Translations under genes and position numbers: made by a program
Shown here: in pieces, positions 1 to 64,000 of the stretch
How the letters are laid out: every line of letters starts with the position of its first letter
Numbering within the stretch: the stretch's first letter is position 1
Assembly: GCA_030426085.1 (NCBI GenBank)
Contig: JAUHYW010000022.1
Location: 1 to 64,000, forward strand
Length of the DNA stretch: 64,000 nt
Direction of reading: 5' to 3'
Origin: a bacterium
GTDB lineage: Bacteria > Myxococcota_A > Bradymonadia > UBA7976 > UBA1532
Notes under the pieces: model-generated
What the model saw: only the letters and a program-made list of their open reading frames with translations
The model's database searches: none
What the model was told of the DNA's origin: nothing

Positions 1-657
1 GGGCCGCCGCCGACCCCCCGGCCGCCGGCCGAGCTGCCCCGCCTCGCGGTGAAGCCCCGCATCCCCGGGGTCGAGCCGGGGCCGGCCCTGCCCGATCCGC
101 CCGACCAGGGCGAGCCGGGCGCCGCGCCCGGCGGGACCGCGGCGCCGGCCGGCGACCCGTCACCGGCCCCCAGCGGCGGCTTCGGCGCGGCGGCCTTCGA
201 CGCCGACGCCGTCGACGAGCCCGCCGAGCCGTGGGTCGCCCACGCGATCGAGCCCGGCGACGACCCGTTCGCGGCCTACGTCGCGCTCGTCGAGCAGCTC
301 AAGGCCCACAATGGCCTCTCCGGCGGGCGCATCGAGCACGAGACATACCTCGTCGACTTCACCCACGACGCGCTGAGCATCGCGGTGCTCGACGCCGACC
401 GGGAGGGGCTCCAGCCCGAGCTGGACCGGCTCGCCCGCATCGCCCGGCAGGCGGCGGGGGACGACATCGACTTCCGGGTGCTCACCTGCCCCCGGGGCGA
501 CCCCCGCCTCGACCCCGAACGCAACCCCTATCGCACCCGCGAGGCGCTCGAAGCCGCCGAGCGGGAGGCCCGCCGCGAGGCGGCCCGTCGCGACCCGGTC
601 GTCATGGCGCTCGTCGAGGGCCTCGACGCCGAGATCGTGCACATCCACCCCAACTGA
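1..657 (+). CDS. dnaX: DNA polymerase III subunit gamma/tau, C-terminal part (partial at window start)
   Basis: The reading frame is open from the first base, so this is the 3' end of a gene that starts outside the window. What is visible is a Pro/Ala-rich linker followed by an alpha/beta domain of about 130 residues and a charged Arg/Glu-rich helix near the end, as in the variable C-terminus of DnaX (clamp-loader subunit of the replicase). No catalytic motif is in view. The call rests on this layout and on synteny: dnaX-ybaB-recR is a widespread bacterial operon and ybaB starts 30 bases downstream. An internal GTG at 49 could be read as a start but is almost certainly not one. Confidence 0.75.
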   Translation, partial: GPPPTPRPPAELPRLAVKPRIPGVEPGPALPDPPDQGEPGAAPGGTAAPAGDPSPAPSGGFGAAAFDADAVDEPAEPWVAHAIEPGDDPFAAYVALVEQLKAHNGLSGGRIEHETYLVDFTHDALSIAVLDADREGLQPELDRLARIARQAAGDDIDFRVLTCPRGDPRLDPERNPYRTREALEAAEREARREAARRDPVVMALVEGLDAEIVHIHPN

Positions 658-687
658 CAGGCATTTCGCAGAGCGAAGGAGGGACCG

Positions 688-1005
688 ATGGCCAAGGGCG
701 GCTACGGCAACATCATGCTCCAGGCCAAGCGCATGCAGGGCCAGATCAAGACGCTGCAGGACGCGCTCGCCGAGCAGACCTTCGAAGGCGCCGCCGGCGG
801 CGGGCTGGTCAAGGTCGTCGTCGACGGCCGGCAGAAGGTGCAGAAGATCGACATCACCCCCGAGGCGCTCGACCCCGACGACCTCGACGAGGTGGCCGAC
901 CTGCTCACCGCGGCGCTCAACATGGCGATCACCGCCAGCCAGGAGAACAGCCAGTCCGAGATGAAGAAGATCACCGGCGGCATCCACCTGCCGGGGCTGT
1001 TCTGA
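688..1005 (+). CDS. ybaB: YbaB/EbfC family nucleoid-associated protein
   Basis: This is a 105-aa protein of the usual YbaB/EbfC length. These small dimeric DNA-binding proteins are encoded between dnaX and recR in many bacteria. The N-terminus is a Gln/Lys-rich helix (residues 5-30), followed by a Gly-rich turn and a beta strand with the family-typical VKVVVDG pattern (near residue 45), then the acidic PDDLDE segment and a C-terminal helix. A good ribosome binding site (GAAGGAGG) lies 5-8 bases before the ATG. Its stop codon is 8 bases before recR, so the genes are very likely co-transcribed. It probably acts in nucleoid organisation or recombination support. Confidence 0.93.
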   Translation: MAKGGYGNIMLQAKRMQGQIKTLQDALAEQTFEGAAGGGLVKVVVDGRQKVQKIDITPEALDPDDLDEVADLLTAALNMAITASQENSQSEMKKITGGIHLPGLF

Positions 1006-1012
1006 GCGGGCG

Positions 1013-1606
1013 ATGGCCGAAGCCGACCCCATCCGGCGCCTGATCCACGCGTTCTCGAGGCTGCCCGGCATCGGCGAGAAGACCGCCGCCCGGCTGACCT
1101 TCTTCGTGCTCGACGCCGACGAGAGCGTCGCCCGGGAGCTGTCGGAGGCGCTCGGCGAGGTGCGCCGTCGCATCCGGCTGTGCTCGGTGTGCTGCAACCT
1201 GACCGAAGTCGACCCCTGCCGCACCTGCCGCGACCCGCGGCGGGACGGCGCGACGATCTGCGTGGTCGAGTCGGTGCCCGGCATGCACGCCATCGAGCGC
1301 ACCGGCGAGTATCGGGGGCGGTACCACATCCTGCACGGGCTGCTCGCGCCGCTCGACGGGGTGGGGCCCGAGCAGCTCCACCTCAAGCCGCTGCTCGCCC
1401 GGCTCGGGGACGAGGTCGAGGAGGTCATCGTGGCCACCAGCCCCAGCGTCGAGGGCGAGGCGACGGCGCTGTACATCCAGCGGCTGTGCCGGCCGCTGGG
1501 GGTGCGGGTCACCCGGATCGCGAGCGGGGTGCCGATCGGCGCCGACCTGGAGTACGCCGATCAGGTCACCCTCGCCCGGGCGCTGGCCGGTCGGCGAGAA
1601 TTGTGA
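1013..1606 (+). CDS. recR: Recombination mediator protein RecR
   Basis: This is a 197-aa protein matching the standard RecR length (about 200). RecR works with RecO (and RecF) to load RecA onto SSB-coated gapped DNA. Motifs in order: an N-terminal helix-hairpin-helix (LPGIGEKTAARL, from about residue 18), a four-cysteine zinc finger (C-x2-C-x8-C-x2-C, residues about 60-75) and a Toprim domain starting ICVVES and containing the characteristic EYRGRYHILHG stretch. It follows ybaB in the conserved dnaX-ybaB-recR operon. The ATG lies only 8 bases after the ybaB stop. Confidence 0.97.
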   Translation: MAEADPIRRLIHAFSRLPGIGEKTAARLTFFVLDADESVARELSEALGEVRRRIRLCSVCCNLTEVDPCRTCRDPRRDGATICVVESVPGMHAIERTGEYRGRYHILHGLLAPLDGVGPEQLHLKPLLARLGDEVEEVIVATSPSVEGEATALYIQRLCRPLGVRVTRIASGVPIGADLEYADQVTLARALAGRREL

Positions 1607-1631
1607 CGGCGCGGGCCCGAGAACCGAATTC

Positions 1632-1660
1632 TTGTGCACCCCGAACAGGGGTGATAGGTT
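1632..1660 (+). promoter_or_regulatory. Putative sigma70-type promoter for mglBA
   Basis: TTGTGC (1632-1637) and TAGGTT (1655-1660) are separated by exactly 17 bases in the recR-mglB gap. The recR stop is 25 bases upstream and the mglB ATG 71 bases downstream. This suggests mglBA is transcribed separately from the dnaX-recR operon. Inference from consensus only. Confidence 0.5.
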
Positions 1661-1730
1661 GCGTCAACGGCGAACCTCGCCGGTGGGGGCGAGACGCTCC
1701 TACGTTCAGCCGGAGGCGTGAGAAGCTCAG

Positions 1731-2207
1731 ATGAACTCGCAGTTGGTCCTCTTCGAGGAAGAGCAGAAGAAGATCGTCCAGATCTGCGATGCCCTTCATC
1801 GTGACGCCTGCGCCAAGGCCGTGTTCCTCGTCAATCGTGACGGTCAGATGCTCGCCAACAGTGGCCAGACCGTTCAGATGGACACGACCTCCCTGGCGAG
1901 CCTCACTGCGGGCAACATCGCGGCCACCGGCGGCCTCGCGCAGCTCCTCGGCGAGAAGGAATTCGCCATCCAGTTCCACGAGGGGGAGCGCGACAACATC
2001 CACATCTCGCTGGTCGGTCAGCGCGTGATCCTCGTGATCATCTTCGACGAGCGCTCCTCGCTCGGACTCGTCCGGCTGAGGGTCCGGCGGGCCAGCAACG
2101 AGCTGGTCAAAGTCTTGGAACAGATCAACGCCAAGGCAGCGCAGAACCCGGGCCACACCGTCTTCGACGAGATCAGCGACGAAGACATCGACAACCTGTT
2201 CGGCTGA
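1731..2207 (+). CDS. mglB: MglB-like Roadblock/LC7 protein (GAP for MglA)
   Basis: This 158-aa protein has a single Roadblock/LC7 domain over roughly residues 10-130: alternating strands such as AVFLVNRDGQML followed by a helix and the paired strand FHEGERDNIHISLVG. It is followed 18 bases later by mglA, as in the Myxococcus mglBA operon. MglB is the GTPase-activating partner that inactivates MglA at the lagging cell pole during polarity control and gliding. The acidic C-terminal tail (DEISDEDIDNLFG) is typical of MglB. The start ATG follows a gap holding a recognisable promoter at 1632-1660. Function is inferred from family and synteny. Confidence 0.92.
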   Translation: MNSQLVLFEEEQKKIVQICDALHRDACAKAVFLVNRDGQMLANSGQTVQMDTTSLASLTAGNIAATGGLAQLLGEKEFAIQFHEGERDNIHISLVGQRVILVIIFDERSSLGLVRLRVRRASNELVKVLEQINAKAAQNPGHTVFDEISDEDIDNLFG

Positions 2208-2225
2208 CTGCGAGCGCGGTAGACC

Positions 2226-2813
2226 ATGTCGTTCATCAACTACTCCTCGCGCGAAATCAACTGCAAGATCGTCTATTACGGTCCCGGTCTCTGCGGTAAG
2301 ACCACGAATCTCCAGTACATCTACGCCAAGACCAATCCCGAGGCCAAAGGCAAGATGATCTCGCTGGAGACGGAGACGGAGCGCACGCTCTTCTTCGACT
2401 TCCTGCCCTTGTCGCTGGGCGAGATCCGCGGCTTCAAGACGCGCTTCCACCTGTACACGGTGCCGGGGCAGGTCTTCTACGACGCGAGCCGCAAGCTCAT
2501 CCTCAAGGGCGTCGACGGGGTCGTCTTCGTCGCCGACTCGCAGGTCGAGCGCCTCGACGCCAACATCGAGAGCCTCGAGAACCTGCGGGAGAACCTCGAA
2601 GAGCAGGGCTACGACCTCGACAAGCTGCCCTATGTGGTTCAGTACAACAAGCGGGACCTGCCCACCGCGGTCGACGCCGGCTACCTGCGCGAGGCGCTCA
2701 ACCCGACCAACGTGCCCGACTTCGAGGCGGTCGCCACCACCGGCATGGGCGTATTCGACACCCTCAAGGCGGTGGCCAAGCAGGTGCTCATCGAGCTCAA
2801 GCGGGGTCGCTGA
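2226..2813 (+). CDS. mglA: MglA-type small Ras-like GTPase
   Basis: This is a 195-aa bacterial Ras-like GTPase of the MglA type, which sets front-rear polarity and drives gliding and type IV pilus switching in Myxococcus. The P-loop is GPGLCGKTT (from about residue 19), followed by the MglA hallmark [11 protein letters not shown] (about residues 54-64). The G3 position reads [13 protein letters not shown], where MglA proteins carry Thr instead of the Ras Asp. The G4 motif is NKRD (about residue 141). Length and motifs match full-length MglA. It lies directly downstream of mglB, and its stop is 8 bases before a coiled-coil gene that may belong to the same transcript. Confidence 0.96.
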
Positions 2814-2821
2814 CCACCCCG

Positions 2822-3892
2822 GTGACCACGCCGACCCCCGAGCCGACCGACCCCGCACCCATCGACCCCGCGTCCACCGCCACCGCGCTCACCGACGACG
2901 CGCCCGAGGCGCCGCAGCACCTCTGGCACTACCCGATCTACACCTTGCGTCTCATGCGCCACCGGCGGCGCATCCGCCAGCGGTTGGAGGCGCTCGACCG
3001 CGACCTGCGCGAGGCGGTGCAGGTGCGGGACGAGGCGCTGGCGTTGCTGGGCGAGGCGACCCTCTCCGGAGGGGCCGGCGGGGTGGGCGGGCGCATCACC
3101 GCCTTCGCCGAGACGCTGGCCCGGCTCGACGCCGAGCGGGCGACCATCGATCGCCGCCGGGAGGCGTCGACCATCGAGCTGGCCGCCGCCGAGGCCGACC
3201 GCCGGGCCCGGCTGGCCGAGTTCGACGCCCGCCTCGAGGGGCTCGAGGCCGAGCTGGCCCCGCTCGAGCGGGCGCTGGTCGAGCACGTCGAGCGCCGGGA
3301 CGCCCTGGAGCACGAGGGTGAGGACGCCGCCGACCTGCGCCGCAGCCTGGAGCTGCGGCTGGCTCACATCGAAGACGACTTCGACGGCGCCGACGAGGCC
3401 GCTCGCCAGCTCTACGAGGCCGAGCGGCCCGAGATCGAGCAGAAGCTGGTCGAGCTGCGGGCCGCCGATCCGATCCGGGCCGCGGCGCGGGCGGCGATCG
3501 ACGGCCCGCTGGCCCGGCTCGACGAGCAGGTCGCCGAGCTCAAGCGCATGCAGGAGACCGTCTCCGGCCAGCGGGAGAGCTGGCTCGAAGAGGTCGACGG
3601 CCGCATCGCCGAGCTGACCGCCAGCCGGGAGGACGAGCTCGAGGCCCTCGCCCGCAGCGACGTGCGGCGGCGGGCGGCGCTGGTCGACCTGGGGCGGGAG
3701 GCTCTGCACCTCGACGGCGGCGAGAGCCCGGGAGAAGACGCCCGCCGGGCGCTGGATCACATCGTCGGCCTGCGCCGGGCCCGGCGGGCGCTCCAGGCCC
3801 ACGACGCGGCGCTCGACACCGGCCCGCTGCGCATCACCCTGGCCCTGATCGCGGCGCTGGGCATCGGGCTGCTCTTCCTGCGGGGCTGCTGA
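2822..3892 (+). CDS. Long coiled-coil protein with C-terminal membrane anchor
   Basis: This 356-aa protein of unknown function has a Pro/Thr-rich N-terminus (about 35 residues) followed by nearly continuous Arg/Glu/Ala/Leu-rich helix (residues 40-330) typical of coiled coils. It ends in a single hydrophobic segment (ITLALIAALGIGLLFL, about residues 338-353), so it looks tail-anchored with the coiled coil in the cytoplasm. The start is a GTG 8 bases after the mglA stop, implying translation from the mglBA transcript. Position suggests, but does not show, a role as a scaffold or envelope tether in MglA-dependent polarity. No enzymatic motif is visible. Confidence 0.8.
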   Translation: MTTPTPEPTDPAPIDPASTATALTDDAPEAPQHLWHYPIYTLRLMRHRRRIRQRLEALDRDLREAVQVRDEALALLGEATLSGGAGGVGGRITAFAETLARLDAERATIDRRREASTIELAAAEADRRARLAEFDARLEGLEAELAPLERALVEHVERRDALEHEGEDAADLRRSLELRLAHIEDDFDGADEAARQLYEAERPEIEQKLVELRAADPIRAAARAAIDGPLARLDEQVAELKRMQETVSGQRESWLEEVDGRIAELTASREDELEALARSDVRRRAALVDLGREALHLDGGESPGEDARRALDHIVGLRRARRALQAHDAALDTGPLRITLALIAALGIGLLFLRGC

Positions 3893-3947
3893 CCGCGGCG
3901 GGGGCCGCCCCGATCGGCGCGAATTCGACGGCTCGGCCGACCCCGCC

Positions 3948-3953
3948 TACAAT
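3948..3953 (+). promoter_or_regulatory. -10 hexamer six bases before a start codon (leaderless candidate)
   Basis: TACAAT at 3948-3953 matches the -10 consensus at 5 of 6 positions and ends exactly 6 bases before the ATG at 3960. The transcript would therefore start at or next to the A of the start codon. No ribosome binding site is visible. No convincing -35 element is seen. Confidence 0.4.
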
Positions 3954-3959
3954 CCCGGC

Positions 3960-4427
3960 ATGCGACGGGATCGACTGCGAAGCCTGATCGACACCGCCGA
4001 GCGGCACACCCGGGCCGGGCGGCTCGGCCGCGCCGTGCGGGTCTACCGCAAGGTGCTGGCCCAGGCCCGGATCGGGGAGTACGAGCACGAGCTGGCCCAG
4101 GCCCGCCTGGGTGACCTGCACCTGGGGCAGGGTCGGCCCGAGCTGGCCTGGCCCCACCTCGACCGGGCCCGCCGGCTCACCGCCGACGAGCCGGAGTACG
4201 CGCTGATGGCCGGCCGGGCCCTGGCCGCCTCCGGCCGCCCGGCCGAGGCCGCCGGGCACCTCTTCGACGCCGTCGGCTCGCCGGGGCACGCCTCGGAGGC
4301 GCTCGTCGAGCTGGCCCGGCTGGCCGGGCAGCGCGGTGACCGCCGCGCGGCGCGGCGGCTGGCGGCCCACGCCGGTCGCTGCGATCCCCGCTTGCGCGAT
4401 CTGGCCCGGGGCTACGCCGACGCCTGA
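3960..4427 (+). CDS. Small TPR-like protein
   Basis: This 155-aa all-helical protein is rich in Arg, Ala and Leu. Helical hairpins with TPR spacing can be seen (RLGRAVRVYRKVLAQARIGEYE, then QGRPELAWPHLDRARRL, then ASGRPAEAAGHLFDAV). TPR repeats form protein-binding solenoids; no partner can be named. There is no signal peptide or membrane segment. The ATG has no upstream Shine-Dalgarno sequence but sits 6 bases after a -10-like TACAAT, so translation may be leaderless. The gene is convergent with the GAF-domain gene, only 13 bases away, with no terminator hairpin in the gap. Confidence 0.7.
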   Translation: MRRDRLRSLIDTAERHTRAGRLGRAVRVYRKVLAQARIGEYEHELAQARLGDLHLGQGRPELAWPHLDRARRLTADEPEYALMAGRALAASGRPAEAAGHLFDAVGSPGHASEALVELARLAGQRGDRRAARRLAAHAGRCDPRLRDLARGYADA

Positions 4428-4440
4428 GCCGCCCGCCGGA

Positions 4441-5484
4441 TCAGCGGGCCGCCGACCCGGGCGCCGCGATCGCGATGATCCGGCGGTTGTTGGCCCCCAA
4501 CCCTTCGGTCAAGGCCTCCTGGGCCGACGCGATCGACGCGTCGAGCGACCCCGACTCGTTCTCAGGGAAGAAGCTCACCCCGGCGCTCGCGCTGAGCTGA
4601 AGCCGGGTGTCGGGCAGCCGGAAGCTCATGCGGCCGAAGCGGTTGAGCACCCGCTCGCACTGGTGGAACGCGCCCTCGGGGTCGGTGCCGGGCATGAGCA
4701 CCACGCAGGCCGTGTCGCCGAAGCGGCCGGCCAGATCGGCCGCCCGGCACTCCTCGTCGATGACGTGCATCAGCGCCGAGACCCCCTGGTGGGTCAGGGT
4801 GTCGCCGTAGCGCTTCGAGAGGATGTCGGGGCGGTCGACGGCGTAGATCACCGTCGAGTAGATCTGCCCGTAGCGGCTGGCCGCGGCGTGCACGAAGTGG
4901 GCGTAGCGCTCGATCTCGTCCTGGCTGCGCACCCGGCGCAGGCCCTCGACCGGGAAGCGGGTGGTGCCCTGGCGGGCCTCGGTGCGGGCGAGGGCCGAGC
5001 CCACGATCGCGCCGGCCCGGGCGAGCTGGCGCCGCAAGGCGGTGTCGGCCGGGCCGCCGTAGAAGCCGTGCAGCGCGCCCACGATCTGGTCGTCGAAGAC
5101 CAGCGGCACCGAGAGGGTGGACTTGAAGCCGCCCTGCAACGCGACGCTGTTGAGCGAGACGGTCCACGGGTCGCTGCCGATCGCCTCGACCCACACCGGC
5201 TCCCGGTCGAGCAGGGCCTCCCGCAGATCACCGGTGAGGTGCCCGAGCACGCAGGTCCGGCCTACCGGGAACCGGCGGATGTAGTCCACCGGCACCCCCG
5301 AGGCGCCGAGCAGCACCAGCGCGTCGCCCACCCCGTCCGAGGCGAAGAGCGCCAGGGCCTTGGCCCCGCCGAGCCGGGCGAGCAGGGCGCAGATCTCGCC
5401 GGCCCCGGTCGCGAAGGGCCGCTTGCGACACAGCCGCTCGCCGAGCGCCAGGACCGCGTCGAGGTATGCCGCGTCGGAGTCCAT
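4441..5484 (-). CDS. GAF domain protein with a degenerate GGDEF domain
   Basis: This is a 347-aa signalling protein. Residues about 10-160 look like a GAF sensor domain. Residues about 190-340 follow the GGDEF diguanylate cyclase fold, but the signature loop reads RFGDTACVV instead of R(F/Y)GGDEF. The catalytic acidic residues are lost and cyclase activity is unlikely; it may bind nucleotide or act as a protein-interaction module. I chose the ATG at 5484 because AAGG lies 6 bases upstream. An ATG two codons earlier (5490) has the site too close, and the frame remains open further upstream to 5670. A candidate promoter lies at 5544-5571. Confidence 0.8.
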   Translation of the reverse strand: MDSDAAYLDAVLALGERLCRKRPFATGAGEICALLARLGGAKALALFASDGVGDALVLLGASGVPVDYIRRFPVGRTCVLGHLTGDLREALLDREPVWVEAIGSDPWTVSLNSVALQGGFKSTLSVPLVFDDQIVGALHGFYGGPADTALRRQLARAGAIVGSALARTEARQGTTRFPVEGLRRVRSQDEIERYAHFVHAAASRYGQIYSTVIYAVDRPDILSKRYGDTLTHQGVSALMHVIDEECRAADLAGRFGDTACVVLMPGTDPEGAFHQCERVLNRFGRMSFRLPDTRLQLSASAGVSFFPENESGSLDASIASAQEALTEGLGANNRRIIAIAAPGSAAR

Positions 5485-5819
5485 GATCATCCTTTCGGCC
5501 GCCGGCACGAACCCCCCGGTCCTCGGTGCCGGCGCACCCCGGCAGCATAACCGATCCCACCGATTTGAGAAGAAGCCGGTGTGACCGCCGGTGACGCCGG
5601 CGCATCGGTGAACACGGCGATATGCGGCGGATCGATGGTCGATTCGCCGCCGATGTGAAAGGCTTGACAAGGCATCCCCGAGGCAAGACCATCGCGCCTT
5701 ATGGCGGTCCGCGGCGGACCACCGAATTTGATCCGGGAATGCGTGAAGCTGCCCTCGTCGATCACGAGTTCGATCACGAGCGTTTCACGCGACCACCAAG
5801 GGGAGAGGAGTCCAATCTC
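5485..5819. other. Divergent intergenic region
   Basis: These 335 bases separate the GAF-domain gene (minus) from the lipoprotein gene (plus). The part near 5544-5571 holds a candidate minus-strand promoter. A perfect inverted repeat GGTCCG-CGG-CGGACC lies at 5706-5720. A direct repeat of GATCACGAG (5760-5768 and 5772-5780) lies 40 bases before the lipoprotein start. A TTGACA at 5664-5669 has no good -10 at the right distance. An open frame through part of this stretch is upstream extension of the lipoprotein frame, not a separate gene. Confidence 0.5.
5544..5571 (-). promoter_or_regulatory. Putative promoter of the GAF/degenerate-GGDEF gene
   Basis: Read on the minus strand, TTCTCA (5571-5566) is followed after 16 bases by TATGCT (5549-5544), about 60 bases before the chosen ATG. 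The -10 is good and the -35 weak. Inference from consensus only. Confidence 0.4.
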
Positions 5820-6488
5820 ATGAAGGAGCTCAAGCTTCTGCTGGCGTGCGGCGTGCTGTTCGGCATGACCGCCGGCATCGCGGCCTGCGACGTCGACGAT
5901 GGGGGCGAAGACGACTGCGAGGTCGGCGACTGCACCGAGACCGACGCCATGGTCGAGGCCGACATGGGCGTCCCGGTCGAGTACCGCTACGTCATCGTCG
6001 CGGACGACAGCCCGGAGACCGACACCGACGGCACCGCCGGGTCGGACGTCTGCGGCATGGTCGCCGTCTGCGACGGCGAGTCGCTGACCGGCCTCGAGGC
6101 CACCCTGACCCTCGGCGAGGGCACCGTGTGCGACGGCAACACCACCGAGGCGCCGTGCCAGAGCGGCATCAACCGGCAGGAGCCGGGCACCGCCCTCGAC
6201 ACCGGGGACGAGTGTGATCCGGCCAACAACCTCGACGAGGGCCCCTCGCACTACGTCTCGCTCGGCGTGACCGGGCAGCTCGCGGTGGACTTCGGCCGCG
6301 ACCTGCAGGGCTGCGAGGTCACCGTGCGCGAGCCCGCCGGGCTCGACATGGAGGGCTACTACGTCTATGTCTGCGAGTCGGCCGAGATCAACAACGACAC
6401 CTGCCTGCTGATGGGCAACTCGGTGGCCGAGGCTCTGATGGGCGACGACGTGAGCTTCGTCGTGCCCGAGGCCGTCGGCGAGGAGTGA
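5820..6488 (+). CDS. Lipoprotein of unknown function
   Basis: This is a 222-aa predicted lipoprotein. The N-terminus is Lys-Glu-Leu-Lys followed by a hydrophobic stretch ending in a lipobox (GIAAC, Cys at about residue 22), then a very acidic Asp/Glu-rich linker. The mature part has scattered cysteines (probably disulfides) and no motif I recognise. The ATG at 5820 is preceded by a strong GGAGAGGAG. The longer frame from 5622 would bury the signal peptide, so I rejected it. A strong terminator follows at 6513-6541. It is probably monocistronic and envelope-located. Confidence 0.85.
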   Translation: MKELKLLLACGVLFGMTAGIAACDVDDGGEDDCEVGDCTETDAMVEADMGVPVEYRYVIVADDSPETDTDGTAGSDVCGMVAVCDGESLTGLEATLTLGEGTVCDGNTTEAPCQSGINRQEPGTALDTGDECDPANNLDEGPSHYVSLGVTGQLAVDFGRDLQGCEVTVREPAGLDMEGYYVYVCESAEINNDTCLLMGNSVAEALMGDDVSFVVPEAVGEE

Positions 6489-6512
6489 CCGGGCAGCCGA
6501 GAGGCTGAACGG

Positions 6513-6541
6513 GGGGGCGCTGCGGCGCCCCCTTCGTCTTT
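6513..6541 (+). terminator. Intrinsic terminator after the lipoprotein gene
   Basis: A perfect 8-bp stem GGGGGCGC / GCGCCCCC (6513-6520, 6525-6532) with a TGCG loop is followed by TTCGTCTTT and then CGAAC. It lies 24 bases after the stop codon. Confidence 0.85.
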
Positions 6542-6625
6542 CGAACCCCGGCGCGGCGGGCGCCGAGATTGACCCCGGGGGATCGATCGGCTTTGATCGG
6601 GGGTCACGGGGTTTCGGGGGTCGGG

Positions 6626-8557
6626 ATGACGCGTCCGACGCGCGGCCGGGGGGCCGGCGGCGATATCATGCAGATGTTCGAGGGTCCCCGGGAGGAGACC
6701 CTCGACGACGCGCAGCGGGCTACGCTCGCCCAGGCTCGGGAGACCTTCCGCGAGCTGGAGAAGCTCACCAAGAACATCGCCCTCTACGGCAAGGGTCACC
6801 AGAGCGTCGCCCGGTTCCGGGCCCGCCTCTTCGACGCGGTCGTCGCCCTCATCGGGGATGCGCCGCAGATCGACTTCCAGATCGGGCCCTACGACTTCAC
6901 GATGTTCGAGCAGAGCGTCTACCAGAACCCCAACCCGGAGCGGAACTTCGTCTACCGCTTCTACCTGGACGGGGTGCGGCACATCATCCTGCACGGGGGG
7001 GTGACCCGGGCCGAGCTCGACCGCTTCGTCGACGTGCTGCTCGTCGACTGGGACGACCCGGCGCTGTTCGAGGACGACGCGGTGACCCTGCTGTGGCAGG
7101 CGGACTTCGAGCACATCCAGTACGTGCTCATCGACAACTTCGACGAGGACGCCCGCGAGGGCGAGGAGCGGCTCTACACGGTCGCCGGGGTCGTCGAGCA
7201 GGTGCGCAGCGAAGACCCGCTGCCCTCGACGGCCGGTCCGCCGCCGCTGCCCGGCCGCGAAGGGCCGCCGCCGCCGCCATCCGGTCGGGGCGGACCGCGC
7301 ATGCGGGATCGGGCCCGCCCGGTGCGGCGGGTCGACCTGTCGGCGGCCGGCCTGACCGAGGACGACCTCGCCCGCTTCGTCGAGACCCCATTCGCGATGG
7401 ACGAGGCCGAGTTCCACACCCTCGAACGGGTCATCCACACCCACGGCCGGGAGACCCTCGAGAAGTTCATCGAGATCCTGTTCAAGGTGAACCTCGCCGA
7501 CGACGACGGCGCCGTCGACCGGGCGGGGCGCATGGTGGGGCTCTTCGACCGCATCGCCGACCTGCTGCTCGACTCGGGGCGGATGGGGGAGCTCGAGCGG
7601 CTGATGCGCAAGGTGCGGCTGCTGACCGGCCCCCGGGGGCAGCGGCTGTCGGAGAACGTGCGCACCATCCACCGCATCTTCGCCCATTGGAGCAGCCCCG
7701 CCTTCGCCGAGCGGGTGCTCGCGCCGCTCGCCGAGGCCGGCGACCACCGCTACACCCCGTCGATCCTGGCCATCTGCGCCCTGCTCGAGCCGACCGCGAT
7801 CGGGCCCATCGCCCGGATGGCAGGCGTGGTGCGGGTCGAGGAGACCCGGGCGGCGCTGTACCGGCTCACCGGGCGCATGCTGCCGGGGCACGAGCGGCCG
7901 GTCATCGACCTGCTGCGGGCGGTCGAGCCGGCCCACGCCCACGCCCTGGTCCGGCTGCTGACGGCTGGGGATCCCAAGCTGCGCCCGTCGATCGCCCGGG
8001 CGGCGATGGCCAACCCCGAGCCCAAGGTGCGGTTCGAGGGCCTGTCGGTGCTGCCGCTCGTCGACGAGCCGCAGGTGCTCGACCTGATGTTCGCCGCCCT
8101 CGACGACCCGGCGCGCATGGTGCGCAGCAAGGCGATCCACCTCATCGCGCGCATCACCCGGCCCGAGGTGCACCGGCGGGTGCTGGCGTGTATCGACCAG
8201 AAGCGCTTCGCCGACTTCGACCTCGCCGAGAAGCGGCGCTACTTCGCCGCCGCGGCGCTGACCGGCGACCCCCGGGCGCGCTGCGTGGAGCTGTTCGAGA
8301 GCGGGGGCCTCATCCGCAGCCGGGGGCAGGACGAGCTGCGTCACTGCGCCGCGGTGGCCCTCGCGATCCGGCTGCACCGCGACCTGGCGCCGGCCTTCCA
8401 GAAGGAGCTCGACCGGCGCATCAAGTCGGAGCTCTTGACCGAGGCGGCCGAGTGGGGCCTGCACCACATGCAGTGCGACCGCGACGCCCGCACCCGGCAG
8501 CTCTACGACATCTTCTTCAAAGGCGAGCTGACCCGGGGAGAGGCGAGCGATGTCTGA
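6626..8557 (+). CDS. HEAT-repeat-like solenoid protein with proline-rich linker
   Basis: This is a protein of about 643 aa with three parts: an N-terminal alpha/beta region (residues about 15-190, with KNIALYGKGHQSV early on), a Pro/Gly-rich linker (about 195-235), and a long alpha-helical solenoid (about 240-640). The solenoid contains HEAT-like phrases such as PKVRFEGLSVLPLV and MVRSKAIHLIARI. No enzymatic motif was recognised. The start is uncertain: ATG 6626 has TCGGG just upstream, ATG 6668 is a good alternative, and 6569 is less likely. The stop overlaps the HD-GYP-like gene by 8 bases, so the two proteins are translationally coupled and probably cooperate. Confidence 0.7.
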   Translation: MTRPTRGRGAGGDIMQMFEGPREETLDDAQRATLAQARETFRELEKLTKNIALYGKGHQSVARFRARLFDAVVALIGDAPQIDFQIGPYDFTMFEQSVYQNPNPERNFVYRFYLDGVRHIILHGGVTRAELDRFVDVLLVDWDDPALFEDDAVTLLWQADFEHIQYVLIDNFDEDAREGEERLYTVAGVVEQVRSEDPLPSTAGPPPLPGREGPPPPPSGRGGPRMRDRARPVRRVDLSAAGLTEDDLARFVETPFAMDEAEFHTLERVIHTHGRETLEKFIEILFKVNLADDDGAVDRAGRMVGLFDRIADLLLDSGRMGELERLMRKVRLLTGPRGQRLSENVRTIHRIFAHWSSPAFAERVLAPLAEAGDHRYTPSILAICALLEPTAIGPIARMAGVVRVEETRAALYRLTGRMLPGHERPVIDLLRAVEPAHAHALVRLLTAGDPKLRPSIARAAMANPEPKVRFEGLSVLPLVDEPQVLDLMFAALDDPARMVRSKAIHLIARITRPEVHRRVLACIDQKRFADFDLAEKRRYFAAAALTGDPRARCVELFESGGLIRSRGQDELRHCAAVALAIRLHRDLAPAFQKELDRRIKSELLTEAAEWGLHHMQCDRDARTRQLYDIFFKGELTRGEASDV

Positions 8558-10046
8558 AGGCAACGCGCTCGCCGGCGCGCTCGACTTCCTGCAGGAGATC
8601 GAAGCCGGCCACGACGAGCGCTTCGGCGAGCTGGCCCGGGCGCTGACCAACAACCTGTTCGCGCTGCTGCGCACCGCCGGCATGCACGACCTGGAGAACG
8701 ACGCCCTGCGGCGGCCGCTGGACGCGATGCAGGGCACCATCGCCGAGTTCTTCGAGAGCTACGGCGAGCAGGTGCACCTCGCGCTCATCGACGGCAACTT
8801 CTTCGTCAACCGCCGGATCATCCGGCTCGACTTCGGCAGCTTCCAGAACATCCGCTACCTGCGCCGGATCTTCGAGTTCCTGCGGGTCAACGAGATGTCC
8901 TTCCTCACGCCGGTGGACCACGGGGCGCTCAAGGGCTTCCTGCGGGCCTTCATGGAGGTGATCAACACCGGCGAGGGCGACATCAAGCGGGTCGACTTGA
9001 ACCCCATCCGGCTGCGGGAGCGGGCGGCGGAGACCTTCGACGAGCTGCGCCGGGGCGAGGACCCCCGCCACCGCATCCTGAGCATCTACGCCTCGGGGCT
9101 GCTGATGCTGCGGCAGTTCGTCAACGACCTGCGCAAGGGGCGCTCGCCGCGGCACGCCAAGGTCAAGCGGCTGTGCCTCGAGCTGATCGACGTCGACCCC
9201 CGCCACCACGGCCTGCTGCTGGCGCTGGTGCACCTCGAGACCTACAAGGGCAACCTCTTCTGCCACATGCTCAACGCGGCGGTGCTGTCGATCGTCTTCG
9301 GCAGCCGGCTGGGGCTCGACCGGGACCAGCTCGTCGACCTGGGCATGGCCGCCTTCCACCACGACCTGGGCTGGGCCCTGCTGGGCACGCTCGAGACGGC
9401 GACCCCCGAGGGGCAGGACGTCGCGCTGACGATGGCCGGCATCGCCAACGTGCGCAACCGCTCGGCGGCCGAGCTGGGCGATCTGCGGGTGAAGGTGGCC
9501 CGGGCGCTGGTCCGGCTGGGCGGGTTCAACGAGCTGATCATCAACCGGCTCATCGTGGCCTACGAGTGCCAGATCCCGGACGACGCGCCCGCCGAGGGGC
9601 TGTACTACGGCGACATCGGGGCCAGCTTCATGACCCACGTCGTGCGCATGTCGAGCACCTACGACGAGCTGACCACCGCCCGCGGCGGCCGGCCCGGCCT
9701 GCGCCCCGACCAGGCGATGAAGCGCATCCTCGACGACGGGGGCCAGACCTACGATGTGTTCCTGGCCAAGCTGTTCGCCAACTGCCTGGGGGGCTACCCC
9801 GTCGGCACCATGGTCGAGCTGGACGGGGGCGAGCTGGCGCTGGTGGTGAACCTGCCGAGCAACCCGATCAACTTCCACCGGCCGCAGGTCAAGATCCTGG
9901 TCGACCGCCGGGGCACGCCCCTCGACGACGGGCCGGTGATCGACCTCGACCACACCACCCGCGACGGCCGCTACCAGCGCTCCATCGAGCGGGCGGTCGA
10001 CGCCCGGGCGCACGGCATCAGCATCACCCGCTTCTTCTTCGGCTGA
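8550..10046 (+). CDS. HD-GYP-like domain protein
   Basis: This is a 498-aa protein. The N-terminal half (1-220) is helical and of unknown type. The C-terminal half resembles HD-GYP phosphodiesterase domains: an early His in FCHMLNA (about residue 238), the metal-binding FHHDLG motif (about residue 270), and near the end the typical PVGTMVELDGGELALVV barrel-like segment. The GYP signature (HHE..DG.GYP) is not recognisable; the equivalent stretch reads YDELTTARGGRPG. Cyclic-di-GMP hydrolysis is therefore doubtful. The start overlaps the upstream HEAT-like gene by 8 bases, which supports joint function. Confidence 0.75.
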   Translation: MSEGNALAGALDFLQEIEAGHDERFGELARALTNNLFALLRTAGMHDLENDALRRPLDAMQGTIAEFFESYGEQVHLALIDGNFFVNRRIIRLDFGSFQNIRYLRRIFEFLRVNEMSFLTPVDHGALKGFLRAFMEVINTGEGDIKRVDLNPIRLRERAAETFDELRRGEDPRHRILSIYASGLLMLRQFVNDLRKGRSPRHAKVKRLCLELIDVDPRHHGLLLALVHLETYKGNLFCHMLNAAVLSIVFGSRLGLDRDQLVDLGMAAFHHDLGWALLGTLETATPEGQDVALTMAGIANVRNRSAAELGDLRVKVARALVRLGGFNELIINRLIVAYECQIPDDAPAEGLYYGDIGASFMTHVVRMSSTYDELTTARGGRPGLRPDQAMKRILDDGGQTYDVFLAKLFANCLGGYPVGTMVELDGGELALVVNLPSNPINFHRPQVKILVDRRGTPLDDGPVIDLDHTTRDGRYQRSIERAVDARAHGISITRFFFG

Positions 10047-10078
10047 GGGCCTGCGCTGCCCGGGGACCGATCGAGAGA

Positions 10079-10107
10079 TTGTCCCCGGTCGGTTTGTGCA
10101 GTACCCT
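10079..10107 (+). promoter_or_regulatory. Putative sigma70-type promoter
   Basis: TTGTCC (10079-10084) and TACCCT (10102-10107) are 17 bases apart, 30 bases before the ATG at 10137. This would give the Glu/Pro-repeat gene its own promoter after the HD-GYP-like gene. Confidence 0.5.
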
Positions 10108-10136
10108 CACGCCGACGGTTCCCAAGGGAGAGACCC

Positions 10137-10961
10137 ATGCAACATTCGGCGCTCGCGCAGCGATTCGAAGACGTGAGCCAGGGCCTGCGGGCCGAAGGCC
10201 ATGGGATCATCATCCGCAAGGCCCGGGCGCTGCTCGAGAGCGGCGACACCGAGGCCGCGATGGCCTTCATCGAGAAGGCTGGCGCCCGCATGCCGGGGGA
10301 TACGCTCGGCGAGCTGCTCGCCGCGGTGCGCGACTGGGCCGAGGCCGGGGGCGACGTCGCCGCGCTGACCGCCGAGCCGATGTGGACCGCCTCCCGGGCC
10401 CGGGAGGACCGCGCGTCCCGCCTGATCGGGGATGCGCTCGAGGCCGGCAGCGACCTCTCCGAGCTGGCCGACGCCCTGGCGCTCGAGCGCATGGCCCGCG
10501 ACGAGAAGGAGCCGCTCGCCTCGCTGCCTCCGATGCCCGAGCCGGTCGCGGTCGACGCGCCGGCGGCCCCGGTCGAGCCGGAGGTCCCGGTCGAGACCCC
10601 CGCCGCCGCGGTCGAGAAGCCGGCCGAGCTCGAGCCGCGCACCCCCGACTTCGACGACGCCGCGCCGGCCGAGCCCGAGACCCCCGCCGAGCCCGAGGCG
10701 CCGGCCGAGCCCGACGTCGCCGCCGAGCCGGACGTCGCCGCCGAGCCCGAGACCCCCGCCGAGCCCGAGGCGCCGGTCGAGCCCGACGTCGCCGCCGAGC
10801 CGGCCGACGACTTCGGCAAAGAGCCCGAGGCCCCCACCGAGCCGGCGGTCGCCGAGGCCGGGACGCCCGCCACCCAGGAGAGCGGGGGCGGCGCGACCGG
10901 CCTCATCATCATGCTGCTGCTGATCGGCGGCATGGTCGCCGCCTGGTACTTCACCCGCTGA
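10137..10961 (+). CDS. Tail-anchored protein with Glu-Pro-Ala repeats
   Basis: This 274-aa protein has an N-terminal helical region (residues 1-135) without recognised domain. A long low-complexity segment (about 140-245) follows, made of AEPE/APAEPDVAAEPD-type repeats, highly acidic and Pro-rich. It ends in a hydrophobic helix (GLIIMLLLIGGMVAAWYF, about 254-271). Such a segment is expected to be extended and could space the N-terminal domain away from the membrane. A good Shine-Dalgarno (AAGGGAG) lies 7 bases before the ATG. Function unknown. The coding repeats are degenerate at DNA level and prone to length change. Confidence 0.8.
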   Translation: MQHSALAQRFEDVSQGLRAEGHGIIIRKARALLESGDTEAAMAFIEKAGARMPGDTLGELLAAVRDWAEAGGDVAALTAEPMWTASRAREDRASRLIGDALEAGSDLSELADALALERMARDEKEPLASLPPMPEPVAVDAPAAPVEPEVPVETPAAAVEKPAELEPRTPDFDDAAPAEPETPAEPEAPAEPDVAAEPDVAAEPETPAEPEAPVEPDVAAEPADDFGKEPEAPTEPAVAEAGTPATQESGGGATGLIIMLLLIGGMVAAWYFTR

Positions 10962-11008
10962 GCCGGCGCGGGCCGCGCGGCCCGCTGCCCGGACCCCCCC
11001 ACCTCGCT

Positions 11009-11045
11009 TCGAAACGACGAGCGCGTGCCGATGGGCGCGCGCTCG
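11009..11045 (-). terminator. Intrinsic terminator on the minus strand
   Basis: An 8-bp stem CGAGCGCG / CGCGCTCG (11018-11025, 11038-11045) is followed on the minus strand by TCGTTTCGAAG. It lies 38 bases beyond the stop of the minus-strand gene at 11083. A separate GC hairpin at 10968-10985, without a T tract, serves the plus-strand gene at best weakly. Confidence 0.65.
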
Positions 11046-11082
11046 GTCTCTGCGCATGCGGCGGGCGCCGCGCGTCGGCGCT

Positions 11083-11451
11083 TCAGGCGGCCGCCACGCC
11101 CAGGATCCGGCGCATGGCCGCCTCGGCCTCGCCGTCCGGGCGATCGGCCCCGCCCACGGCGGCGAGGTAGAGCTGCTGCCCCTCCATCTCGAAGCTGCGC
11201 ACCCGCAGCGCCCGGCCCCGGGTCACCATCTCGAGCAGCCCGTCGGTGTCCGGCAGAGCGTCGTCGGCGAACGGGGCCACCGCGGCCACCGCCTCGCTGT
11301 TGACCGTCGTCGGGGCGTCGACCACCACCAGCCCGTCGGCGTCGGCGAGGGTCAGCGAAGCGTAGCCGTGACGGCGCACGGCGGCGTCGAGGTAGAGCCG
11401 CGCGGCCTCGGCGGGCAGGTCACTGCGTCGGTTGCGGCGTTCGAGCGTCAT
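11083..11451 (-). CDS. Small protein, possibly Roadblock/LC7-like
   Basis: This 122-aa soluble protein begins with a charged helix, then a strand-turn-strand pattern (ASLTLADADGLVVVDAP, about residues 31-47) that resembles the first hairpin of Roadblock/LC7 domains, and a second strand pair (VRSFEMEGQQLYLAAVGG). Length and pattern would fit a single Roadblock domain, but this is only a suggestion. GGGAGG lies just upstream of the ATG. A 12-bp perfect palindrome (11485-11496) lies 33 bases before the start and could be an operator. A terminator follows the gene. Confidence 0.6.
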   Translation of the reverse strand: MTLERRNRRSDLPAEAARLYLDAAVRRHGYASLTLADADGLVVVDAPTTVNSEAVAAVAPFADDALPDTDGLLEMVTRGRALRVRSFEMEGQQLYLAAVGGADRPDGEAEAAMRRILGVAAA

Positions 11452-11484
11452 GGGGCACCTCCCAGCGATGTGGTGAGATGCTGG

Positions 11485-11496
11485 CCTACATGTAGG
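11485..11496. promoter_or_regulatory. Perfect 12-bp palindrome upstream of the small gene
   Basis: CCTACATGTAGG is self-complementary. It lies between the divergent reading directions of the region and 33 bases before the minus-strand ATG at 11451, where an operator could sit. Confidence 0.35.
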
Positions 11497-11553
11497 TATT
11501 GCGCAAGAACTTTTTGTCCCGTTTGCGGATGCGCCCGCCGTCGGGCCCGGCGG

Positions 11554-11811
11554 TCAGCCCAGATCCCCGACCAGGATGCCCTCGGCGATGAGCAGGTTCG
11601 GGATCTCGTTCCAGATGGGGTAGAGCACCTTGCCATCGGCCCGCAGCAGGCCGCCGTCGAGCGGGGTCTTCACCGGCTCACCGCCCTTGTTCTCGAGCCC
11701 GCCCTTCACCGCGGCGTTGACCTTCTCGATCAGGGCCGGCTCGGCGACCGAGAGCGGCTCGCGGGTCTCGGGGCAGATCAGGGACGCGAGGAAGTCGGGG
11801 TCGAGGGCCAT
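11554..11811 (-). CDS. Trm112-like small protein (UPF0434/YcaR-type)
   Basis: This is an 85-aa protein of the Trm112/YcaR type. Family members are short proteins with an N-terminal LICPETREPL-type segment (C about residue 13) and a C-terminal YPIWNEIPNLL motif, both present here. In eukaryotes and archaea Trm112 is an obligate activator of methyltransferases; bacterial members are poorly understood. Only one of the usual zinc-finger cysteines is kept, so zinc binding is doubtful. A strong GGAGG precedes the ATG at 11811; longer upstream frames are not needed. It is transcribed divergently from ftsK, 169 bases away. Confidence 0.8.
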   Translation of the reverse strand: MALDPDFLASLICPETREPLSVAEPALIEKVNAAVKGGLENKGGEPVKTPLDGGLLRADGKVLYPIWNEIPNLLIAEGILVGDLG

Positions 11812-11926
11812 CGGATGCCTCCGGGTCGGTTTGGCGGTCAGGATGCGTGCCGCCGGGCCACAAATCAAGCGGCGCCGCCCGGGCCCCGGCCCGCGGGTCG
11901 ACACTGTGCTCGAATGTGCGAGAGGG

Positions 11927-11954
11927 TTGACAATTGTATACATTGTCCTACACT
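11927..11954 (+). promoter_or_regulatory. Strong sigma70-type promoter of ftsK
   Basis: A consensus TTGACA (11927-11932) is separated by 16 bases from TACACT (11949-11954). The spacer holds a TGTATACA palindrome (11935-11942) flanked by ACAA and TTGT arms, which could be an operator. An ATG at 11961, 6 bases after the -10, opens a 14-codon frame that ends at 12005 and overlaps the start of ftsK. Confidence 0.7.
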
Positions 11955-11980
11955 CCGGCGATGAGACCCGAGGAGGACCC

Positions 11981-14848
11981 ATGGCAGCGGACGCGCAGGC
12001 CGTAGATTCCGGCTCCCGGCGCAAGCGGCGCAGCCGCGGCAAGAGCAAGTCGAAGGCCGCGCCCCGCCGGCGGGCGTCCGACTTCGAGGCCGACGCGCTG
12101 CGCAACGAGGTGCTGGGCATCGCGGTGATGGCGGCCGCGCTGTGCCTGCTGCTCGCGCTCAGCTCGTTCCACCCCGAGGACGTCGCCCCCGACGGGCCGG
12201 CGGCGGCCACCGGGCGGGCGCGCAACCTCATCGGGCCGGTGGGGGCCTCGCTGGCCGACGTGCTGCTGCGGGTGTTCGGGGTGGCGGCGTTCCTGCTGCC
12301 GGTGACCCTGGCCCTGCCCGGGCTGTGCTTCATGCTGGGGCGCCGGGTGCGGGTCCGGCCGACCGACGCGGTGGGCTACCCGGTGCTGGTCTTCTGCTCG
12401 GCGATGGCGGCCCACCTGTGGATGGCGGGGCGCATGGTGCTCGGCCACGACGCGGGCGGGCTCATCGGGACCTACGGGGCCGAGGTGCTCCAGGCGCTGT
12501 TCGGGCTGACCGGGGCCTACATCATCATCTACTCGGTCATCGCGCTGACGTTCGTGCTCACCACCCGCATCAGCATCGTGCGCTTCTTCGGCCGGCTGGG
12601 CGCCCCGGTGGCCCGCCAGGCGAAGACCGCGGCCGACGGCGCCGCCGAGAAGGCGGTCGGGCTGCGCAGCGGGGTGGGCGAGCGCTTCGCCGACTGGCGC
12701 GCGGCGCGGGCCGAGCGCCGGGCCGAGCGGCGGGAGGCGCGGGCGGCCCGCCGGGAGGCGCGCCGGGCGGAGAAGGCCGCCGCGCGGGAGGCCGCCGCCG
12801 CCGACGAGGACGCGGACGAGGGCTGGGACGACGAGGACGGGGCGACCGATGAGGCCGAGGCGGTCGAGGAGGCCCCGCCCAAGCCGCGCATCAAGCTGCG
12901 GGGGCGCAAGGCCCGCAAGGCGGCCCGCGAGGCGGCCACCGCCGAGAACCGGGCCGCCGCGCAGACCTCGGGCGAGTTCGTGCTGGGCGCGGTCGAGGCC
13001 CCGGCCGCCGACGAGGGCTTCGTGCTGGGGGACGGCGCGGTGCACGACGCGACCGATCTGGGCGTGGAGCTGGACGATCCGCTCGACCGGGCGGCGCTCG
13101 ACGGCGCCGGCGACACGGTGCTCGCGGCCTCGGTCGAAGAGGCGGCGCCGGCCCCCGAGCCCGAGCCCGAGCCCGAGCCGGCCGAGGGCAAGCCGGTGGT
13201 CAAGGCCCGCAAGGCCAACGAGAAGCCGGAGGACGAGGCGCTCGACCTGCCGCTGCCCGAGCTGTCGCGCTACGAGAGCTACCAGAAGCCGCCGCTGCGC
13301 TTCCTCGACTACGACGAGGCGGCCCGGGTCGAGGTCGACCCCCTCTTCCTGCAGAGCCAGGCCGAGAAGCTCGTCGAGGCGCTGTCGACCTTCCGCATCG
13401 AGGGCCGGGTCACCGAGATCCACCCCGGCCCGGTGGTGACCATGTTCGAGTTCGAGCCGGCCCCCGGGGTGCGCATCAGCAAGATCGCCGGGCTCGCCGA
13501 CGACCTCGCGATGGCGCTCAAGGCGGTCAAGGTGCGCATCGTCGCCCCCATCCCGGGCAAGGGCGTGGTCGGCTTCGAGGTGCCCAACAAGCGGCGGGAG
13601 ATGGTCTTCCTCAAGGAGATCATCGGCTCGAAGGCGTTCCGCAACAAGAAGCTCAACCTGCCGATGGCGCTCGGCAAGGACATCCACGGCGACGCCAACG
13701 TCACCGACCTCTCGAAGATGCCCCACCTGCTCGTCGCCGGCACCACCGGCTCGGGCAAGTCGGTGGGGGTCAACGGCATGATCACCAGCCTGCTGTATCA
13801 CGCCACCCCCGAGGAGGTGCGCTTCATCATGGTCGACCCCAAGATGCTCGAGCTGAGCATCTACGAGGGCATCCCCCACCTGCTGCTGCCGGTGGTGACC
13901 GACCCCAAGAAGGCGTCGATGGCGCTGAAGTGGGCGGTCGACGAGATGGAGCGGCGCTACGAGCTGATGAAGGACGCCGGGGTCCGCGACCTGCGGGGCT
14001 ACAACAAGAAGCTCGAGAAGCTGCGGGCCGAGGCCGAGGCCGAGGTGCTGCGGGCCCAGGCGGCGGCGGTCGAGGCCCGCGCCGGCGACGCGGACGCGCC
14101 GGCGTGGAGCCCGCTCGACGATCCCGATCTGCCCGATCTGGACGACATGCCGAGCAAGCTGCCCTACATCGTGGTGGTCATCGACGAGTTCGCCGACCTG
14201 ATGATGGTCGCCGGCAAGGAGGTCGAGTACTGCGTGGCCCGCATCGCCCAGAAGGCGCGGGCGGCGGGCATCCACCTGATCCTGGCGACCCAGCGGCCGT
14301 CGACCGACGTCATCACCGGGGTGATCAAGGCCAACTTCCCCACCCGCATCGCGTTCCAGGTGTCGAGCGCGATCGACAGCCGCACGATCCTGTCGACCAA
14401 CGGCGCCGAGAACCTGCTCGGCAAGGGCGACATGCTGTTCATGCCCCCGGGCACCTCGCGCCTGACCCGGGTGCACGGCGCCTTCGTCAGCGAGGAGGAG
14501 ATCCACCAGATCGTGGAGTTCATCTCCGACCAGCAGGAGCCGGACTACCTCGACGAGTCGATCCTGGAGGACCCCGACGAGGCGGGGCCCGACGACGACG
14601 ACACCGGGGACATGGATCCGATGTACGAGGAGGCGGTGCGCACCGTGGCCCGGGACAGCCGGGCGAGCACCAGCCACCTCCAGCGGCGGCTGTCGCTGGG
14701 CTACAACCGGGCGGCGCGCATCATCGACCAGATGGAGCGCGACGGGCTGGTGGGCCCCGGGCGGGGGGCCAAGCCGCGGGTGATCAACAAGGCGGCGATC
14801 ACCGAGCTGATCAACCGGTGGGACGGGGACGTCGACGGCGCCGGCTGA
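11981..14848 (+). CDS. ftsK: FtsK/SpoIIIE family DNA translocase
   Basis: This is a 955-aa septal DNA translocase that pumps chromosome ends during division. The N-terminus is a very basic Arg/Lys/Ser stretch, then membrane segments between residues about 40 and 200, then a long Ala/Arg/Glu linker (about 215-430) as in other FtsK proteins. The motor domain follows, with Walker A GTTGSGKSVGVN (about residue 588), Walker B VVVIDEFADLMM (about 730), and ATQRPSTDVITG. The C-terminal gamma winged helix (about 890-950) reads LQRRLSLGYNRAARIIDQME and would recognise KOPS-like sites. The ATG at 11981 follows GAGGAGG; a longer frame from 11630 is not credible. Confidence 0.95.
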   Translation: MAADAQAVDSGSRRKRRSRGKSKSKAAPRRRASDFEADALRNEVLGIAVMAAALCLLLALSSFHPEDVAPDGPAAATGRARNLIGPVGASLADVLLRVFGVAAFLLPVTLALPGLCFMLGRRVRVRPTDAVGYPVLVFCSAMAAHLWMAGRMVLGHDAGGLIGTYGAEVLQALFGLTGAYIIIYSVIALTFVLTTRISIVRFFGRLGAPVARQAKTAADGAAEKAVGLRSGVGERFADWRAARAERRAERREARAARREARRAEKAAAREAAAADEDADEGWDDEDGATDEAEAVEEAPPKPRIKLRGRKARKAAREAATAENRAAAQTSGEFVLGAVEAPAADEGFVLGDGAVHDATDLGVELDDPLDRAALDGAGDTVLAASVEEAAPAPEPEPEPEPAEGKPVVKARKANEKPEDEALDLPLPELSRYESYQKPPLRFLDYDEAARVEVDPLFLQSQAEKLVEALSTFRIEGRVTEIHPGPVVTMFEFEPAPGVRISKIAGLADDLAMALKAVKVRIVAPIPGKGVVGFEVPNKRREMVFLKEIIGSKAFRNKKLNLPMALGKDIHGDANVTDLSKMPHLLVAGTTGSGKSVGVNGMITSLLYHATPEEVRFIMVDPKMLELSIYEGIPHLLLPVVTDPKKASMALKWAVDEMERRYELMKDAGVRDLRGYNKKLEKLRAEAEAEVLRAQAAAVEARAGDADAPAWSPLDDPDLPDLDDMPSKLPYIVVVIDEFADLMMVAGKEVEYCVARIAQKARAAGIHLILATQRPSTDVITGVIKANFPTRIAFQVSSAIDSRTILSTNGAENLLGKGDMLFMPPGTSRLTRVHGAFVSEEEIHQIVEFISDQQEPDYLDESILEDPDEAGPDDDDTGDMDPMYEEAVRTVARDSRASTSHLQRRLSLGYNRAARIIDQMERDGLVGPGRGAKPRVINKAAITELINRWDGDVDGAG

Positions 14849-14873
14849 GCGATGCGCGGGTGCTCGGAGAGCG

Positions 14874-14907
14874 GCGGCCGTCCTGCGGGGCGGCCGCTGT
14901 GCTTTCG
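14874..14907 (+). terminator. Intrinsic terminator after ftsK
   Basis: Stem GCGGCCG / CGGCCGC (14874-14880, 14891-14897) is followed by TGTGCTTTCGAAG. It lies 25 bases after the ftsK stop codon. Confidence 0.6.
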
Positions 14908-14953
14908 AAGGGCCGCTGGGGCTGTGAGCGGTGAGCCCGGGGGGCGCCGAGGG

Positions 14954-14997
14954 CTTCGAAAAGACGAAAGCCCGGATGCCTGAGCATCCGGGCTTTC
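14954..14997 (-). terminator. Terminator of the tRNA-Asp gene
   Basis: A perfect 14-bp stem (14966-14979 with 14984-14997) with a 4-base loop begins 3 bases after the tRNA discriminator base. On the minus strand it is followed by GTCTTTTCGAAG. Confidence 0.9.
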
Positions 14998-14999
14998 AG

Positions 15000-15073
<74 letters not shown>

Positions 15074-15103
15074 CCAGCTGGCACCGCGATGCGGTGAGGC
15101 GGT

Positions 15104-15132
15104 TATCTATCAGGAGTCGGGGGGCACGTCAA
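15104..15132 (-). promoter_or_regulatory. Promoter of tRNA-Asp
   Basis: On the minus strand, TTGACG (15132-15127) is separated by 17 bases from TAGATA (15109-15104), about 31 bases before the mature tRNA 5' end. The -35 region overlaps the T tract of the terminator for the upstream permease genes. Confidence 0.75.
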
Positions 15133-15165
15133 AAAGAAAAACGGCGCCGGGTACGATTCCCGGCG
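15131..15165 (-). terminator. Terminator of the permease operon
   Basis: On the minus strand the stem CGCCGGG / CCCGGCG (15165-15159, 15151-15145) is followed by CCGTTTTTCTTTTT. It lies just 8 bases after the stop codon of the second permease gene. Confidence 0.85.
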
Positions 15166-15172
15166 GCGGCCC

Positions 15173-16003
15173 TCACCGCTCGCTCCGGCGGGGGTCCCAC
15201 CGGTCGCGCAGGGCGTCGCCGAGCAGGTTGATGCCCATCACCGTCACCGCGATCGCCAGCCCGGGGAAGAGCGCGAGGTGCCCGCTGACGAGGAAGTAGC
15301 GCGCCCCCTGGTCGAGCAGCGCGCCCCACGAGGGCACCCCGTCGGGCCCCAGGCCGAGGAACGACAGCCCGGCCTCGGCGAGGATGGCCCCGGCCATGCC
15401 GAAGGTGGCCTGCACGATGACCGGGGCCATGACGTTGGGCAGCAGGTGCCGCCCGATGATCCACCAGCCGGGCGCGCCCATTGCCCGGGCGGCGGTGACG
15501 AACGGCCGCTCGCGCATCGACAGCACCTGCCCCCGCACCAGCCGGGCGTAGCCCGCCCAGCCGGTGACCGAGAGCGCGAGCACCACCGCCCCGATGGACG
15601 GGCTGCGGGTCAGCGCGATGATCAGGATCGCGAGCAGGATGCCGGGGAAGGCCATCAGCACGTCGATGATCCGCATCAGGACCTCGTCGACGAGGCCCCC
15701 GTAGTAGCCGCTGATCGCGCCCAGGGTGACCCCCACCGAGCAGCACAGGGTCACGGTGCCCAACCCGACCAGCGCCGCCACCCGGGCCCCGTACAGGATC
15801 TGGGTCAGCAGGTCGGCCCCGTTCTCGTCGGTGCCCAGCAGGTGGCCTCCGCCGGGCTGCGCCAGTTCGTTCACCAGGTCGACCTGGGTGATGGGGTACG
15901 GCGCCAGCCACGGCGCGAAGAGCGCCACGAAGACCAGCCCCAGCAGGACCGCGCCGCCGATCCAATACGGCAGCCGACGCCAGATCGAGTCGCGCAGGCT
16001 CAT
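15173..16003 (-). CDS. Dipeptide/oligopeptide ABC transporter permease (DppC/OppC type)
   Basis: This is a 276-aa inner-membrane permease of the DppC/OppC family. The hydrophobic N-terminal helix is followed by the periplasmic [20 protein letters not shown] motif typical of this subunit. The cytoplasmic EAA loop reads [20 protein letters not shown] (about residues 172-191). [15 protein letters not shown] near the C-terminus is also characteristic. Its ATG overlaps the stop of the upstream permease gene by four bases (ATGA at 16000-16003), so the pair is co-translated. No binding protein or ATPase genes are adjacent, so substrate (peptide, nickel or other) cannot be assigned. Confidence 0.93.
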
Positions 16004-17118
16004 GCGTCGAGCCTCACCCGGGGGTCGATCGCGGCGTAGAGCAGGTCGACGAGCAGGTTGACCAGCACGTAGGTCGTCGCGATGAGCAGCACCGTGCCCT
16101 GCACCACCGGGTAGTTGCGCTCCGAGATGGCCTCGAGCAGCAGCGTGCCCACCCCCGGGCGGGCGAAGATCTTCTCGGTGACGATGGCCCCGGTCAGCAG
16201 CGCGCCGAACTGCAGGCCCATGACGGTCACCACCGGGATGAGCGCGTTGCGCAGGACGTGCTTGACCAGGATGACCGCCTCGGGGATGCCCTTGGCCCGG
16301 GCGGTGAGCACGAAGTCGTCGTGCAGCACCTCGAGCACGCTGGAGCGCACCATGCGGGTCAGCTTGGCCGCCAGCGCGGTGCCGAGGGTGATCGCGGGCA
16401 GCACCAGCGCGGCCAGCGGCATGTCGGTGCGCACCGGCGAGGGCAGCCAGTCCACCGAGACGGTGAACAGCAGCAGCAGCATCGGCCCCAGCCAGAAGGC
16501 GGGGGTGGCGATGCCCAGCAGGGCCAGCCCGCTCGAGAGGTGGTCGACCCAGGTCGCCCGCTTGAGCGCCGCCGCCAGCCCCAGGGGAAAAGCCATCAGG
16601 AGCGCCACCGCCATGCCCGCCGCCGCCAGCTCGGCGGTGGCCGGGAAGTTGGCCGCCAGCAGGTCGATCACCGGCTGGGGGGTCAGGTCGAAGGTGTAGC
16701 CCAGCGAGCCATCGAGCACGGTGTCCCAGAAGCAGTCGTCGTACTGCACCACCAGCGGCGCGTCGAGGCACAGCGCGGTCGTCAGCCGGGCCCGATCCTC
16801 GGGCGGGGCCTGCTCGCCGAGGATCGTGTCGACCGGATCGCCGGGCGCCATGCGCAGCGCGCCGAAGACCAGGGTCGAGGCCCCGGCCAGCACGATGAGC
16901 AGCGAGACCAGCCGCCGGGCGAGGAACGGCGGCAGCCAGCGCAGCCGGCCGCCGAGCGCGAAGAGCCCGCCCAGGGCCACCACCGCCCCGTACTTGCCCG
17001 CCAGCCCCCGGCAGGCGGCCGCGGTGCGCTCGGCCTCGACCCCCAGCGACGCCAGCAGCAGCGCCAGCGGGGGCAGCAGGCAGACGGCGGCGATCAGCCA
17101 TCGGCGGCGGGCGGGCAC
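16000..17118 (-). CDS. Dipeptide/oligopeptide ABC transporter permease (DppB/OppB type) with extra N-terminal segment
   Basis: This is a 372-aa inner-membrane permease. The core from about residue 67 ([22 protein letters not shown], then [19 protein letters not shown]) is a standard DppB/OppB N-terminus, and the EAA loop reads [29 protein letters not shown] in two parts. About 65 residues precede the usual start, with two extra hydrophobic stretches ([18 protein letters not shown] and [15 protein letters not shown]); most relatives lack these. A Cys pair (AAACRG and DDCFWD) faces the periplasm. It heads the two-gene operon, and the divergent topoisomerase genes start 168 bases away. Confidence 0.92.
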
Positions 17119-17207
17119 GGGCGATCGACCTCCGTTCGCTGTGGACGGCGCGCATCTTACCCCCAGCGCCGCCCGAACGGGGATCGGATCGGCCCACCGG
17201 CGGGGGG

Positions 17208-17226
17208 CCGTTCTGAACGGTTGTTC
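17208..17226. promoter_or_regulatory. Overlapping inverted repeats upstream of the topoisomerase genes
   Basis: CCGTTC-T-GAACGG (17208-17220) overlaps GAAC-GGTT-GTTC (17215-17226). The second has the GAAC-N4-GTTC layout of LexA boxes known from Gram-positive bacteria. LexA sites vary greatly among former deltaproteobacteria, so this is only a candidate operator. Confidence 0.35.
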
Positions 17227-17285
17227 GGTGTGCGCGGATGTGCTACCTCACCTCCGTTTCGCCCGATGTTCCACGAGCCCCAGTG

Positions 17286-19654
<2,369 letters not shown>

Positions 19655-19658
<4 letters not shown>

Positions 19659-21607
19659 GCGCTGCGCGACAGGCCGGCGAGTACGGCGCCGGAGACATCA
19701 CGATCCTCGAAGGGCTCGAGCCGGTGCGCAAGCGGCCGGGCATGTACATCGGCGGGGTCGGCAAGGAGGGCCTGCACCACCTGGTGTGGGAGGTGCTCGA
19801 CAACGCGGTCGACGAGGCCATCGCCGGCTTCGCGTCGACGATCCAGGTCACCCTCGAGCGCGACGGCTCGACCATCGCCATCGAGGACAACGGCCGGGGC
19901 ATCCCGGTCGAGACGCACCCCACCGACACCCAGGGCCGCTCGACGCTCGAGGTCATCTACACCGTGCTGCACGCGGGCGGGAAGTTCGAGCAGGGGGCCT
20001 ACCGCACCGCCGGCGGGCTGCACGGGGTCGGGGCCAGCGTGGTCAACGCGCTGTCGAGCCGGCTGTGGGTCCGGGTGAAGCGCGACGGCCAGACCTGGGA
20101 GCAGAGCTTCCGCCGGGGCAAGCCCCGGGGGCCGGTGGAGAAGGTCGGCGCGGCCCGGGGCACCGGCACCTACGTGCGGTTCACCCCCGACCCCAAGATC
20201 TTCCCCAAGACCGACTACGACCCCGAGCTGATCGCCCGCCGGCTCGAGGTGAAGACCTACCTGCACAAGGGGCTGCGCATCGTCTTCCGGGACGAGACCG
20301 CGCCCGCCGAGAAGCAGTACGTCGAGTTCAAGCACGAGGGCGGCATCGTCGAGTACCTCGACGACCTCGTCGCCGCCCGCAAGCGGCGCAAGGTGATCGA
20401 CGAGCACTTCGTGTTCGAGAAGGAGGAGCCCGGCGAGGGCACCTTCGAGGTCTGCCTGTGCTGGACCGAGAGCACCGACGTGGTGGTGCACAGCTTCGTC
20501 AACGGCATCCCGACCCAGGACGGCGGGACCCACGAGTCGGGGCTCAAGGACGCGATCAACAAGGCGGTGCGGGGGTACATCGACGTGCACGAGCTGACCC
20601 CCCGGGGGGTCAGCATCACGCCGGACGACGTGCGGGAGGGCATGACCGGGGCGGTCAACCTCTTCATCAGCGAGCCGCAGTTCCAGGGGCAGACCAAGGA
20701 CAAGCTCAACAACCCCGAGGTGCGGGGCTTCGTCAGCTCGGCGGTGCGGCCGGTGCTCGAGCAGTGGCTGCACCAGCACCAGACCCAGGCCCAGGCGATC
20801 GTCACCCGGGTCATCCAGGCCGCCCGCGCCCGGCAGGCCAGCCGCTCGGCGGCCCAGGCGGTGCGCCGCAAGAGCCCGGTGAGCCACAAGCTCAACCTGC
20901 CGGGCAAGCTCGCCGACTGCGCGTCGACCGACCCCAGCGAGAGCGAGCTGTTCCTCGTCGAGGGCGACAGCGCCGGCGGCTCGGCCAAGCAGGGGCGCGA
21001 CCGGCAGACCCAGGCGATATTGCCGCTGCGGGGCAAGGTGCTCAACGCCGAGCAGGCCACCGACCGCAAGGTGATGGCCAACAACGAGCTCGGCGACATC
21101 GTGCAGGCGCTCGGCTGCGGGCTCGGCAAGGACCTCGACCTCGACCGGCTGCGCTATCACAAGGTCGTGCTCTTGATGGACGCCGACAGCGACGGGCACC
21201 ACATCCAGACGCTGCTGCTGACCTTCTTGTATCGCTACCTCAAGCCGCTCATCGAGTCGGGCTACGTCTACATCGCCCAGCCGCCGCTGTACCGGGTCGA
21301 CATCGGCAAGCAGACGTGGTGGGCGGCCGACGACGCGCAGCGGGACGCGATCATCCAGCGCCACGGGCGGCGGGGCAAGGTCGAGATCCAGCGGTTCAAG
21401 GGGCTGGGCGAGATGATGCCGGCCACGCTGTACAAGACCACCCTCGATCCGGATCATCGCCGGCTGCTCCAGGTGCGCATCGAGGACGAGGATCGACTGG
21501 TGACCGAGACGACGATCACCGAGCTGATGGGCAAGGACCCCCAGGCCCGCTACGACTTCGTGATGGCCGAGGCGGCCGACGCCGACGCCTTCGAGCTGGA
21601 CATCTGA
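19655..21607 (+). CDS. parE: Type IIA topoisomerase B subunit (ParE/GyrB)
   Basis: This is a 650-aa ATPase subunit. In order: GHKL ATPase domain with [26 protein letters not shown], the DNGRGIP motif and [13 protein letters not shown] (P-loop-like lid), the transducer domain, then a Toprim domain with [18 protein letters not shown] and [14 protein letters not shown]. The end has [10 protein letters not shown]-type sequence ([14 protein letters not shown]). Its length matches ParE and short GyrB proteins. The GTG start overlaps the parC stop in GTGA, and the next gene overlaps its own stop in TGATG, so three proteins share one transcript. Assignment to ParE rather than GyrB depends on whether other gyrase genes exist elsewhere. 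Confidence 0.93.
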
Positions 21608-22281
21608 TGCGGCCCGTGTCCCGCCGGCGGGCCGTCGGGCTCGCCCTCGCCGCGCCGCTGGCCCTGCCCGCGGTGGCCGCGGCCTACCTGCTGCCCACGC
21701 CCCACGTCTTGAAGAAGGCCACCGCCCGCCTGCGCGGCTCGAAGGGGGTCGAGGTGGCCCTGACCGGCGAGGCTCGACCCGACGGCGCGGGGGACGTGAT
21801 CCCGATCGGCGAGCGGTGGCGGTTCCTGGCCGGGCTGCGCATCGAGGTCAACGGGCCCGACGGGCGCGCGGCCGCCTGGGACGGGTCGCAGGGCGTCGGC
21901 AGCCGGGCCACCGGCGACACCGGGCTGCTGCCCCGGGAGCCGGTCCGGCTGGTGCTCGGGGCGCTGTTCGGGCGGGCCGACGTCAACGGGCTGATGACGC
22001 TCATCGGGGCCCGGCTGGACGCCCAGCACCTCGCGCTGGTGGGGCAGCGGCCGTGCCATGTGCTCGGCGCGCCGGCCGGCGGGCGGGAGAACGCGATCTG
22101 GGTCGATCAGGCAGAGTTCGTGGTGCGCCGGGTGCGCTTCGCCACCGACAAGGGGCCCTGCGACATCCGGCTCGACGACTGGGCCGGCCCGATCACCGAG
22201 GGGCGGTTCCCCCACCGGCTGAGCGTGCGCCTCGGCGGGCGGCCGGTGCGGATGATGACCGCCAGGAAGGTGGCACGATAG
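21607..22281 (+). CDS. Small exported protein, possibly LolA/outer-membrane-lipoprotein-sorting-like
   Basis: This 224-aa protein starts with a twin-Arg-like signal sequence (SRRRAVGLALAAPLALPAVAAA) and is probably periplasmic. The mature part is beta-rich with a pattern (GERWRFLAGLRIEVNGPDG, later AIWVDQAEFVVRRVRF and RFPHRLSVRLGGRPV) that recalls LolA-like curved sheets, but similarity is only structural and weak. It overlaps the parE stop by one base (TGATG), an unusual partner for topoisomerase genes. The 3' end is followed at once by the repeat-bearing intergenic region. Confidence 0.6.
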   Translation: MRPVSRRRAVGLALAAPLALPAVAAAYLLPTPHVLKKATARLRGSKGVEVALTGEARPDGAGDVIPIGERWRFLAGLRIEVNGPDGRAAAWDGSQGVGSRATGDTGLLPREPVRLVLGALFGRADVNGLMTLIGARLDAQHLALVGQRPCHVLGAPAGGRENAIWVDQAEFVVRRVRFATDKGPCDIRLDDWAGPITEGRFPHRLSVRLGGRPVRMMTARKVAR

Positions 22282-22334
22282 GCCGCCGGTCGGCCGCGCG
22301 ATAGAATCTCCGGGCTGTACGAGAAGCGAAGACC

Positions 22335-22612
22335 GCGAGCCGCCGAGCGGAAGGAGGCCGGGCCCGCGAGGGGCCCGGGTCGGAGCGAGGAGGAGGGCTT
22401 TGCCCGACGACGCTGCGCAGATCCCGTCCGCAGGACGGCCGGGTGATCGCCGTCGATGGGCACCCGCGGAGGCAGCGGCGCTGCCGGAGCACGCGAGCCG
22501 CGAGGCGAGCCGCCGAGCGGAAGGAGGCCGGGCCCGCGAGGGGCCCGGGTCGGAGCGAGGAGGAGGGCTTTGCCCGACGACGCTGCGCAGATCCCGTCCG
22601 AAGGACGGCCGG
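22335..22612. repeat. Two 108-bp direct repeats with conserved hairpins
   Basis: Copies at 22335-22442 and 22505-22612 (170 bases apart) match at 107 of 108 positions. Each contains an 8-bp hairpin CCGGGCCC-GCGAG-GGGCCCGG (22358-22378; 22528-22548) and a second hairpin CCGTCC-NNN-GGACGG (22424-22438; 22594-22608). The only difference between copies (C 22431, A 22601) falls in the loop of the second hairpin. The block fills most of the gap before priA. Frames through it are open but show no protein-like features. Confidence 0.85.
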
Positions 22613-22614
22613 AT

Positions 22615-22647
22615 GAGCACGGCAAAGTGAACAACGAGCACGGCAAA

Positions 22648-22677
<30 letters not shown>
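22615..22677 (+). repeat. Three tandem 21-bp repeats around the priA start
   Basis: Units starting GAGCACGGCAAAGTGAAC lie at 22615-22635, 22636-22656 and 22657-22677; the third is diverged at its end. The first two each carry an in-frame GTG (22627 and 22648) that can serve as a priA start. They begin two bases after the second 108-bp repeat. Confidence 0.85.
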
Positions 22678-25058
<2,381 letters not shown>

Positions 25059-25062
<4 letters not shown>

Positions 25063-26003
25063 CCCGCCTCAACCTCTCCCGGGCCCTCTGCGCCGCGACC
25101 CTCTGCGCCGCGACCCTCTGCGCCGTGGCCCTCGCCGGCTGCGGCGACCGCCCGGCCGATCCGCCGCCGCCGCCGGCCCCCGACGCCGCCCCGCCGCCGC
25201 CCGCCGCCCCGACCGTCGAGGCCCGCCGGGCCCGCTACGAGAAGCGCCCCACGGTGACCCTGCCCGACGCGCTGCCCGCCGCCTGGAGGCGCTCCGTCGA
25301 CGCCCTCGACGGGCGGCTGGTCGAGGCCCGCCACGAGGTGCGCAGCACCGCCGGCCGGGAGGACTGGCGGGCGGTGCACCTGCGGGTGCGGGTCTTCGGG
25401 CTCGACGACGCCGTGCGGGCCGCGGTGCACGGGGCCCTGACCGCGCTCGAGCTGCCCGACCTGCCGCCGCTGGCCGCGGCCCCGGAGGACTTCTGGCAGG
25501 GACGCAGCCAGGCCGCGGGCCCGGTGCGGTGGAGCGTCGACATCGGCCGCCTCGTCGCCCCGCCGGGCGAGCCCCGGGAGCAGATCGTGGAGCTGCGCTG
25601 GCGCCGGGCGCCGTCCGACCCCGACGACCCCCGCGACTGCCGCAAGCCGGTGCCGGTCGAGGCCCCCCCGGGCACCCCCGGCTGGCTGACCCGCACCACC
25701 CACAAGCGCACCACCCGCCGCCGGATCACCGCCGCGGTGCACCACGCCCCCCAGGCCCGCACCGTCGAGCTGCGCATGCTGTTCCGCAACGGGCTGGCCC
25801 ATGACGAGCACGTCCGCCACCTCGCCGAGGGCGCGGCCCGGGCCGGCTTCGTGCGGGAGAGCGGCGAGGGCCCCCGCCAGCGCTGGCGCCACCCCGACGG
25901 GGCGACCTTCGCCTTCGACCCCGACACCCGGGGCGACCTCGGCCTCGGGTGCAAGCTGGCCGGCCCGGTCATCGCGATCCGGCTGGTGACGCCCCGCCCC
26001 TGA
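25059..26003 (+). CDS. Lipoprotein of unknown function
   Basis: This is a 314-aa predicted lipoprotein. The GTG start overlaps the priA stop (GTGA at 25059-25062). The signal peptide contains a threefold 15-bp tandem repeat giving LCAAT-LCAAT-LCAVA, and ends in the lipobox ALAGC (Cys about residue 28). A Pro/Ala-rich spacer follows (about 32-55). The mature domain has HLRVRVFGLDD and a late ELRMLFRNGLAHDEHVRHLAEGA stretch; I do not recognise a family. Co-transcription with priA seems incidental. It converges with the M19 gene 9 bases further on. Confidence 0.8.
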
Positions 26004-26012
26004 GCGGCCGAC

Positions 26013-27080
26013 TCAGGGCCGCAGCGCGCCGAAGCAGCGCAGGAAGTTCAGCCCCAGCGCCTTGCGGATGCGGGCCTCGCTCCAGCCCCGGTCGAGCATG
26101 TGCTGGATGAGCCGGGGGTAGGCCACCTCGCCGCTGCGGATGTCCTTCGGGGGGCTGATCGCGCCGTCGTAGTCGGTGCCGAGGGCCACCGCGTCCTCCC
26201 CGGCGACGTCGATGACGTGCTCCATGTGCTCGACGAGCATCGCCCCGTCCCGGGGGCCGCCCTTGCGGCTGAGGAAGCTGCCCTGGGCCATGATCCCGAC
26301 CACGCCGCCGGTGTCGGCCACCGCTTTGATCTGATCATCGTCCAGGTTGCGCCAGTGGGGCTTGACCCCGACCACCCCGGTGTGGGTCACGATGAGCGGC
26401 TGGCTGCGGTCGTGCACCTCGACCGCATCCCAGAAGGCGTCCCGGTGGATGTGGGCCAGGTCGACGAACACCCGCTCGGCGTTGCACTGCTCGACGAACA
26501 GCCGCCCCCGGTCGCTGAGCCCCTTGTCCCGCCGCAGGACGTGCACCGGCGCCGAGCTGGCCCCGTAGCCGGCGTTGGTCAGGTGCACCAGCGTCACCCG
26601 GGTCAGCAGCCGGTCGGGCACCGCCGCCGGCCCCTCGGGCGCCGCCTCGAGCGCGTTGCCCCCCTGGATGGCGAGCATCACGACGTGGGCCCCGGCGGCG
26701 CGGGCCCGGTCGTACTCGCTGCGGGTGCGGGCGAAGGCCAGCCGCCCGTCGCTGCCCTCGACCAGCGCCCGGAAGCGGTCGAGGTTGCGGCGGAAGGTGC
26801 GCAGGCGGCCCTTCGCGGTGCGGAACGGGTTGGTGGTGATCGACCACATGCCGCCGTTGAGCCCGCCGTCCTCGATGCGGGGCAGGTCGAGGTGGCCGAA
26901 GAAGTGGCCCCCGAACGGCGGGCGGTGGCTGCGGGTGATGTCGTAGCCCCACAGCCGCACCGGGATGAAGGTGTCGAGGTGCAGGTCGATGATCTCGACC
27001 TCGCGGCTCAGCGCGGCGGCCGCGGGCCCGACCCCCAGGCGCGCGGCGAGGGCGTCGATGTCGGCGGGTGGGGTTTGCAT
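26013..27080 (-). CDS. Peptidase M19 (membrane dipeptidase family) with altered metal ligand
   Basis: This is a 355-aa protein of the renal dipeptidase family, zinc enzymes that cleave dipeptides. The first ligand pair HxD is present (DLHLDTF, about residue 34), as are the two later His (DLAHIHRD and VTHTG), the Arg of WRNLDDDQIKAVAD and the Asp of GTDYDG. The bridging Glu, normally in a (I/V)EGG motif, is replaced: the sequence reads AIQGGNALE (about residue 143). This may abolish or change dinuclear zinc catalysis. No signal peptide is seen. A -10-like TACAAC lies 7 bases before the ATG. Confidence 0.88.
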   Translation of the reverse strand: MQTPPADIDALAARLGVGPAAAALSREVEIIDLHLDTFIPVRLWGYDITRSHRPPFGGHFFGHLDLPRIEDGGLNGGMWSITTNPFRTAKGRLRTFRRNLDRFRALVEGSDGRLAFARTRSEYDRARAAGAHVVMLAIQGGNALEAAPEGPAAVPDRLLTRVTLVHLTNAGYGASSAPVHVLRRDKGLSDRGRLFVEQCNAERVFVDLAHIHRDAFWDAVEVHDRSQPLIVTHTGVVGVKPHWRNLDDDQIKAVADTGGVVGIMAQGSFLSRKGGPRDGAMLVEHMEHVIDVAGEDAVALGTDYDGAISPPKDIRSGEVAYPRLIQHMLDRGWSEARIRKALGLNFLRCFGALRP

Positions 27081-27130
27081 GACGGGGGTTGTACCATGCC
27101 CTCCGACGTCGAGCGCCCATCGGAGACCGC

Positions 27131-28543
27131 ATGATCCCCGCGACCCACATCGACCTGTACCAGCTCACCTCGCTGGTGGCCCACTTCGACGCCGGGCGGG
27201 CCTCGCTGCCGGTGACGATGAGCGTCTTCAGCCGCAAGCTGCCCGAAGGCCCCGACGGCGAGCCGACCCGGGGGTACCTGCTCTTCGCCGGCCTGCGCCG
27301 CTGCTTGCAGTGGCTGAGCGAGGCCCGATTCGACGACGACGCCATGCGCACCCTGCAGAGCCACCCGATGCTCGGCCCGGCGCTGCGCAGCCGCATCGAC
27401 CTGCGCTCGATGCTGGCCAACTGGTCGTTCCGGGGGCACATCGAGGCCCCGCCCGAGGGCACCCCGCTGTGGGCCGGGCGCGCGGTGGGCCCCGACGGCC
27501 CGATCGACATCGACGGGGTGCGGCCGAGCGCGCAGTGCCCCTACCTCGTCGTGCAGACCGACCTGCTCTCGGCCAAGCTCATCGAGACCCCGCTGTTGTC
27601 GATCATCAACCACATGACGATGGTCGCCTCGAAGGCGGCCCGGGTGGTCGCGGCGGCCGGCGACCGGGCGGTGCTCGAGTTCGGCAGCCGGCGGACCCAC
27701 CCCGAGGCGGCGGTGGACGCGGCGTACGCGGCCTACATCGCCGGCTGCGCGGGCACCTCCAACGTCGAAGCCCACCACCGCTACGGGGTGCCGGTGCTGG
27801 GCACGATGGACCACTTCGCGGTGCAGAGCTGGGAGCAGCCGGGCGTGCCCCGCCACGAGACCGAGGCGGCGTTCTTCCGGGCGTTCCACGCGGCCTTCCC
27901 CGACAGCTCGACCCTGCTCGTCGACACCTACGCCACCTTCGGCCCCGACACCGGCATCCCGGCGGCGGTGAAGGCCACCGACGGCAGACTGAGCGGCATC
28001 CGGCTGGACAGCGCCATCACCCCCGAGAACGTGCGCCGGGCCCGGCAGATGCTCGACGACCTCGGCGCGAAGCAGGCGAAGATCGTGGTCTCGGGCGGCA
28101 TGGACGAGCACAGCATCGCCGCGCTGGGCGACGCGCCGGTGGACGCCTTCGGGGTCGGCGAGCGCATCGTCACCTCGCCCGACGCCCCGGTGGGGGTGGG
28201 CGCGGTGGGCAAGATCTGCGAAGTGCAGGGGCGGCCCTCGATGAAGCTCAGCCGGGGGTCGGGCAAGGCGACGCTGCCCGGGCGGGTGCAGGTGTACCGC
28301 CACGCGGGGGTCGACACGGTGGCCCGGGCCGACGAGACGCTGACCGGTGAGGCGCTGCTGCGCCCGGTGTGGACCGACCGGGGGCCCAAGGCGCTGCCCG
28401 ACATCGACGCGGTGCGGGCCTACAGCCGGCGGGCGGTCGCCGCGCTGCCCCCCGAGGCCCGCGCCCCGCGCCGGGTGGACGTGCCGGTGACCGCCAAGCT
28501 GGCCGCGCTGATCCGCGAGCGGGTCGAGAAGGCCGCCGACTGA
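27131..28543 (+). CDS. pncB: Nicotinate phosphoribosyltransferase
   Basis: This 470-aa enzyme of NAD salvage makes nicotinate mononucleotide from nicotinate and PRPP. The N-terminus has the family's DLYQLTSLVAHF. Mid-protein it has LLSIINHMTMVASKAARVV and EFGSRRTHPEAA, the phosphate-binding region GCAGTSNVEAHHRYGVPVLGTMDH, and LLVDTYAT.G with RLDSAITPENV and IVVSGGMDEHSI near the C-terminal barrel. The ATG at 27131 starts right before the conserved segment; the frame is open upstream to 27089 but that part overlaps the divergent promoter region. The next gene starts 10 bases after its stop. Confidence 0.95.
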   Translation: MIPATHIDLYQLTSLVAHFDAGRASLPVTMSVFSRKLPEGPDGEPTRGYLLFAGLRRCLQWLSEARFDDDAMRTLQSHPMLGPALRSRIDLRSMLANWSFRGHIEAPPEGTPLWAGRAVGPDGPIDIDGVRPSAQCPYLVVQTDLLSAKLIETPLLSIINHMTMVASKAARVVAAAGDRAVLEFGSRRTHPEAAVDAAYAAYIAGCAGTSNVEAHHRYGVPVLGTMDHFAVQSWEQPGVPRHETEAAFFRAFHAAFPDSSTLLVDTYATFGPDTGIPAAVKATDGRLSGIRLDSAITPENVRRARQMLDDLGAKQAKIVVSGGMDEHSIAALGDAPVDAFGVGERIVTSPDAPVGVGAVGKICEVQGRPSMKLSRGSGKATLPGRVQVYRHAGVDTVARADETLTGEALLRPVWTDRGPKALPDIDAVRAYSRRAVAALPPEARAPRRVDVPVTAKLAALIRERVEKAAD

Positions 28544-28553
28544 GGACCGTCCG

Positions 28554-29681
28554 CTGCGCATCGCCCACGTCTACAACTGGCTCGACCCGGCCAACGGCGG
28601 CCCCCCGCGGGTGATCGCCGGGCTGGCGGCGGGGCAGCAGGCCCTGGGGCACGCCGTGCGCCTCATCTCGTCCGACCGGACCCGAGCGCCGGCGGTCGAC
28701 GCCTTCCTCGGGGCCCACCTCGACCCGCCGCCGCCCCGATTCGAAGTGCGGCCGAAGTTCTTCGTGCCGCTCCTGACCCGCCGCCGCCTGCTGCGGGCGC
28801 TCGACGGGGTCGACGTGGCCCACCTGCACGGCATCTGGCCCCCGGTGACGCTGCTGGCGAGCCGGATGTGCCGGGCCCGCGACATCCCCTACGTGCTCGC
28901 GCCGCACGGCAGCCTGCACCCCGGCGCGCTGGCCGAGAAGTGGCCCCGCAAGCAGGTCGGGCTGTGGGCGCTGGGCTACGGGGGGCTGGTGCGCCACGCG
29001 GCGGCGCTGCACGTACTCAACGCCGACGAGGCCCGCATCCCGTGGTGGCTGCCCCGGCCGGCGCGGATCGAGATCATCCCCAACGGGGTCGCCATCGGGC
29101 CCCCGGCCCCGCCGCTCGACGGGGCGCCGCCGGTGGTGCTCTTCCTGGGGCGGCTGCACCCGGCCAAAGGGCTCGACCTGCTCGGCGAGGCCTTCGGGCG
29201 CCTCGCCGCCGAGCGCCCCGCGGCCCGGCTGGTGGCGGTGGGGCCCGACCAGGGCGGGGCGGCGATCCTGAAGGCGGCCGCCCGGCGCCACCGATTCGAA
29301 GCCCGGCTGACGCTGCCCGGCCCGCTCTTCGGCGACGACAAGCGGGCCGCGCTGGCCCGGGCGACCGTCTTCTGCCTGCCGAGCCGGCACGAGGGCTTCT
29401 CCATCGCCACCCTCGAGGCGCTGGCCGCCGGGCGGCCGGTCGTGATCAGCGAGGCGTGCCACTTCCCCGAGGTGGCCGCCGCCGGGGCCGGGCGGGTGGT
29501 GCCGCCGACCGTCGGGGCGCTGGCCGGGGCGCTGGCCGCGGTGCTCGACGACCCCGCCGCCGCCGCCGGGATGGGGGCCCGAGGGCGGGCCCTCGTCGAG
29601 CGGGACCACCGCTGGTCGCGCATTGCGCAGCGCACCGTGGCGCTGTACCAGAGCGTCATCGACGCGCGAGGTGCGACATGA
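28554..29681 (+). CDS. GT4-family glycosyltransferase, probable CTG start
   Basis: This is a 375-aa GT-B glycosyltransferase. The N-terminus RIAHVYNWLDPANGGPPRVIAGLA carries the conserved donor-domain opening and GGPPRV loop. The C-terminal domain has VLFLGRLHPAKGLDLL and the family E-x7-E motif in SRHEGFSIATLEALAAGRPVV. No ATG or GTG precedes this opening in frame; the first ATG/GTG/TTG-type codon (GTG 28611) would delete it. CTG 28554 has GAGGA at perfect spacing 7 bases upstream, just after the pncB stop. It overlaps the formyltransferase gene (ATGA). Probably builds a surface glycan. Confidence 0.85.
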   Translation: MRIAHVYNWLDPANGGPPRVIAGLAAGQQALGHAVRLISSDRTRAPAVDAFLGAHLDPPPPRFEVRPKFFVPLLTRRRLLRALDGVDVAHLHGIWPPVTLLASRMCRARDIPYVLAPHGSLHPGALAEKWPRKQVGLWALGYGGLVRHAAALHVLNADEARIPWWLPRPARIEIIPNGVAIGPPAPPLDGAPPVVLFLGRLHPAKGLDLLGEAFGRLAAERPAARLVAVGPDQGGAAILKAAARRHRFEARLTLPGPLFGDDKRAALARATVFCLPSRHEGFSIATLEALAAGRPVVISEACHFPEVAAAGAGRVVPPTVGALAGALAAVLDDPAAAAGMGARGRALVERDHRWSRIAQRTVALYQSVIDARGAT

Positions 29682-30553
29682 AGGTGCTCTATTTCGGCGA
29701 CCCCCGGGGCGCGCTGGCCCTGATCGAGCGGGGCATCCCCCCGGCGGGCCTCGTGCACGGCCGCCGGGGCGGGCCGGGGCAGCGCGCGCTCGCCCGGCGG
29801 CTGAAGGCGCTCGACCCGCTGCCCCGCTGGACCCGACCCGACCTGGACGACCCCGCCGTGCTGGCCGCCCTGGCCGGGCTGGCGCCCGACCTGATCGTCG
29901 CCGCGTTCTACCCCCGGCGCATCCCGAAGCCGGTGCTCGACCTGGCCCCGGGCATCAACGTGCACCCCTCGGACCTGCCCCGCTGGCGGGGCCCCGACCC
30001 CTGCACCTGGGCCATCCGCAGCGGGGACGCGGCCACCGCGCTGTGCGTGCACCGGCTGACCGAGGGGCTCGACGAGGGCGACATCCTGGTGCGGGAGCCG
30101 ATCGCCATCGGCCCCCGGGCGACCTCCGGCAGCCTCGCCGAGCGCCTCGAAGCCCGGGGGGCGGCGCTCATCGCCGAGGTGGCCGCCCGGCTCGCGGCGG
30201 GCGAGGAGATCGAGGCCCGGCCCCAGATCGGCGCGCCCACCTGGGCCCCGCTGATCGACGATGACGACTGGGAGATCGACTGGACGGCGCCCGCCGCCGA
30301 GGTCGACCGCGAGGTGCGGGCCGCCGCGCCCGACCCGGGGGCCTTCACCGGGCTGGGGGACGAGCTGCTGGTGATCCTGCGGGGCGCGCCGGTCCCCGCC
30401 GGGCGCTTCGCGGCGCTGCCCCCGGGCAACCCGTTCGTGACCGGCGGCCGGTTCCACATCCGCTGCGGGGCCGGGGGGGCCTACCGCCTCGACCGGGTCC
30501 GCCTGGGCCGCCGGGCGCTGACCGGGCGGGCGCTGGCCGCGCTCTTCGTGTGA
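29678..30553 (+). CDS. Formyltransferase family protein (Fmt/sugar N-formyltransferase-like)
   Basis: This 291-aa protein has the N10-formyl-tetrahydrofolate-dependent formyltransferase fold. The conserved Asn-His-Asp set is visible: NVHPSDLPRWRGPDP (N and H, about residues 88-90) and GLDEGDILV (D, about 126). The C-terminal part is diverged from Fmt. Since it overlaps the glycosyltransferase gene by four bases, formylation of an amino-sugar is more likely than of Met-tRNA. The alternative is a second Fmt. The gap behind the stop is short and holds a TACACT -10-like element (30599-30604) for the next gene. Confidence 0.85.
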   Translation: MKVLYFGDPRGALALIERGIPPAGLVHGRRGGPGQRALARRLKALDPLPRWTRPDLDDPAVLAALAGLAPDLIVAAFYPRRIPKPVLDLAPGINVHPSDLPRWRGPDPCTWAIRSGDAATALCVHRLTEGLDEGDILVREPIAIGPRATSGSLAERLEARGAALIAEVAARLAAGEEIEARPQIGAPTWAPLIDDDDWEIDWTAPAAEVDREVRAAAPDPGAFTGLGDELLVILRGAPVPAGRFAALPPGNPFVTGGRFHIRCGAGGAYRLDRVRLGRRALTGRALAALFV

Positions 30554-30657
30554 GCCGGCCTCACTGCCGGCGATGGGGAGATCGCGGCCGGCCTGCGCTA
30601 CACTGCGCCCGGCCGGGCAGTCCGGCCCTGCGAATCCTCGAACCGAGGGGGGGTCCC

Positions 30658-31179
30658 ATGCGGGTTTCGATCATCCTGAGTGCGCTGCTGCTGTGTCTCG
30701 CCGGCCCGGCGGCGGCCGATCCGGCAGAGAAGGCGGGCAAGGCCGGCGACGCCGCCGAGAAGGCCGGCGACGACGCCATGAAGGCCGGGGCCAAGGCGCT
30801 CGAGGCGGGCGCCGAGGCCATGAAGGCCGGCGGTGAGGCGATGAAGAAGGCCGGGCTGGCGGGGGCGAAGACCGGCAAGGTGAAGGGCGCGGTGGCCTGC
30901 GCCGCCGGCGCCGCCTGCGCCCACCGGTGCCCCGACGGGGACTGCCAGTTCACCTGCCAGAAGGGGGCGAGCTGCAACTTCACCTGCTCCGGCGGGGACT
31001 GCCTCTCGCAGTGCGACGCCGGCTCGACGTGCAACGCGACCTGCTCCGGCGGCGACTGCAAGCAGACCTGCGCGGCGGGCGCGGTGTGCAACTTCTCGTG
31101 CTCCGGCGGGACCTGCGCCCGCCAGATCGCCGACGGCGCCACCGCCAAGCTGACCTGCACCGGGGACGGCTGCCGGTAG
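30658..31179 (+). CDS. Secreted cysteine-rich repeat protein
   Basis: This 173-aa protein starts with a signal peptide (ILSALLLCLAGPAAA). A Lys/Ala/Gly-rich helical segment (about 22-75, AEKAGKAGDAAEKAGDDAM-type) follows, then a Cys-rich domain of imperfect ~20-residue repeats. Each repeat has a G-x2-C-N-x2-C-SGG-x-C pattern (CNFTCSGGDC, CNATCSGGDC, CNFSCSGGTC). Sixteen or so cysteines suggest a disulfide-tight extracellular domain. GAGGGGGGG lies upstream of the ATG. The stop is only 8 bases before the decayed copy of the toxin-like cassette. Function unknown; similar proteins are common in predatory myxobacteria. Confidence 0.8.
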   Translation: MRVSIILSALLLCLAGPAAADPAEKAGKAGDAAEKAGDDAMKAGAKALEAGAEAMKAGGEAMKKAGLAGAKTGKVKGAVACAAGAACAHRCPDGDCQFTCQKGASCNFTCSGGDCLSQCDAGSTCNATCSGGDCKQTCAAGAVCNFSCSGGTCARQIADGATAKLTCTGDGCR

Positions 31180-31187
31180 CGCCCCCG

Positions 31188-31495
31188 CGGCAGCCCGCCC
31201 TCCCAGCACAGCGGATCCATGATGAACGGGCGCCCGCCGTTGTCGTTGAGCCGCAGCGTCAGCCCGTCGCCCCGCACCGTGCCCCGCCCGCCCGCTCGGT
31301 GCGGGTCGAGGCGCACGCGTCGTAGCGCCAGCACGCGGCCTCGCCGACGGAGCGGCCCTCGTCGTCGACGCCGGCCTCGACGGCCCCCATGAAGACGCCC
31401 CGGTGGTCGAGCCAGGACCACCTGGCGAGCAGGTCGCGCTCGGGCCGCGCCCGCCCGGCCTGGAGAACGCGACCCGCGGTGTCGGGCCGCGCCGG
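31188..31495 (-). pseudogene. Decayed, collinear second copy of the lipoprotein-toxin cassette
   Basis: Four short blocks match the intact cassette in the same order. They are 31188-31277 to 32308-32397 (nuclease gene, 3' part), 31283-31349 to 33679-33745 (nuclease gene, 5' part), 31345-31444 to 34042-34141 (SitB-like gene, 3' part) and 31441-31495 to 34792-34846 (tandem array). Within blocks few bases differ; between blocks 1.3 kb, 0.3 kb and 0.65 kb are deleted, and short shared ends (such as GACGG) mark two joints. No reading frame spans it. It is best explained as a tandem duplicate that collapsed by deletions. Confidence 0.85.
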
Positions 31496-31539
31496 GGATC
31501 GGGGGAGGAGCGGCGGGCATCGGACGGGCGGGCTCGGGA
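31496..31539. other. Short unassigned stretch
   Basis: This stretch lies between the decayed cassette copy and the 3' end of the immunity-like gene. I see no hairpin terminator or other site in it. Confidence 0.3.
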
Positions 31540-32187
31540 TCAGGGGGCCCGAGGCGGATCGAAGGGCTGCCGGGCGCCGTGTCCGGCGGCCGCAGAGAGC
31601 GCCCGGGCCCGGACCTCACCCGGGTCGAGGCCCCAGCGGCGCAGGAGGTCGTGCACCATGTCCCGGTCGTAGCGCGAGCCCCGCACCTTCCAGTCGGCGA
31701 CGAGCGCAGGGAAGCCGGGCGGGGCGTCCGCCAGGCCTTCGAAGGCGTACGGCGGGTTCTGGATACCGAAGCTGGCCAGCGCGGCCAGGGCCCACTCCAG
31801 GGTGTTGCCGGAGTTGGGCAGGCCGCCTTGAAGCGCGAGCGGGTAGCCTTGCATCGCGCCATCATCGAGCCCAGGTGGATAGCTGCCCTCGGCCTCGAAG
31901 TGTCGGGCCGCCTCGATGAGCAGGAGATTGAACCGCGCGACGAAGATCTGGCCCTCATGGCCCCACAGCCCATAGCCCAGCTCGGGCGCGTCGGGGACGC
32001 GCACCGCGAGTGGCTGCCGCTCGAGCCGCGCGGACAGCCGCCGGATCTGCTCCCCTTCGGCGCCGACGGGGTCGATCGGGCAGATGATGCCGACGTAGCT
32101 CATGTCGGGCATGGGCATCTGTCGCTCGGCCAGCGGGCCGCGGTAGGGCATCGACAGGGCGATGAGCATCGCGACCCACTCCAGCAC
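31540..32187 (-). CDS. Candidate immunity protein (SitI-like position)
   Basis: This 215-aa protein begins at a GTG directly after the nuclease gene stop (TGA-GTG), with GGGAG 7 bases upstream; ATGs at codons 7 and 13 are alternatives. It lacks a signal peptide and looks soluble, with a mixed alpha/beta pattern (GEQIRRLSARLERQP; HEGQIFVARFNLLLIEAARHFE; GLPNSGNTLEWALAALASFG). No family recognised. Its place, last in a lipoprotein/lipoprotein-nuclease operon on the same strand, is what is expected for an immunity protein protecting sister cells. Function is inferred from position only. Confidence 0.55.
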   Translation of the reverse strand: MLEWVAMLIALSMPYRGPLAERQMPMPDMSYVGIICPIDPVGAEGEQIRRLSARLERQPLAVRVPDAPELGYGLWGHEGQIFVARFNLLLIEAARHFEAEGSYPPGLDDGAMQGYPLALQGGLPNSGNTLEWALAALASFGIQNPPYAFEGLADAPPGFPALVADWKVRGSRYDRDMVHDLLRRWGLDPGEVRARALSAAAGHGARQPFDPPRAP

Positions 32188-33966
32188 TCACTCGCTCCCG
32201 TTGCAATTGTCGTAGAAGGCGCCGACGCAGCTCCAGGTCGGGCTGACGCCCTCGGGCGCGATCTCGCCCGGCGCGAAGCAGGCGAACGCGGTCTGGGCGA
32301 CGGTCAGCGGCAGCCCGTCCTCCCAGCACAAGGGATCCATGATGAACGGGCGCCCGCCGTTGTCGTTGAGCCGCAGCGTCAGCCCGTCGCCCTGCACCTT
32401 GGCGAAGCCCTCGGCCAGCATCAGCGCCGTCCACCCGGGGGTGCCGGCGCAGAAGTTGTAGATCACCGAGTAGCGGGGCCCGGCGCCGGCCCGGCCGGCG
32501 ATCACCTTGTTGAGGTAGTCCTCGAGCTGGGTCCCGAAGGCCATCCCCCGGTACCAGTACCACGCCGACTGCCGCCTCCAGACCGTCTGGCTGTAGCACT
32601 TGACCTCGCCCAGCACGATGTGGTTCGAGCCGGTGAGGCGATAGTCGGGGTAGCGGATGCGCCCGGCGGGCTGCAGCATCACCCGGGCCCGCTCGTGGTC
32701 GAGGCCCGGCGGCAGGGCCCACTGCAAAGCCTCGGTGCGAAAGAACGGCCGGCGCATGAGCAGGTTGGGGTGTTTCTTGCACTGGACGTCGCCCCCATGC
32801 TTCAGCAGCAGCCGGCGACAGACGTGGTCCTCGTACTGGTGCCCCCGCTTCGCGGCGCGCGCCGCCTGCGCCTGACAGATCTCGCCCGGCGGGCACAGCG
32901 GCTCGGCGCCCTGCAGCTCGGCCAGCGAGTCCACGTGCACGTACTCGATCTCCGACTCTTCGTACAGCGCCTGCCCGTCGGGCAGATCGCCGAGCACCGC
33001 CTCCTCGAGCCAGGCGTTGATCGAGGGGAAGGGCTCGCACGACCGCGCCTCGTCGCCCGGGGCGCAGACCCACCGCCCGGGGCGGCCGCCCATCTCGGGG
33101 GCGGTCTCCGGATCGTGACAGTACCGCTCGGCCAGCGGCGCGTCGTCATCGGGCAGCGGGTCGACCTGCTCGCAGTCGCACAGGTCGTCGAGCCCGTCCT
33201 CGTCTTCGTCGGGGCAGCTCCAGGTGTTGGCCCGGGCGAAGATCTCCGCGTGGCAGGTGATGAGGTCGTACGCCCAGCCCCCGGTGTCGAAGCGCCAGTC
33301 CATGTCGGGGCGGACCTCCAGCTCGATGGTCGGGTTGGGGCCGGCGCCGACCCGCTCGATCCGGAAGCCGGCCCATCGAAAGCAGCTCAGCCACTGCTCG
33401 ACGAGGCCGGGGCCGACGAGGTCGAGGTGCGGGGCGCCAGCGTGGGGCAGCAGGCGCATGGGCAGGGCGAAGCCGGGATCGCCGCCGGGCATGAACGGGA
33501 TCACCTCGGCGGTGGACAAGCTGCCGTCGCAGACGCGGCAGGGCGTCGCGTCGGTGGTCTCGACGCGCAGGTCCCAGGCCGCGTAGGGCGGAAACGCCAG
33601 GCCGGTGTCGTCGCGGGCGACCGGCGCGGCGTAGCGCTCCATCAGCCCGTCGCCGTCCATGTCGAGGTTCGGCTGTGGCCCGCCCGCCAGCTCGGTGCGG
33701 GTCGAGGCGCACTCGTCGTAGCGCCAGCACGCGGCCTCGCCGACGTAGCGCAGCCCGATCTCGCCCGCCTCCTGAAGGTCGATCGACCACTCGCCGATGT
33801 ATCCGTTGAGGTCGGCGCCGCTCAGCGGGCCGACGGGGGTCGGGCCGGCGTCGGCGAGGGCGGGCAGCCCGTCGAGCGGGGGCGCCGGACAGCCGGCGAG
33901 CGCTAAGACGAGCGGCGCCAGGAGCAGCGCGCGAGGCAGCCCCGCCGGATCACCCGCCGCAGACAT
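32188..33966 (-). CDS. Lipoprotein with C-terminal PD-(D/E)XK nuclease domain (SitA-like toxin candidate)
   Basis: This 592-aa protein starts with a lipoprotein signal (LLLAPLVLALAGC, Cys26). The middle (about 60-370) is Cys-rich with acidic loops (MDGDGLME, DEDEDGLDDLC) of the calcium-binding kind. From residue 376 a restriction-endonuclease-like fold is readable: helix YEDHVCRRLLL, Asp441 in RYPDYRL, Glu454 and Lys456 in LGEVKCYSQ, and Gln480 in GTQLEDYLNKV. This is the pattern of Tox-REase toxin domains. Gene order lipoprotein, toxin lipoprotein, small soluble protein matches Myxococcus SitB-SitA-SitI. It overlaps the upstream gene by 17 bases. Nuclease activity and outer-membrane-exchange delivery are inferred. 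Confidence 0.75.
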   Translation of the reverse strand: MSAAGDPAGLPRALLLAPLVLALAGCPAPPLDGLPALADAGPTPVGPLSGADLNGYIGEWSIDLQEAGEIGLRYVGEAACWRYDECASTRTELAGGPQPNLDMDGDGLMERYAAPVARDDTGLAFPPYAAWDLRVETTDATPCRVCDGSLSTAEVIPFMPGGDPGFALPMRLLPHAGAPHLDLVGPGLVEQWLSCFRWAGFRIERVGAGPNPTIELEVRPDMDWRFDTGGWAYDLITCHAEIFARANTWSCPDEDEDGLDDLCDCEQVDPLPDDDAPLAERYCHDPETAPEMGGRPGRWVCAPGDEARSCEPFPSINAWLEEAVLGDLPDGQALYEESEIEYVHVDSLAELQGAEPLCPPGEICQAQAARAAKRGHQYEDHVCRRLLLKHGGDVQCKKHPNLLMRRPFFRTEALQWALPPGLDHERARVMLQPAGRIRYPDYRLTGSNHIVLGEVKCYSQTVWRRQSAWYWYRGMAFGTQLEDYLNKVIAGRAGAGPRYSVIYNFCAGTPGWTALMLAEGFAKVQGDGLTLRLNDNGGRPFIMDPLCWEDGLPLTVAQTAFACFAPGEIAPEGVSPTWSCVGAFYDNCNGSE

Positions 33967-34576
33967 CGACCGCGACCAGATCGTGGACCATGGCCTCGGC
34001 CTCGGACGGCGAGAGGGCGGACCCTGCGCCGGGCAGCGACCAGACGGAGCGGCCCTCGGCGTCGACGCCGGCCTCGATGGCCCCCAGGAATACGACCCGG
34101 TGGTCCAGCCAGGACCACTTGGCGAGCAGGTCGCGCTCGGGCGCGTAGAATCGGATCTGCCAGTCCTCGGGCGGCTCGGCGCGGTGGAAGACCCGGTTGC
34201 GGCAGCGGAACCAGGCGTCGACGAGGGACGCATAGAGCGCGTCGGTCGGGACCGCGCGGATCTGGATTCGCGCGACGGGCGCCGTTCGACTCTGCTCTCC
34301 GGTCGTCAGCTCGGCCCGGTAGGCCGAGGGGTCCTCGTCGACGCCGAGGCCACGCCACGCGACGGCGCCGCTCGCGCTCCCGCCCGGCGCGCATCCGGCG
34401 CGGATGCAGTCGAGGTCGCCGGGCGTCGGACCGGACGCTCCACCGCAGTGGGTGGCGCACGCCGGTGCCGTCGCCGGCAGGGGCTCGGGGATGGTCGACT
34501 CGGCGTCACACCCGAGCGCGCCGAGCGCGATGGCCGCGCACGCTACGAATGGAAGGCTGGGCGCCATGTCTGTCAT
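33950..34576 (-). CDS. Small lipoprotein, first gene of the cassette (SitB-like position)
   Basis: This 208-aa lipoprotein has a signal (PFVACAAIALGALGC, Cys23) and several cysteines early in the mature part. The C-terminal half (YASLVDAWFRCRNRVFHRAEPPEDW..., then DLLAKWSWLDHRVVFLGAIEAG) matches no family I know. Its position ahead of a lipoprotein toxin, with a 17-base overlap, is that of sitB, whose product aids SitA function in Myxococcus xanthus. Start ATG 34576 has GGGAG 8 bases upstream; ATG 34567 is the alternative. A promoter lies at 34606-34634. Part of this gene is duplicated in the decayed copy at 31345-31444. Confidence 0.65.
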   Translation of the reverse strand: MTDMAPSLPFVACAAIALGALGCDAESTIPEPLPATAPACATHCGGASGPTPGDLDCIRAGCAPGGSASGAVAWRGLGVDEDPSAYRAELTTGEQSRTAPVARIQIRAVPTDALYASLVDAWFRCRNRVFHRAEPPEDWQIRFYAPERDLLAKWSWLDHRVVFLGAIEAGVDAEGRSVWSLPGAGSALSPSEAEAMVHDLVAVDVCGG

Positions 34577-34605
34577 GCCACGCGCTCCCGAAGGGTGGGA
34601 TGGGG

Positions 34606-34634
34606 ACGCTAGCAAGCGGGGGGTGGCCGGGCAA
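34606..34634 (-). promoter_or_regulatory. Putative promoter of the sitBAI-like cassette
   Basis: On the minus strand TTGCCC (34634-34629) and TAGCGT (34611-34606) are 17 bases apart, with the expected start about 23 bases before the ATG at 34576. Confidence 0.5.
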
Positions 34635-34744
34635 GGGATGCGCTCGCTGAGCCCGGCTCGAGGTGTCAGCCCGAGGGCCCCCTTCGATCAGGTGACAGTG
34701 CAGCAGCGCATCACGCTGAACCGCGACATCCACCGGGCCCACAG

Positions 34745-35766
34745 CCCCGAGTCCGACCCCCGCCCGGCCTGGAGAACGCGACCCGCGGTGTCGGGCCGCG
34801 CCCGCCCGGCCTGGAGAACGCGACCCGCGGCGTCGGGCCGCGCCCGCCCGGCCTGGAGAACGCGGCCCGCGGTGTCGGGCGACACCGCCCTGGTCCGGAG
34901 AGCGCGGGGCAGGGGTGTCCGGCGACACCTCACTGGCCGGAAAATCCAGCGCAGAGGTGTCCGGCCACACCTCACCGGCCCGGAGAACGCGGGGTCGGGG
35001 TGTCCGGCGACACCTCACCGGCCTGGAGAACGCGGGGTCGGGGTGTCCGGCGACACCTCACCCCCTCGATGGATCGGAGGCGGGGGTGTCCGGCCACACC
35101 CCACCGGCCTGGAGAACGCGGCCCGCGGTGTCGGGCGAGACCGCCCTGGCCCGGAGAGCGCGGGGCAGGGGTCTCCGGCGACACCTCACCGGCCCGGAGA
35201 ACCCGGGGCGGGGGTGTCCGGCCACACCCCACCGGCCCGGAGAATCCGGCGTCGCGGTGTCCGGCGACCCCTCACCGGCCCGGAGAATACGGGGCAGGGG
35301 TGTCCGGCGACACCTCACCGGTCCGGAGAATACGGGGCAGGGGTGTCCGGCGACACCTCACCGGCCCGAAGGACCCGGCGTCGCGGTATCCGGCCGCGCC
35401 TCGGGCGGCGTCCTCACCGGTCGGGGGGGTCTCCGAGCGGGCCTCCCGGGTCGGAGAGTCCGGGGCGGGGGTGTCCGGCGGCCCCTCACCGGCCCGAAGA
35501 GTCCGGCGTCGCGGTATCCGGCCGCGCCCCGGGCGGCGCCCTCATCGGTCGGGGGGTCTCCGAGCGGGCCTCCCGGGCTGGAGAGTCCAGGGCGGGGGTG
35601 TCCGGCGGCCCCTCACCGGCCCGAAGAGTCCGGCGTCGCGGTGTCCGGCCGCGCCCCGGGCGGCGCCCTCACCGGTCGGGGGGTCTCCGAGCGGGCCTCC
35701 CGGGCTGGAGAGTCCGGGGCGGGGGTGTCCCGCCTGGCCCCGGGCGGCGTCCGCCCGGCCGTCACC
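34745..35766. repeat. Non-coding tandem array of 42-43-bp hairpin units
   Basis: About 24 contiguous units start at 34787, 34829, 34871, 34914, 34956, 34999, 35042, 35085, 35127, 35170, 35213, 35256, 35299, 35342, 35385, 35428, 35470, 35513, 35555, 35597, 35640, 35682 and 35724, with a partial unit before. The anchor is GGTGTCCGGCGACACC, a perfect hairpin (GGTGTC-CGGC-GACACC) in units 34914, 34999, 35042, 35299 and 35342, with variants elsewhere. Unit length is not a multiple of three, so long frames through it are not coding. From 35342 on, three-unit blocks of 127-128 bases repeat. Confidence 0.9.
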
Positions 35767-35880
35767 CGGTCGACGGCGCACGGCGCACGGCGCTCGCGCT
35801 CGGCGACCCGGCCCCGCCCGAGCCCCTCCCGTCACGACGGGCCACCGCCTCCGGTGACGGGCGGGGGATGGGCCCGCGTC

Positions 35881-35903
35881 GCCCGGCCCCGGGCTTCCTT
35901 TTT
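35881..35903 (+). terminator. Terminator between the tandem array and the giant TPR gene
   Basis: Stem GCCCG / CGGGC (35881-35885, 35890-35894) is followed by TTCCTTTTT. On the plus strand it would stop any transcript coming out of the repeat array. Confidence 0.6.
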
Positions 35904-35928
35904 CACCGTCGACCGCGCATGGTATATG
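35902..35928 (+). promoter_or_regulatory. Putative promoter of the giant TPR gene
   Basis: TATATG (35923-35928) follows TTCACC (35902-35907) after 15 bases, about 80 bases before the ATG at 36010. It lies directly after a terminator-like hairpin. Confidence 0.35.
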
Positions 35929-36009
35929 CTGCCGAGCCGAGCCCGGGGGCAGGAGCACGGACGTCCGCCACCGCTCACCTCCGGCCCGACCACGACGCGA
36001 TCGGATCGC

Positions 36010-39000
36010 ATGCGCACACCCCGCGATACGATGACCCTCCGGCTCGGCGAGCCCACCCGGATCCCCTTGCCCGACGAGGGCTTCTGGCGGCGCCACTGCG
36101 CGCTGCTCGAGCGCCGGGCGGCGGGCATGCGCCCCTCGATCGAGCAGGCCCGGCTGCACGGGCAGCGGGCGTACGTGCTCACCGAGATGCTCGACGACCC
36201 CCAGGCGGCCGAGACGGCGTGGAAGGCGGCGCTGGTGGCCCGCCCCGGCGACCTGCCGGCGCTGCTCGCCCTGCGCGATCGGGCGCTGTCCACCGGGGAT
36301 CGCTCCCTGGCCGAGACCCTGACCGACGTGCACCTGCCGGCGCTCGCCGCGGCCGACGGGGCCGACCGGCGGGACGTCGCCGAGGTGGCCGGGGTCTTCG
36401 GGCTGGTGTGGCTCTTCCGCTGGATCGACGCCGGGCGGGCGGCCCGGGCGCTGGCCCACGTCGAGGCGGCCGGCGACCCCCTGGGGCTGGCGGCCCGGCT
36501 GTTCCACCTGTGCCTCGACGGCCCCGGGCGGGTGGGCCGCTGGCGGGCGCAGGTCGAGCGGGCCGAGGGCGTCGATCGGGCCGCGGCGCTGGCCGAGCTG
36601 GGGCGGCACCTCGTCGACGACCCCGAGGCCGCCGCCGAGGGCTGGCGGGGCATCGCCGAGGCCGCCGAGCAGGATCCGATCGCCGGCTGGTACCGGGTCG
36701 AGCAGGCCCTGATGACCGACGAGCCGAGCGCGCTCGCCCGGGCCCTGGAGACGCTCGCCGGCCACTGCCCCGGCGTGGGGGCGCCGATCCTGCGGTTCCT
36801 GGCGGGCGAGATCTGGGAGCTGCGCCTGGGGGACGGCGAGAAGGCCGACGCGCTCTACGCCGCGGTGACCGGCGGCGGGCTGCGGGCGGCGATCGCGCTC
36901 AAGCAGATCGTGGCCGACGCCCGCCAGTTCTTCGACGACCCCCTGGGCATGGCGGCGACGCTCACCGAGCAGGCCGACCACATCGGCGACGCCCGGCTGG
37001 AGGCGGTGCTGCACCTGCGGGCGGCTCAGCTCGCCGCCCGGGCCAACGACATGCCCCGAGCCCGCACCGCCGCCGCGGCCGCCTTCGAGCGCTGGCCGGA
37101 GGACGACCGGGCCCGGCACCTGCTCGAGCGCATCCTGTGGCGGGCCGCCGAGTGGCGCGGGCTGCGCGACCTGCTGGTGCGCGACGCGGGCACCGAGATG
37201 GGGCGCCTGCTGCGGGCGGCGCTGCTCGAGTTCGCGCTCGACCAGCCGGCCAGCGCGCTCGGCGCCCTGGGGCCGGGCACCGGCGAGGCCCCCGACCTGC
37301 TGCACCTGCGGGCCCGCCAGCGGCTCTCGCGGCACATGGTGGCCGGGGACGACCCCCGAGAGGCCGAGGCCCGGGTGCGGGCGTGGCAGTACGAGGCCAA
37401 CCTGCTCGACGCCGGCGACCGCCGGGCCGAGCTGTACCTGCGCATCGCCCGGTTCTATCTGGCCCGCACCGCCCAGCACGAGAAGGCGCTGACCTACCTG
37501 TTCTGGGTGCTCGACCGCGACCCGCAGCACCTCACCGCGCTGCGCATCATCGAGCACTGCTGCCGGGAGACCGCCCGCCGGGGGCCGCTGGTGCAGGCCC
37601 TCGAGCAGACCGTCGAGCTGCTCGACCGCCCCGCCGACCGCTTCCCCCTGCGCCGGGAGCTGGCCGAGATCCGGGACGAGCTGGGGGCCCCGACCGACGC
37701 CCTCGTCGAGCTGTACCGGGCGGCGCTGGCCGAGGAGCCCACCGACGCCGCCACCCAGGCCGACCTCGAGCGGCTGTACCGCGAGGCGGGGCGGGACGAC
37801 GACCTCAAGGCGCTCTACGAAGAGATGCTGCGCACCGCCGCGGGCCCCGAGGCCCGGGCCTCGGTCGCGATCCGGTTCGGGCCGCTGCTCGTCGAGCGCT
37901 TCGACGACGCGGTCGCCGCGCTGCGGCTCTACGACCGGGTGATGCCCGACGCCCCCGAGGGCCCGCTGCGGGCCCGGCTCGAGATGCTGCTGACCGACGC
38001 CGCCGCCGCCGGCGGGCTCTCGGGCAGCCTGCCCGCGCTCGACCCCCAGGCGCTGGCCGCGTTCGACAAGTCCTCGGTCGACTTCGACTTCGGCGAGGAC
38101 GACATCGACGAGCTGCTGACCGTCGTCTCCGACCCGATGGGCGAGGCGTCGGAGATCGAGCCGCCCCCGCTGCCCCCGCTGCTGCCGATGGCGCCGACCG
38201 AGGTCGACAGCAGCATCCGCAGCCCGCTGCCCACCGACGAGGTGCCCGGCCCGTTCGGCGACCCGCTCGACAGCGGCCCGATCAGCCGCAGCGGCCTGCT
38301 CGACTCGGGGCGGGCCGCCGAGCCCCCGCCGGTCACCCTGACCACCGGCGAGATCGAGCTGCTCGACTTCGAGGTCGACGAGGGCGACGCCGAGCTGGAG
38401 GGCTCGGTCGAGCTGGCCCCCCACGAGGTCGCCGAGATGGGCCTGCCCCCGGCGCCCATCGCCGACCGCACGACGGGCTTTCTGGGCGAGGAGCGGTCCG
38501 GTGACAGCCGGCGCGACCCGGGGCGGGCGGTCATCGCCCGCAAGCTGCGCCGCAGCCGGGGCGAGGCCCCCAGCGACGACTTCCCCGACTTCGGCGAGCC
38601 GAGCGTCGCCGAGGCGGTGGCGATGTACCGCGGGGCGGGGGACTTCGACACCCGCCTGCGGGCCGCCGCCGAGCTGGCCCGGCGCTACGCGTCGGCCGGG
38701 CGCCCGATCGAGGCCATCCGGGCGTGGCGCACGGTGCTCGGCTTCCGGGCGGGCGACGCCGACGCGGTGCGGGCGCTGGAGCAGCTCTACCGGGCCACCG
38801 AGGACTGGAAGGGGCTGGTCGACATCCTCGGCGGCGAGGCGACCCGCACCGGCGACCGGGCCCGGCGGCAGGGGCTGCTGCTCGAGGTCGCCCGGCTCGA
38901 GTGGCGGGCCCTGGGCGACGCCGGGGCCGCGGTGGGACACTTCCTCGAGGCGCTCGACCTGGGCCCGGTCGAGCGGGACACCATCGCCGAGCTGGCCGGC

Positions 39001-42000
39001 GCGGTGCGGGCGGTCAAGCGCTGGCCGGCCTACGTCGAGGCGCTGGCCCGGGGCGGGCTGGACGACCCCAAGCGCATGGCCCCCGAGGCGGCGATCGACC
39101 TCGGGCGGGTGCACCTCTACGAGCTTCAGGATCCGGCCCGGGCGGTGCCCTACCTCGTCGCGGCGGCCCGGTCGCTGCCCGAGCGGGTCGACATCGCCGC
39201 CGATCTGGCCGAGGCCCGGGCCGGGCTGGGCGAGGTCGACCGGGCGGTGGCGCTCTTGACCCGGGCCATCGAGGCCGCCGGCGACCTGGGCCCCGAGGCG
39301 CGCAACGTGCTGCGGCTGCGGCTGGCCCGGCTGTACGAGGAGCACGCCGACGACGGGGGCGCCGCCCGGGCCATCTACCGCGACGCGCTCGCCGAGGGCC
39401 TGCGCGATCCGGCGGTGCTCGACCGCATCGACCACCTCGCGACCGCCGCCGGCGACTGGGACACCCTGGCCCGGGTGCTGCGGCGCAACCTCGAGATCAC
39501 CGACGACCCCGAAGAGATCCGCCCGGTCGCCATCCGGCTGGGGCAGCTCCTGCTCAAGCGGCTCGACCGGCCCCGGGAGGCGGCGACGGCCTTCGTCGAG
39601 GCCTACGTGCTCGAGCCGGGCGACGAGGTCATCTTCCGGCTGGTCGAGGGCATCCTGCGCAAGCACCCCGACCCGGCGCTGCAAGCCCGGCTCTACGCCG
39701 CGTGGCTGGCCGACGGCGAGCGCAGCCTCAAAGAGCGGCTGACGATGTCCCTGCGGCTGGTGGCGGCCCACGAGGCCGAGGGCCGGCTGGACGCGGCGGC
39801 CGAGGTGCTCGAGGGGCTGCGGGCCCGCATGCCCCGGGACGGCGAGGTGCTCGCCGCGCTGGAGCGGGTCTACCAGAAGGCCGGCCGGTGGGCCGAGCTG
39901 GTGGCGCTGTACCGCGAGGCGCTCGACGCCACCGCCGACCCCCAGGTGCGCGGGCGGCAGCTCCGGCGGCTGGCCCGGGCCCACGAGGTCGGCCTGCGCG
40001 ACCTGCCGGCGGCCACCGAGGTCTACCGGGCGCTCATCGAAGAGCAGCCCGACGACGGCGCCGCGCTCAAGGCGCTCGCCCGGCTGCTCGAGGCCCAGAA
40101 GCGGTGGCACGAGCTGCTCGACGTCAGCGCCCGCGAGCTGGCGCTGACCGACAAGCCCCGGCAGAAGGCGTTCATCCACTTCCGCATGGGCAGCCTGCAC
40201 GAGTCGCAGCTCGGCGAGCACGACGCCGCCGCGGCCGAGTACCGCCGGGCGCTGGACCTCGACCCCCGCTGCTTCCCCGCGCTGCACGGGCTGCGCGAGC
40301 TGGCGGCCAACGCCGGCGACTGGCCCACCGTCGTCGACTACCTCGGCCGCGAGCTGGCGCTGTGGGACGAGCCCAAGGAGCAGGCGGCGGTCCTGGCCCG
40401 CATCGGCGAGATCCACGAGAACCGGATGGGGGACACCGCCGAGGCCGACGCCCACTACGCCAGGGCGCTGGACGTCAACCCCGGCTGCATCCCCGCCGCC
40501 CGGGCCCTGGCTCGCCGGGCGTGGCAGGCCGGCGACTGGGAGGCCGCCGCGCCGCACCTGCAAGTGCTGACCAACCAGAACCTCGACAAGCTGCCCCGCT
40601 CGACGTCGAGCCGGCTGTTCTATCGGCGGGGCATCGTCGCCCGGCACCTCGGCCGCAAGCTCGAGGCCATCGAGAGCCTCAAGCTGGCGCTGGAGTTCGA
40701 CGGGGACAACGCCGAGGCGCTGCACGCGCTGGTCGAGACCTACGCCGGCGAGGGGGCCGACGACGAGGGGCTCTCGGCGCTGCTCGGCCAGCTCGGCGAG
40801 GCCCGGGCGGGGCACGTCGAGGCCGGGCGGACCGAAGAGGTGGCCCGCATCGACGTGCTCTCGGGGCTGGCCGCCGAGCACCAGCTCCGGCTCGACGACG
40901 CCGAGGCGGCCTATCGCCGCGCGCTCGAGCAGCGCCCCGACGCGCCCGAGATCGTGCGCCCGCTGGTCGAGCTGCACCTCAAGCGCCGCCGCTGGACCGA
41001 GGCCACCGGCGCGCTGCGGGCCTTCGCCGACCGGTTCCTCGACGCGGCGATGGACGACGAGACCGCCCGCGCGATCTGGACCGACGCGACCTTCTGGGAG
41101 GGCGAGATCTGGTCCGACATGGCGGTGGATCCGGCCCGGGCCATCGCGTGCTACGCGGCGGTGATGGCGGTCGACCCCGACAACCGCGAGGCCCGCTACC
41201 GCACCGCGCAGTGCCACTACCTGATGGGGGTCTTCGACGAGGCGGCGACCATCGTCGACGGGCTGCTGGCCCGGCCCGACCTCTCCGCCGCCGAGCGGGC
41301 CCGCTACATGTTCTACCGGGGGCGCATCGAGCAGGTCGGCCTGCACGACGAGGACCGGGCCCGGGCCCGCTACACCGAGGCCCTGGCCACCGACCCCCAC
41401 TGCGCCCCGGCCCTCATCGCGCTGGGCCGCTCGCTGCTCGACGCCGGCGAGGGCGACGCGGTCGTCGACCTGCTGCGGGAGTATCAGGCCCGGGTCGAGG
41501 CCCCCGACGACGGCGACCCGGACGCGGTGGCGCTCAAGACGTTCGCCGCCGGGGTCTGGCATCGCCACGGGCAGAGCGACGTCGCGCTGCGGCTGCTGTC
41601 CCCGCTGGCCCGGGGGGTGACCGCCGGCGCCCGGGACGCCCGCTTCGCGCTGGCCCGGGTGCACGAGTCCCGGGGGGCGTTCGACGCCGCGGCGGCCCAG
41701 CTCGAGCGCACCCTGAGCGACGACGTGTGCGACGTCGCCGCGCTGCGGGCCCTCGCCGAGCTGCGCACCCGCCAGGGAGACGACGAGCGGGCGCTGTGGG
41801 CGCTGTCGGTGCTCGAGCTCTACGGCGCGCTGACCCCCGACGAGCGGGCCGCCTGGGGCGCCCTGCGCGACCGCAACCGCAAGCAGCGCGACCGGGGGGG
41901 GCGGGCCGCGCCCGACCCGGTGCTCGAGGCCGCGCTGCTGCACCCCTCGTTCAAGAGCCCGCTGGTCTCGCTGATGGCGCTGTGCGCCGACGACCGCCCC

Positions 42001-42702
42001 ATCCGGCCGCCGCCGACGCTGCGCCGGGCCGAGCGGGTCACCGGCCAGCGGCACACCTTCACCCTCGAACTCGAGGCGGTGCAGACCCTGCTCGGCCACC
42101 GGGACTTCGACCTGTACTTCATCGGCGACCACCCCGAGCTGGTGGCGCTGTGGCCCGGCGACCCCCCGCTGATGGTGCTCGGGGCGCCCGCGCTCGGCGA
42201 CCGGTGCACCACCGCCGAGCGGCGGTTCCTCGTCGGGCGGGCGGCGTTCTACGGGCGGACCGGGCTCACCCGGCTGCACGACGCCGGCCCCGAGCAGGCG
42301 CTGGACCGCATCGCCCGGGTCACCGGCCTCATCCAGCGGCGGGACCGCCTCGACCGGCGGGCCGAGCCGCTGTTCGCCGGCCTCGACGACCGGACCATCG
42401 ACACCGTCGCCGAGCTGCTCGCCCGGATCGGCGAGCAGCCCCTGCCCCCGATGTACACCGGGGAGCAGGCCCTGGCCGGGGTCACCTGCACCGCCGACCG
42501 GGCCGGCCTGCTCGCCAGCGGCTCGCTGCGGGCGGCGGTCGAGATGCTCACCCGCCACGCGGGGGTCGGCGAGACCGTCGAGCGGGGGGACGACCTCGGC
42601 TGGGCGGTGCGCAGCGGGTCGCGGTTGCGCGATCTGGTCAAGTATGCTCTCTCGGATGCGTACGTCCGGCTCCGCGCGGCGGCCGGGCTCGCGATCCAGT
42701 AG
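36010..42702 (+). CDS. Giant TPR-repeat protein (about 2,230 aa)
   Basis: This very large cytoplasmic protein is built almost entirely of TPR-like helix pairs, e.g. ATEVYRALIEEQPDDGAALKALARLLEAQ, ELALTDKPRQKAFIHFRMG and AEYRRALDLDPRCFPALHGL. The first solenoid (about 1-680) and the second (about 870-2,000) are split by an acidic, Pro-rich, low-complexity linker (about 690-850). The C-terminal ~200 residues look globular. No signal peptide or membrane helix is present. The frame is open upstream through the repeat array, but that is GC artefact; ATG 36010 or 36031 is the real start. Likely a scaffold; the STAS-PAS-PP2C genes follow 36 bases downstream. Confidence 0.85.
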   Translation: MRTPRDTMTLRLGEPTRIPLPDEGFWRRHCALLERRAAGMRPSIEQARLHGQRAYVLTEMLDDPQAAETAWKAALVARPGDLPALLALRDRALSTGDRSLAETLTDVHLPALAAADGADRRDVAEVAGVFGLVWLFRWIDAGRAARALAHVEAAGDPLGLAARLFHLCLDGPGRVGRWRAQVERAEGVDRAAALAELGRHLVDDPEAAAEGWRGIAEAAEQDPIAGWYRVEQALMTDEPSALARALETLAGHCPGVGAPILRFLAGEIWELRLGDGEKADALYAAVTGGGLRAAIALKQIVADARQFFDDPLGMAATLTEQADHIGDARLEAVLHLRAAQLAARANDMPRARTAAAAAFERWPEDDRARHLLERILWRAAEWRGLRDLLVRDAGTEMGRLLRAALLEFALDQPASALGALGPGTGEAPDLLHLRARQRLSRHMVAGDDPREAEARVRAWQYEANLLDAGDRRAELYLRIARFYLARTAQHEKALTYLFWVLDRDPQHLTALRIIEHCCRETARRGPLVQALEQTVELLDRPADRFPLRRELAEIRDELGAPTDALVELYRAALAEEPTDAATQADLERLYREAGRDDDLKALYEEMLRTAAGPEARASVAIRFGPLLVERFDDAVAALRLYDRVMPDAPEGPLRARLEMLLTDAAAAGGLSGSLPALDPQALAAFDKSSVDFDFGEDDIDELLTVVSDPMGEASEIEPPPLPPLLPMAPTEVDSSIRSPLPTDEVPGPFGDPLDSGPISRSGLLDSGRAAEPPPVTLTTGEIELLDFEVDEGDAELEGSVELAPHEVAEMGLPPAPIADRTTGFLGEERSGDSRRDPGRAVIARKLRRSRGEAPSDDFPDFGEPSVAEAVAMYRGAGDFDTRLRAAAELARRYASAGRPIEAIRAWRTVLGFRAGDADAVRALEQLYRATEDWKGLVDILGGEATRTGDRARRQGLLLEVARLEWRALGDAGAAVGHFLEALDLGPVERDTIAELAGAVRAVKRWPAYVEALARGGLDDPKRMAPEAAIDLGRVHLYELQDPARAVPYLVAAARSLPERVDIAADLAEARAGLGEVDRAVALLTRAIEAAGDLGPEARNVLRLRLARLYEEHADDGGAARAIYRDALAEGLRDPAVLDRIDHLATAAGDWDTLARVLRRNLEITDDPEEIRPVAIRLGQLLLKRLDRPREAATAFVEAYVLEPGDEVIFRLVEGILRKHPDPALQARLYAAWLADGERSLKERLTMSLRLVAAHEAEGRLDAAAEVLEGLRARMPRDGEVLAALERVYQKAGRWAELVALYREALDATADPQVRGRQLRRLARAHEVGLRDLPAATEVYRALIEEQPDDGAALKALARLLEAQKRWHELLDVSARELALTDKPRQKAFIHFRMGSLHESQLGEHDAAAAEYRRALDLDPRCFPALHGLRELAANAGDWPTVVDYLGRELALWDEPKEQAAVLARIGEIHENRMGDTAEADAHYARALDVNPGCIPAARALARRAWQAGDWEAAAPHLQVLTNQNLDKLPRSTSSRLFYRRGIVARHLGRKLEAIESLKLALEFDGDNAEALHALVETYAGEGADDEGLSALLGQLGEARAGHVEAGRTEEVARIDVLSGLAAEHQLRLDDAEAAYRRALEQRPDAPEIVRPLVELHLKRRRWTEATGALRAFADRFLDAAMDDETARAIWTDATFWEGEIWSDMAVDPARAIACYAAVMAVDPDNREARYRTAQCHYLMGVFDEAATIVDGLLARPDLSAAERARYMFYRGRIEQVGLHDEDRARARYTEALATDPHCAPALIALGRSLLDAGEGDAVVDLLREYQARVEAPDDGDPDAVALKTFAAGVWHRHGQSDVALRLLSPLARGVTAGARDARFALARVHESRGAFDAAAAQLERTLSDDVCDVAALRALAELRTRQGDDERALWALSVLELYGALTPDERAAWGALRDRNRKQRDRGGRAAPDPVLEAALLHPSFKSPLVSLMALCADDRPIRPPPTLRRAERVTGQRHTFTLELEAVQTLLGHRDFDLYFIGDHPELVALWPGDPPLMVLGAPALGDRCTTAERRFLVGRAAFYGRTGLTRLHDAGPEQALDRIARVTGLIQRRDRLDRRAEPLFAGLDDRTIDTVAELLARIGEQPLPPMYTGEQALAGVTCTADRAGLLASGSLRAAVEMLTRHAGVGETVERGDDLGWAVRSGSRLRDLVKYALSDAYVRLRAAAGLAIQ

Positions 42703-42738
42703 TCGCGTTTTCGGTAATCGAGCGGACCGGCGAGCGGT

Positions 42739-43554
42739 ATGGCCAACAAGTTCTCCCTGGGCGCGAATACGGTCGAAGACGTCACCTTCCTCAAGGTGGG
42801 CGGGGTCATCGACGAGGACAATACGCTCGCCCGCAGCCTCAAGAAGATCGACGGGCGCACGGTGGTCATCGACCTCAGCGGGGTCGAGCGCATCAACTCG
42901 TGCGGCGTGCGGGACTGGGTCAACTGGCTCAACGACCTCGACGCCAAGGGCAAGCGGGTCGTGCTGGTGCGGTGCAGCCCGTGCATCGTCAACCAGGTCA
43001 ACCTGGTGAACAACTTCGTCGGCCGGGGCAAGGTGAAGAGCTTCTTCGCCCCCTACTTCTGCCCCCGGTGCGACGTCGAGCAGCTCAAGCTGTTGCAGGT
43101 CGAGGACTTCGCCGGCATGGAGCGCCCCCGGGCCCCCGAGGTGCGGGGCGACGGCTGCCAGCAGGCCCGCTGCGAGATGGAGTTCGACGACCTCGAGGCG
43201 GCCTACTTCGCGTTCCTGCCGCGCAACACCGGGCAGGTGGTCGACGCCGGGCTCAAGACCCTGCTCGACGACCTCAGCCCGCCCATCCGGGAGCGCATCA
43301 AGCGCCTCGACAGCGTGCAGCCGAGCGCCGAGCCGGACAAGACCCCCATCAGCGGCATGTACAGCCCGCTGACCGTCACCCGCACCAACATCAGCATCAG
43401 CCGCGGCGGGCCGCCGTCCGAGGCGCCGCCGGCCGAAGAGAAGACCGAGACGGTGCGCACCCGGGGCAGCCTGGGGGTGGTGCTCACCGCCGCCGCGCTG
43501 GCCCTCGTCGGCGGGCTCATCGCCTACGTGGTCTTCGTCATCGGAGGGAAGTGA
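42739..43554 (+). CDS. STAS-domain protein with zinc ribbon-like segment and C-terminal membrane helix
   Basis: This 271-aa protein begins with a STAS domain (residues 1-105), as in anti-sigma factor antagonists: RTVVIDLSGVERINSCGVRDW includes the Ser-Cys/Gly region where SpoIIAA-type proteins carry the phosphorylated Ser. Then come a Cys-x2-Cys (FCPRCDV, about 110) and later Cys pair that may bind zinc, a Ser/Pro linker, and a hydrophobic helix (GVVLTAAALALVGGLIAYVVFV, about 246-267). It is the first of three tight genes: PAS, then PP2C. This fits a membrane-tethered partner-switching antagonist whose Ser is reset by the neighbouring phosphatase. Confidence 0.88.
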   Translation: MANKFSLGANTVEDVTFLKVGGVIDEDNTLARSLKKIDGRTVVIDLSGVERINSCGVRDWVNWLNDLDAKGKRVVLVRCSPCIVNQVNLVNNFVGRGKVKSFFAPYFCPRCDVEQLKLLQVEDFAGMERPRAPEVRGDGCQQARCEMEFDDLEAAYFAFLPRNTGQVVDAGLKTLLDDLSPPIRERIKRLDSVQPSAEPDKTPISGMYSPLTVTRTNISISRGGPPSEAPPAEEKTETVRTRGSLGVVLTAAALALVGGLIAYVVFVIGGK

Positions 43555-43555
43555 C

Positions 43556-44080
43556 GTGGCCGACGAGCTGCTCGACCGCATCCGGGCCGTGGGGGCCGTC
43601 TTCATCGACCCCTGGGTCGCCGTCGACGCCGGGGGCGTCGTCGTCGACTTCAACCCCCACTTCCGGGCGCTGCACAGCCGGCAGAACGCGCGCAAGCTGC
43701 AAGGCAGCCCGCTGGGGCGCTACGTGCACCTCGACCTGCCCCAGGACCCCGTCGCGCAGTGCCTCGAAGAGGGCAAGCCGGTGCGCTACGACGAGATCCC
43801 GGTGCGCATCGAGGGCGAGGACGAGCCCCGGCCGTTCATCATCAGCGCCGCCCCGCTCGACGGGGCCGGCGGCCGGCTGGCGCTGCTGCTGCTGCGGGAC
43901 GTCTCCGACGCCGCCGCGGTGCAGCGCAAGTACAAGACGATGCTCGACCGCGAGACCAAGGAGAAGGAGCGCCTGCAAGACGAGATCGGGCGCAAGACCA
44001 AGGAGCTCGTCGACACCAACATCGAGCTCAACCGCACCCAGAAGGAGCTGATGCGCTTCAAGAAGGGGCTGTTCGGCTGA
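43556..44080 (+). CDS. PAS-domain protein with C-terminal coiled coil
   Basis: This 174-aa soluble protein has a PAS fold (about residues 10-125; VGAVFIDPWVAVDAGGVVVDFNPHF) followed by a charged coiled coil (about 128-170, MLDRETKEKERLQDEIGRKT). PAS domains sense ligands or redox state; there is no output domain, so the coiled coil probably docks to a partner. The GTG starts one base after the STAS gene stop, and its own stop overlaps the PP2C gene (TGATG). It is likely an input or adapter for the adjacent phosphatase. Confidence 0.85.
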   Translation: MADELLDRIRAVGAVFIDPWVAVDAGGVVVDFNPHFRALHSRQNARKLQGSPLGRYVHLDLPQDPVAQCLEEGKPVRYDEIPVRIEGEDEPRPFIISAAPLDGAGGRLALLLLRDVSDAAAVQRKYKTMLDRETKEKERLQDEIGRKTKELVDTNIELNRTQKELMRFKKGLFG

Positions 44081-45654
44081 TGCTCAAGTCGCTCAACAGC
44101 CTGCCCATCAGCTTCAAGCTGATGATCACCACGACGCTGCTGCTGCTGTTCACCGTCGGGCTCTACGGCGCGATGAACGTGCAGAACCTGGGCAACGCCT
44201 ACGACGAGTCGCGCAGCGAGCAGGAGGAGCTGCTGTTGCAGGCGGTCACCCAGAACGCGCGCAACGTGACCACCCTGCTGGCGTTCTCCGCCCGCTCGTA
44301 CATCGCGGCGACGGCCTACGGCGACATCCAGCTTTTGCTCGACACGCTCACCGAAGACGACGAGCGGCTGGTCTACGCCCGGGTCTACGACGGCGAGACG
44401 CCGGTGGCGACCAAGGGCGACCCCGAGGAGGCCCTGGCCGGCACCGCGCCGCTCGGCGACAGCCGGGTCGAGACCCCCGCGGGGGTCGACGTGCTCAGCC
44501 GGGACGGCGCGCTGCACATCGTGCGGGTGGTGGTGCCGTTCGACGCCGAGGGCGCCTCGGGCAAGGTCGAGATCGGGCGCTCGATCGCCGACATCGAGGA
44601 CCGCAACCGCCTCATCGGCGAGCGCATCGGCGAGCGCAAGCAGGTCGCGATCATCAACGCGCTGTTCGTCGGCGGCATGATCATCCTGCTCGGGGTGGTG
44701 CTCAACATCCTCCAGGCGCTGCGCATCAGCCGGCCCATCCGCGAGCTGACCGACAGCGTCGAGCGCATCGCCCACGGCGACCTCGGCGAGCGGGCGGTGG
44801 TCGACAGCACCGACGAGATCGGGGTGCTGGGGCGCAACTTCAACTACATGGCCGAGCGGCTCGGCATCCTCATCAAAGAGACCGAGGAGCGGGCGACCTA
44901 CGAGAAGGAGATGGAGGTCGCCCGCATCATCCAGGAGTCGCTGCTGCCCCCCAACCGCCTGATCACCAAGGGCGATTTCGAGTTCGCCGGCTTCTTCAAG
45001 AGCGCGAGCATCTGCGGCGGCGACTGGTGGAACTTCGCCGAGATCGCCGACGGGCGGCTGTTGATGCTCATCGGGGACGTGACCGGCCACGGCGTCTCGA
45101 GCGCGATGATCACCGCCGCCGCCAAGTCGTGCTGCGATACGCTGCGCCACGTCACCGACGGCGAGCTGACGGTCACCTTCCTGCTCGAAGAGCTGAACAA
45201 GACCATCTACGAGGCGGCCAACCGGCGCTTCGTGATGACCTTCTTCGCCACGATCATCGACCCCCGCGCGCGCACGCTGACCTTCAGCAACGCCGGGCAC
45301 AACTTCCCGCTGCTCTTCCGGGCCCGCCCGGCGGACGGCGAGCCGGCGATCGTACCGCTCATCACCCGGGGCAACCGGCTGGGCGACGTGATGGACAGCC
45401 GGTTCCTCGAGCGCACCGTGCCCTACGGCGAGGGCGACGTGATCGTCTGGTACACCGACGGCATCACCGAGGGCCTCGGCAAGAGCGGCGACGAGTACGG
45501 CGAGAAGCGCTTCCGGCGCAGCATCCGCTCGGCGCTCGACCGCCCGGCCGACCGCATCCTGGACAAGATCCTGGGCGACGCCGAGGCCTACTTCGCCGAC
45601 TTCGCCCACCCCGAGGACGACATCACCCTCGTCGTCGGCCGGTTCACCGGTTGA
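44080..45654 (+). CDS. Membrane PP2C/SpoIIE-type phosphatase with HAMP domain
   Basis: This 524-aa sensor phosphatase has an N-terminal membrane helix (ISFKLMITTTLLLLFTVGLYG), an extracytoplasmic domain (about 40-185), a second helix (IINALFVGGMIILLGVVLNI) and a HAMP linker (ISRPIRELTDSVERIAHGDL). A short coiled segment leads to a SpoIIE-type PP2C domain with the Asp motifs GGDWWNFAEI, LIGDVTGHG, TDGITEGLG and PEDDITLVV. It would dephosphorylate a STAS antagonist in response to an envelope signal. It overlaps the PAS gene by one base and the next lipoprotein gene by four (TTGA), forming one operon. Confidence 0.92.
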   Translation: MLKSLNSLPISFKLMITTTLLLLFTVGLYGAMNVQNLGNAYDESRSEQEELLLQAVTQNARNVTTLLAFSARSYIAATAYGDIQLLLDTLTEDDERLVYARVYDGETPVATKGDPEEALAGTAPLGDSRVETPAGVDVLSRDGALHIVRVVVPFDAEGASGKVEIGRSIADIEDRNRLIGERIGERKQVAIINALFVGGMIILLGVVLNILQALRISRPIRELTDSVERIAHGDLGERAVVDSTDEIGVLGRNFNYMAERLGILIKETEERATYEKEMEVARIIQESLLPPNRLITKGDFEFAGFFKSASICGGDWWNFAEIADGRLLMLIGDVTGHGVSSAMITAAAKSCCDTLRHVTDGELTVTFLLEELNKTIYEAANRRFVMTFFATIIDPRARTLTFSNAGHNFPLLFRARPADGEPAIVPLITRGNRLGDVMDSRFLERTVPYGEGDVIVWYTDGITEGLGKSGDEYGEKRFRRSIRSALDRPADRILDKILGDAEAYFADFAHPEDDITLVVGRFTG

Positions 45655-46460
45655 CCGCGGCGGGCGCCCCCGGATCCCCCCGCGCCTGCCTCGGGCTGCT
45701 CGCCGCGACCCTGGCCTTCGCGACCGGGTGCATCGAGCGGGCAGAGAGCCGCGGCGAGCCGGCCGCCGACGCGACGCCCGACGCCCGGCCGGTCGACGCC
45801 CGACCCGACGCCCTGCCGCCCGAGCGCGGGGTGCCGCCCGACCGGGGCCCGTCGCCGCCCGACGCGGCGCCCCCCGACGCGCGCGTCGTCGGCCCCTGCG
45901 TCGATCCGGTGCGGGTGGCCGACGCGCTCGGCCGGCGGGGCAACGCGGTGCGCTGCGCCGACGACAGCGTCGACCTCGTCGACGACGCCCCCTGCGCGCC
46001 GATCGTCGACGCCCCGCCCTGCGGCGGCGACCTGTTCGGCGAATGCGCCGCCGATACCGACTGCGACCGCGGGCCGTACGGGCGGTGCGTGGTGGGCACC
46101 TCGGGCGGCGGCCCGGCCTGCCTGTGCCGCTACGCCTGCACCACCCACGCCGACTGCGGCGAGGGCCGGGCCTGCCTCTGCGCCGGCGCGTTCGACACCA
46201 GCGCCCGCTGCGTGCGGGCCACCTGTCGGGGCGCGGCCGACTGCCCCGACGGCGGCTGCGGCCTGTACACCGACTACGACCTCTGCGGCCGGATCCCGAG
46301 CTTCGCCTGCCGCACCGCCGAGGACGACTGCCGCTCCGACGCCGACTGCGACCCCGACGCGTCCGAGGACACCTGCCTGCCCTGGCGGGAGGGCGACGAC
46401 GGCTGGGGGTGTGACTTCCCGCCGCCCCAGCCCGCTCCGGAGCCGCCGGCCTGCCCCTGA
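45651..46460 (+). CDS. Cys-rich lipoprotein, probable TTG start
   Basis: This is a 269-aa predicted lipoprotein. TTG 45651, within the TTGA overlap with the phosphatase stop, gives an ideal signal (CLGLLAATLAFATGC, lipobox Cys about residue 27). No ATG or GTG fits. After an Asp/Pro-rich spacer (about 35-85) come about 25 cysteines in short blocks (CAADTDCDRGPYGRC; CTTHADCGEGRACLC) as seen in secreted myxobacterial proteins with disulfide-stabilised repeats. It ends in a Pro-rich tail. Function unknown. Confidence 0.8.
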   Translation: MTAAGAPGSPRACLGLLAATLAFATGCIERAESRGEPAADATPDARPVDARPDALPPERGVPPDRGPSPPDAAPPDARVVGPCVDPVRVADALGRRGNAVRCADDSVDLVDDAPCAPIVDAPPCGGDLFGECAADTDCDRGPYGRCVVGTSGGGPACLCRYACTTHADCGEGRACLCAGAFDTSARCVRATCRGAADCPDGGCGLYTDYDLCGRIPSFACRTAEDDCRSDADCDPDASEDTCLPWREGDDGWGCDFPPPQPAPEPPACP

Positions 46461-46504
46461 CAGGATCGCGCGCCGCAGATGATGCGCCGCTGGCCGATTC
46501 CGGC

Positions 46505-46510
46505 TAGAGT
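46505..46510 (+). promoter_or_regulatory. -10 hexamer six bases before a start codon (leaderless candidate)
   Basis: TAGAGT at 46505-46510 is followed by exactly 6 bases and then the ATG at 46517. No Shine-Dalgarno sequence is seen and no clear -35 is visible. Confidence 0.4.
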
Positions 46511-46516
46511 TCGGCC

Positions 46517-49009
46517 ATGCGGCTCACCTTCCGCCTCCTGACGTTCTGCGCGGCCACCGCCGTACCGCTCGCGCTCGCCGCGCCGGCCCACGCCCAGGGG
46601 CGCTATCAGGCCCAGGGGGCCGCCCAGCGACACTTCCAGGACGGCGAGGAGGCGCTCGGCCGGGCCGAAGAAGCCCGGGAGGACGGCGAGGCCGACGAGG
46701 CGCAGGACGCCTTCGAAGACGCCATCGGCGCCTTCGAGAAGGCCATCGACGTCGACCCGGACTACGTCGACGCCTACGCCCGGCTGGGGCGGGTGTATTA
46801 CGACCTCGACCGCCCCGCTGCCGCCATCCCGGTGCTCGAGGCGGGCCTCTCCCGGGCCGGTGACAGCGATGAGATCCGGTTCTGGCTGGGGCAGCACCTG
46901 CTGCGGGCGGCGAAGGTCGCCGGGGCGCAGCCCGAGGCCGCCGGGCGGGTCGGCGAGGCGGTGGGGCTGCTCGAGGCGGTCGCGGCGAACACCGACCGGT
47001 TCCCCGAGGTGCACCTCGTCCTCGGCAACCACTTCTACGACACCGGCGCGTTCGGCAGGGCCAGTGCGGCCTACGTGCGCTACCTCGACGAGCGCCCCGA
47101 CGCCATCCAGGCCCGGGCCCGGCTGGGCAACGCCTACGTGCGCCAGGCCCGCTTCGAAGAGGCGCTCGCCGCCTTCGAGCGGGTGCGCGAGGCCGACCCG
47201 GACAACGTCGCGGTGCTGGTCAACATCGGCACCGCCCACCTGCGGCTGGCCCGGTACGACGCGGCGGCGAAGACGATGCAGGCCGCGCTGAGCCGGGACG
47301 CCGACCGGGGCTCGGCCCGCTTCGGGCTGGCCTACGCCCACTTCGCCGCCGGGCGGCCGGCCGAGGCGCTGCCCCACTTCGAGCGCTTCGTGCAGGCGCG
47401 GCCCGACAGCTTCAACGGGCGCTACTTCGGCGGCTCGGCGCTGATGGACGCCGGGCGGGACGACGCCGCCCTGCCCGAGCTGCTCCGGGCGGCCGACCTG
47501 CGCCCCGACGTGCCCCAGCCGCACTACAAGATCGGGATCATCCACCTGCGCAACGGGCGGGCGGTCGAGGCCGTCGCCGCGCTGGAGGCGGCCGAGGCGC
47601 TCAAGCCCCAGAACCCGTGGATCGTCTCGGCGCTGGGCACCGCCGCCCGCCAGCAGGGGCGGCTGGACGCGGCGCTCGCGCGGCATACGCAGGCGGTCCA
47701 GGTCGGGCAGACGGTGGAGAAGGGGGTCCGGCTGGCCCGGCTGCGGGCGACGCTGGCCCGCACCGCCGAGGCCGCCGGGCAGCCGGAGGCCGCCCGCGAC
47801 GCGATCGACGGGGCCCTGGCCGACGGGGGCGACGACCCCTGGGTGAAGCAGACCGGGCTGGCGGTGCTGACCCGGCTGGCGAAGCGCCGGGCGGCCGCGG
47901 GCGACGCGGGCGCCGCTGCCGAGCTGTGGCGCCGGGCGCTGGCCCTGGCCCCCGCCGACCCCGACCTGCGGGCGGGCCTCGCGGCCTTGCGCGCGGCGGC
48001 CGGTGGCGGGGCCGAGGCGCTGAAACAGGCCCAGGCGATCCCCGAGCGCGACCGGCCGTCGGTGAAGGCGGCCACCGCCCGGGCCCGGTTCGCCGTGGGG
48101 CAGTACGCCGAGGCGGCCGCGGCCTACGGGGCGCTCGAAGACCCCCGGCGGGCGGCGGTGGGCGCCGGGGCGGCCCTGCTCGCCGCCGGCGACGTCGACG
48201 GGGCGATCGAGCGGCTGGACGCGGCGGTCGAGCAGGCCGGCGAGGCGGCGGGAGGCGACCTGCGGCGCAACCACGCCCTGGCCCACCTGCGCCGGGCCGG
48301 GGCCCGCCTGGGGCGGCGGCTCACCGCGGGGGCCGACGTGCAGCAGGCGGTGGCCGGCGACGATCACCTCGACCCGATCGACGTCGCCCGGGCCCACTAC
48401 GCGGCCCTGGTGCTGGCGCTGCGGCGCAAGGACGCCCGCGAGGCCCAGGCCCACCTGGCCCGGATGACCGAGGCCGCCCGTCAGGCCCCCGACGACGCCC
48501 GGGTCTTCGATCCGGCCCTCGGCCGGCGCCACGCCGAGGTGCTCACCGCCTACGTCAACGTGCTCCAGGGCCATGACGACCGGGCCCGGCGGGTGCTCGA
48601 CGGGCTGCGCGAGGCTCGCCGGGGGCAGTCCGAGGCCGGCCAGCTCATGCGGGTCGTGCAGCACCGGCTGGGGCGGGCGGCGGTGATCCGGGGCGACCTG
48701 AAGACGGCCCGGGGGCACCTCGACGCGGCCCGCAAGCTGGGCGAGACCCCCGAGCTGAGCCACGACATCGCGGTGCTCGACTGGCTCGCCGGCCGCCGCG
48801 GGCGCCAGCTCGACCTGTGGACCCGGCAGGCGGGGCGCATCCGCGAGGCGCGGTTCAATCAGGCGGTGGCCCTCGAGGCGGCCGGGCGCCACGAGGCGGC
48901 GTGGCGGGCGTTCGTGCAGGCGGCCCGGGCCGGCGGGCCCCAGGCGGCCAAGGCGGCCGAGATCGCCGACGCCAAGCGGCGGGTCTTCGGCTTCGAGGAG
49001 GCCCCCTGA
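46517..49009 (+). CDS. Exported TPR-repeat protein
   Basis: This 830-aa protein has a signal peptide (FCAATAVPLALAAPAHA, cleavage near residue 26) and is therefore periplasmic. Most of the rest is TPR repeats, e.g. AIDVDPDYVDAYARLGRVYYDL, RFEEALAAFERVREADPDNVAVL and ARYDAAAKTMQAALSRDADRGS. No catalytic motif is present. Its ATG lies 6 bases after a -10-like sequence and may be leaderless. It overlaps the next gene by one base (TGATG), which encodes a periplasmic binding-protein-like product, so both act in the periplasm. Confidence 0.88.
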   Translation: MRLTFRLLTFCAATAVPLALAAPAHAQGRYQAQGAAQRHFQDGEEALGRAEEAREDGEADEAQDAFEDAIGAFEKAIDVDPDYVDAYARLGRVYYDLDRPAAAIPVLEAGLSRAGDSDEIRFWLGQHLLRAAKVAGAQPEAAGRVGEAVGLLEAVAANTDRFPEVHLVLGNHFYDTGAFGRASAAYVRYLDERPDAIQARARLGNAYVRQARFEEALAAFERVREADPDNVAVLVNIGTAHLRLARYDAAAKTMQAALSRDADRGSARFGLAYAHFAAGRPAEALPHFERFVQARPDSFNGRYFGGSALMDAGRDDAALPELLRAADLRPDVPQPHYKIGIIHLRNGRAVEAVAALEAAEALKPQNPWIVSALGTAARQQGRLDAALARHTQAVQVGQTVEKGVRLARLRATLARTAEAAGQPEAARDAIDGALADGGDDPWVKQTGLAVLTRLAKRRAAAGDAGAAAELWRRALALAPADPDLRAGLAALRAAAGGGAEALKQAQAIPERDRPSVKAATARARFAVGQYAEAAAAYGALEDPRRAAVGAGAALLAAGDVDGAIERLDAAVEQAGEAAGGDLRRNHALAHLRRAGARLGRRLTAGADVQQAVAGDDHLDPIDVARAHYAALVLALRRKDAREAQAHLARMTEAARQAPDDARVFDPALGRRHAEVLTAYVNVLQGHDDRARRVLDGLREARRGQSEAGQLMRVVQHRLGRAAVIRGDLKTARGHLDAARKLGETPELSHDIAVLDWLAGRRGRQLDLWTRQAGRIREARFNQAVALEAAGRHEAAWRAFVQAARAGGPQAAKAAEIADAKRRVFGFEEAP

Positions 49010-49926
49010 TGCGGCTGCTCGCCCTCGTCGCCGCCGCGCTGCTGGCGCTGCCCGCCGCGGCTCAGGGGCCCGACGCCCCGGCCGAGGCCCCGCTGGTGGT
49101 GGGGGTCTACGCCCCGAACATGTACTTCGCCAACTCCCTGGCCCGCAGCCAGTACGCCGACCAGCTCGCCGCCGGGCTGGGCCGGGTCACCGGGCTGTCG
49201 TTCCGCGGGCGGGGGTTCAGCACCCAGGGCGAGTTCGACAACCAGGTCGCCGCCCGTCAGGTGCACTTCGCGCTCGTCGACGCCCAGCATCAGCTCGATC
49301 GGGGCTACGAGGCGCTGGCCCAGGGCACCGCCAACGGGCAGCCGACCCGGCCGATGGTGCTCGTCGCCCGGAGCGGGGGCAGCGTGGCCGACCTCGAGGG
49401 CAAGCGGCTGGCCCGGGTGCAGCTCGGGCGGGGCGACGAGGCGTTCATCGTCAACCACCTGCTGCAGAATCAGGTCGACCCCGGCTTCTTCGGCAAGGCC
49501 CGCACCGTGCGCGACGTGCAGGGCGCGCTGACGCTGGTCGAGCTGGGCAAGGCCGACGCCGCCTTCGCCTACAAGGGCATCGCCCCGGGCATCTTCCAGA
49601 GCCGGCCGGTGCCGCTGCCGGTCTTCGTGCGCACCGCCGGGGTGCCGGCCGGGGTCGAGCAGAAGGTGCGGCAGGCGGTGCTGGGGCTGACGGTGCCCAG
49701 CAAGGTGGTCCAGGGCTTCACCGCCTATCGGTCCGACATCCACCAGGGGCTGCGCCGGGCGCTGCGGGCGAAGCCCCGGGGGCCGGGCAACCGGCCGGTG
49801 GTCAGCCGGGGCGGCGACGACCTGCCCCCGGTGCCCGCGGGGCTGGTGGTGGGCGACACCCCGCCGACGCTGCCCCCGGTGGCCGACGAACTGACGGCGG
49901 TCGCGCCGCCGCCGGACGTGTATTGA
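49009..49926 (+). CDS. PhnD-like periplasmic binding protein homologue
   Basis: This 305-aa protein has a signal peptide (LVAAALLALPAAAQG) and a type 2 periplasmic-binding fold of the phosphate/phosphite/phosphonate family (PhnD type). VVGVYAPNMYFANSLARSQYADQL starts the first lobe; DLEGKRLARVQLGRGDEAFIVNHLL begins the second. No ABC permease or ATPase is next to it. Instead it lies between a periplasmic TPR protein and a REC/HATPase protein, which suggests a sensing rather than an uptake role. Residues after about 260 are Pro-rich. Confidence 0.82.
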   Translation: MRLLALVAAALLALPAAAQGPDAPAEAPLVVGVYAPNMYFANSLARSQYADQLAAGLGRVTGLSFRGRGFSTQGEFDNQVAARQVHFALVDAQHQLDRGYEALAQGTANGQPTRPMVLVARSGGSVADLEGKRLARVQLGRGDEAFIVNHLLQNQVDPGFFGKARTVRDVQGALTLVELGKADAAFAYKGIAPGIFQSRPVPLPVFVRTAGVPAGVEQKVRQAVLGLTVPSKVVQGFTAYRSDIHQGLRRALRAKPRGPGNRPVVSRGGDDLPPVPAGLVVGDTPPTLPPVADELTAVAPPPDVY

Positions 49927-49933
49927 GCGCCCG

Positions 49934-50896
49934 TTGAAACCCACGCCCCGCATCCTGTTGTTCGGTGAGGAGCTGCGCCTGCGCGCCGCCCGGCGCATCG
50001 CGGTCTGCTTCGGGGGGCAGGTCACCCTCGAAGAGGACCCCGGCCGGGTCGTCGCCCGGGCCGCCGGCTTCGACCCCCACGTCGTCGTCTTCGACCTCGA
50101 CCACGCCGGCCCCGCCGCGCTGACCCTGGCCCATCGGGTCGCCGAGGCGTCCCCCGGGGGGCGCATGGTGCTGGTGTGCCACCCCTCGCCGCCGGCCGAG
50201 ATCGAGGCCCTGCTCGGCGCCCCGTGGTTCGGCCACCTGCTCGGCCTCGAGAGCCCGTGGTTCATGGAGGAGCTGGGCGCGACCCTGGCCCGGCTCAGCG
50301 GAGAGGCCCTCTTCGGGCTGCACCGCCACCTGCCGTGGGGCTCGCGGGTGCTGTCGACCACCGTCGTCGCCAGCGACCAGAAGAGCGCGCTGTTCGACCG
50401 CATCGAGTCGTACATGGCCGACATCGGGGTGCGGGGGCGGCTGGTGCGCCGGCTGCACGACGTGGCCGACGAGATGCTGATGAACGCGGTCTACGACGCC
50501 CCGGTCGACCGGGCCACCGGCGCGCACCTCTACGCCGAGCTGCCCCGCAGCACCCGGGTCGAGCTGGCCCCCGGCGACCGCCCGGTCTTCAGCTACGGCA
50601 GCGACGGGCAGATCTTCGCGATGAGCATCACCGACCCGTTCGGCGGGCTGACGCCCGAGATCCTCAAGCGCTACATCGCCAAGGGCCTGCGCCGGGGCAC
50701 GGATCAGATCGACGACAAGGCCGGCGGGGCCGGGCTGGGGCTGTACTTCCTCTTCAGCAGCCTCAACAGCCTGACGCTGTACCTCGAGCCGGGCGTGCGC
50801 ACCGAGGTGGTGGGCGTCGTCGACATCCGGGGCAGCTTCCGCGACGTGCTGAACAGCCCCAAGGCGCTCAACATCTTCGTCCGGCCCGCGCAGTGA
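49934..50896 (+). CDS. Receiver-like domain fused to a HATPase (RsbW-like) domain, TTG start
   Basis: This is a 320-aa cytoplasmic protein. Residues 1-125 look like a response-regulator receiver fold (PRILLFGEELRLRAARRIAV, VVVFDLD) with the phospho-acceptor region degraded. From about 130 a GHKL ATPase domain follows: N box DEMLMNAVYDA, a middle glycine motif, and GGAGLGLYFLF as the G2 box. This is like anti-sigma kinases (RsbW/SpoIIAB), which phosphorylate STAS antagonists. With the STAS and PP2C genes at 42.7-45.7 kb it could complete a partner switch. Start: TTG 49934. Confidence 0.8.
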   Translation: MKPTPRILLFGEELRLRAARRIAVCFGGQVTLEEDPGRVVARAAGFDPHVVVFDLDHAGPAALTLAHRVAEASPGGRMVLVCHPSPPAEIEALLGAPWFGHLLGLESPWFMEELGATLARLSGEALFGLHRHLPWGSRVLSTTVVASDQKSALFDRIESYMADIGVRGRLVRRLHDVADEMLMNAVYDAPVDRATGAHLYAELPRSTRVELAPGDRPVFSYGSDGQIFAMSITDPFGGLTPEILKRYIAKGLRRGTDQIDDKAGGAGLGLYFLFSSLNSLTLYLEPGVRTEVVGVVDIRGSFRDVLNSPKALNIFVRPAQ

Positions 50897-50906
50897 GGGA
50901 GGAGCC

Positions 50907-51281
50907 ATGAGTCAGGTGGTCGTCGTCGATCGCATCGAAGGAGACCGGGCCGTGCTCTCGCCGGTGGTCGGCGGGCCGCCGTTCGAATGCCCGCTGGCGT
51001 GGCTGCCCGAGAAGGTGCAGGAGGGCGCCGCCCTGCGGCTGGCCCGGGTCGCCGAGGCCGGCGTGGCCCGGCTGACCGAGGCCGACGAGGCGGGGGTCGT
51101 CGTCACCCTGCCCGACGGCTCGACCCTCGGCCTGCGCCCGGGGCTGGTGCCCGACGGGCTCTCCGAGGGCGACGCGCTGGCCTTCGTCGAGGCCCCCGAC
51201 ATCGAGGCCGAGCGCCGGGTGAGCCTCGCCGAGAGGCTCGAGCGCCTCGCCGAGCGCATCGACGACGACATCGACCTCTGA
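50907..51281 (+). CDS. Small DUF3006-like protein
   Basis: This 124-aa protein starts VVVVDRIEGDRAVLSP, the typical DUF3006 opening (a beta barrel with charged loops), followed by EVD-type strands and a final acidic helix. GGAGG lies 8 bases before the ATG. It belongs to the same transcript as the REC/HATPase gene. The family has no known function. Confidence 0.6.
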   Translation: MSQVVVVDRIEGDRAVLSPVVGGPPFECPLAWLPEKVQEGAALRLARVAEAGVARLTEADEAGVVVTLPDGSTLGLRPGLVPDGLSEGDALAFVEAPDIEAERRVSLAERLERLAERIDDDIDL

Positions 51282-51398
51282 TCGGCCCCGCGCCCCGCCA
51301 GAAAAAAATCGGCCCCCCCGTAAACTCGATCGTGGCGGGGCCGGTCAGACCGGGCACAACCATCGAGCATCGCTCGAACAGCCATGAGGAGCCATCCC

Positions 51399-51917
51399 AT
51401 GAAGCCCGGCATCAAGACCCTCTCCGCCCTCCTGCTCACCTTCGGCCTGACCCTGCCCGGCCTCGCCTTCGCCTGTGGCGGCGGGGGTGGCGGGCCCGGG
51501 TTCAAGAAGGGGCCCGCCCCCCACAAGATGGTCCGCATGATCGAGAAGAACGCCGAGCAGCTCGGCATCGAGCAGGCCACCCTCGATCAGATCCAGCAGG
51601 TGCTCGAGGCCAACAAGCCCGAGGCCGAGTCGCTGCGGGCCGACGCCAAGGCGGCCGGCAAGGCGCTGCGCGAGGCCATGAAGAGCGAGAACCCGAGCAA
51701 GGACCAGGTGCTCGCCCTCTCGGCCGAGGCCGGCGCCGCCCGGCAGGCGCTGAAGCAGTTCAACCTCTCGGTCATGCTCGACATCAAGGCGCTGCTCACC
51801 CCCGAGCAGCAGGCGGCGATGCGCGAGCTGCGGGCCGAGCGCCGGGGCAAGTGGAAGGGCAAGCGCGGCAAGCGCGGCAAGCGCGGCGGCTGGGGCGGGC
51901 CCGAGGCCGAGCTGTGA
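51399..51917 (+). CDS. Spy/CpxP-like periplasmic protein
   Basis: This 172-aa protein has a signal peptide (LSALLLTFGLTLPGLAFA) followed by a Cys-Gly-rich stretch, then a helical domain with the pattern of Spy/CpxP/heavy-metal-resistor proteins: LDQIQQVLEANKPEAESLRA, then LSVMLDIKALLTPEQQAAM (the LTPEQ motif). The C-terminus is Lys/Arg/Gly-rich. Spy-like proteins are periplasmic chaperones or stress sensors. ATG 51399 follows GAGGAG. A TAAACT -10-like element at 51321-51326 suggests its own promoter. A terminator follows. Confidence 0.82.
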   Translation: MKPGIKTLSALLLTFGLTLPGLAFACGGGGGGPGFKKGPAPHKMVRMIEKNAEQLGIEQATLDQIQQVLEANKPEAESLRADAKAAGKALREAMKSENPSKDQVLALSAEAGAARQALKQFNLSVMLDIKALLTPEQQAAMRELRAERRGKWKGKRGKRGKRGGWGGPEAEL

Positions 51918-51957
51918 GGCCGACGCCTCGCTGAGCCCCCGCTCGGATCGATGACCT

Positions 51958-52002
51958 CGAAGCCGCCGATGGCCCCGCCGTCGGCGGCTTCGTCGTTTCG
52001 AA
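51958..52002 (+). terminator. Intrinsic terminator after the Spy-like gene
   Basis: A perfect 12-bp stem (51958-51969 with 51981-51992) and an 11-base loop are followed by TCGTTTCGAAG. It separates the plus-strand gene from the convergent RNase Y gene. Confidence 0.85.
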
Positions 52003-52021
52003 GGGGGGTGCGCCGGGCGGA

Positions 52022-53584
52022 TCAGCGGCGGGCGGTGGCCGTGGCCTGGGTCTCCCGGATGACCATCACCTTGATCTGCCCGGGGTAGATGCACTCGTCC
52101 TCGATGCGGTAGGCGATGTCGGTCGCCAGCCGGGCCGCGGCCAGATCGTCCACCCGGCGGGGGTCGACGAGCACCCGCACCTCGCGCCCACCCGAGATCA
52201 CGTAGGTGTTGCGGATGCCCCGGGGCTTGAAGTCCTCGCAGATGCCCTGCACCTCTTCGACCCGCTGGCTGTACGTCTCGATGGTCTCCCGTCGGGCGCC
52301 GGGGCGGGCGCCGCTGAGCGCGTCGGCGGCGGCGACGAGGTGGGCCAGCGGGCTCGAGGGCTTCTCGTCGTTGTGGTGGGCCGCGATGGGGTGCACGATC
52401 TCCGGCGGCTCGCCGTGGGCGGTGGCGAACGCCGCCCCGCTGACCGCGTGGCTGCCCACCGCCTCGGTCTCAGCCCACAGCACCTTGCCGATGTCGTGCA
52501 TCAGCGCCGAGCGGTGGGCGGCGCGGATGTCCAGCCCCAGGTCGTCGGCCATGATGCCGCACAGGTGGGCGGTCTCGATGGCGTGCTGCCACTGATTCTG
52601 GGTGTAGCTGGTGCGATACAGCAGCTTGCCGACCAGGAACTGGATCTCGCCGTGCACGTTGCGCAGCTTGAGGATGCGGGTCGCCCGCTTGCCCGCGTCG
52701 CGGCAGATCTTCTCCAGGTCGACGCGGGCCCTCTCCACGAAGCTCGCCGCGTCGCCCACCGCCGGGTTCTTGCGCCGGGCCAGCCGCTCGTAGGCCAGCC
52801 GCCCGACCTCCCGGGTGTAGGGGTCGGGGGCCTGCATGAAGAAGCCGTCCTTGTCGGACTGGGGCACGAACTCGACGTCGCTGTGCTCGGTGATCGCCAG
52901 CATGATCGCCCGCCCGTCGGCCAGGAACCGCTCCCGGGCGGCCTTGCCCCGGGGCAGGTCGACGGTCGCGATCAGGCGATCGGCGGGGCGGGCGACGCCG
53001 TAGCGGTGCATCGCCAGATCCATCAGCCGGCGGGCCTCGACCTCGGCCCGGCTCTGCACCCGCTCCTCGTAGGTGCGGGCCGCCTTCTCGGCCGCCACCC
53101 GGGCCTCGCCGACCAGCGTCTCGCCGATGCGGGCGCTCATCGCGTCGCGGGTCTCGCCGGCCACCTGCTCCATCGACTCGACGATGCGCTGCTCGAGGCC
53201 ATCGACCTCGGCCCGCAGCGCCTTGAGGGTCTCCCGCCGGTCGCGCAGCTCGGCCGCCCGCTCGCCCAGGGCCTGATCGCGGGCCTCGGCGGTCTCGTCC
53301 CGCCGGCGGGCCGAGGCCTCCAGATCGGCGAGCCGGGCCTCGTCCTCGGCCAGCGTGCGCTGCTCGTTCTCGAGCTGCCGCTGCAAGCGGCTGCGCAGCC
53401 GCTCGGCCCGCTCGACGGCCGCCTCGCGGGCGGCGTCGGCCTCGCCCCGCGCCGCCGAGTGGTCGATCTCGCCCACCCGGCGGGCCTGGGCGATCGCCTG
53501 CGCCCGCCGCTTGCGGGCCCCGATGGCCATCGCCCCGGCGACGGTTCCAGCGGCGGCGGCGGCGGTGGCGGCGGCGATGATCAT
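52022..53584 (-). CDS. rny: Ribonuclease Y
   Basis: This is a 520-aa endoribonuclease, the usual RNase Y length. It has an N-terminal membrane helix (IIAAATAAAAAGTVAGAMAIG), a long Arg/Glu coiled coil (about 25-190), a KH-like region, and an HD domain with RTSYTQNQWQHAIETAHLCG and SALMHDIGKVL; the C-terminal domain ends QIKVMVIRE. It initiates mRNA decay at the membrane in many bacteria. GGAG lies 6 bases before ATG 53584. An upstream frame to 53659 is open but adds no family-like sequence. Confidence 0.95.
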   Translation of the reverse strand: MIIAAATAAAAAGTVAGAMAIGARKRRAQAIAQARRVGEIDHSAARGEADAAREAAVERAERLRSRLQRQLENEQRTLAEDEARLADLEASARRRDETAEARDQALGERAAELRDRRETLKALRAEVDGLEQRIVESMEQVAGETRDAMSARIGETLVGEARVAAEKAARTYEERVQSRAEVEARRLMDLAMHRYGVARPADRLIATVDLPRGKAARERFLADGRAIMLAITEHSDVEFVPQSDKDGFFMQAPDPYTREVGRLAYERLARRKNPAVGDAASFVERARVDLEKICRDAGKRATRILKLRNVHGEIQFLVGKLLYRTSYTQNQWQHAIETAHLCGIMADDLGLDIRAAHRSALMHDIGKVLWAETEAVGSHAVSGAAFATAHGEPPEIVHPIAAHHNDEKPSSPLAHLVAAADALSGARPGARRETIETYSQRVEEVQGICEDFKPRGIRNTYVISGGREVRVLVDPRRVDDLAAARLATDIAYRIEDECIYPGQIKVMVIRETQATATARR

Positions 53585-53702
53585 GGCGGTCTCCGGTGGG
53601 CGCGACGGGCGTGCGCGGACGCGCAGCCGATGGTTCGGATGATGACCACCTGCTGCCATGGTTTCAAGCCGGCGGCGTCGGCCGGCCCCCCCGCGAGCGG
53701 GC

Positions 53703-56700
53703 TCAGACGCTCGGCGCGAGCCGCCGGGCGCGGTACAGCTCGGCCAGCTCGGACTCGTCCAGCTCGGTGAGGAAGTCGACGAAGCTGTTCTGGATGCGCA
53801 GGGCGTGCTCCACCGCGCCCAGGCCCAGCAGGTAGCGCAAGAGCGCCTCGTAGAAGCCGCGCACCTCGGGCAGCCGGATCACCCGCCCCTCGCCGTCGGG
53901 GTCGTATTGCAGGTGCTCCTCGAACAGGTACAGCAGCTCGCCGACGTGGCCCACCGCGAACGCCAGCTCCCGGCTCTCGGCCCGGGTGCGCAGGTAGTCG
54001 TCGAGCGCGCCGAGGCCGAGCAGGTCGTCGAACAGCTCGTGGTACTCCTCGAAGACCCGGTGGAAGTTGCCCAGCCCCCGGTTGATCGAGGCCGCGATGC
54101 GCACCGCCTCCAGCGAGCGGCGCAGCCAGTCGGCGAAGCCGCCCTCGGTGCTCGCCTCGTCGGCCCGGCGGCGGCAGATCTTGCTGATCTCGACGAAGCA
54201 CTCGTCGATGCGGGTGGTGCCGTCGGGCATGCGCCCGAAGAGCTGCACGCAGCGCTCGACCATGTGGATCGCCTGCTCGTCGTCCGGCTCCTGGCGGGCG
54301 AGGTTGAGCAGGTGCTCGATGCGCAGCTCGAGGCCGAGCGGGTCGACCCCCGGCGAGCGGAACTCCAGCGGGCGGAAGCGCTCCCGCAGCGCGCGGTAGC
54401 GGCCGAAGTCGCCCTGCTTGCGGTACAGCTCGCGCAGGATCTCGCCCACCGCCTGTACGTGCTCGACGTCGCCCACCCGGTCGTAGAGCCGGATGGCGTG
54501 CTCCAGGTGGCCGATGGCCTCGTCGCTCTCGCCGGTGCGGTCGAGGAAGAGCTCGCCGTAGCGCAGGTGCACGAAGGCCCGCTGCTCGGGGTTGAGCTGC
54601 TCCTCGTGGGCGGCGAAGGTCGACAGCCCCTCCTCGAGCGCCGCTGACGGGTCCTGCCCTCGCCGCTCGAGGTGACGCACCCGCACCAGGGCCAGGGTGA
54701 TGAGCCCGTAGACGTCGCCCACCGCGGTGTAGGCCGCCCGGGCCCGGGGGAAGAGGCTCTCCGCCTGGCGCAGCGCCATCGGCAGGTCGCGGTCCAGCGC
54801 CTCGTAGAGCGTGTCGGCCACCACCTGCTGCAAGTCCAGATCGGTCGCCAGCTCCACCGTGCGCCGGGTCAGCGCCTCGACCTTCTCCACCGAGAAGAAG
54901 CCCCGCTCCAGCGCATCGACCAGCTCGAGCAGCCGCATCGGGCTGTCCTCGCCGTGGGCCGGCATCCACCGGTCGAGGAGCTGCGCGAAGCGCTCCCGGG
55001 TCTCGTAGACCACGCCCAGGGTCGTCGTCATCACCCGCAGCAGGCTGACCCGGCTGTCGGTCTCGCCGACCAGATCGGCCGCCCCCTGCATCAGCGCGAT
55101 GGGCCGCTGCAGGCGCTCGCCGAGGGTCAGCGCCGCCGGGCCGACCCCCTCGCCGTAGAGGTCGGGCGGGTAGAACTCGCCGCTGAGCAGGTCGAAGTGG
55201 GCGTCGACCCGGCTCTGGATCAGCTCCGCGGCGTAGCGGGCGAGCTGCTCGGCCACGAAGGGCGTCTCGCCGACCCCCGCCGCCTCGGCGACCAGCTCGT
55301 CCACCAGCCGCTCGGGGCCCTCGGGATCCTCGCCCTCGACGGTGGCCGACATCCACTCCAGCCGGGCCCGCAGGGCCTCCCGGTGGGCGTCGAGGGCCCG
55401 CAGCCGCTCGATGATGTAGGGGAAGAGCCGCTCGTGCAGCCCGACCCACTCCCAGCGGCTGAGCGCCTCGACCAGCCAGGTGTAGATGCGCACCGCCTCG
55501 GCCCGCGGGGCCCGGGCCAGGGCCTCGGTGAGCTGCACCATCACCTCGCGGGCGGCGTTGGCGTCGCCCGCCGCGTAGCACACCTCGAGCCGGACCCGCA
55601 TCGCCTCCAGCCGCACCCGGGGGTCGGGCAGGTGACGGGCGAGCTCGACCGCGGCGTCGGCGTGGTGCCGGGCCTCGGTGAAGTCGCCGAGGACCTCCTT
55701 GAAGCGGGCCCGCATCGTCGACAGCCGGACGTGGATCGCCAGCCGCTCGCTGTCCGGCGTCGGGCCCTCCGGCAGCGCCTCGACCCGCTCCAAGCGGGCG
55801 GTGGCCTCGGTCAGCGCGGCGTAGATCCGATGCCGCCGCTCGCGGTCGGCCCGCCGCCCGAAGCGCCCGGCGAGGTAGGTGTGGCCCCCGCTCGTCTCGA
55901 ACAGCCGCTCGACCAGGGTCACCCCGGCCTCGGCCGCCGGGATGTGACGCTCGGCGGCGCCGAAGTGGGCCGCCGCGGCCGAGAGCAGGGCCAGCTCCTC
56001 CCGCACCCGCCGGTCGCGGCGACGGGTCTCGGACCACGTCTCGGTCACGTCGAGGAACGGCCGGGGCCCGTCCGCCGGGCCGCCGGCCATCGCCCGGGCG
56101 CTGGCCCGCAGCAGCGTCGCCACCCGGACGTGCAGCCGGGCCCGCTCGTCGGAGGGCAGGGTGTCGGCGTAGTGGGCCGCCAGCTCGGCCGAGATGAAGC
56201 TCCACCGGTCGCCCTCGGGGGCGACCAGCCCGGTGGCCCGCAGGGCGTCGATGCGCAGGCGGGCGGCGTCCTCGGGCACCGACCACAGCCGGGCGAGCAG
56301 GGCCGTCTCGAACCGGGGCCCGACCACCGCCGCCGCTTGCAGATCGGCCCGCACGTTGGCCGGCAGCGCGGGCAGCGCGCCCGCCGCCAGTCGGCTCAGC
56401 CCCTCGAAGCCCGGACGGCCGGCCAGCTCGGGGTCGTCGGTGCGGCCCTTGGCGAAGGCCCCGCCCCGCTCCGAGAGCTGCACCAGCGCGTCGACCACCA
56501 GCGGGTTGCCCCGGCCGGCCGCCAGCACCCGGTCCAGGTAGCCCGGGTCGACCCCCCCGTAGCGGGCCATGCGCCCCCGGACCAGATCGGCCAGGGCCTC
56601 GTGATCCATCGGCGGCACCTCGACCACCGCCCCCGGCACCGGGCGCCAGGGGGCGCCGATCCCGTCCGGGGGAGGCGACGAGGCCATCACCAGCAGCAGC

Positions 56701-57245
56701 CGGGCGTCGGGCTCGGCGGCGAGGGCGTCGGTCAGCGCCTCGACCAGCGCCCGGGACGCCGGATCGGCCCGGTGCACGTCGTCGAGCACCAGCATCACCG
56801 GCCGCAGGCGGGAGACGTCGATCAAGAGCCCGGCGTGGATCGCGGCCCGGGACGGCGGCGCGGGGCCGGCCTCGGCCCGGGGCAGCGAGGCGATCTCGGT
56901 CGCCGCGGTGACGAAGTCGGCCCCCGGCAGCAGCCAGGGCACCTCGGCCTCGGCCGCGTCGTCCTGCTCGGGGCCGGCGTCGATCGCCCGCACCCCCTCG
57001 GCCACCCGCAGCACCAGCTCCTCGACCACGCCCCGCCCGCCGGGGGCCGGGCCCTCGCCGCAGCGGGCCGAGACCACCGCCACCCGCTCGCTGGGGCCGC
57101 CGACCGCGTCCAAGAACCGGCTCAGGATCGTGGACTTGCCCCGCCCGACCGGCGCCTCGAGGTGCAGCACGCCGCCCCGACCGCCGCGGGCCACCTGCCA
57201 CGCCTGCCGCAGCCGGTCACCGAGGGTCGCCTCCTCACTCTGCAT
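53703..57245 (-). CDS. AAA/STAND-type ATPase with long TPR-like tail
   Basis: This is a 1,180-aa protein. The ATPase domain (about 1-300) has Walker A APVGRGKST (about residue 32), Walker B VMLVLDDVHRAD, and a GRGNPLVVDALVQL region as in AfsR/LuxR-LAL-type regulators. A helical domain follows (about 310-480), then many TPR-like repeats (500-1170). No DNA-binding domain is visible, so output is by protein interaction. The upstream stop is 5 bases away. It is the last of three minus-strand genes with a kinase and a pseudokinase, probably one signalling module. Confidence 0.85.
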   Translation of the reverse strand: MQSEEATLGDRLRQAWQVARGGRGGVLHLEAPVGRGKSTILSRFLDAVGGPSERVAVVSARCGEGPAPGGRGVVEELVLRVAEGVRAIDAGPEQDDAAEAEVPWLLPGADFVTAATEIASLPRAEAGPAPPSRAAIHAGLLIDVSRLRPVMLVLDDVHRADPASRALVEALTDALAAEPDARLLLVMASSPPPDGIGAPWRPVPGAVVEVPPMDHEALADLVRGRMARYGGVDPGYLDRVLAAGRGNPLVVDALVQLSERGGAFAKGRTDDPELAGRPGFEGLSRLAAGALPALPANVRADLQAAAVVGPRFETALLARLWSVPEDAARLRIDALRATGLVAPEGDRWSFISAELAAHYADTLPSDERARLHVRVATLLRASARAMAGGPADGPRPFLDVTETWSETRRRDRRVREELALLSAAAAHFGAAERHIPAAEAGVTLVERLFETSGGHTYLAGRFGRRADRERRHRIYAALTEATARLERVEALPEGPTPDSERLAIHVRLSTMRARFKEVLGDFTEARHHADAAVELARHLPDPRVRLEAMRVRLEVCYAAGDANAAREVMVQLTEALARAPRAEAVRIYTWLVEALSRWEWVGLHERLFPYIIERLRALDAHREALRARLEWMSATVEGEDPEGPERLVDELVAEAAGVGETPFVAEQLARYAAELIQSRVDAHFDLLSGEFYPPDLYGEGVGPAALTLGERLQRPIALMQGAADLVGETDSRVSLLRVMTTTLGVVYETRERFAQLLDRWMPAHGEDSPMRLLELVDALERGFFSVEKVEALTRRTVELATDLDLQQVVADTLYEALDRDLPMALRQAESLFPRARAAYTAVGDVYGLITLALVRVRHLERRGQDPSAALEEGLSTFAAHEEQLNPEQRAFVHLRYGELFLDRTGESDEAIGHLEHAIRLYDRVGDVEHVQAVGEILRELYRKQGDFGRYRALRERFRPLEFRSPGVDPLGLELRIEHLLNLARQEPDDEQAIHMVERCVQLFGRMPDGTTRIDECFVEISKICRRRADEASTEGGFADWLRRSLEAVRIAASINRGLGNFHRVFEEYHELFDDLLGLGALDDYLRTRAESRELAFAVGHVGELLYLFEEHLQYDPDGEGRVIRLPEVRGFYEALLRYLLGLGAVEHALRIQNSFVDFLTELDESELAELYRARRLAPSV

Positions 57246-57250
57246 CGCGC

Positions 57251-59737
57251 CTACTTCCGCTCCTCGCCCGCGCCCGGATCGGCCACGCAGCGGAAGCCCA
57301 GATCGTTGCGCGCCGTATCGAGCGCCGCCGGCTCGCGCCGGGTCACCCGCAGTTCGAACGGGGCCTCGCGCCACCCGCCGCCCATGGTCACGCCCCGGCC
57401 CTCGACCTCGTTGGTGGTCCACTCCCGCACGTTGCCCGCCATGTTCAGCGCGCCGAACGGGCTCTCGCCCCGCCCGGCGAACGCCTCGACCGGCGCGGCG
57501 TACTTGTTCAGATCATCCCGGTCGGGCAGCCCGCCCTTGTGGGTGAAGCGCCCGTAGTTGGCCCGGGCGTCGGCCCCCGCGCCCGGCGGCTCGTCGCCCC
57601 AGGGGAACAGCCGATCGTCGCCGCCCCGGGCCGCGTAGAGCCACTCGTCGGCCGTCGGCAGCCGGCCCCCGCGCCAGCGGCAGTAGGCCGCGGCCATGTC
57701 CCGGGTGACCCCGGTGGCCGGCTGCTCGGGCAGATCCCAATGCAGGCGCAGCGCCTCGCAGGCGCCCTCGGCCACGCAGCGGGCATAGGCCGCCTGGGAC
57801 ACCTCGAGCCGATCGGCGAACAGCGGCCCCACCGGGCGGCCGGCGGCCGGCGGCTCGATGGTCGGGGCCAGCCGGTCGGCGCACCACGCCGCCGGATAAT
57901 CCTTCAGGTCGACCCGGCACTGCGCCAGGGCCGCCGCCCGGCGATCGTCGGCCAGCCCGGGGCGCACCAGCCCCGCCGGCACCCGGACCATGCCCGCCGG
58001 CGTCGGGCCCAGATCGGCCTCGCGCACGTCCACCGGCTCGAACGTCTCGATGCCCTCGGGGTCACCGTCGGCCGGGCCCCCGTCGGGCGCGGCGGCCACC
58101 GGGACGTCGACCGCCGGGGCCTCGACCGGCGCTGCGTTCACCGTCGGATCGGCCTTCGGGGGCGCTTCGACCGGCGCCGCCGCGGCCGGCGCGGGGGCCT
58201 CGCTCCGCGTCGGCGGTTCGGGCGCCGGCTCGGGCGCCGGCCCGCCGTCGGTGCCCGCCAGCAGCCACGCCGCGCCCAGCACGCCCAGCACCACCGCCAC
58301 CCCCAACGCGCCCACCAGGGCCCCGCTCGCCGGCGGGGCGACCGGGTCGAGCGCGTCGGCCGCCCGCCGCGCCGGCTCGGGCGTGGCCTCGGGCGCGTCG
58401 GGGCGCTCGGGCACCACCGGCTCGTCCGCCCCGGCGGCGTCGACCGGGTCGGTCGGCTCGGCCGGGGGCGGGGTCTCCGGCTCGACCGGCTCGGCGCCGG
58501 CCTCCCGCGGGGCGGGCTCGTCCGGGGGAGGCGGCGCCGACAGGTCGCGGCGGTCGAAGCGCCCGCTCGGCGGCCGCGACCCGATGCGGCTCACCCGATC
58601 CAACCCCCGCCGATCGTAGGTCGGCTCGAAGGCCTGCTCCGGCTCGGGCGGCGCCGACCACGCCCCGCGGGGGTCGAAGCGCTCGAAGCGATCGGGCAGC
58701 CGGGCCGCCGGGCGGGCCGCCTGACCCGCCAGCAGCCCCATCTCGGTCTCGATGCTCTGCAGCGCCGCCACCCGCTCCCGCAGCCGATCGAGCTCGGCGT
58801 CGCACCGCTCGATGCGCCGGGCGTGCCCGTGCAGCCAGTCGCGCACCGCCCGCTGGCGGGCCTCCAGCTCGCGCAGCCGGGCCCGCTGCCGCTCGACCTC
58901 GGCCATGAAGGTGCGGTCGGCGTCCAGGTCGCGGGCGGCGTGCTCGAGGTGGGCCTCGACCTTGGCCCTGAAGTGGGGCAGCAGCGCGTCGATGAAGGCC
59001 GGCACGTCGGCGTAGCGCCCGCTGTCGGCCAGGGCGTCCAGCGCCGGCCGGCCCAGCCCGCCCAGGTCGCGCTCGACGTCGACCCAGTCCATCAGGATGT
59101 CGTCGAAGGCCCCGCCGCCGCCCTCCAGCGCGTCCAGCCCCTCCAGGCGGTGGCTCGACGGCGGCGCGACGCCGGTCAGCGCCACGTAGAGCAGGCTGCC
59201 CAGCGCCTTGAGGTCGGCCCGGGCCAGCGCCTCGAAGTCGTCGGCCGTGCCCGGCGGGGTCCAGCCGACCACCGCCACCCCGTCCAGCCCGCCGGGCCGG
59301 TCGACCAGCACGATCGACCGCGGATCGAGCTCGCCGTGGGCCACCCCCACCCGGTGGGCGGCTCGCACCGCCGCCGCCGCTTGCAGCACCACCGACAGCG
59401 CGTCCAGCTCGACCAGCCCCTCGCCGCGCAGCGCCAGCCGGGCCTCGAGGTTCTGCCCGTCGACGTAGGCGAACGCCACGAAGGCCGGCTGCAGCGCGTC
59501 CTCGACCCGCACCACCCGGGGCAGCCCCTGGTGGTCCACCGCGGACAGCGCCCGGCCCCAGGCGGCGAAGCGATCGTGATCGATGAGGGTGGTGTCCTCG
59601 AGCAGCAGGGCGACCGACTCGCCGCCGCTCAGCCGGGCCTTGAAGCGCCCCGCGCCCAGGCCTTCGCCCAGCTTCTCGACGAACTCCACGTCATCGAGGG
59701 AGGGCAGCGCGCCGAGGTCGAGGGAGGAGCCGGGCAT
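57251..59737 (-). CDS. Pseudokinase fused to a formylglycine-generating-enzyme-like (FGE) domain
   Basis: This is an 828-aa membrane protein. Residues 15-270 follow a protein kinase fold but have lost key residues: the catalytic-loop motif reads HGELDPRSIVL instead of HRDxxxxN, the DFG region is VVGWTPPG, and the VAIK Lys is missing. A coiled coil (about 290-360) and a Pro/Glu/Ala-rich linker lead to a membrane helix (GALGVAVVLGVLGAAWLLAG, about 475). The C-terminal domain (about 580-820) is FGE/SUMF-like (AAAYCRWRGGRLPTADEWLYAA; GNVREWTTNEV; GGGWREAP). The FGE active-site Cys pair is absent there. Likely sensor-type pseudoenzyme. Confidence 0.87.
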   Translation of the reverse strand: MPGSSLDLGALPSLDDVEFVEKLGEGLGAGRFKARLSGGESVALLLEDTTLIDHDRFAAWGRALSAVDHQGLPRVVRVEDALQPAFVAFAYVDGQNLEARLALRGEGLVELDALSVVLQAAAAVRAAHRVGVAHGELDPRSIVLVDRPGGLDGVAVVGWTPPGTADDFEALARADLKALGSLLYVALTGVAPPSSHRLEGLDALEGGGGAFDDILMDWVDVERDLGGLGRPALDALADSGRYADVPAFIDALLPHFRAKVEAHLEHAARDLDADRTFMAEVERQRARLRELEARQRAVRDWLHGHARRIERCDAELDRLRERVAALQSIETEMGLLAGQAARPAARLPDRFERFDPRGAWSAPPEPEQAFEPTYDRRGLDRVSRIGSRPPSGRFDRRDLSAPPPPDEPAPREAGAEPVEPETPPPAEPTDPVDAAGADEPVVPERPDAPEATPEPARRAADALDPVAPPASGALVGALGVAVVLGVLGAAWLLAGTDGGPAPEPAPEPPTRSEAPAPAAAAPVEAPPKADPTVNAAPVEAPAVDVPVAAAPDGGPADGDPEGIETFEPVDVREADLGPTPAGMVRVPAGLVRPGLADDRRAAALAQCRVDLKDYPAAWCADRLAPTIEPPAAGRPVGPLFADRLEVSQAAYARCVAEGACEALRLHWDLPEQPATGVTRDMAAAYCRWRGGRLPTADEWLYAARGGDDRLFPWGDEPPGAGADARANYGRFTHKGGLPDRDDLNKYAAPVEAFAGRGESPFGALNMAGNVREWTTNEVEGRGVTMGGGWREAPFELRVTRREPAALDTARNDLGFRCVADPGAGEERK

Positions 59738-59780
59738 GACGGCCGACGATATGCCAGCCCGGGGCCCGAAGCAAACTGCG

Positions 59781-61826
59781 TCACACCGGGCCGGCGACCT
59801 CTTCGAAGCGGGCGAACTCCAGCCGCTCCATCAAGAAGAGCACCTGATAGACCGTCGCCTCGTCCGCCCCGGGGATCGACATCAGCCGGCCGAACTGATC
59901 CATCACCGGCTCCCGCCGCCCCACCGCCTGCCAGATGCGGGCCTGCTTGGGGCTCAGGTCGAGCGCCCGGGCCGAGATCGCCTGATGCCGCAGCCGCACG
60001 AACGGCACGTGCTCCCGCCCCTGGAAGTGGCCCTTGAGGTCGTCGAACGCCAGCCGTCGCTGCACGCCCTCGTTGACCAGGGCGTAGGCGCTCGTCTCGA
60101 GCGGCACGATCTGGGCCGTCGTCGTCTCGCCCCGGTGGAAGGCGTAGGTGCCGCTGCTCCAGCCGAAGATCTCGAGCAGCTTGGTCTTGACCTGCTCGAC
60201 CAGCGCGTTGAACAGGTCGTGCTTGGTGATGGCCTCGCGGTGCACCAGCGCATCACCCAGGCGCCCGTGGAAGTCGGGCAGCATCTTGAGCGCCTCGTTG
60301 AGCGTCGCCCGCCCGATGAGCCGCCGCTGCACCAGGTGCTCGCCGAGCAGCTCGGAGCGCAGGTTGCTCGTGACGTACTCCGGCCGCCCCAGGCGCCAGA
60401 AGATCTCCTTCTTGCGCGAGCCATTCTCGAAGTGCATGCGCCCCGTCGCCCGACAGGCGGCGTAGCGATACAGCAGGCGGGCGAAGTCGACCCGCTCGAA
60501 GCGCCCCTGATAGTCGGCCGGCGGCCCCTCCTCGGCCGGCTCGTCCTCGAAGAGCCCGGGCACCGCGTCGGGGGCGACCCACGGCGAGTCGTCCACCGAG
60601 ATGCGGGCCACCGCCTCCCGCCCGTCGCGGCGCACCACCTCGATGAGCGTATTGAGCCCCATCGGCCCGTAGACCACCCCGTCCCGGTCGCGCACCCGGA
60701 AGCGGCTGTAGGGGCTCCACACCACCTCGTCGTCGGGCGAGAGCCCCGGCAGTCCGGGGATCGGGGGCCGGGTCGTCGGGTCGTCCCGCCGGGCCTGCTC
60801 GCCCCGGGCGACCATCTCGTCGACCTCGGCGTCGATGCCCTTCTGCCGGTCGAGCTCCTCCTCGATCTCCTTGGCGAAGACCGACTTCATGAACCGGCCC
60901 ATGTCCTGGACCGTCACCCGCTGCTTCTCGTTGAAGAGGTGGTCGAGCAGGGCATCGATGAACTCGGTCGCCGTCTGGTAGCGGTCGGCCGGGTTGCGGG
61001 CCAGGGCCCGGCGCAGGATCCCGACCAGGGTCGGCGAGATGCCCGTCGGCAGCTTCTCGAGGGCCGCCTCGACGTCGCACTCCCGGACCATCATCAGGGT
61101 CTCGAGCTCGCTCTTGCCGTGGAAGAGGCGGTTCATCGCCAGCATCTCGTAGAGCATGATGCCCGCCGAGAAGAGGTCGGCCCGGGTGTCGATCTCGGCC
61201 CCGGTCACCTGCTCGGGGCTCATGTAGCCCAGCTTGCCCTTCATCGTGCCCGAGCGGGTCGTCGACTCCCGCTTGCGGGCCTTGGCCACCCCGAAGTCGC
61301 CGATCTTGACGTCGCCGTCGTAGGCGATGAGCACGTTGGACGGCGAGACGTCGCGGTGGATGATGCGCAGGGGGTTGCCCCGGCTGTCGACCGCGTTGTG
61401 GGCCGCCTCGAGCCCCTTGAGCGTCTCGGCGATGATGTAGACCGCCAGCTTGTGGGGCACCCGGATGCGCAGGTGGGTGCAGCGGATCAGCAGGTTGAGC
61501 AGATCCTTGCCGAAGACGTACTCCATCGCGATGAAGTACTCCTTCTGCACCGACCCCAGATCGTAGATCTGGACGACGTTGGCGTGCTGCAACGACACGG
61601 CGATCTTCGCCTCGTCGATGAACATGTGCACGAACTCGTCATTGTCGGCGAGGTGACGCAGGATCTTCTTGATCACCAGCGTCTTCTGGAAGCCCGCCGC
61701 GCCGAACTGGCGGGCACGCCAGATCTCGGCCATGCCGCCGACCCCGATCTGGTCGAGGAGCAGATACTTGCCGAACTGACGGGGGCGGAACTTCGTCAAA
61801 GGCCGAGCGGCGCCGTCCAGAGGCAT
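59781..61826 (-). CDS. Serine/threonine protein kinase with C-terminal DUF4388-like (PATAN) domain
   Basis: This 681-aa kinase is predicted active: Gly loop IGVGGMAEIWRA (about residue 27), VIKK Lys (about 52), HRDVSPSN catalytic loop (about 155), DFGVAKARK (about 175) and a MSPEQ activation end. After a linker, a domain with GPMGLNTLIEVVRRDG (about 380) follows, and then residues about 440-670 show CRATGRMHFENGSRKKEIFW, typical of DUF4388/PATAN modules. No membrane helix is seen. A 43-base gap separates it from the pseudokinase gene, making a probable kinase, pseudokinase and ATPase operon. Confidence 0.93.
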   Translation of the reverse strand: MPLDGAARPLTKFRPRQFGKYLLLDQIGVGGMAEIWRARQFGAAGFQKTLVIKKILRHLADNDEFVHMFIDEAKIAVSLQHANVVQIYDLGSVQKEYFIAMEYVFGKDLLNLLIRCTHLRIRVPHKLAVYIIAETLKGLEAAHNAVDSRGNPLRIIHRDVSPSNVLIAYDGDVKIGDFGVAKARKRESTTRSGTMKGKLGYMSPEQVTGAEIDTRADLFSAGIMLYEMLAMNRLFHGKSELETLMMVRECDVEAALEKLPTGISPTLVGILRRALARNPADRYQTATEFIDALLDHLFNEKQRVTVQDMGRFMKSVFAKEIEEELDRQKGIDAEVDEMVARGEQARRDDPTTRPPIPGLPGLSPDDEVVWSPYSRFRVRDRDGVVYGPMGLNTLIEVVRRDGREAVARISVDDSPWVAPDAVPGLFEDEPAEEGPPADYQGRFERVDFARLLYRYAACRATGRMHFENGSRKKEIFWRLGRPEYVTSNLRSELLGEHLVQRRLIGRATLNEALKMLPDFHGRLGDALVHREAITKHDLFNALVEQVKTKLLEIFGWSSGTYAFHRGETTTAQIVPLETSAYALVNEGVQRRLAFDDLKGHFQGREHVPFVRLRHQAISARALDLSPKQARIWQAVGRREPVMDQFGRLMSIPGADEATVYQVLFLMERLEFARFEEVAGPV

Positions 61827-61932
61827 GTCGTCCGAGGCCCCCGGCGCGCGACGAGGGCTGCCCTTCGAATCTCACGAAACACCCCCCGCCGGCAACCATC
61901 GCAGCCCCGACGGCCGCGATCGGGCGCGGACA

Positions 61933-61962
61933 TTGATCTGCGCGCACACGCTCGCCTACACT
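61933..61962 (+). promoter_or_regulatory. Putative sigma70-type promoter for the flavoprotein gene
   Basis: TTGATC (61933-61938) and TACACT (61957-61962) are separated by 18 bases, 31 bases before the ATG at 61993. GAGGAG at 61982-61987 provides the ribosome binding site. Confidence 0.55.
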
Positions 61963-61992
61963 CGCCGCCTTTGATCGCCCCCGAGGAGCGGC

Positions 61993-63317
61993 ATGCCCCC
62001 GCCCTGCAGCATCGACACCCTCGTCATCGGCGCCGGGCTCGCCGGCCTGTCGTGCGCCCACCACCTCGACCGGCCGTTCCTGGTCGTCGAGGCGGCCGAC
62101 CACGTCGGCGGCAAGGCGAAGAGCGAGCACTACGAGGGCTTCACCTTCGACGTCACCGGCCACTGGCTGCACCTGCGCGACCCCGACATGCGGGCGCTGG
62201 CGCTGAAGCTGTGCGGCGACGAGCACTTCATGCGCATCCGCCGGCTCAGCCGGATCTGGTCCCACGGGGTCTACACCCGCTACCCGTACCAGGCCAACAC
62301 CTTCGGGCTGCCGCCGGAGGTCATCAAAGAGTGCGTGATGGGGGCCGTCGAGGCCGACCGCCGCCGCCCCGAGGCGGTCGCCCTCGAAGACGAGCCGGAG
62401 AACTTCGCCGACTGGATCCGCTTCTACTTCGGCGAGGGCATCGCCCGGCACTTCATGATCCCGTACAACGCCAAGCTGTGGGGGGTGCCGGCCACCGAGA
62501 TCACCAGCCGGTGGTGCCAGCGCTTCGTGCCCCGCCCGGCCCTGGCCGACATCGTCGCCGGCGCGGTGGGCTGCAACGAGAAGGCGATGGGCTACAACGC
62601 CGAGTTCCTCTACCCCCGGACCGGCGGCATCCAGACCCTCGCCGAAGCCCTCGCCGACGCGGTCGGGCGGGATCACATCCGGCTGTCGAGCCCCATCGCG
62701 CGGGTCGACCCGGTCGCGAAGGTCGCCACCACCGCCGACGGCGCCGACATCGGCTACCGGCACCTCGTCAGCACGATGCAGCTCCCCCACCTGATCGACC
62801 GGCTCACCGAGGTCCCCGCCGCGGTGCGCGCCGCCCGCTCGAAGCTGCGGGGCAACACCGTGCGCTACCTCAACGTGGGCGTGCGCGGCCCGCTCGGCCA
62901 GCCCGACCACTGGATCTACGTGCCCGAGGAGAAGTGGCCGTTCTACCGGGTGGGCAGCTTCAGCAACGCCAACCCGGCGATGGCCCCCGAGGGCTGCGCG
63001 GCGCTGTACATCGAGATGGCCGACCGCGACACCCCGCTCGACGACCTGCGGGGCACCATCGGCGAGGGGCTGTGCGCGATGGGGCTGATCGATGATCCGG
63101 CCCGGATCCTGTTCATGCACGAGCGGGTCATCGACAACGCCTACGTCATCTACGACTTCGACTACCACGACAGCCGGGCGGCCATCCTCGATCACCTGGG
63201 CCCGATCGGCATCCAGAGCATCGGGCGCTACGGCGACTGGAACTACTCCTCGATGGAGGACGCCCTCATCGACGGGCGGCGGGCGGCCGAGGCGCTGGCC
63301 CGGACGGAGGCGACCCG

Positions 63318-63321
<4 letters not shown>
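61993..63321 (+). CDS. FAD-dependent amine-oxidase/UDP-galactopyranose-mutase-like protein
   Basis: This is a 442-aa flavoprotein. The N-terminal dinucleotide-binding motif is VIGAGLAGLSCAHHL, followed by the ribose-binding Glu in VVEAADHVGGKA. The HWLHLRDPDMRAL and PYNAKLWGVPATEI segments resemble oxidoreductases found with polysaccharide genes (UDP-galactopyranose mutase and protoporphyrinogen-oxidase-like superfamily). It overlaps by four bases (ATGA) with a glycosyltransferase, which supports surface glycan or lipid-linked sugar synthesis. The exact substrate is unknown. Confidence 0.85.

Positions 63322-64000
<679 letters not shown>

Follow-up and report, generated by a model that had tools for sequence, protein, structure and literature searches.

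A predicted lipoprotein with a nuclease-like C-terminal domain and its adjoining putative immunity partner in a genome of the Myxococcota_A

The window, by which we mean the whole 64,000-nt stretch of DNA that was analysed, contains three genes, B, A, and I, on the minus strand, and our analysis confirmed all three as real. Gene B (33,950-34,576) encodes a 208-aa predicted lipoprotein with the lipobox motif ALGC at Cys23 and stands in a SitB-like position. Gene A (32,188-33,966) encodes a 592-aa predicted lipoprotein with the motif LAGC at Cys26 and a nuclease-like C-terminal domain (CTD), and gene I (31,540-32,187) starts with GTG and encodes a putative immunity protein of 215 aa. B and A overlap by 17 nt, and the TGA of A abuts the GTG of I, in agreement with the original prediction of three overlapping or abutting genes. 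That prediction also described B and A as lipoproteins, which is consistent with the lipobox-like motifs, judged by eye as motifs; the A copies of L013 and L014 carry such a motif as well. B showed no similarity to A or I outside the signal stretch. In comparison with the copy of a genus-mate, the dN/dS ratios were 0.46, 0.32, and 0.36 for B, A, and I, respectively, and changes were most frequent at third codon positions. For these reasons, we regard the frames as coding and not as frames left open by chance in a window of high GC content (69-78% in 2-kb steps).

A hydrophobicity comparison revealed that, in all four I proteins, no stretch or hardly any exceeds the N-terminus (32,149-32,187, minus strand, in the window) in hydrophobicity; the N-terminus is a possible signal or anchor. 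Because of this stretch, I may be exported, and the earlier description of the 215-aa protein as soluble is doubtful. Beyond I lies a decayed tandem copy of the cassette (31,187-31,445, minus strand), which consists of one B piece and two A pieces in cassette order, 93-95% identical and with internal deletions. A lone 17-bp exact match to a 42-bp repeat (31,455-31,471, minus strand) is located between I and this copy, and a minisatellite array with periods of 42, 43, and 127 bp (34,759-35,730, strand not assigned) is located just upstream of B. The likeness between minisatellite units of the window and those of L023 did not go beyond that of shuffled controls. Within L023, two minisatellite units were alike in reverse complement.

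The PD-(D/E)XK-like CTD comprises residues 376-592 of A (32,191-32,841, minus strand) and is conserved up to its last residues. Its predicted active-site region, assigned from residue positions and conservation, contains Asp441, Glu454, and Lys456 (32,599-32,646, minus strand). The nuclease signature proposed in the original prediction was found at exactly these residues and at Gln480, and all four residues are invariant in the four related CTDs (4/4), whose identity goes down to 29%; the Pro preceding the catalytic-type Asp is not invariant among them. Between genus-mates, conservation within A is highest in the CTD (dN/dS of 0.22) and lowest in the N-terminal region, and the lowest dN/dS values are those of the linker and CTD. 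The CTD is 43% identical to the copy in G103, for which the N-terminal part gives a poor alignment. The window, G207, and G103 have seven conserved Cys in the CTD, and five of the seven are absent from a paralog in the source genome. An Asp-rich stretch resembling thrombospondin type 3 (TSP3) repeats and a Cys-rich linker (GxPGxxxC), at about residues 251-310 (33,037-33,216, minus strand), are common to A and its three relatives; the Pfam model TSP_3 matched the paralog and did not match A itself.

Structure prediction of the nuclease domain, which had been proposed as a check, leans weakly to a nuclease fold. The CTD model has a low confidence (mean pLDDT of 40). In a VIA search with this model, the CdiA-CT toxins 4zqu (Z of 8.6, 103 aa) and 4g6u (Z of 7.6, 93 aa) ranked first and second, on a scale where unrelated structures reach a Z of 7.0 and models with no clear match typically have their best Z at 7-8. 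Foldseek also matched the model to 4zqu (E of 0.023, probability of 0.82). The fold model of I gave no relative; no CdiI structure was among the matches listed, which excludes nothing.

The order B-A-I was found also in a genus-mate, at a site that shares no other sequence with that of the window, and in a different genus of the same family, where it is split over two contig ends; in addition, the source genome carries a paralogous A-I pair elsewhere (G000:C107). Open copies of the CTD adjoin a gene for I, with coupled frames, in all four places (the window, G207, G103, and G000:C107), and A and I abut or overlap by 0-4 nt in each, with start codons as chosen here. B is located upstream of A in all three places where the upstream DNA is covered, overlapping A by 17 nt in the window, 11 nt in L013, and 14 nt in L014; the B homologues of the latter two are 63% and 23% identical, respectively. 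Whereas the original prediction would have been weakened by homologues of the three genes lying apart from each other, these homologues stand together. Across the 57 genomes, I was found at significant scores solely beside the four CTD copies. The carrier part of A varies between members, and the CTD and I stay. As the queries that gave the four copies were the CTD and whole A, the same carrier joined to a different toxin end could escape detection; two of the four copies are from one genome, and the N-terminus of the paralog lies off its contig. Counting only the toxin family of A, the source genome has two open copies of the domain and one remnant.

A search of the genome contigs with the CTD alignment matched the G207 and G103 records only, and one with A gave no match. 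Matches in G044, G223, and G295 (E of 0.001-0.006) were confined to parts of the first 145 residues, occurred in unrelated-looking proteins, and were judged to be chance, as was a CTD match in G000:C103 with two stops (E of 0.019, 11.8 bits). Matches in G081 and G018 in the CTD search (E of about 0.09), at G000:C67:51911 (E of 0.28), and in G197 in the search with I (E of 0.02) were dropped.

Neither the toxin domain nor I belongs to a Pfam or NCBIfam family. B, A, and I had no match in Pfam, PHROGs, or PADLOC and none over a family cut-off in NCBIfam (for A, the Pfam and NCBIfam query lacked the first Met); an arcadin-3 match of I in NCBIfam (E of 0.065) was far below its cut-off and was taken as chance. 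At an E value of 10, the CTD members gave two stray Pfam matches only (Ank, 0.065; DUF881, 0.37). Sequence searches of the PDB with A, the CTD profile, and the B profile gave no match, and six weak matches of the I profile (E of 0.4-1.8) were taken as chance. Searches of plasmids and phages with A, of plasmids with I, and of viral contigs with the CTD and I alignments were likewise negative, and none of the literature titles listed was about the A/I toxin-partner family.

We consider that the unit probably encodes a membrane-anchored nuclease toxin with a cognate protector, a carrier or stalk, and the envelope partner B. A would be exported, lipidated at Cys26, and retained in the cell envelope; the carrier and stalk would be formed by its N-terminal part together with the TSP3-like, Cys-rich linker. 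The CTD would be passed to a contacting cell and there cut nucleic acid, and I would bind the CTD and so protect the producing cell and its kin. B, whose frame overlaps that of A, may be an envelope partner that aids the display or handover of A. The toxin/immunity reading is favoured by the constant pairing of CTD and I, by the restriction of I to these sites, and by the position of B before A in 3/3 places; it is also favoured by the finding that the genus-mate sites share nothing around the cassette and that a tandem copy arose and decayed. The invariance of the four residues and the top structural ranks of the CdiA-CT toxins argue for a nuclease toxin, and a carrier that varies while the CTD and I stay resembles modular toxins. 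On the other side, the model confidence is low and its top Z of 8.6 is close to that of unrelated structures, and no profile of any toxin or immunity family was matched. The CTD, judging from its dN/dS, does not appear to be fast-evolving as an arms race would predict, and the possible export of I would be odd if I protects against a nuclease acting in the cytoplasm.

The original prediction read the unit as a sitBAI-like cassette. A lipoprotein toxin/immunity arrangement with a PD-(D/E)XK-type end and an order kept in relatives has stood; it is doubtful that the unit is a true sitBAI, in which A would be a further SitA family delivered via TraA/TraB outer-membrane exchange, B would be SitB, and I would be SitI. 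The gene order, the B/A overlaps of 17, 11, and 14 nt (11 nt between SitB and SitA in M. xanthus, PMC5562445), and the lipobox motif of A together with its nuclease-like end and adjoining I point to sitBAI. However, none of the 57 genomes, the source genome included, had a match over the curated cut-off of the TraB model NF033763 or the TraA model NF033759, the latter searched with no positive control. In favour of sitBAI, the source genome has 81 MYXO-CTERM matches over cut-off and TraB-like proteins below cut-off (135-237 bits), of which the best lies right behind a MYXO-CTERM frame (L099); the OmpA-domain/MYXO-CTERM neighbours (six frames scanned) led to sub-cut-off TraB-like proteins and to no curated TraA-TraB pair. 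A Cys-repeat protein of this genome reached 151.5 bits to the TraA model, best in its Cys-rich repeats, but the cut-off of 750 is much higher. TIGR04201 could not serve as a marker for TraA, since 57/57 genomes matched it at an E value of 0.01 and 55/57 exceeded its cut-off. TIGR02269, which we take to be a SitA6 model, gave 0/377 over cut-off in a search with no positive control, and nothing is concluded from it. TraA/TraB homologues have been reported in uncultured Myxococcota (PMC11821767), and TraA/TraB-type exchange is a possible delivery route of A; the search for traA and traB leans towards refuting sitBAI membership. The two open copies of the toxin family of A also contrast with the 25-80 sitAI loci per genome reported in PMC8546572, the N-terminal region of A is its least conserved part, and B has, as judged by eye, a lipobox motif, whereas SitB is reported to have a type I signal sequence (PMC5562445).

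It is also unlikely, if less so, that A is a nuclease anchored at the surface and used in feeding, in predation, or on extracellular DNA, with I as a self-protection inhibitor or export chaperone and no kin discrimination. Strong purifying selection on the CTD, the presence of a single CTD family in the four copies, and the hydrophobic N-terminus of I in 4/4 agree with such a role, and the seven conserved Cys would fit an oxidising envelope or the outside, although the paralog lacks five of them. The constant pairing with I and the duplication of the cassette at different sites are more typical of toxin/immunity systems. That A is no active nuclease, the Asp/Glu/Lys pattern being structural and the three proteins forming an envelope or adhesion complex, is very improbable: four catalytic-type residues are invariant at 29% identity and CDI nuclease toxins lead the structure lists, against which stand the poor CTD model, the lack of a profile match to nucleases, and the TSP3 repeats of the paralog with its sub-threshold likeness (114.6 bits; cut-off of 350) to MtsC, a cohesion protein, which are typical of surface structures.

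If the membrane-anchored toxin reading is true, nuclease toxins that are tethered as lipoproteins and have their own protectors reach beyond genomes with known TraA-based outer-membrane exchange, and a toxin domain and partner with no Pfam or NCBIfam match receive their first description. Whether contact transfer of outer-membrane toxins preceded, or arose apart from, TraA would then become testable. If the kin-discrimination part is wrong, A remains a nuclease-like, exported protein of no assigned family that has a partner of its own. More speculatively, and with little probability in our view, the unit may represent a lipoprotein toxin system outside the classical OME myxobacteria, with nuclease toxins on thrombospondin-repeat carriers, non-TraA surface receptors (perhaps MYXO-CTERM/TraB-like), and envelope-located immunity, as a form of Sit-type kin discrimination that is ancestral or arose independently.

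Among known systems, sitBAI of Myxococcus (SitA1/2, SitA3-SitA7) resembles the unit in its lipobox-bearing toxin with a C-terminal nuclease-like domain, an overlapping gene for an exported protein upstream, and a small partner gene downstream, although members of the family can lack sitB (PMC5562445). The toxin lipobox (as a motif), the adjacent downstream partner gene (4/4, immunity putative), and the B/A overlap (3/3) are shared; a conserved N-terminal part with a variable toxin end was not found among the few copies obtained when whole A and the CTD served as queries. What defines a SitA family is its conserved N-terminal escort domain, and six such families are reported (PMC8546572); A matched no SitA escort family in NCBIfam, Pfam, or PHROGs, where models for all six may not exist. 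The unit differs from sitBAI in a source genome with no TraA or TraB over the curated cut-offs (the TraA search having no positive control) and few copies of the toxin family, in a toxin end that is better conserved than the N-terminal part, and in the lipobox motif of the window B (by eye) and the hydrophobic N-terminus of I. The CdiA-CT toxins of Y. pseudotuberculosis YPIII (4zqu) and E. coli TA271 (4g6u), listed as PD-(D/E)XK DNase toxins (PMC9086364), are the best structural matches to the low-confidence CTD model and are likewise paired with an immunity partner, which is putative for A/I. They differ in their identity to the CTD, which is 5% and 4%, respectively, over the aligned residues, and in their carrier, the CdiA of a two-partner secretion system, whereas A is a predicted lipoprotein. 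None of the four CTDs and four I proteins matched a Tox-REase or Imm family in Pfam at an E value of 10, in a Pfam copy that may lack the Tox-REase-5/Imm52 models; the motif order reported for Tox-REase-5/Imm52 (FDG, EAK, Q, W; Zhang et al. 2012, PMC3482391) resembles the SDG, EAK, Q of the paralog. The D...ExK...Q pattern of the PD-(D/E)XK superfamily is present in all four CTDs.

The cassette comprises three minus-strand genes, B (34576-33950, 208 aa), A (33966-32188, 592 aa) and I (32187-31540, 215 aa). B overlaps A by 17 nt, the two have lipobox motifs ending at Cys23 and Cys26, respectively, and the GTG start of I abuts the stop of A. The nuclease residues named in the original prediction (Asp441, Glu454, Lys456 and Gln480) were all present in the translated A. 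The genome (10.1 Mb in 178 contigs, 95% complete; the window is bases 1-64000 of contig C67) is consistent with membership of Myxococcota because of its MYXO-CTERM matches, 81 of the 116 listed being over the cut-off, 3 of these 81 only together with neighbours. Elsewhere in the window (1731-2813), a Roadblock/LC7 gene precedes one for an Arf-like small GTPase; the two presumably resemble the motility polarity proteins MglB and MglA. A 1870-aa frame on contig C173 (L103:2552-8161) contains 28 TSP3 stretches, an MtsC match over the cut-off and a C-terminal OmpA domain, and near 198505 of contig C162 a TIGR04201 match lies within an open frame with a listed length of 26,329 residues.

When 377 sampled genomes of the phylum were searched with A, three weak rows being left out, long matches occurred only in the window genome, a genus-mate (G207, 80% identity) and another genus of the family (G103); plasmid and phage records searched with A gave no match. 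G207 has the same order of B, A and I, with identities of 63, 80 and 71%, respectively. When the window was compared with 19 kb around this copy at E 1e-8, the cassette and its remnant were the sole matches; because no other sequence matches, the two cassettes seem to lie at different sites. In G103, A is split by contig ends: one contig carries B plus the N-terminal 420 residues of A, and the other the last 199 residues followed by I. The two pieces, on separate unjoined contigs, are likely a single locus, since an identical run of 47 residues adjoins the cut on both. A profile search with the C-terminal domain of A (residues 376-592) revealed a second open copy in the window genome, on contig C107, where an A-like protein cut off by the contig end has thrombospondin type 3 repeats (Pfam TSP_3, E 9.6e-19), a linker and a C-terminal domain of the same kind; an I-like gene of 186 aa overlaps its stop.

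When 57 genomes (the window genome and relatives; weaker rows left out) were scanned with profiles of the domain and of I, both profiles matched the same four places in the same three genomes. The domain profile additionally matched the remaining G103 piece, as well as the decayed copy adjoining the cassette, which is without I. The open domain adjoins I in 4/4 places, and B lies upstream of A in all three places with upstream sequence present.

Downstream of I, three abutting pieces (31187-31281, 31279-31354 and 31346-31445; 93-95% identity) match two stretches of A and one of B in cassette order and appear to be what is left of a tandem cassette copy after large internal deletions. Directly upstream of B lies a minisatellite array (34759-35730), and a single copy of its core separates I from the remnant; such an arrangement would result from duplication of repeat and cassette as one unit, which we infer. 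Arrays of 42-bp-period repeats also lie beside the A-I pair of contig C107 (L023:5095-6018); their units showed no likeness to the window units beyond chance. Next to the decayed copy, a plus-strand frame (30550-31179) encodes a protein that looks exported, contains Lys/Ala-rich and Cys-rich repeats and has no Pfam match.

Within A, dN/dS was 0.45 for residues 1-260, the least conserved part, and 0.24 and 0.22 for the linker and C-terminal domain, the most conserved parts. In all four A-type proteins, an Asp-rich TSP3-like stretch precedes a Cys pattern and GxPGxxxC, and the four C-terminal domains have in common Asp441, Glu454, Lys456 and Gln480 and the ending G-A-x-Y-D-...-G-S. AlphaFold2 models built from four sequences had a mean pLDDT of 40 for the domain and 69 for I. 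Even with this poor domain model, the top Foldseek match was 4zqu, a CdiA-CT toxin (E 0.023, probability 0.82), and VIA-align ranked 4zqu first (Z 8.6, 103 residues, 3.1 A) and 4g6u second (Z 7.6, 93 residues, 2.8 A); PMC9086364 lists both as PD-(D/E)XK DNase toxins. Since Avs4 (7.2) and unrelated STAS-domain rows (7.0) come next, this ranking is support, not proof, of a PD-(D/E)XK fold. We take the N-terminal part of Avs4 to be a PD-(D/E)XK nuclease as well. Structure searches with the model of I found no fold relative, and no family was found for it. Its N-terminus was hydrophobic in 4/4 copies, clearly so in those of G103 and C107; in the window and G207 copies it was only about as hydrophobic as their next best stretch.

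The original prediction had proposed spread by TraA/TraB outer-membrane exchange. None of the 57 genomes exceeded the cut-off of the curated TraB model (700 bits) or TraA model (750). The TraA search had no positive control, so TraA may still be present, and TraB-like proteins below the cut-off were present in the window genome. PMC6372800 and PMC11821767 report TraAB from all three suborders and from uncultured Myxococcota, respectively, and the curated models may therefore overlook a divergent pair. Of six scanned frames of the window genome, five matched the TraB model below its cut-off, at 135-237 bits. The best (L099:5045-6913 on contig C116, 623 aa, 237 bits) lies directly behind a long frame ending in MYXO-CTERM (together L099:2-6913), and in L101 and L102 nearly the whole model was matched behind a fused Cys-rich part with a MYXO-CTERM-like segment. 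The L102 frame (1192-7302, contig C70, 2037 aa) contains numerous MopE-type metal-binding repeats in its N-terminal part, to which the MYXO-CTERM-like segment and another signal-like segment are joined; its TraB-like part, close to full length, scores 172 bits against NF033763 (cut-off 700). L101:1227-4832 is built alike and scores 135 bits. A Cys-repeat protein (L077) scored 151.5 bits against the TraA model, best in its repeat part. No tie between these proteins and the cassette was found.

The best-supported reading is that the cassette probably encodes a nuclease-type lipoprotein toxin and its immunity partner. The main rival is an exported nuclease that plays no part among kin and has a partner for self-protection; the strong conservation of the C-terminal domain and a possibly exported I favour this reading, which we consider unlikely. 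The Sit-like layout of the original prediction is real, and the homologues occur together, but membership of sitBAI, the kin-discrimination cassettes of Myxococcus, is quite improbable, although the gene order, the TraAB reports, the TraB-like frames and L077 speak for it. Against it stand the search with the TraA and TraB models and several differences from sitBAI. According to PMC5562445 and PMC8546572, SitA toxins occur only in species with traAB and combine a conserved N-terminal escort domain with variable nuclease ends, whereas in the window cassette the toxin end is the constant part. The same sources give SitB a type I signal, whereas B has a lipobox motif. They count 25-80 sitAI loci per genome (PMC10433427 gives 15 to more than 80), in contrast to the two open copies of the C-terminal domain of A in the window genome.

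What the first reader, a model, noticed from the sequence alone, without database searches (positions are those of the whole stretch)
34745..35766. One-kilobase array of 42-43-bp hairpin units next to the toxin cassette
About 24 units are set at nearly constant 42-43-bp steps, with GGTGTC-CGGC-GACACC as a perfect hairpin in at least five units. The unit size is not coding. Array fragments are also in the decayed cassette copy, so array and cassette moved together. It could be a recombination hotspot, a protein-binding array, or a structured RNA.
Basis: partly seen in the sequence, partly recalled or inferred. Interest (0 to 1): 0.75.

Follow-up and report, generated by a model that had tools for sequence, protein, structure and literature searches.

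The report
Fixed-step intergenic repeats of changing sequence
The one-kilobase array is real, but it is one of many repeat arrays between genes in this bacterium that have unrelated sequences and yet nearly all step by 42-44 bases (about four turns of DNA), which suggests that the spacing, not the letters, is what is kept.

Summary
The array at 34745-35766 is real: about 24 head-to-tail units with steps of only 42 or 43 bp, five of them carrying the exact hairpin GGTGTCCGGCGACACC. It is intergenic and not coding. The exact hairpin occurs nowhere else in the 10.1-Mb genome. The array is not a private partner of a toxin cassette. In an unbiased 1.46-Mb sample of the same genome, 11 of 15 intergenic tandem arrays have a 42-44-bp unit or a multiple of it. 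Their sequences are mostly unrelated and their neighbours are unrelated genes. A same-genus genome shows the same step; a same-class genome shows 41-42 bp in about half of its arrays. Step length holds even between units only 53-67% alike. In the sister species the orthologous gap has neither the array nor the neighbouring gene. A structured RNA is not supported: no covariation, no Rfam match. No guide-RNA (Nop) or REP transposase gene was found. The closest architecture is the F-plasmid centromere sopC (43-bp units, 16-bp inverted repeat), but the genome has only one clear ParB. Best reading: intergenic satellites grown by unequal exchange, with unit length pinned near four DNA turns, perhaps by a protein bound in phase. 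Period lock is shown; cause and function are inferred.

The parts
34745..35766 (+). whole array, about 24 units of 42-43 bp; unit about GGTGTCCGGCGACACCTCACCGGCCCGGAGAACGCGGGGCGGG
34745..35427 (+). monomer part of the array; five perfect GGTGTC-CGGC-GACACC hairpins
35296..35730 (+). higher-order repeat part: 127-128-bp trimers of the unit
   Evidence: (family D3, two copies 96% alike)
31440..31493 (+). 54-bp array fragment, 98% identical, in the decayed copy
31187..31493 (.). decayed direct duplicate of 32307-34844: four collinear pieces left after deletions, two of which end in 9-10-bp overlaps
33950..34567 (-). 205-aa gene left of the array, no family match
32188..33966 (-).
36031..42702 (+). 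2223-aa TPR-repeat protein gene right of the array; N-terminal 300 aa 76% identical in the sister species
35894..36130 (+). leader and start of the TPR gene conserved in the sister species G001 (pieces 35894-35945 and 35987-36130, 81-82% identical), where no array precedes it
35881..35904 (+). terminator-like hairpin with T run between array and TPR gene; consensus match only

Best explanation
This is one member of a class of intergenic satellite arrays in this genome and its relatives. Each array grows and is partly homogenised by unequal exchange or slippage between units, which yields higher-order repeats of 2, 3 or 7 units. What is common to the class is the unit length (42-43 bp in this genus, 41-42 bp in a related genus), close to four turns of the DNA helix, not the sequence. 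My preferred reason: each unit shows a GC-rich inverted repeat or half-site, and in one sub-family the motif GKAGAAYGCG, on the same face of the helix, so that a DNA-binding protein can bind many units cooperatively, in the manner of the F-plasmid centromere sopC. Shown: array, period lock across unrelated sequences, intergenic placement, higher-order repeats, absence at the sister locus. Inferred: unequal exchange, the helical explanation, a bound protein, any function.
For: Unbiased sample of the genome: 11 of 15 intergenic arrays have a 42-44-bp unit or a multiple. Pooled intergenic autocorrelation, without any TRF threshold, peaks at 129, 42, 171, 43, 84, 86, 128, 170, 85 (this pool includes arrays found through similarity to this one). 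The best local lag among 25-64 is mainly 42 or 43 in nearly all arrays of G000 and G001, and these stay the commonest lags between neighbours only 53-67% alike; it is exactly 41 in the two G047 arrays tested. Same genus G001: six of nine intergenic arrays at 42-43 bp; G047: 8 of 17 at 41-42 bp. Four arrays (C67, C20, C36, C79) share a backbone of a GG..CC inverted repeat followed at a fixed distance by GKAGAACGCG-like sequence. Higher-order periods 85, 127-128 and 299 bp. In L074 an inverted segment lies inside the array and keeps the 42-43 phase. Folding is more stable than in unit-permuted controls in about half of the arrays, on both strands.
Against: No binding protein identified. Palindromes differ between arrays, and about half of the arrays show no excess of self-complementarity, so one protein for all is unlikely. 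Only one clear ParB in the genome. The step ranges from 41 to 44 bp, not exactly four turns. A duplication mechanism that prefers about 42 bp would give the same period without any function. The orientation of arrays relative to genes is not consistent.
Confidence: 0.4

Rival explanations
1. Functionless minisatellites. A duplication process that favours about 42-bp copies (for example hairpin-assisted slippage or fill-in of staggered breaks) seeds arrays from any intergenic sequence; unequal exchange then keeps the length.
For: Unit sequences are mostly unrelated between arrays; neighbours are unrelated; the array is absent from the sister locus; higher-order repeats are typical of satellite turnover. 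Borg elements show independently arising, rapidly evolving tandem repeats (PMC9879509).
Against: Very diverged units still keep 42-43-bp steps, where neutral indels should have blurred them; one sub-family keeps GKAGAAYGCG in register while the rest changes.
Confidence: 0.38
2. Structured or guide-like RNA array: a transcript is cut into hairpin units.
For: One hairpin per unit; a terminator-like site on the + strand after the array; more G-T than A-C mismatches in the stem on the + strand (16 against 5).
Against: No Rfam match; covariation within shuffle range (124 of 500 shuffles reach the observed pairing); no Nop domain in the genome; units lack the short, locus-specific spacers of TIGR arrays; no common partner gene.
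Confidence: 0.1
3. Mobile or recombination platform that moves together with the neighbouring cassette.
For: A fragment lies in the decayed tandem copy; the sister species lacks both the array and the neighbouring gene at this place.
Against: Same-step arrays stand beside housekeeping genes; the decayed copy is explained by one local duplication plus deletions; no match in plasmids or phages.
Confidence: 0.07

Closest known systems
F-plasmid centromere sopC / parS_F (twelve 43-bp tandem repeats, each with a 16-bp inverted repeat bound by SopB/ParB_F; PMC9178275, PMC6238139)
   Same: unit length, direct repeats, about one 16-bp GC-rich inverted repeat per unit, noncoding
   Different: many arrays per chromosome with different palindromes; no parA/parB gene among the flanking genes examined; one clear ParB in the whole genome
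Bacterial minisatellites / VNTR loci
   Same: intergenic, head-to-tail, higher-order repeats, absent from a sister species
   Different: arrays of unrelated sequence share one unit length
Tandem repeats of archaeal Borg elements (PMC9879509)
   Same: many independently formed arrays of different sequence, partly intergenic, often ending contigs
   Different: Borg units are perfect copies and occur in genes too; here units are strongly diverged and the step is fixed
TIGR stem-loop arrays (PMC12045711)
   Same: tandem palindromic units
   Different: no Nop-domain protein, no 8-12-nt locus-specific spacers with box C/D motifs seen
REP / RAYT elements
   Same: GTAG or GGAG near a hairpin element (resemblance from memory)
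   Different: no Y1 transposase (PF01797) in the genome; tandem, not dispersed

Membership tests
sopC-type centromere | tandem about 43-bp units each with an inverted repeat | tested here: met
   a good inverted repeat in only about half of the units
sopC-type centromere | cognate ParA/ParB genes linked to the array | tested here: not met
   flanking genes show none; the single clear ParB lies on contig C5, not beside this array
sopC-type centromere | specific binding by the partition protein | not testable with these tools
   needs DNA-binding assays
minisatellite / VNTR | head-to-tail noncoding units of 10-100 bp | tested here: met
minisatellite / VNTR | copy number differs between strains | tested here: inconclusive
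   absent at the sister-species locus; no strain data
TIGR-Tas | Nop-domain Tas protein | tested here: not met
   PF01798 finds nothing in the genome; a divergent Tas could be missed
REP/RAYT | Y1 (PF01797) transposase | tested here: not met
CRISPR array | constant repeat with unrelated spacers | tested here: not met
   the whole unit is repeated, there is no spacer class
structured RNA family | match to a described RNA family | tested here: not met
   (gathering thresholds)
structured RNA family | compensatory changes in stems | tested here: not met
   no measure clearly exceeds shuffles

The most novel reading that the evidence does not exclude
A class-wide chromosomal system of phase-locked satellites: dozens of intergenic arrays per genome whose letters drift freely while the unit stays near four helical turns, acting as nucleoprotein platforms (centromere-like, domain boundary or silencer) read by geometry plus short half-sites.
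Probability: 0.25. Interest if true: 0.85.

Novelty: new variant of a known kind. Interest (0 to 1): 0.55.

Why it matters
If a genome keeps the period of its intergenic repeats but not their sequence, then repeat length itself is under selection or is set by an unknown duplication mechanism. Either answer is testable and would be new for bacterial minisatellites. If a protein reads the phase, it would be a chromosomal counterpart of a plasmid centromere present in many copies. It also warns that such arrays break short-read assemblies: three of them lie at contig ends here.

Tried and rejected
TIGR-Tas (no Nop domain). RAYT/REP (no Y1 transposase). ParB-family centromeres for all arrays (one clear ParB). 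Rfam families. Hairpin covariation as proof of RNA (within shuffles). Plasmid and phage similarity: none. An AAA protein as common neighbour of arrays in G000 and G001: not homologous beyond the P-loop. My first autocorrelation run was spoiled by masked N runs and was repeated without them.

Full report
What is there. Between a leftward gene whose 5' end is at 34567 and a rightward 2223-aa TPR gene starting near 36031 lies a 1.46-kb gap. The array fills 34745-35766. Using only the degenerate anchor GG[TC][GAC]TC, 23 units follow each other with steps 42 42 43 42 43 43 43 42 43 43 43 43 43 43 43 42 43 42 42 43 42 42. Five units hold the exact 16-base hairpin and 14 are within two mismatches, against 0.26 expected in the window. 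A second element, GGAGAACGCG or a variant, sits at a fixed distance (about 26 bp) after the start of most hairpins. The right part is a 127-bp trimer repeat. The alternation of 42 and 43 rules out a conserved reading frame across the array.

The decayed copy. Window 31187-31493 is collinear with 32307-32398, 33675-33750, 34043-34145 and 34791-34844. It is one direct duplicate of gene plus array edge that has lost three internal segments, two of the joints lying in 9-10-bp overlaps. It shows local duplication, not mobility of an array-cassette unit.

The array is not alone. The exact hairpin is private to this array in the genome. But similarity and motif searches led to other arrays with the same step, and an unbiased sample of the genome (1.46 Mb after masking and after removal of loci chosen for their arrays) holds 15 intergenic arrays, of which 11 have a unit of 42-44 bp or a multiple. 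Pooled intergenic sequence of the full G000 sample, which includes the arrays found by similarity, has its strongest self-match lags at 129, 42, 171, 43, 84, 86, 128, 170 and 85. In G001, same genus, six of nine intergenic arrays have 42-43-bp units; in G047, same class, 8 of 17 have 41-42 bp. The G001 stretch was chosen because it held array hits, so its share is not unbiased. G047 is a single contig of 8,047,206 bp, which I take from memory to be Persicimonas caeni (Bradymonadales); that name is an inference. If right, the window comes from the same class (Bradymonadia in GTDB terms).

Length kept, letters not. When the best local lag is sought freely between 25 and 64, 42 and 43 win at most positions of nearly every array in G000 and G001 (L256 prefers 44 and 43), and they remain the commonest lags for neighbours only 53-67% alike. 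Unit sequences of different arrays are mostly unrelated: GGTGTCCGGCGACACC, GGGTCCCGGACCC, CCACCTCCCGGAGGTGG, GAGGGCCCTCCCGAGGGCCCTC. One array (L074) contains an inverted segment that stays in phase. One sub-family, in C67, C36, C20, C79, C66, C85 and two arrays of G001, keeps GKAGAAYGCG in register. Outside the genus, two copies of a narrower form of that motif at this spacing are no commoner than a reversed control.

Context. Flanking genes include AIPR and AAA proteins, a SIR2-CHAT-TPR protein, a TIR-NACHT protein, kinases, a CagX-like protein, but also peptide chain release factor, glycerate kinase, a bile-acid symporter family protein and many unknowns. Arrays lie between divergent, convergent and co-directional genes. 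Some conflict-system neighbours are striking, but I had no background frequency to test enrichment. At the orthologous place in G001 the TPR gene leader is conserved (81-82% over 144 and 52 bp), no array is found, and the upstream gene is an unrelated reading frame.

RNA or DNA. Rfam gives nothing. Over 30 distinct unit hairpins from four arrays, pairing is 79.4% against 77.8% in shuffles, so there is no covariation signal. There is a mild strand bias of mismatches (16 G-T against 5 A-C on the + strand) and a terminator-like site after the array; these keep a transcript possible but do not support a conserved RNA fold. Against unit-permuted controls about half of the arrays fold better than expected, mostly on both strands alike, which fits inverted repeats in DNA at least as well as RNA.

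Explanation. Two facts need a cause: independent arrays of unrelated sequence share one period, and diverged units keep it. Either duplication is biased to about 42 bp, or units that leave phase are selected against. The second is favoured slightly by the length stability of very diverged units and by the sub-family motif kept in register. The known system with this geometry is sopC, where 43-bp units place a 16-bp ParB site every four turns or so (PMC9178275, PMC6238139). Membership fails on the linked partition genes, and one clear ParB in the genome cannot account for many different palindromes; hence 'works like', not 'is'.

Limits. Gene calls are from a home-made codon-usage caller. The G000 sample covers about 15% of the genome; masked N runs were excluded from the autocorrelation. 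Unit numbers in an assembly that breaks at such arrays are lower bounds. The literature search found no description of such a class, but the library holds open papers only.

Noticed in passing
window 31540-33966 (-): The supposed toxin (592 aa) and partner (215 aa) match no Pfam family and nothing convincing in NCBIfam; a partial duplicate of the gene lies directly downstream at 31187-31440.
   Followed up: partly
window 22335-22669: Two 170-bp direct copies followed by a 21-bp unit GAGCACGGCAAAGTGAACAAC (2.6 copies) in front of a large gene that reads like primosomal helicase PriA (not tested).
   Followed up: no
L074:11924-12990 (G000:C79, about 87-88 kb): About 1.1-kb array of 42-43-bp units with an inverted segment that keeps the phase, directly beside a SIR2-CHAT-TPR protein gene.
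   Followed up: partly
G000 contigs C36 (end), C66 (start), C85 (end): Contigs end inside 42-43-bp arrays: these satellites break the assembly, so copy numbers are lower bounds.
   Followed up: no
L031:3245-7069 (G000:C79): AIPR protein and AAA_21 ATPase genes diverge from a 0.5-kb array of the same sub-family; looks like a defence pair.
   Followed up: no
L256:13324-13638 (G000:C11): Array with a 44-bp step, the outlier among this genome's arrays.
   Followed up: no
L135, L173 (Lujinxingia vulgaris), L134 (Minicystis rosea), L200 and L229 (Sorangium cellulosum): Tandem arrays with 41- or 43-bp steps (171 = about 4 x 43 in L229) in other Myxococcota, found through a motif pattern; periods not divisible by 3 suggest noncoding. 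Not surveyed without bias.
   Followed up: partly
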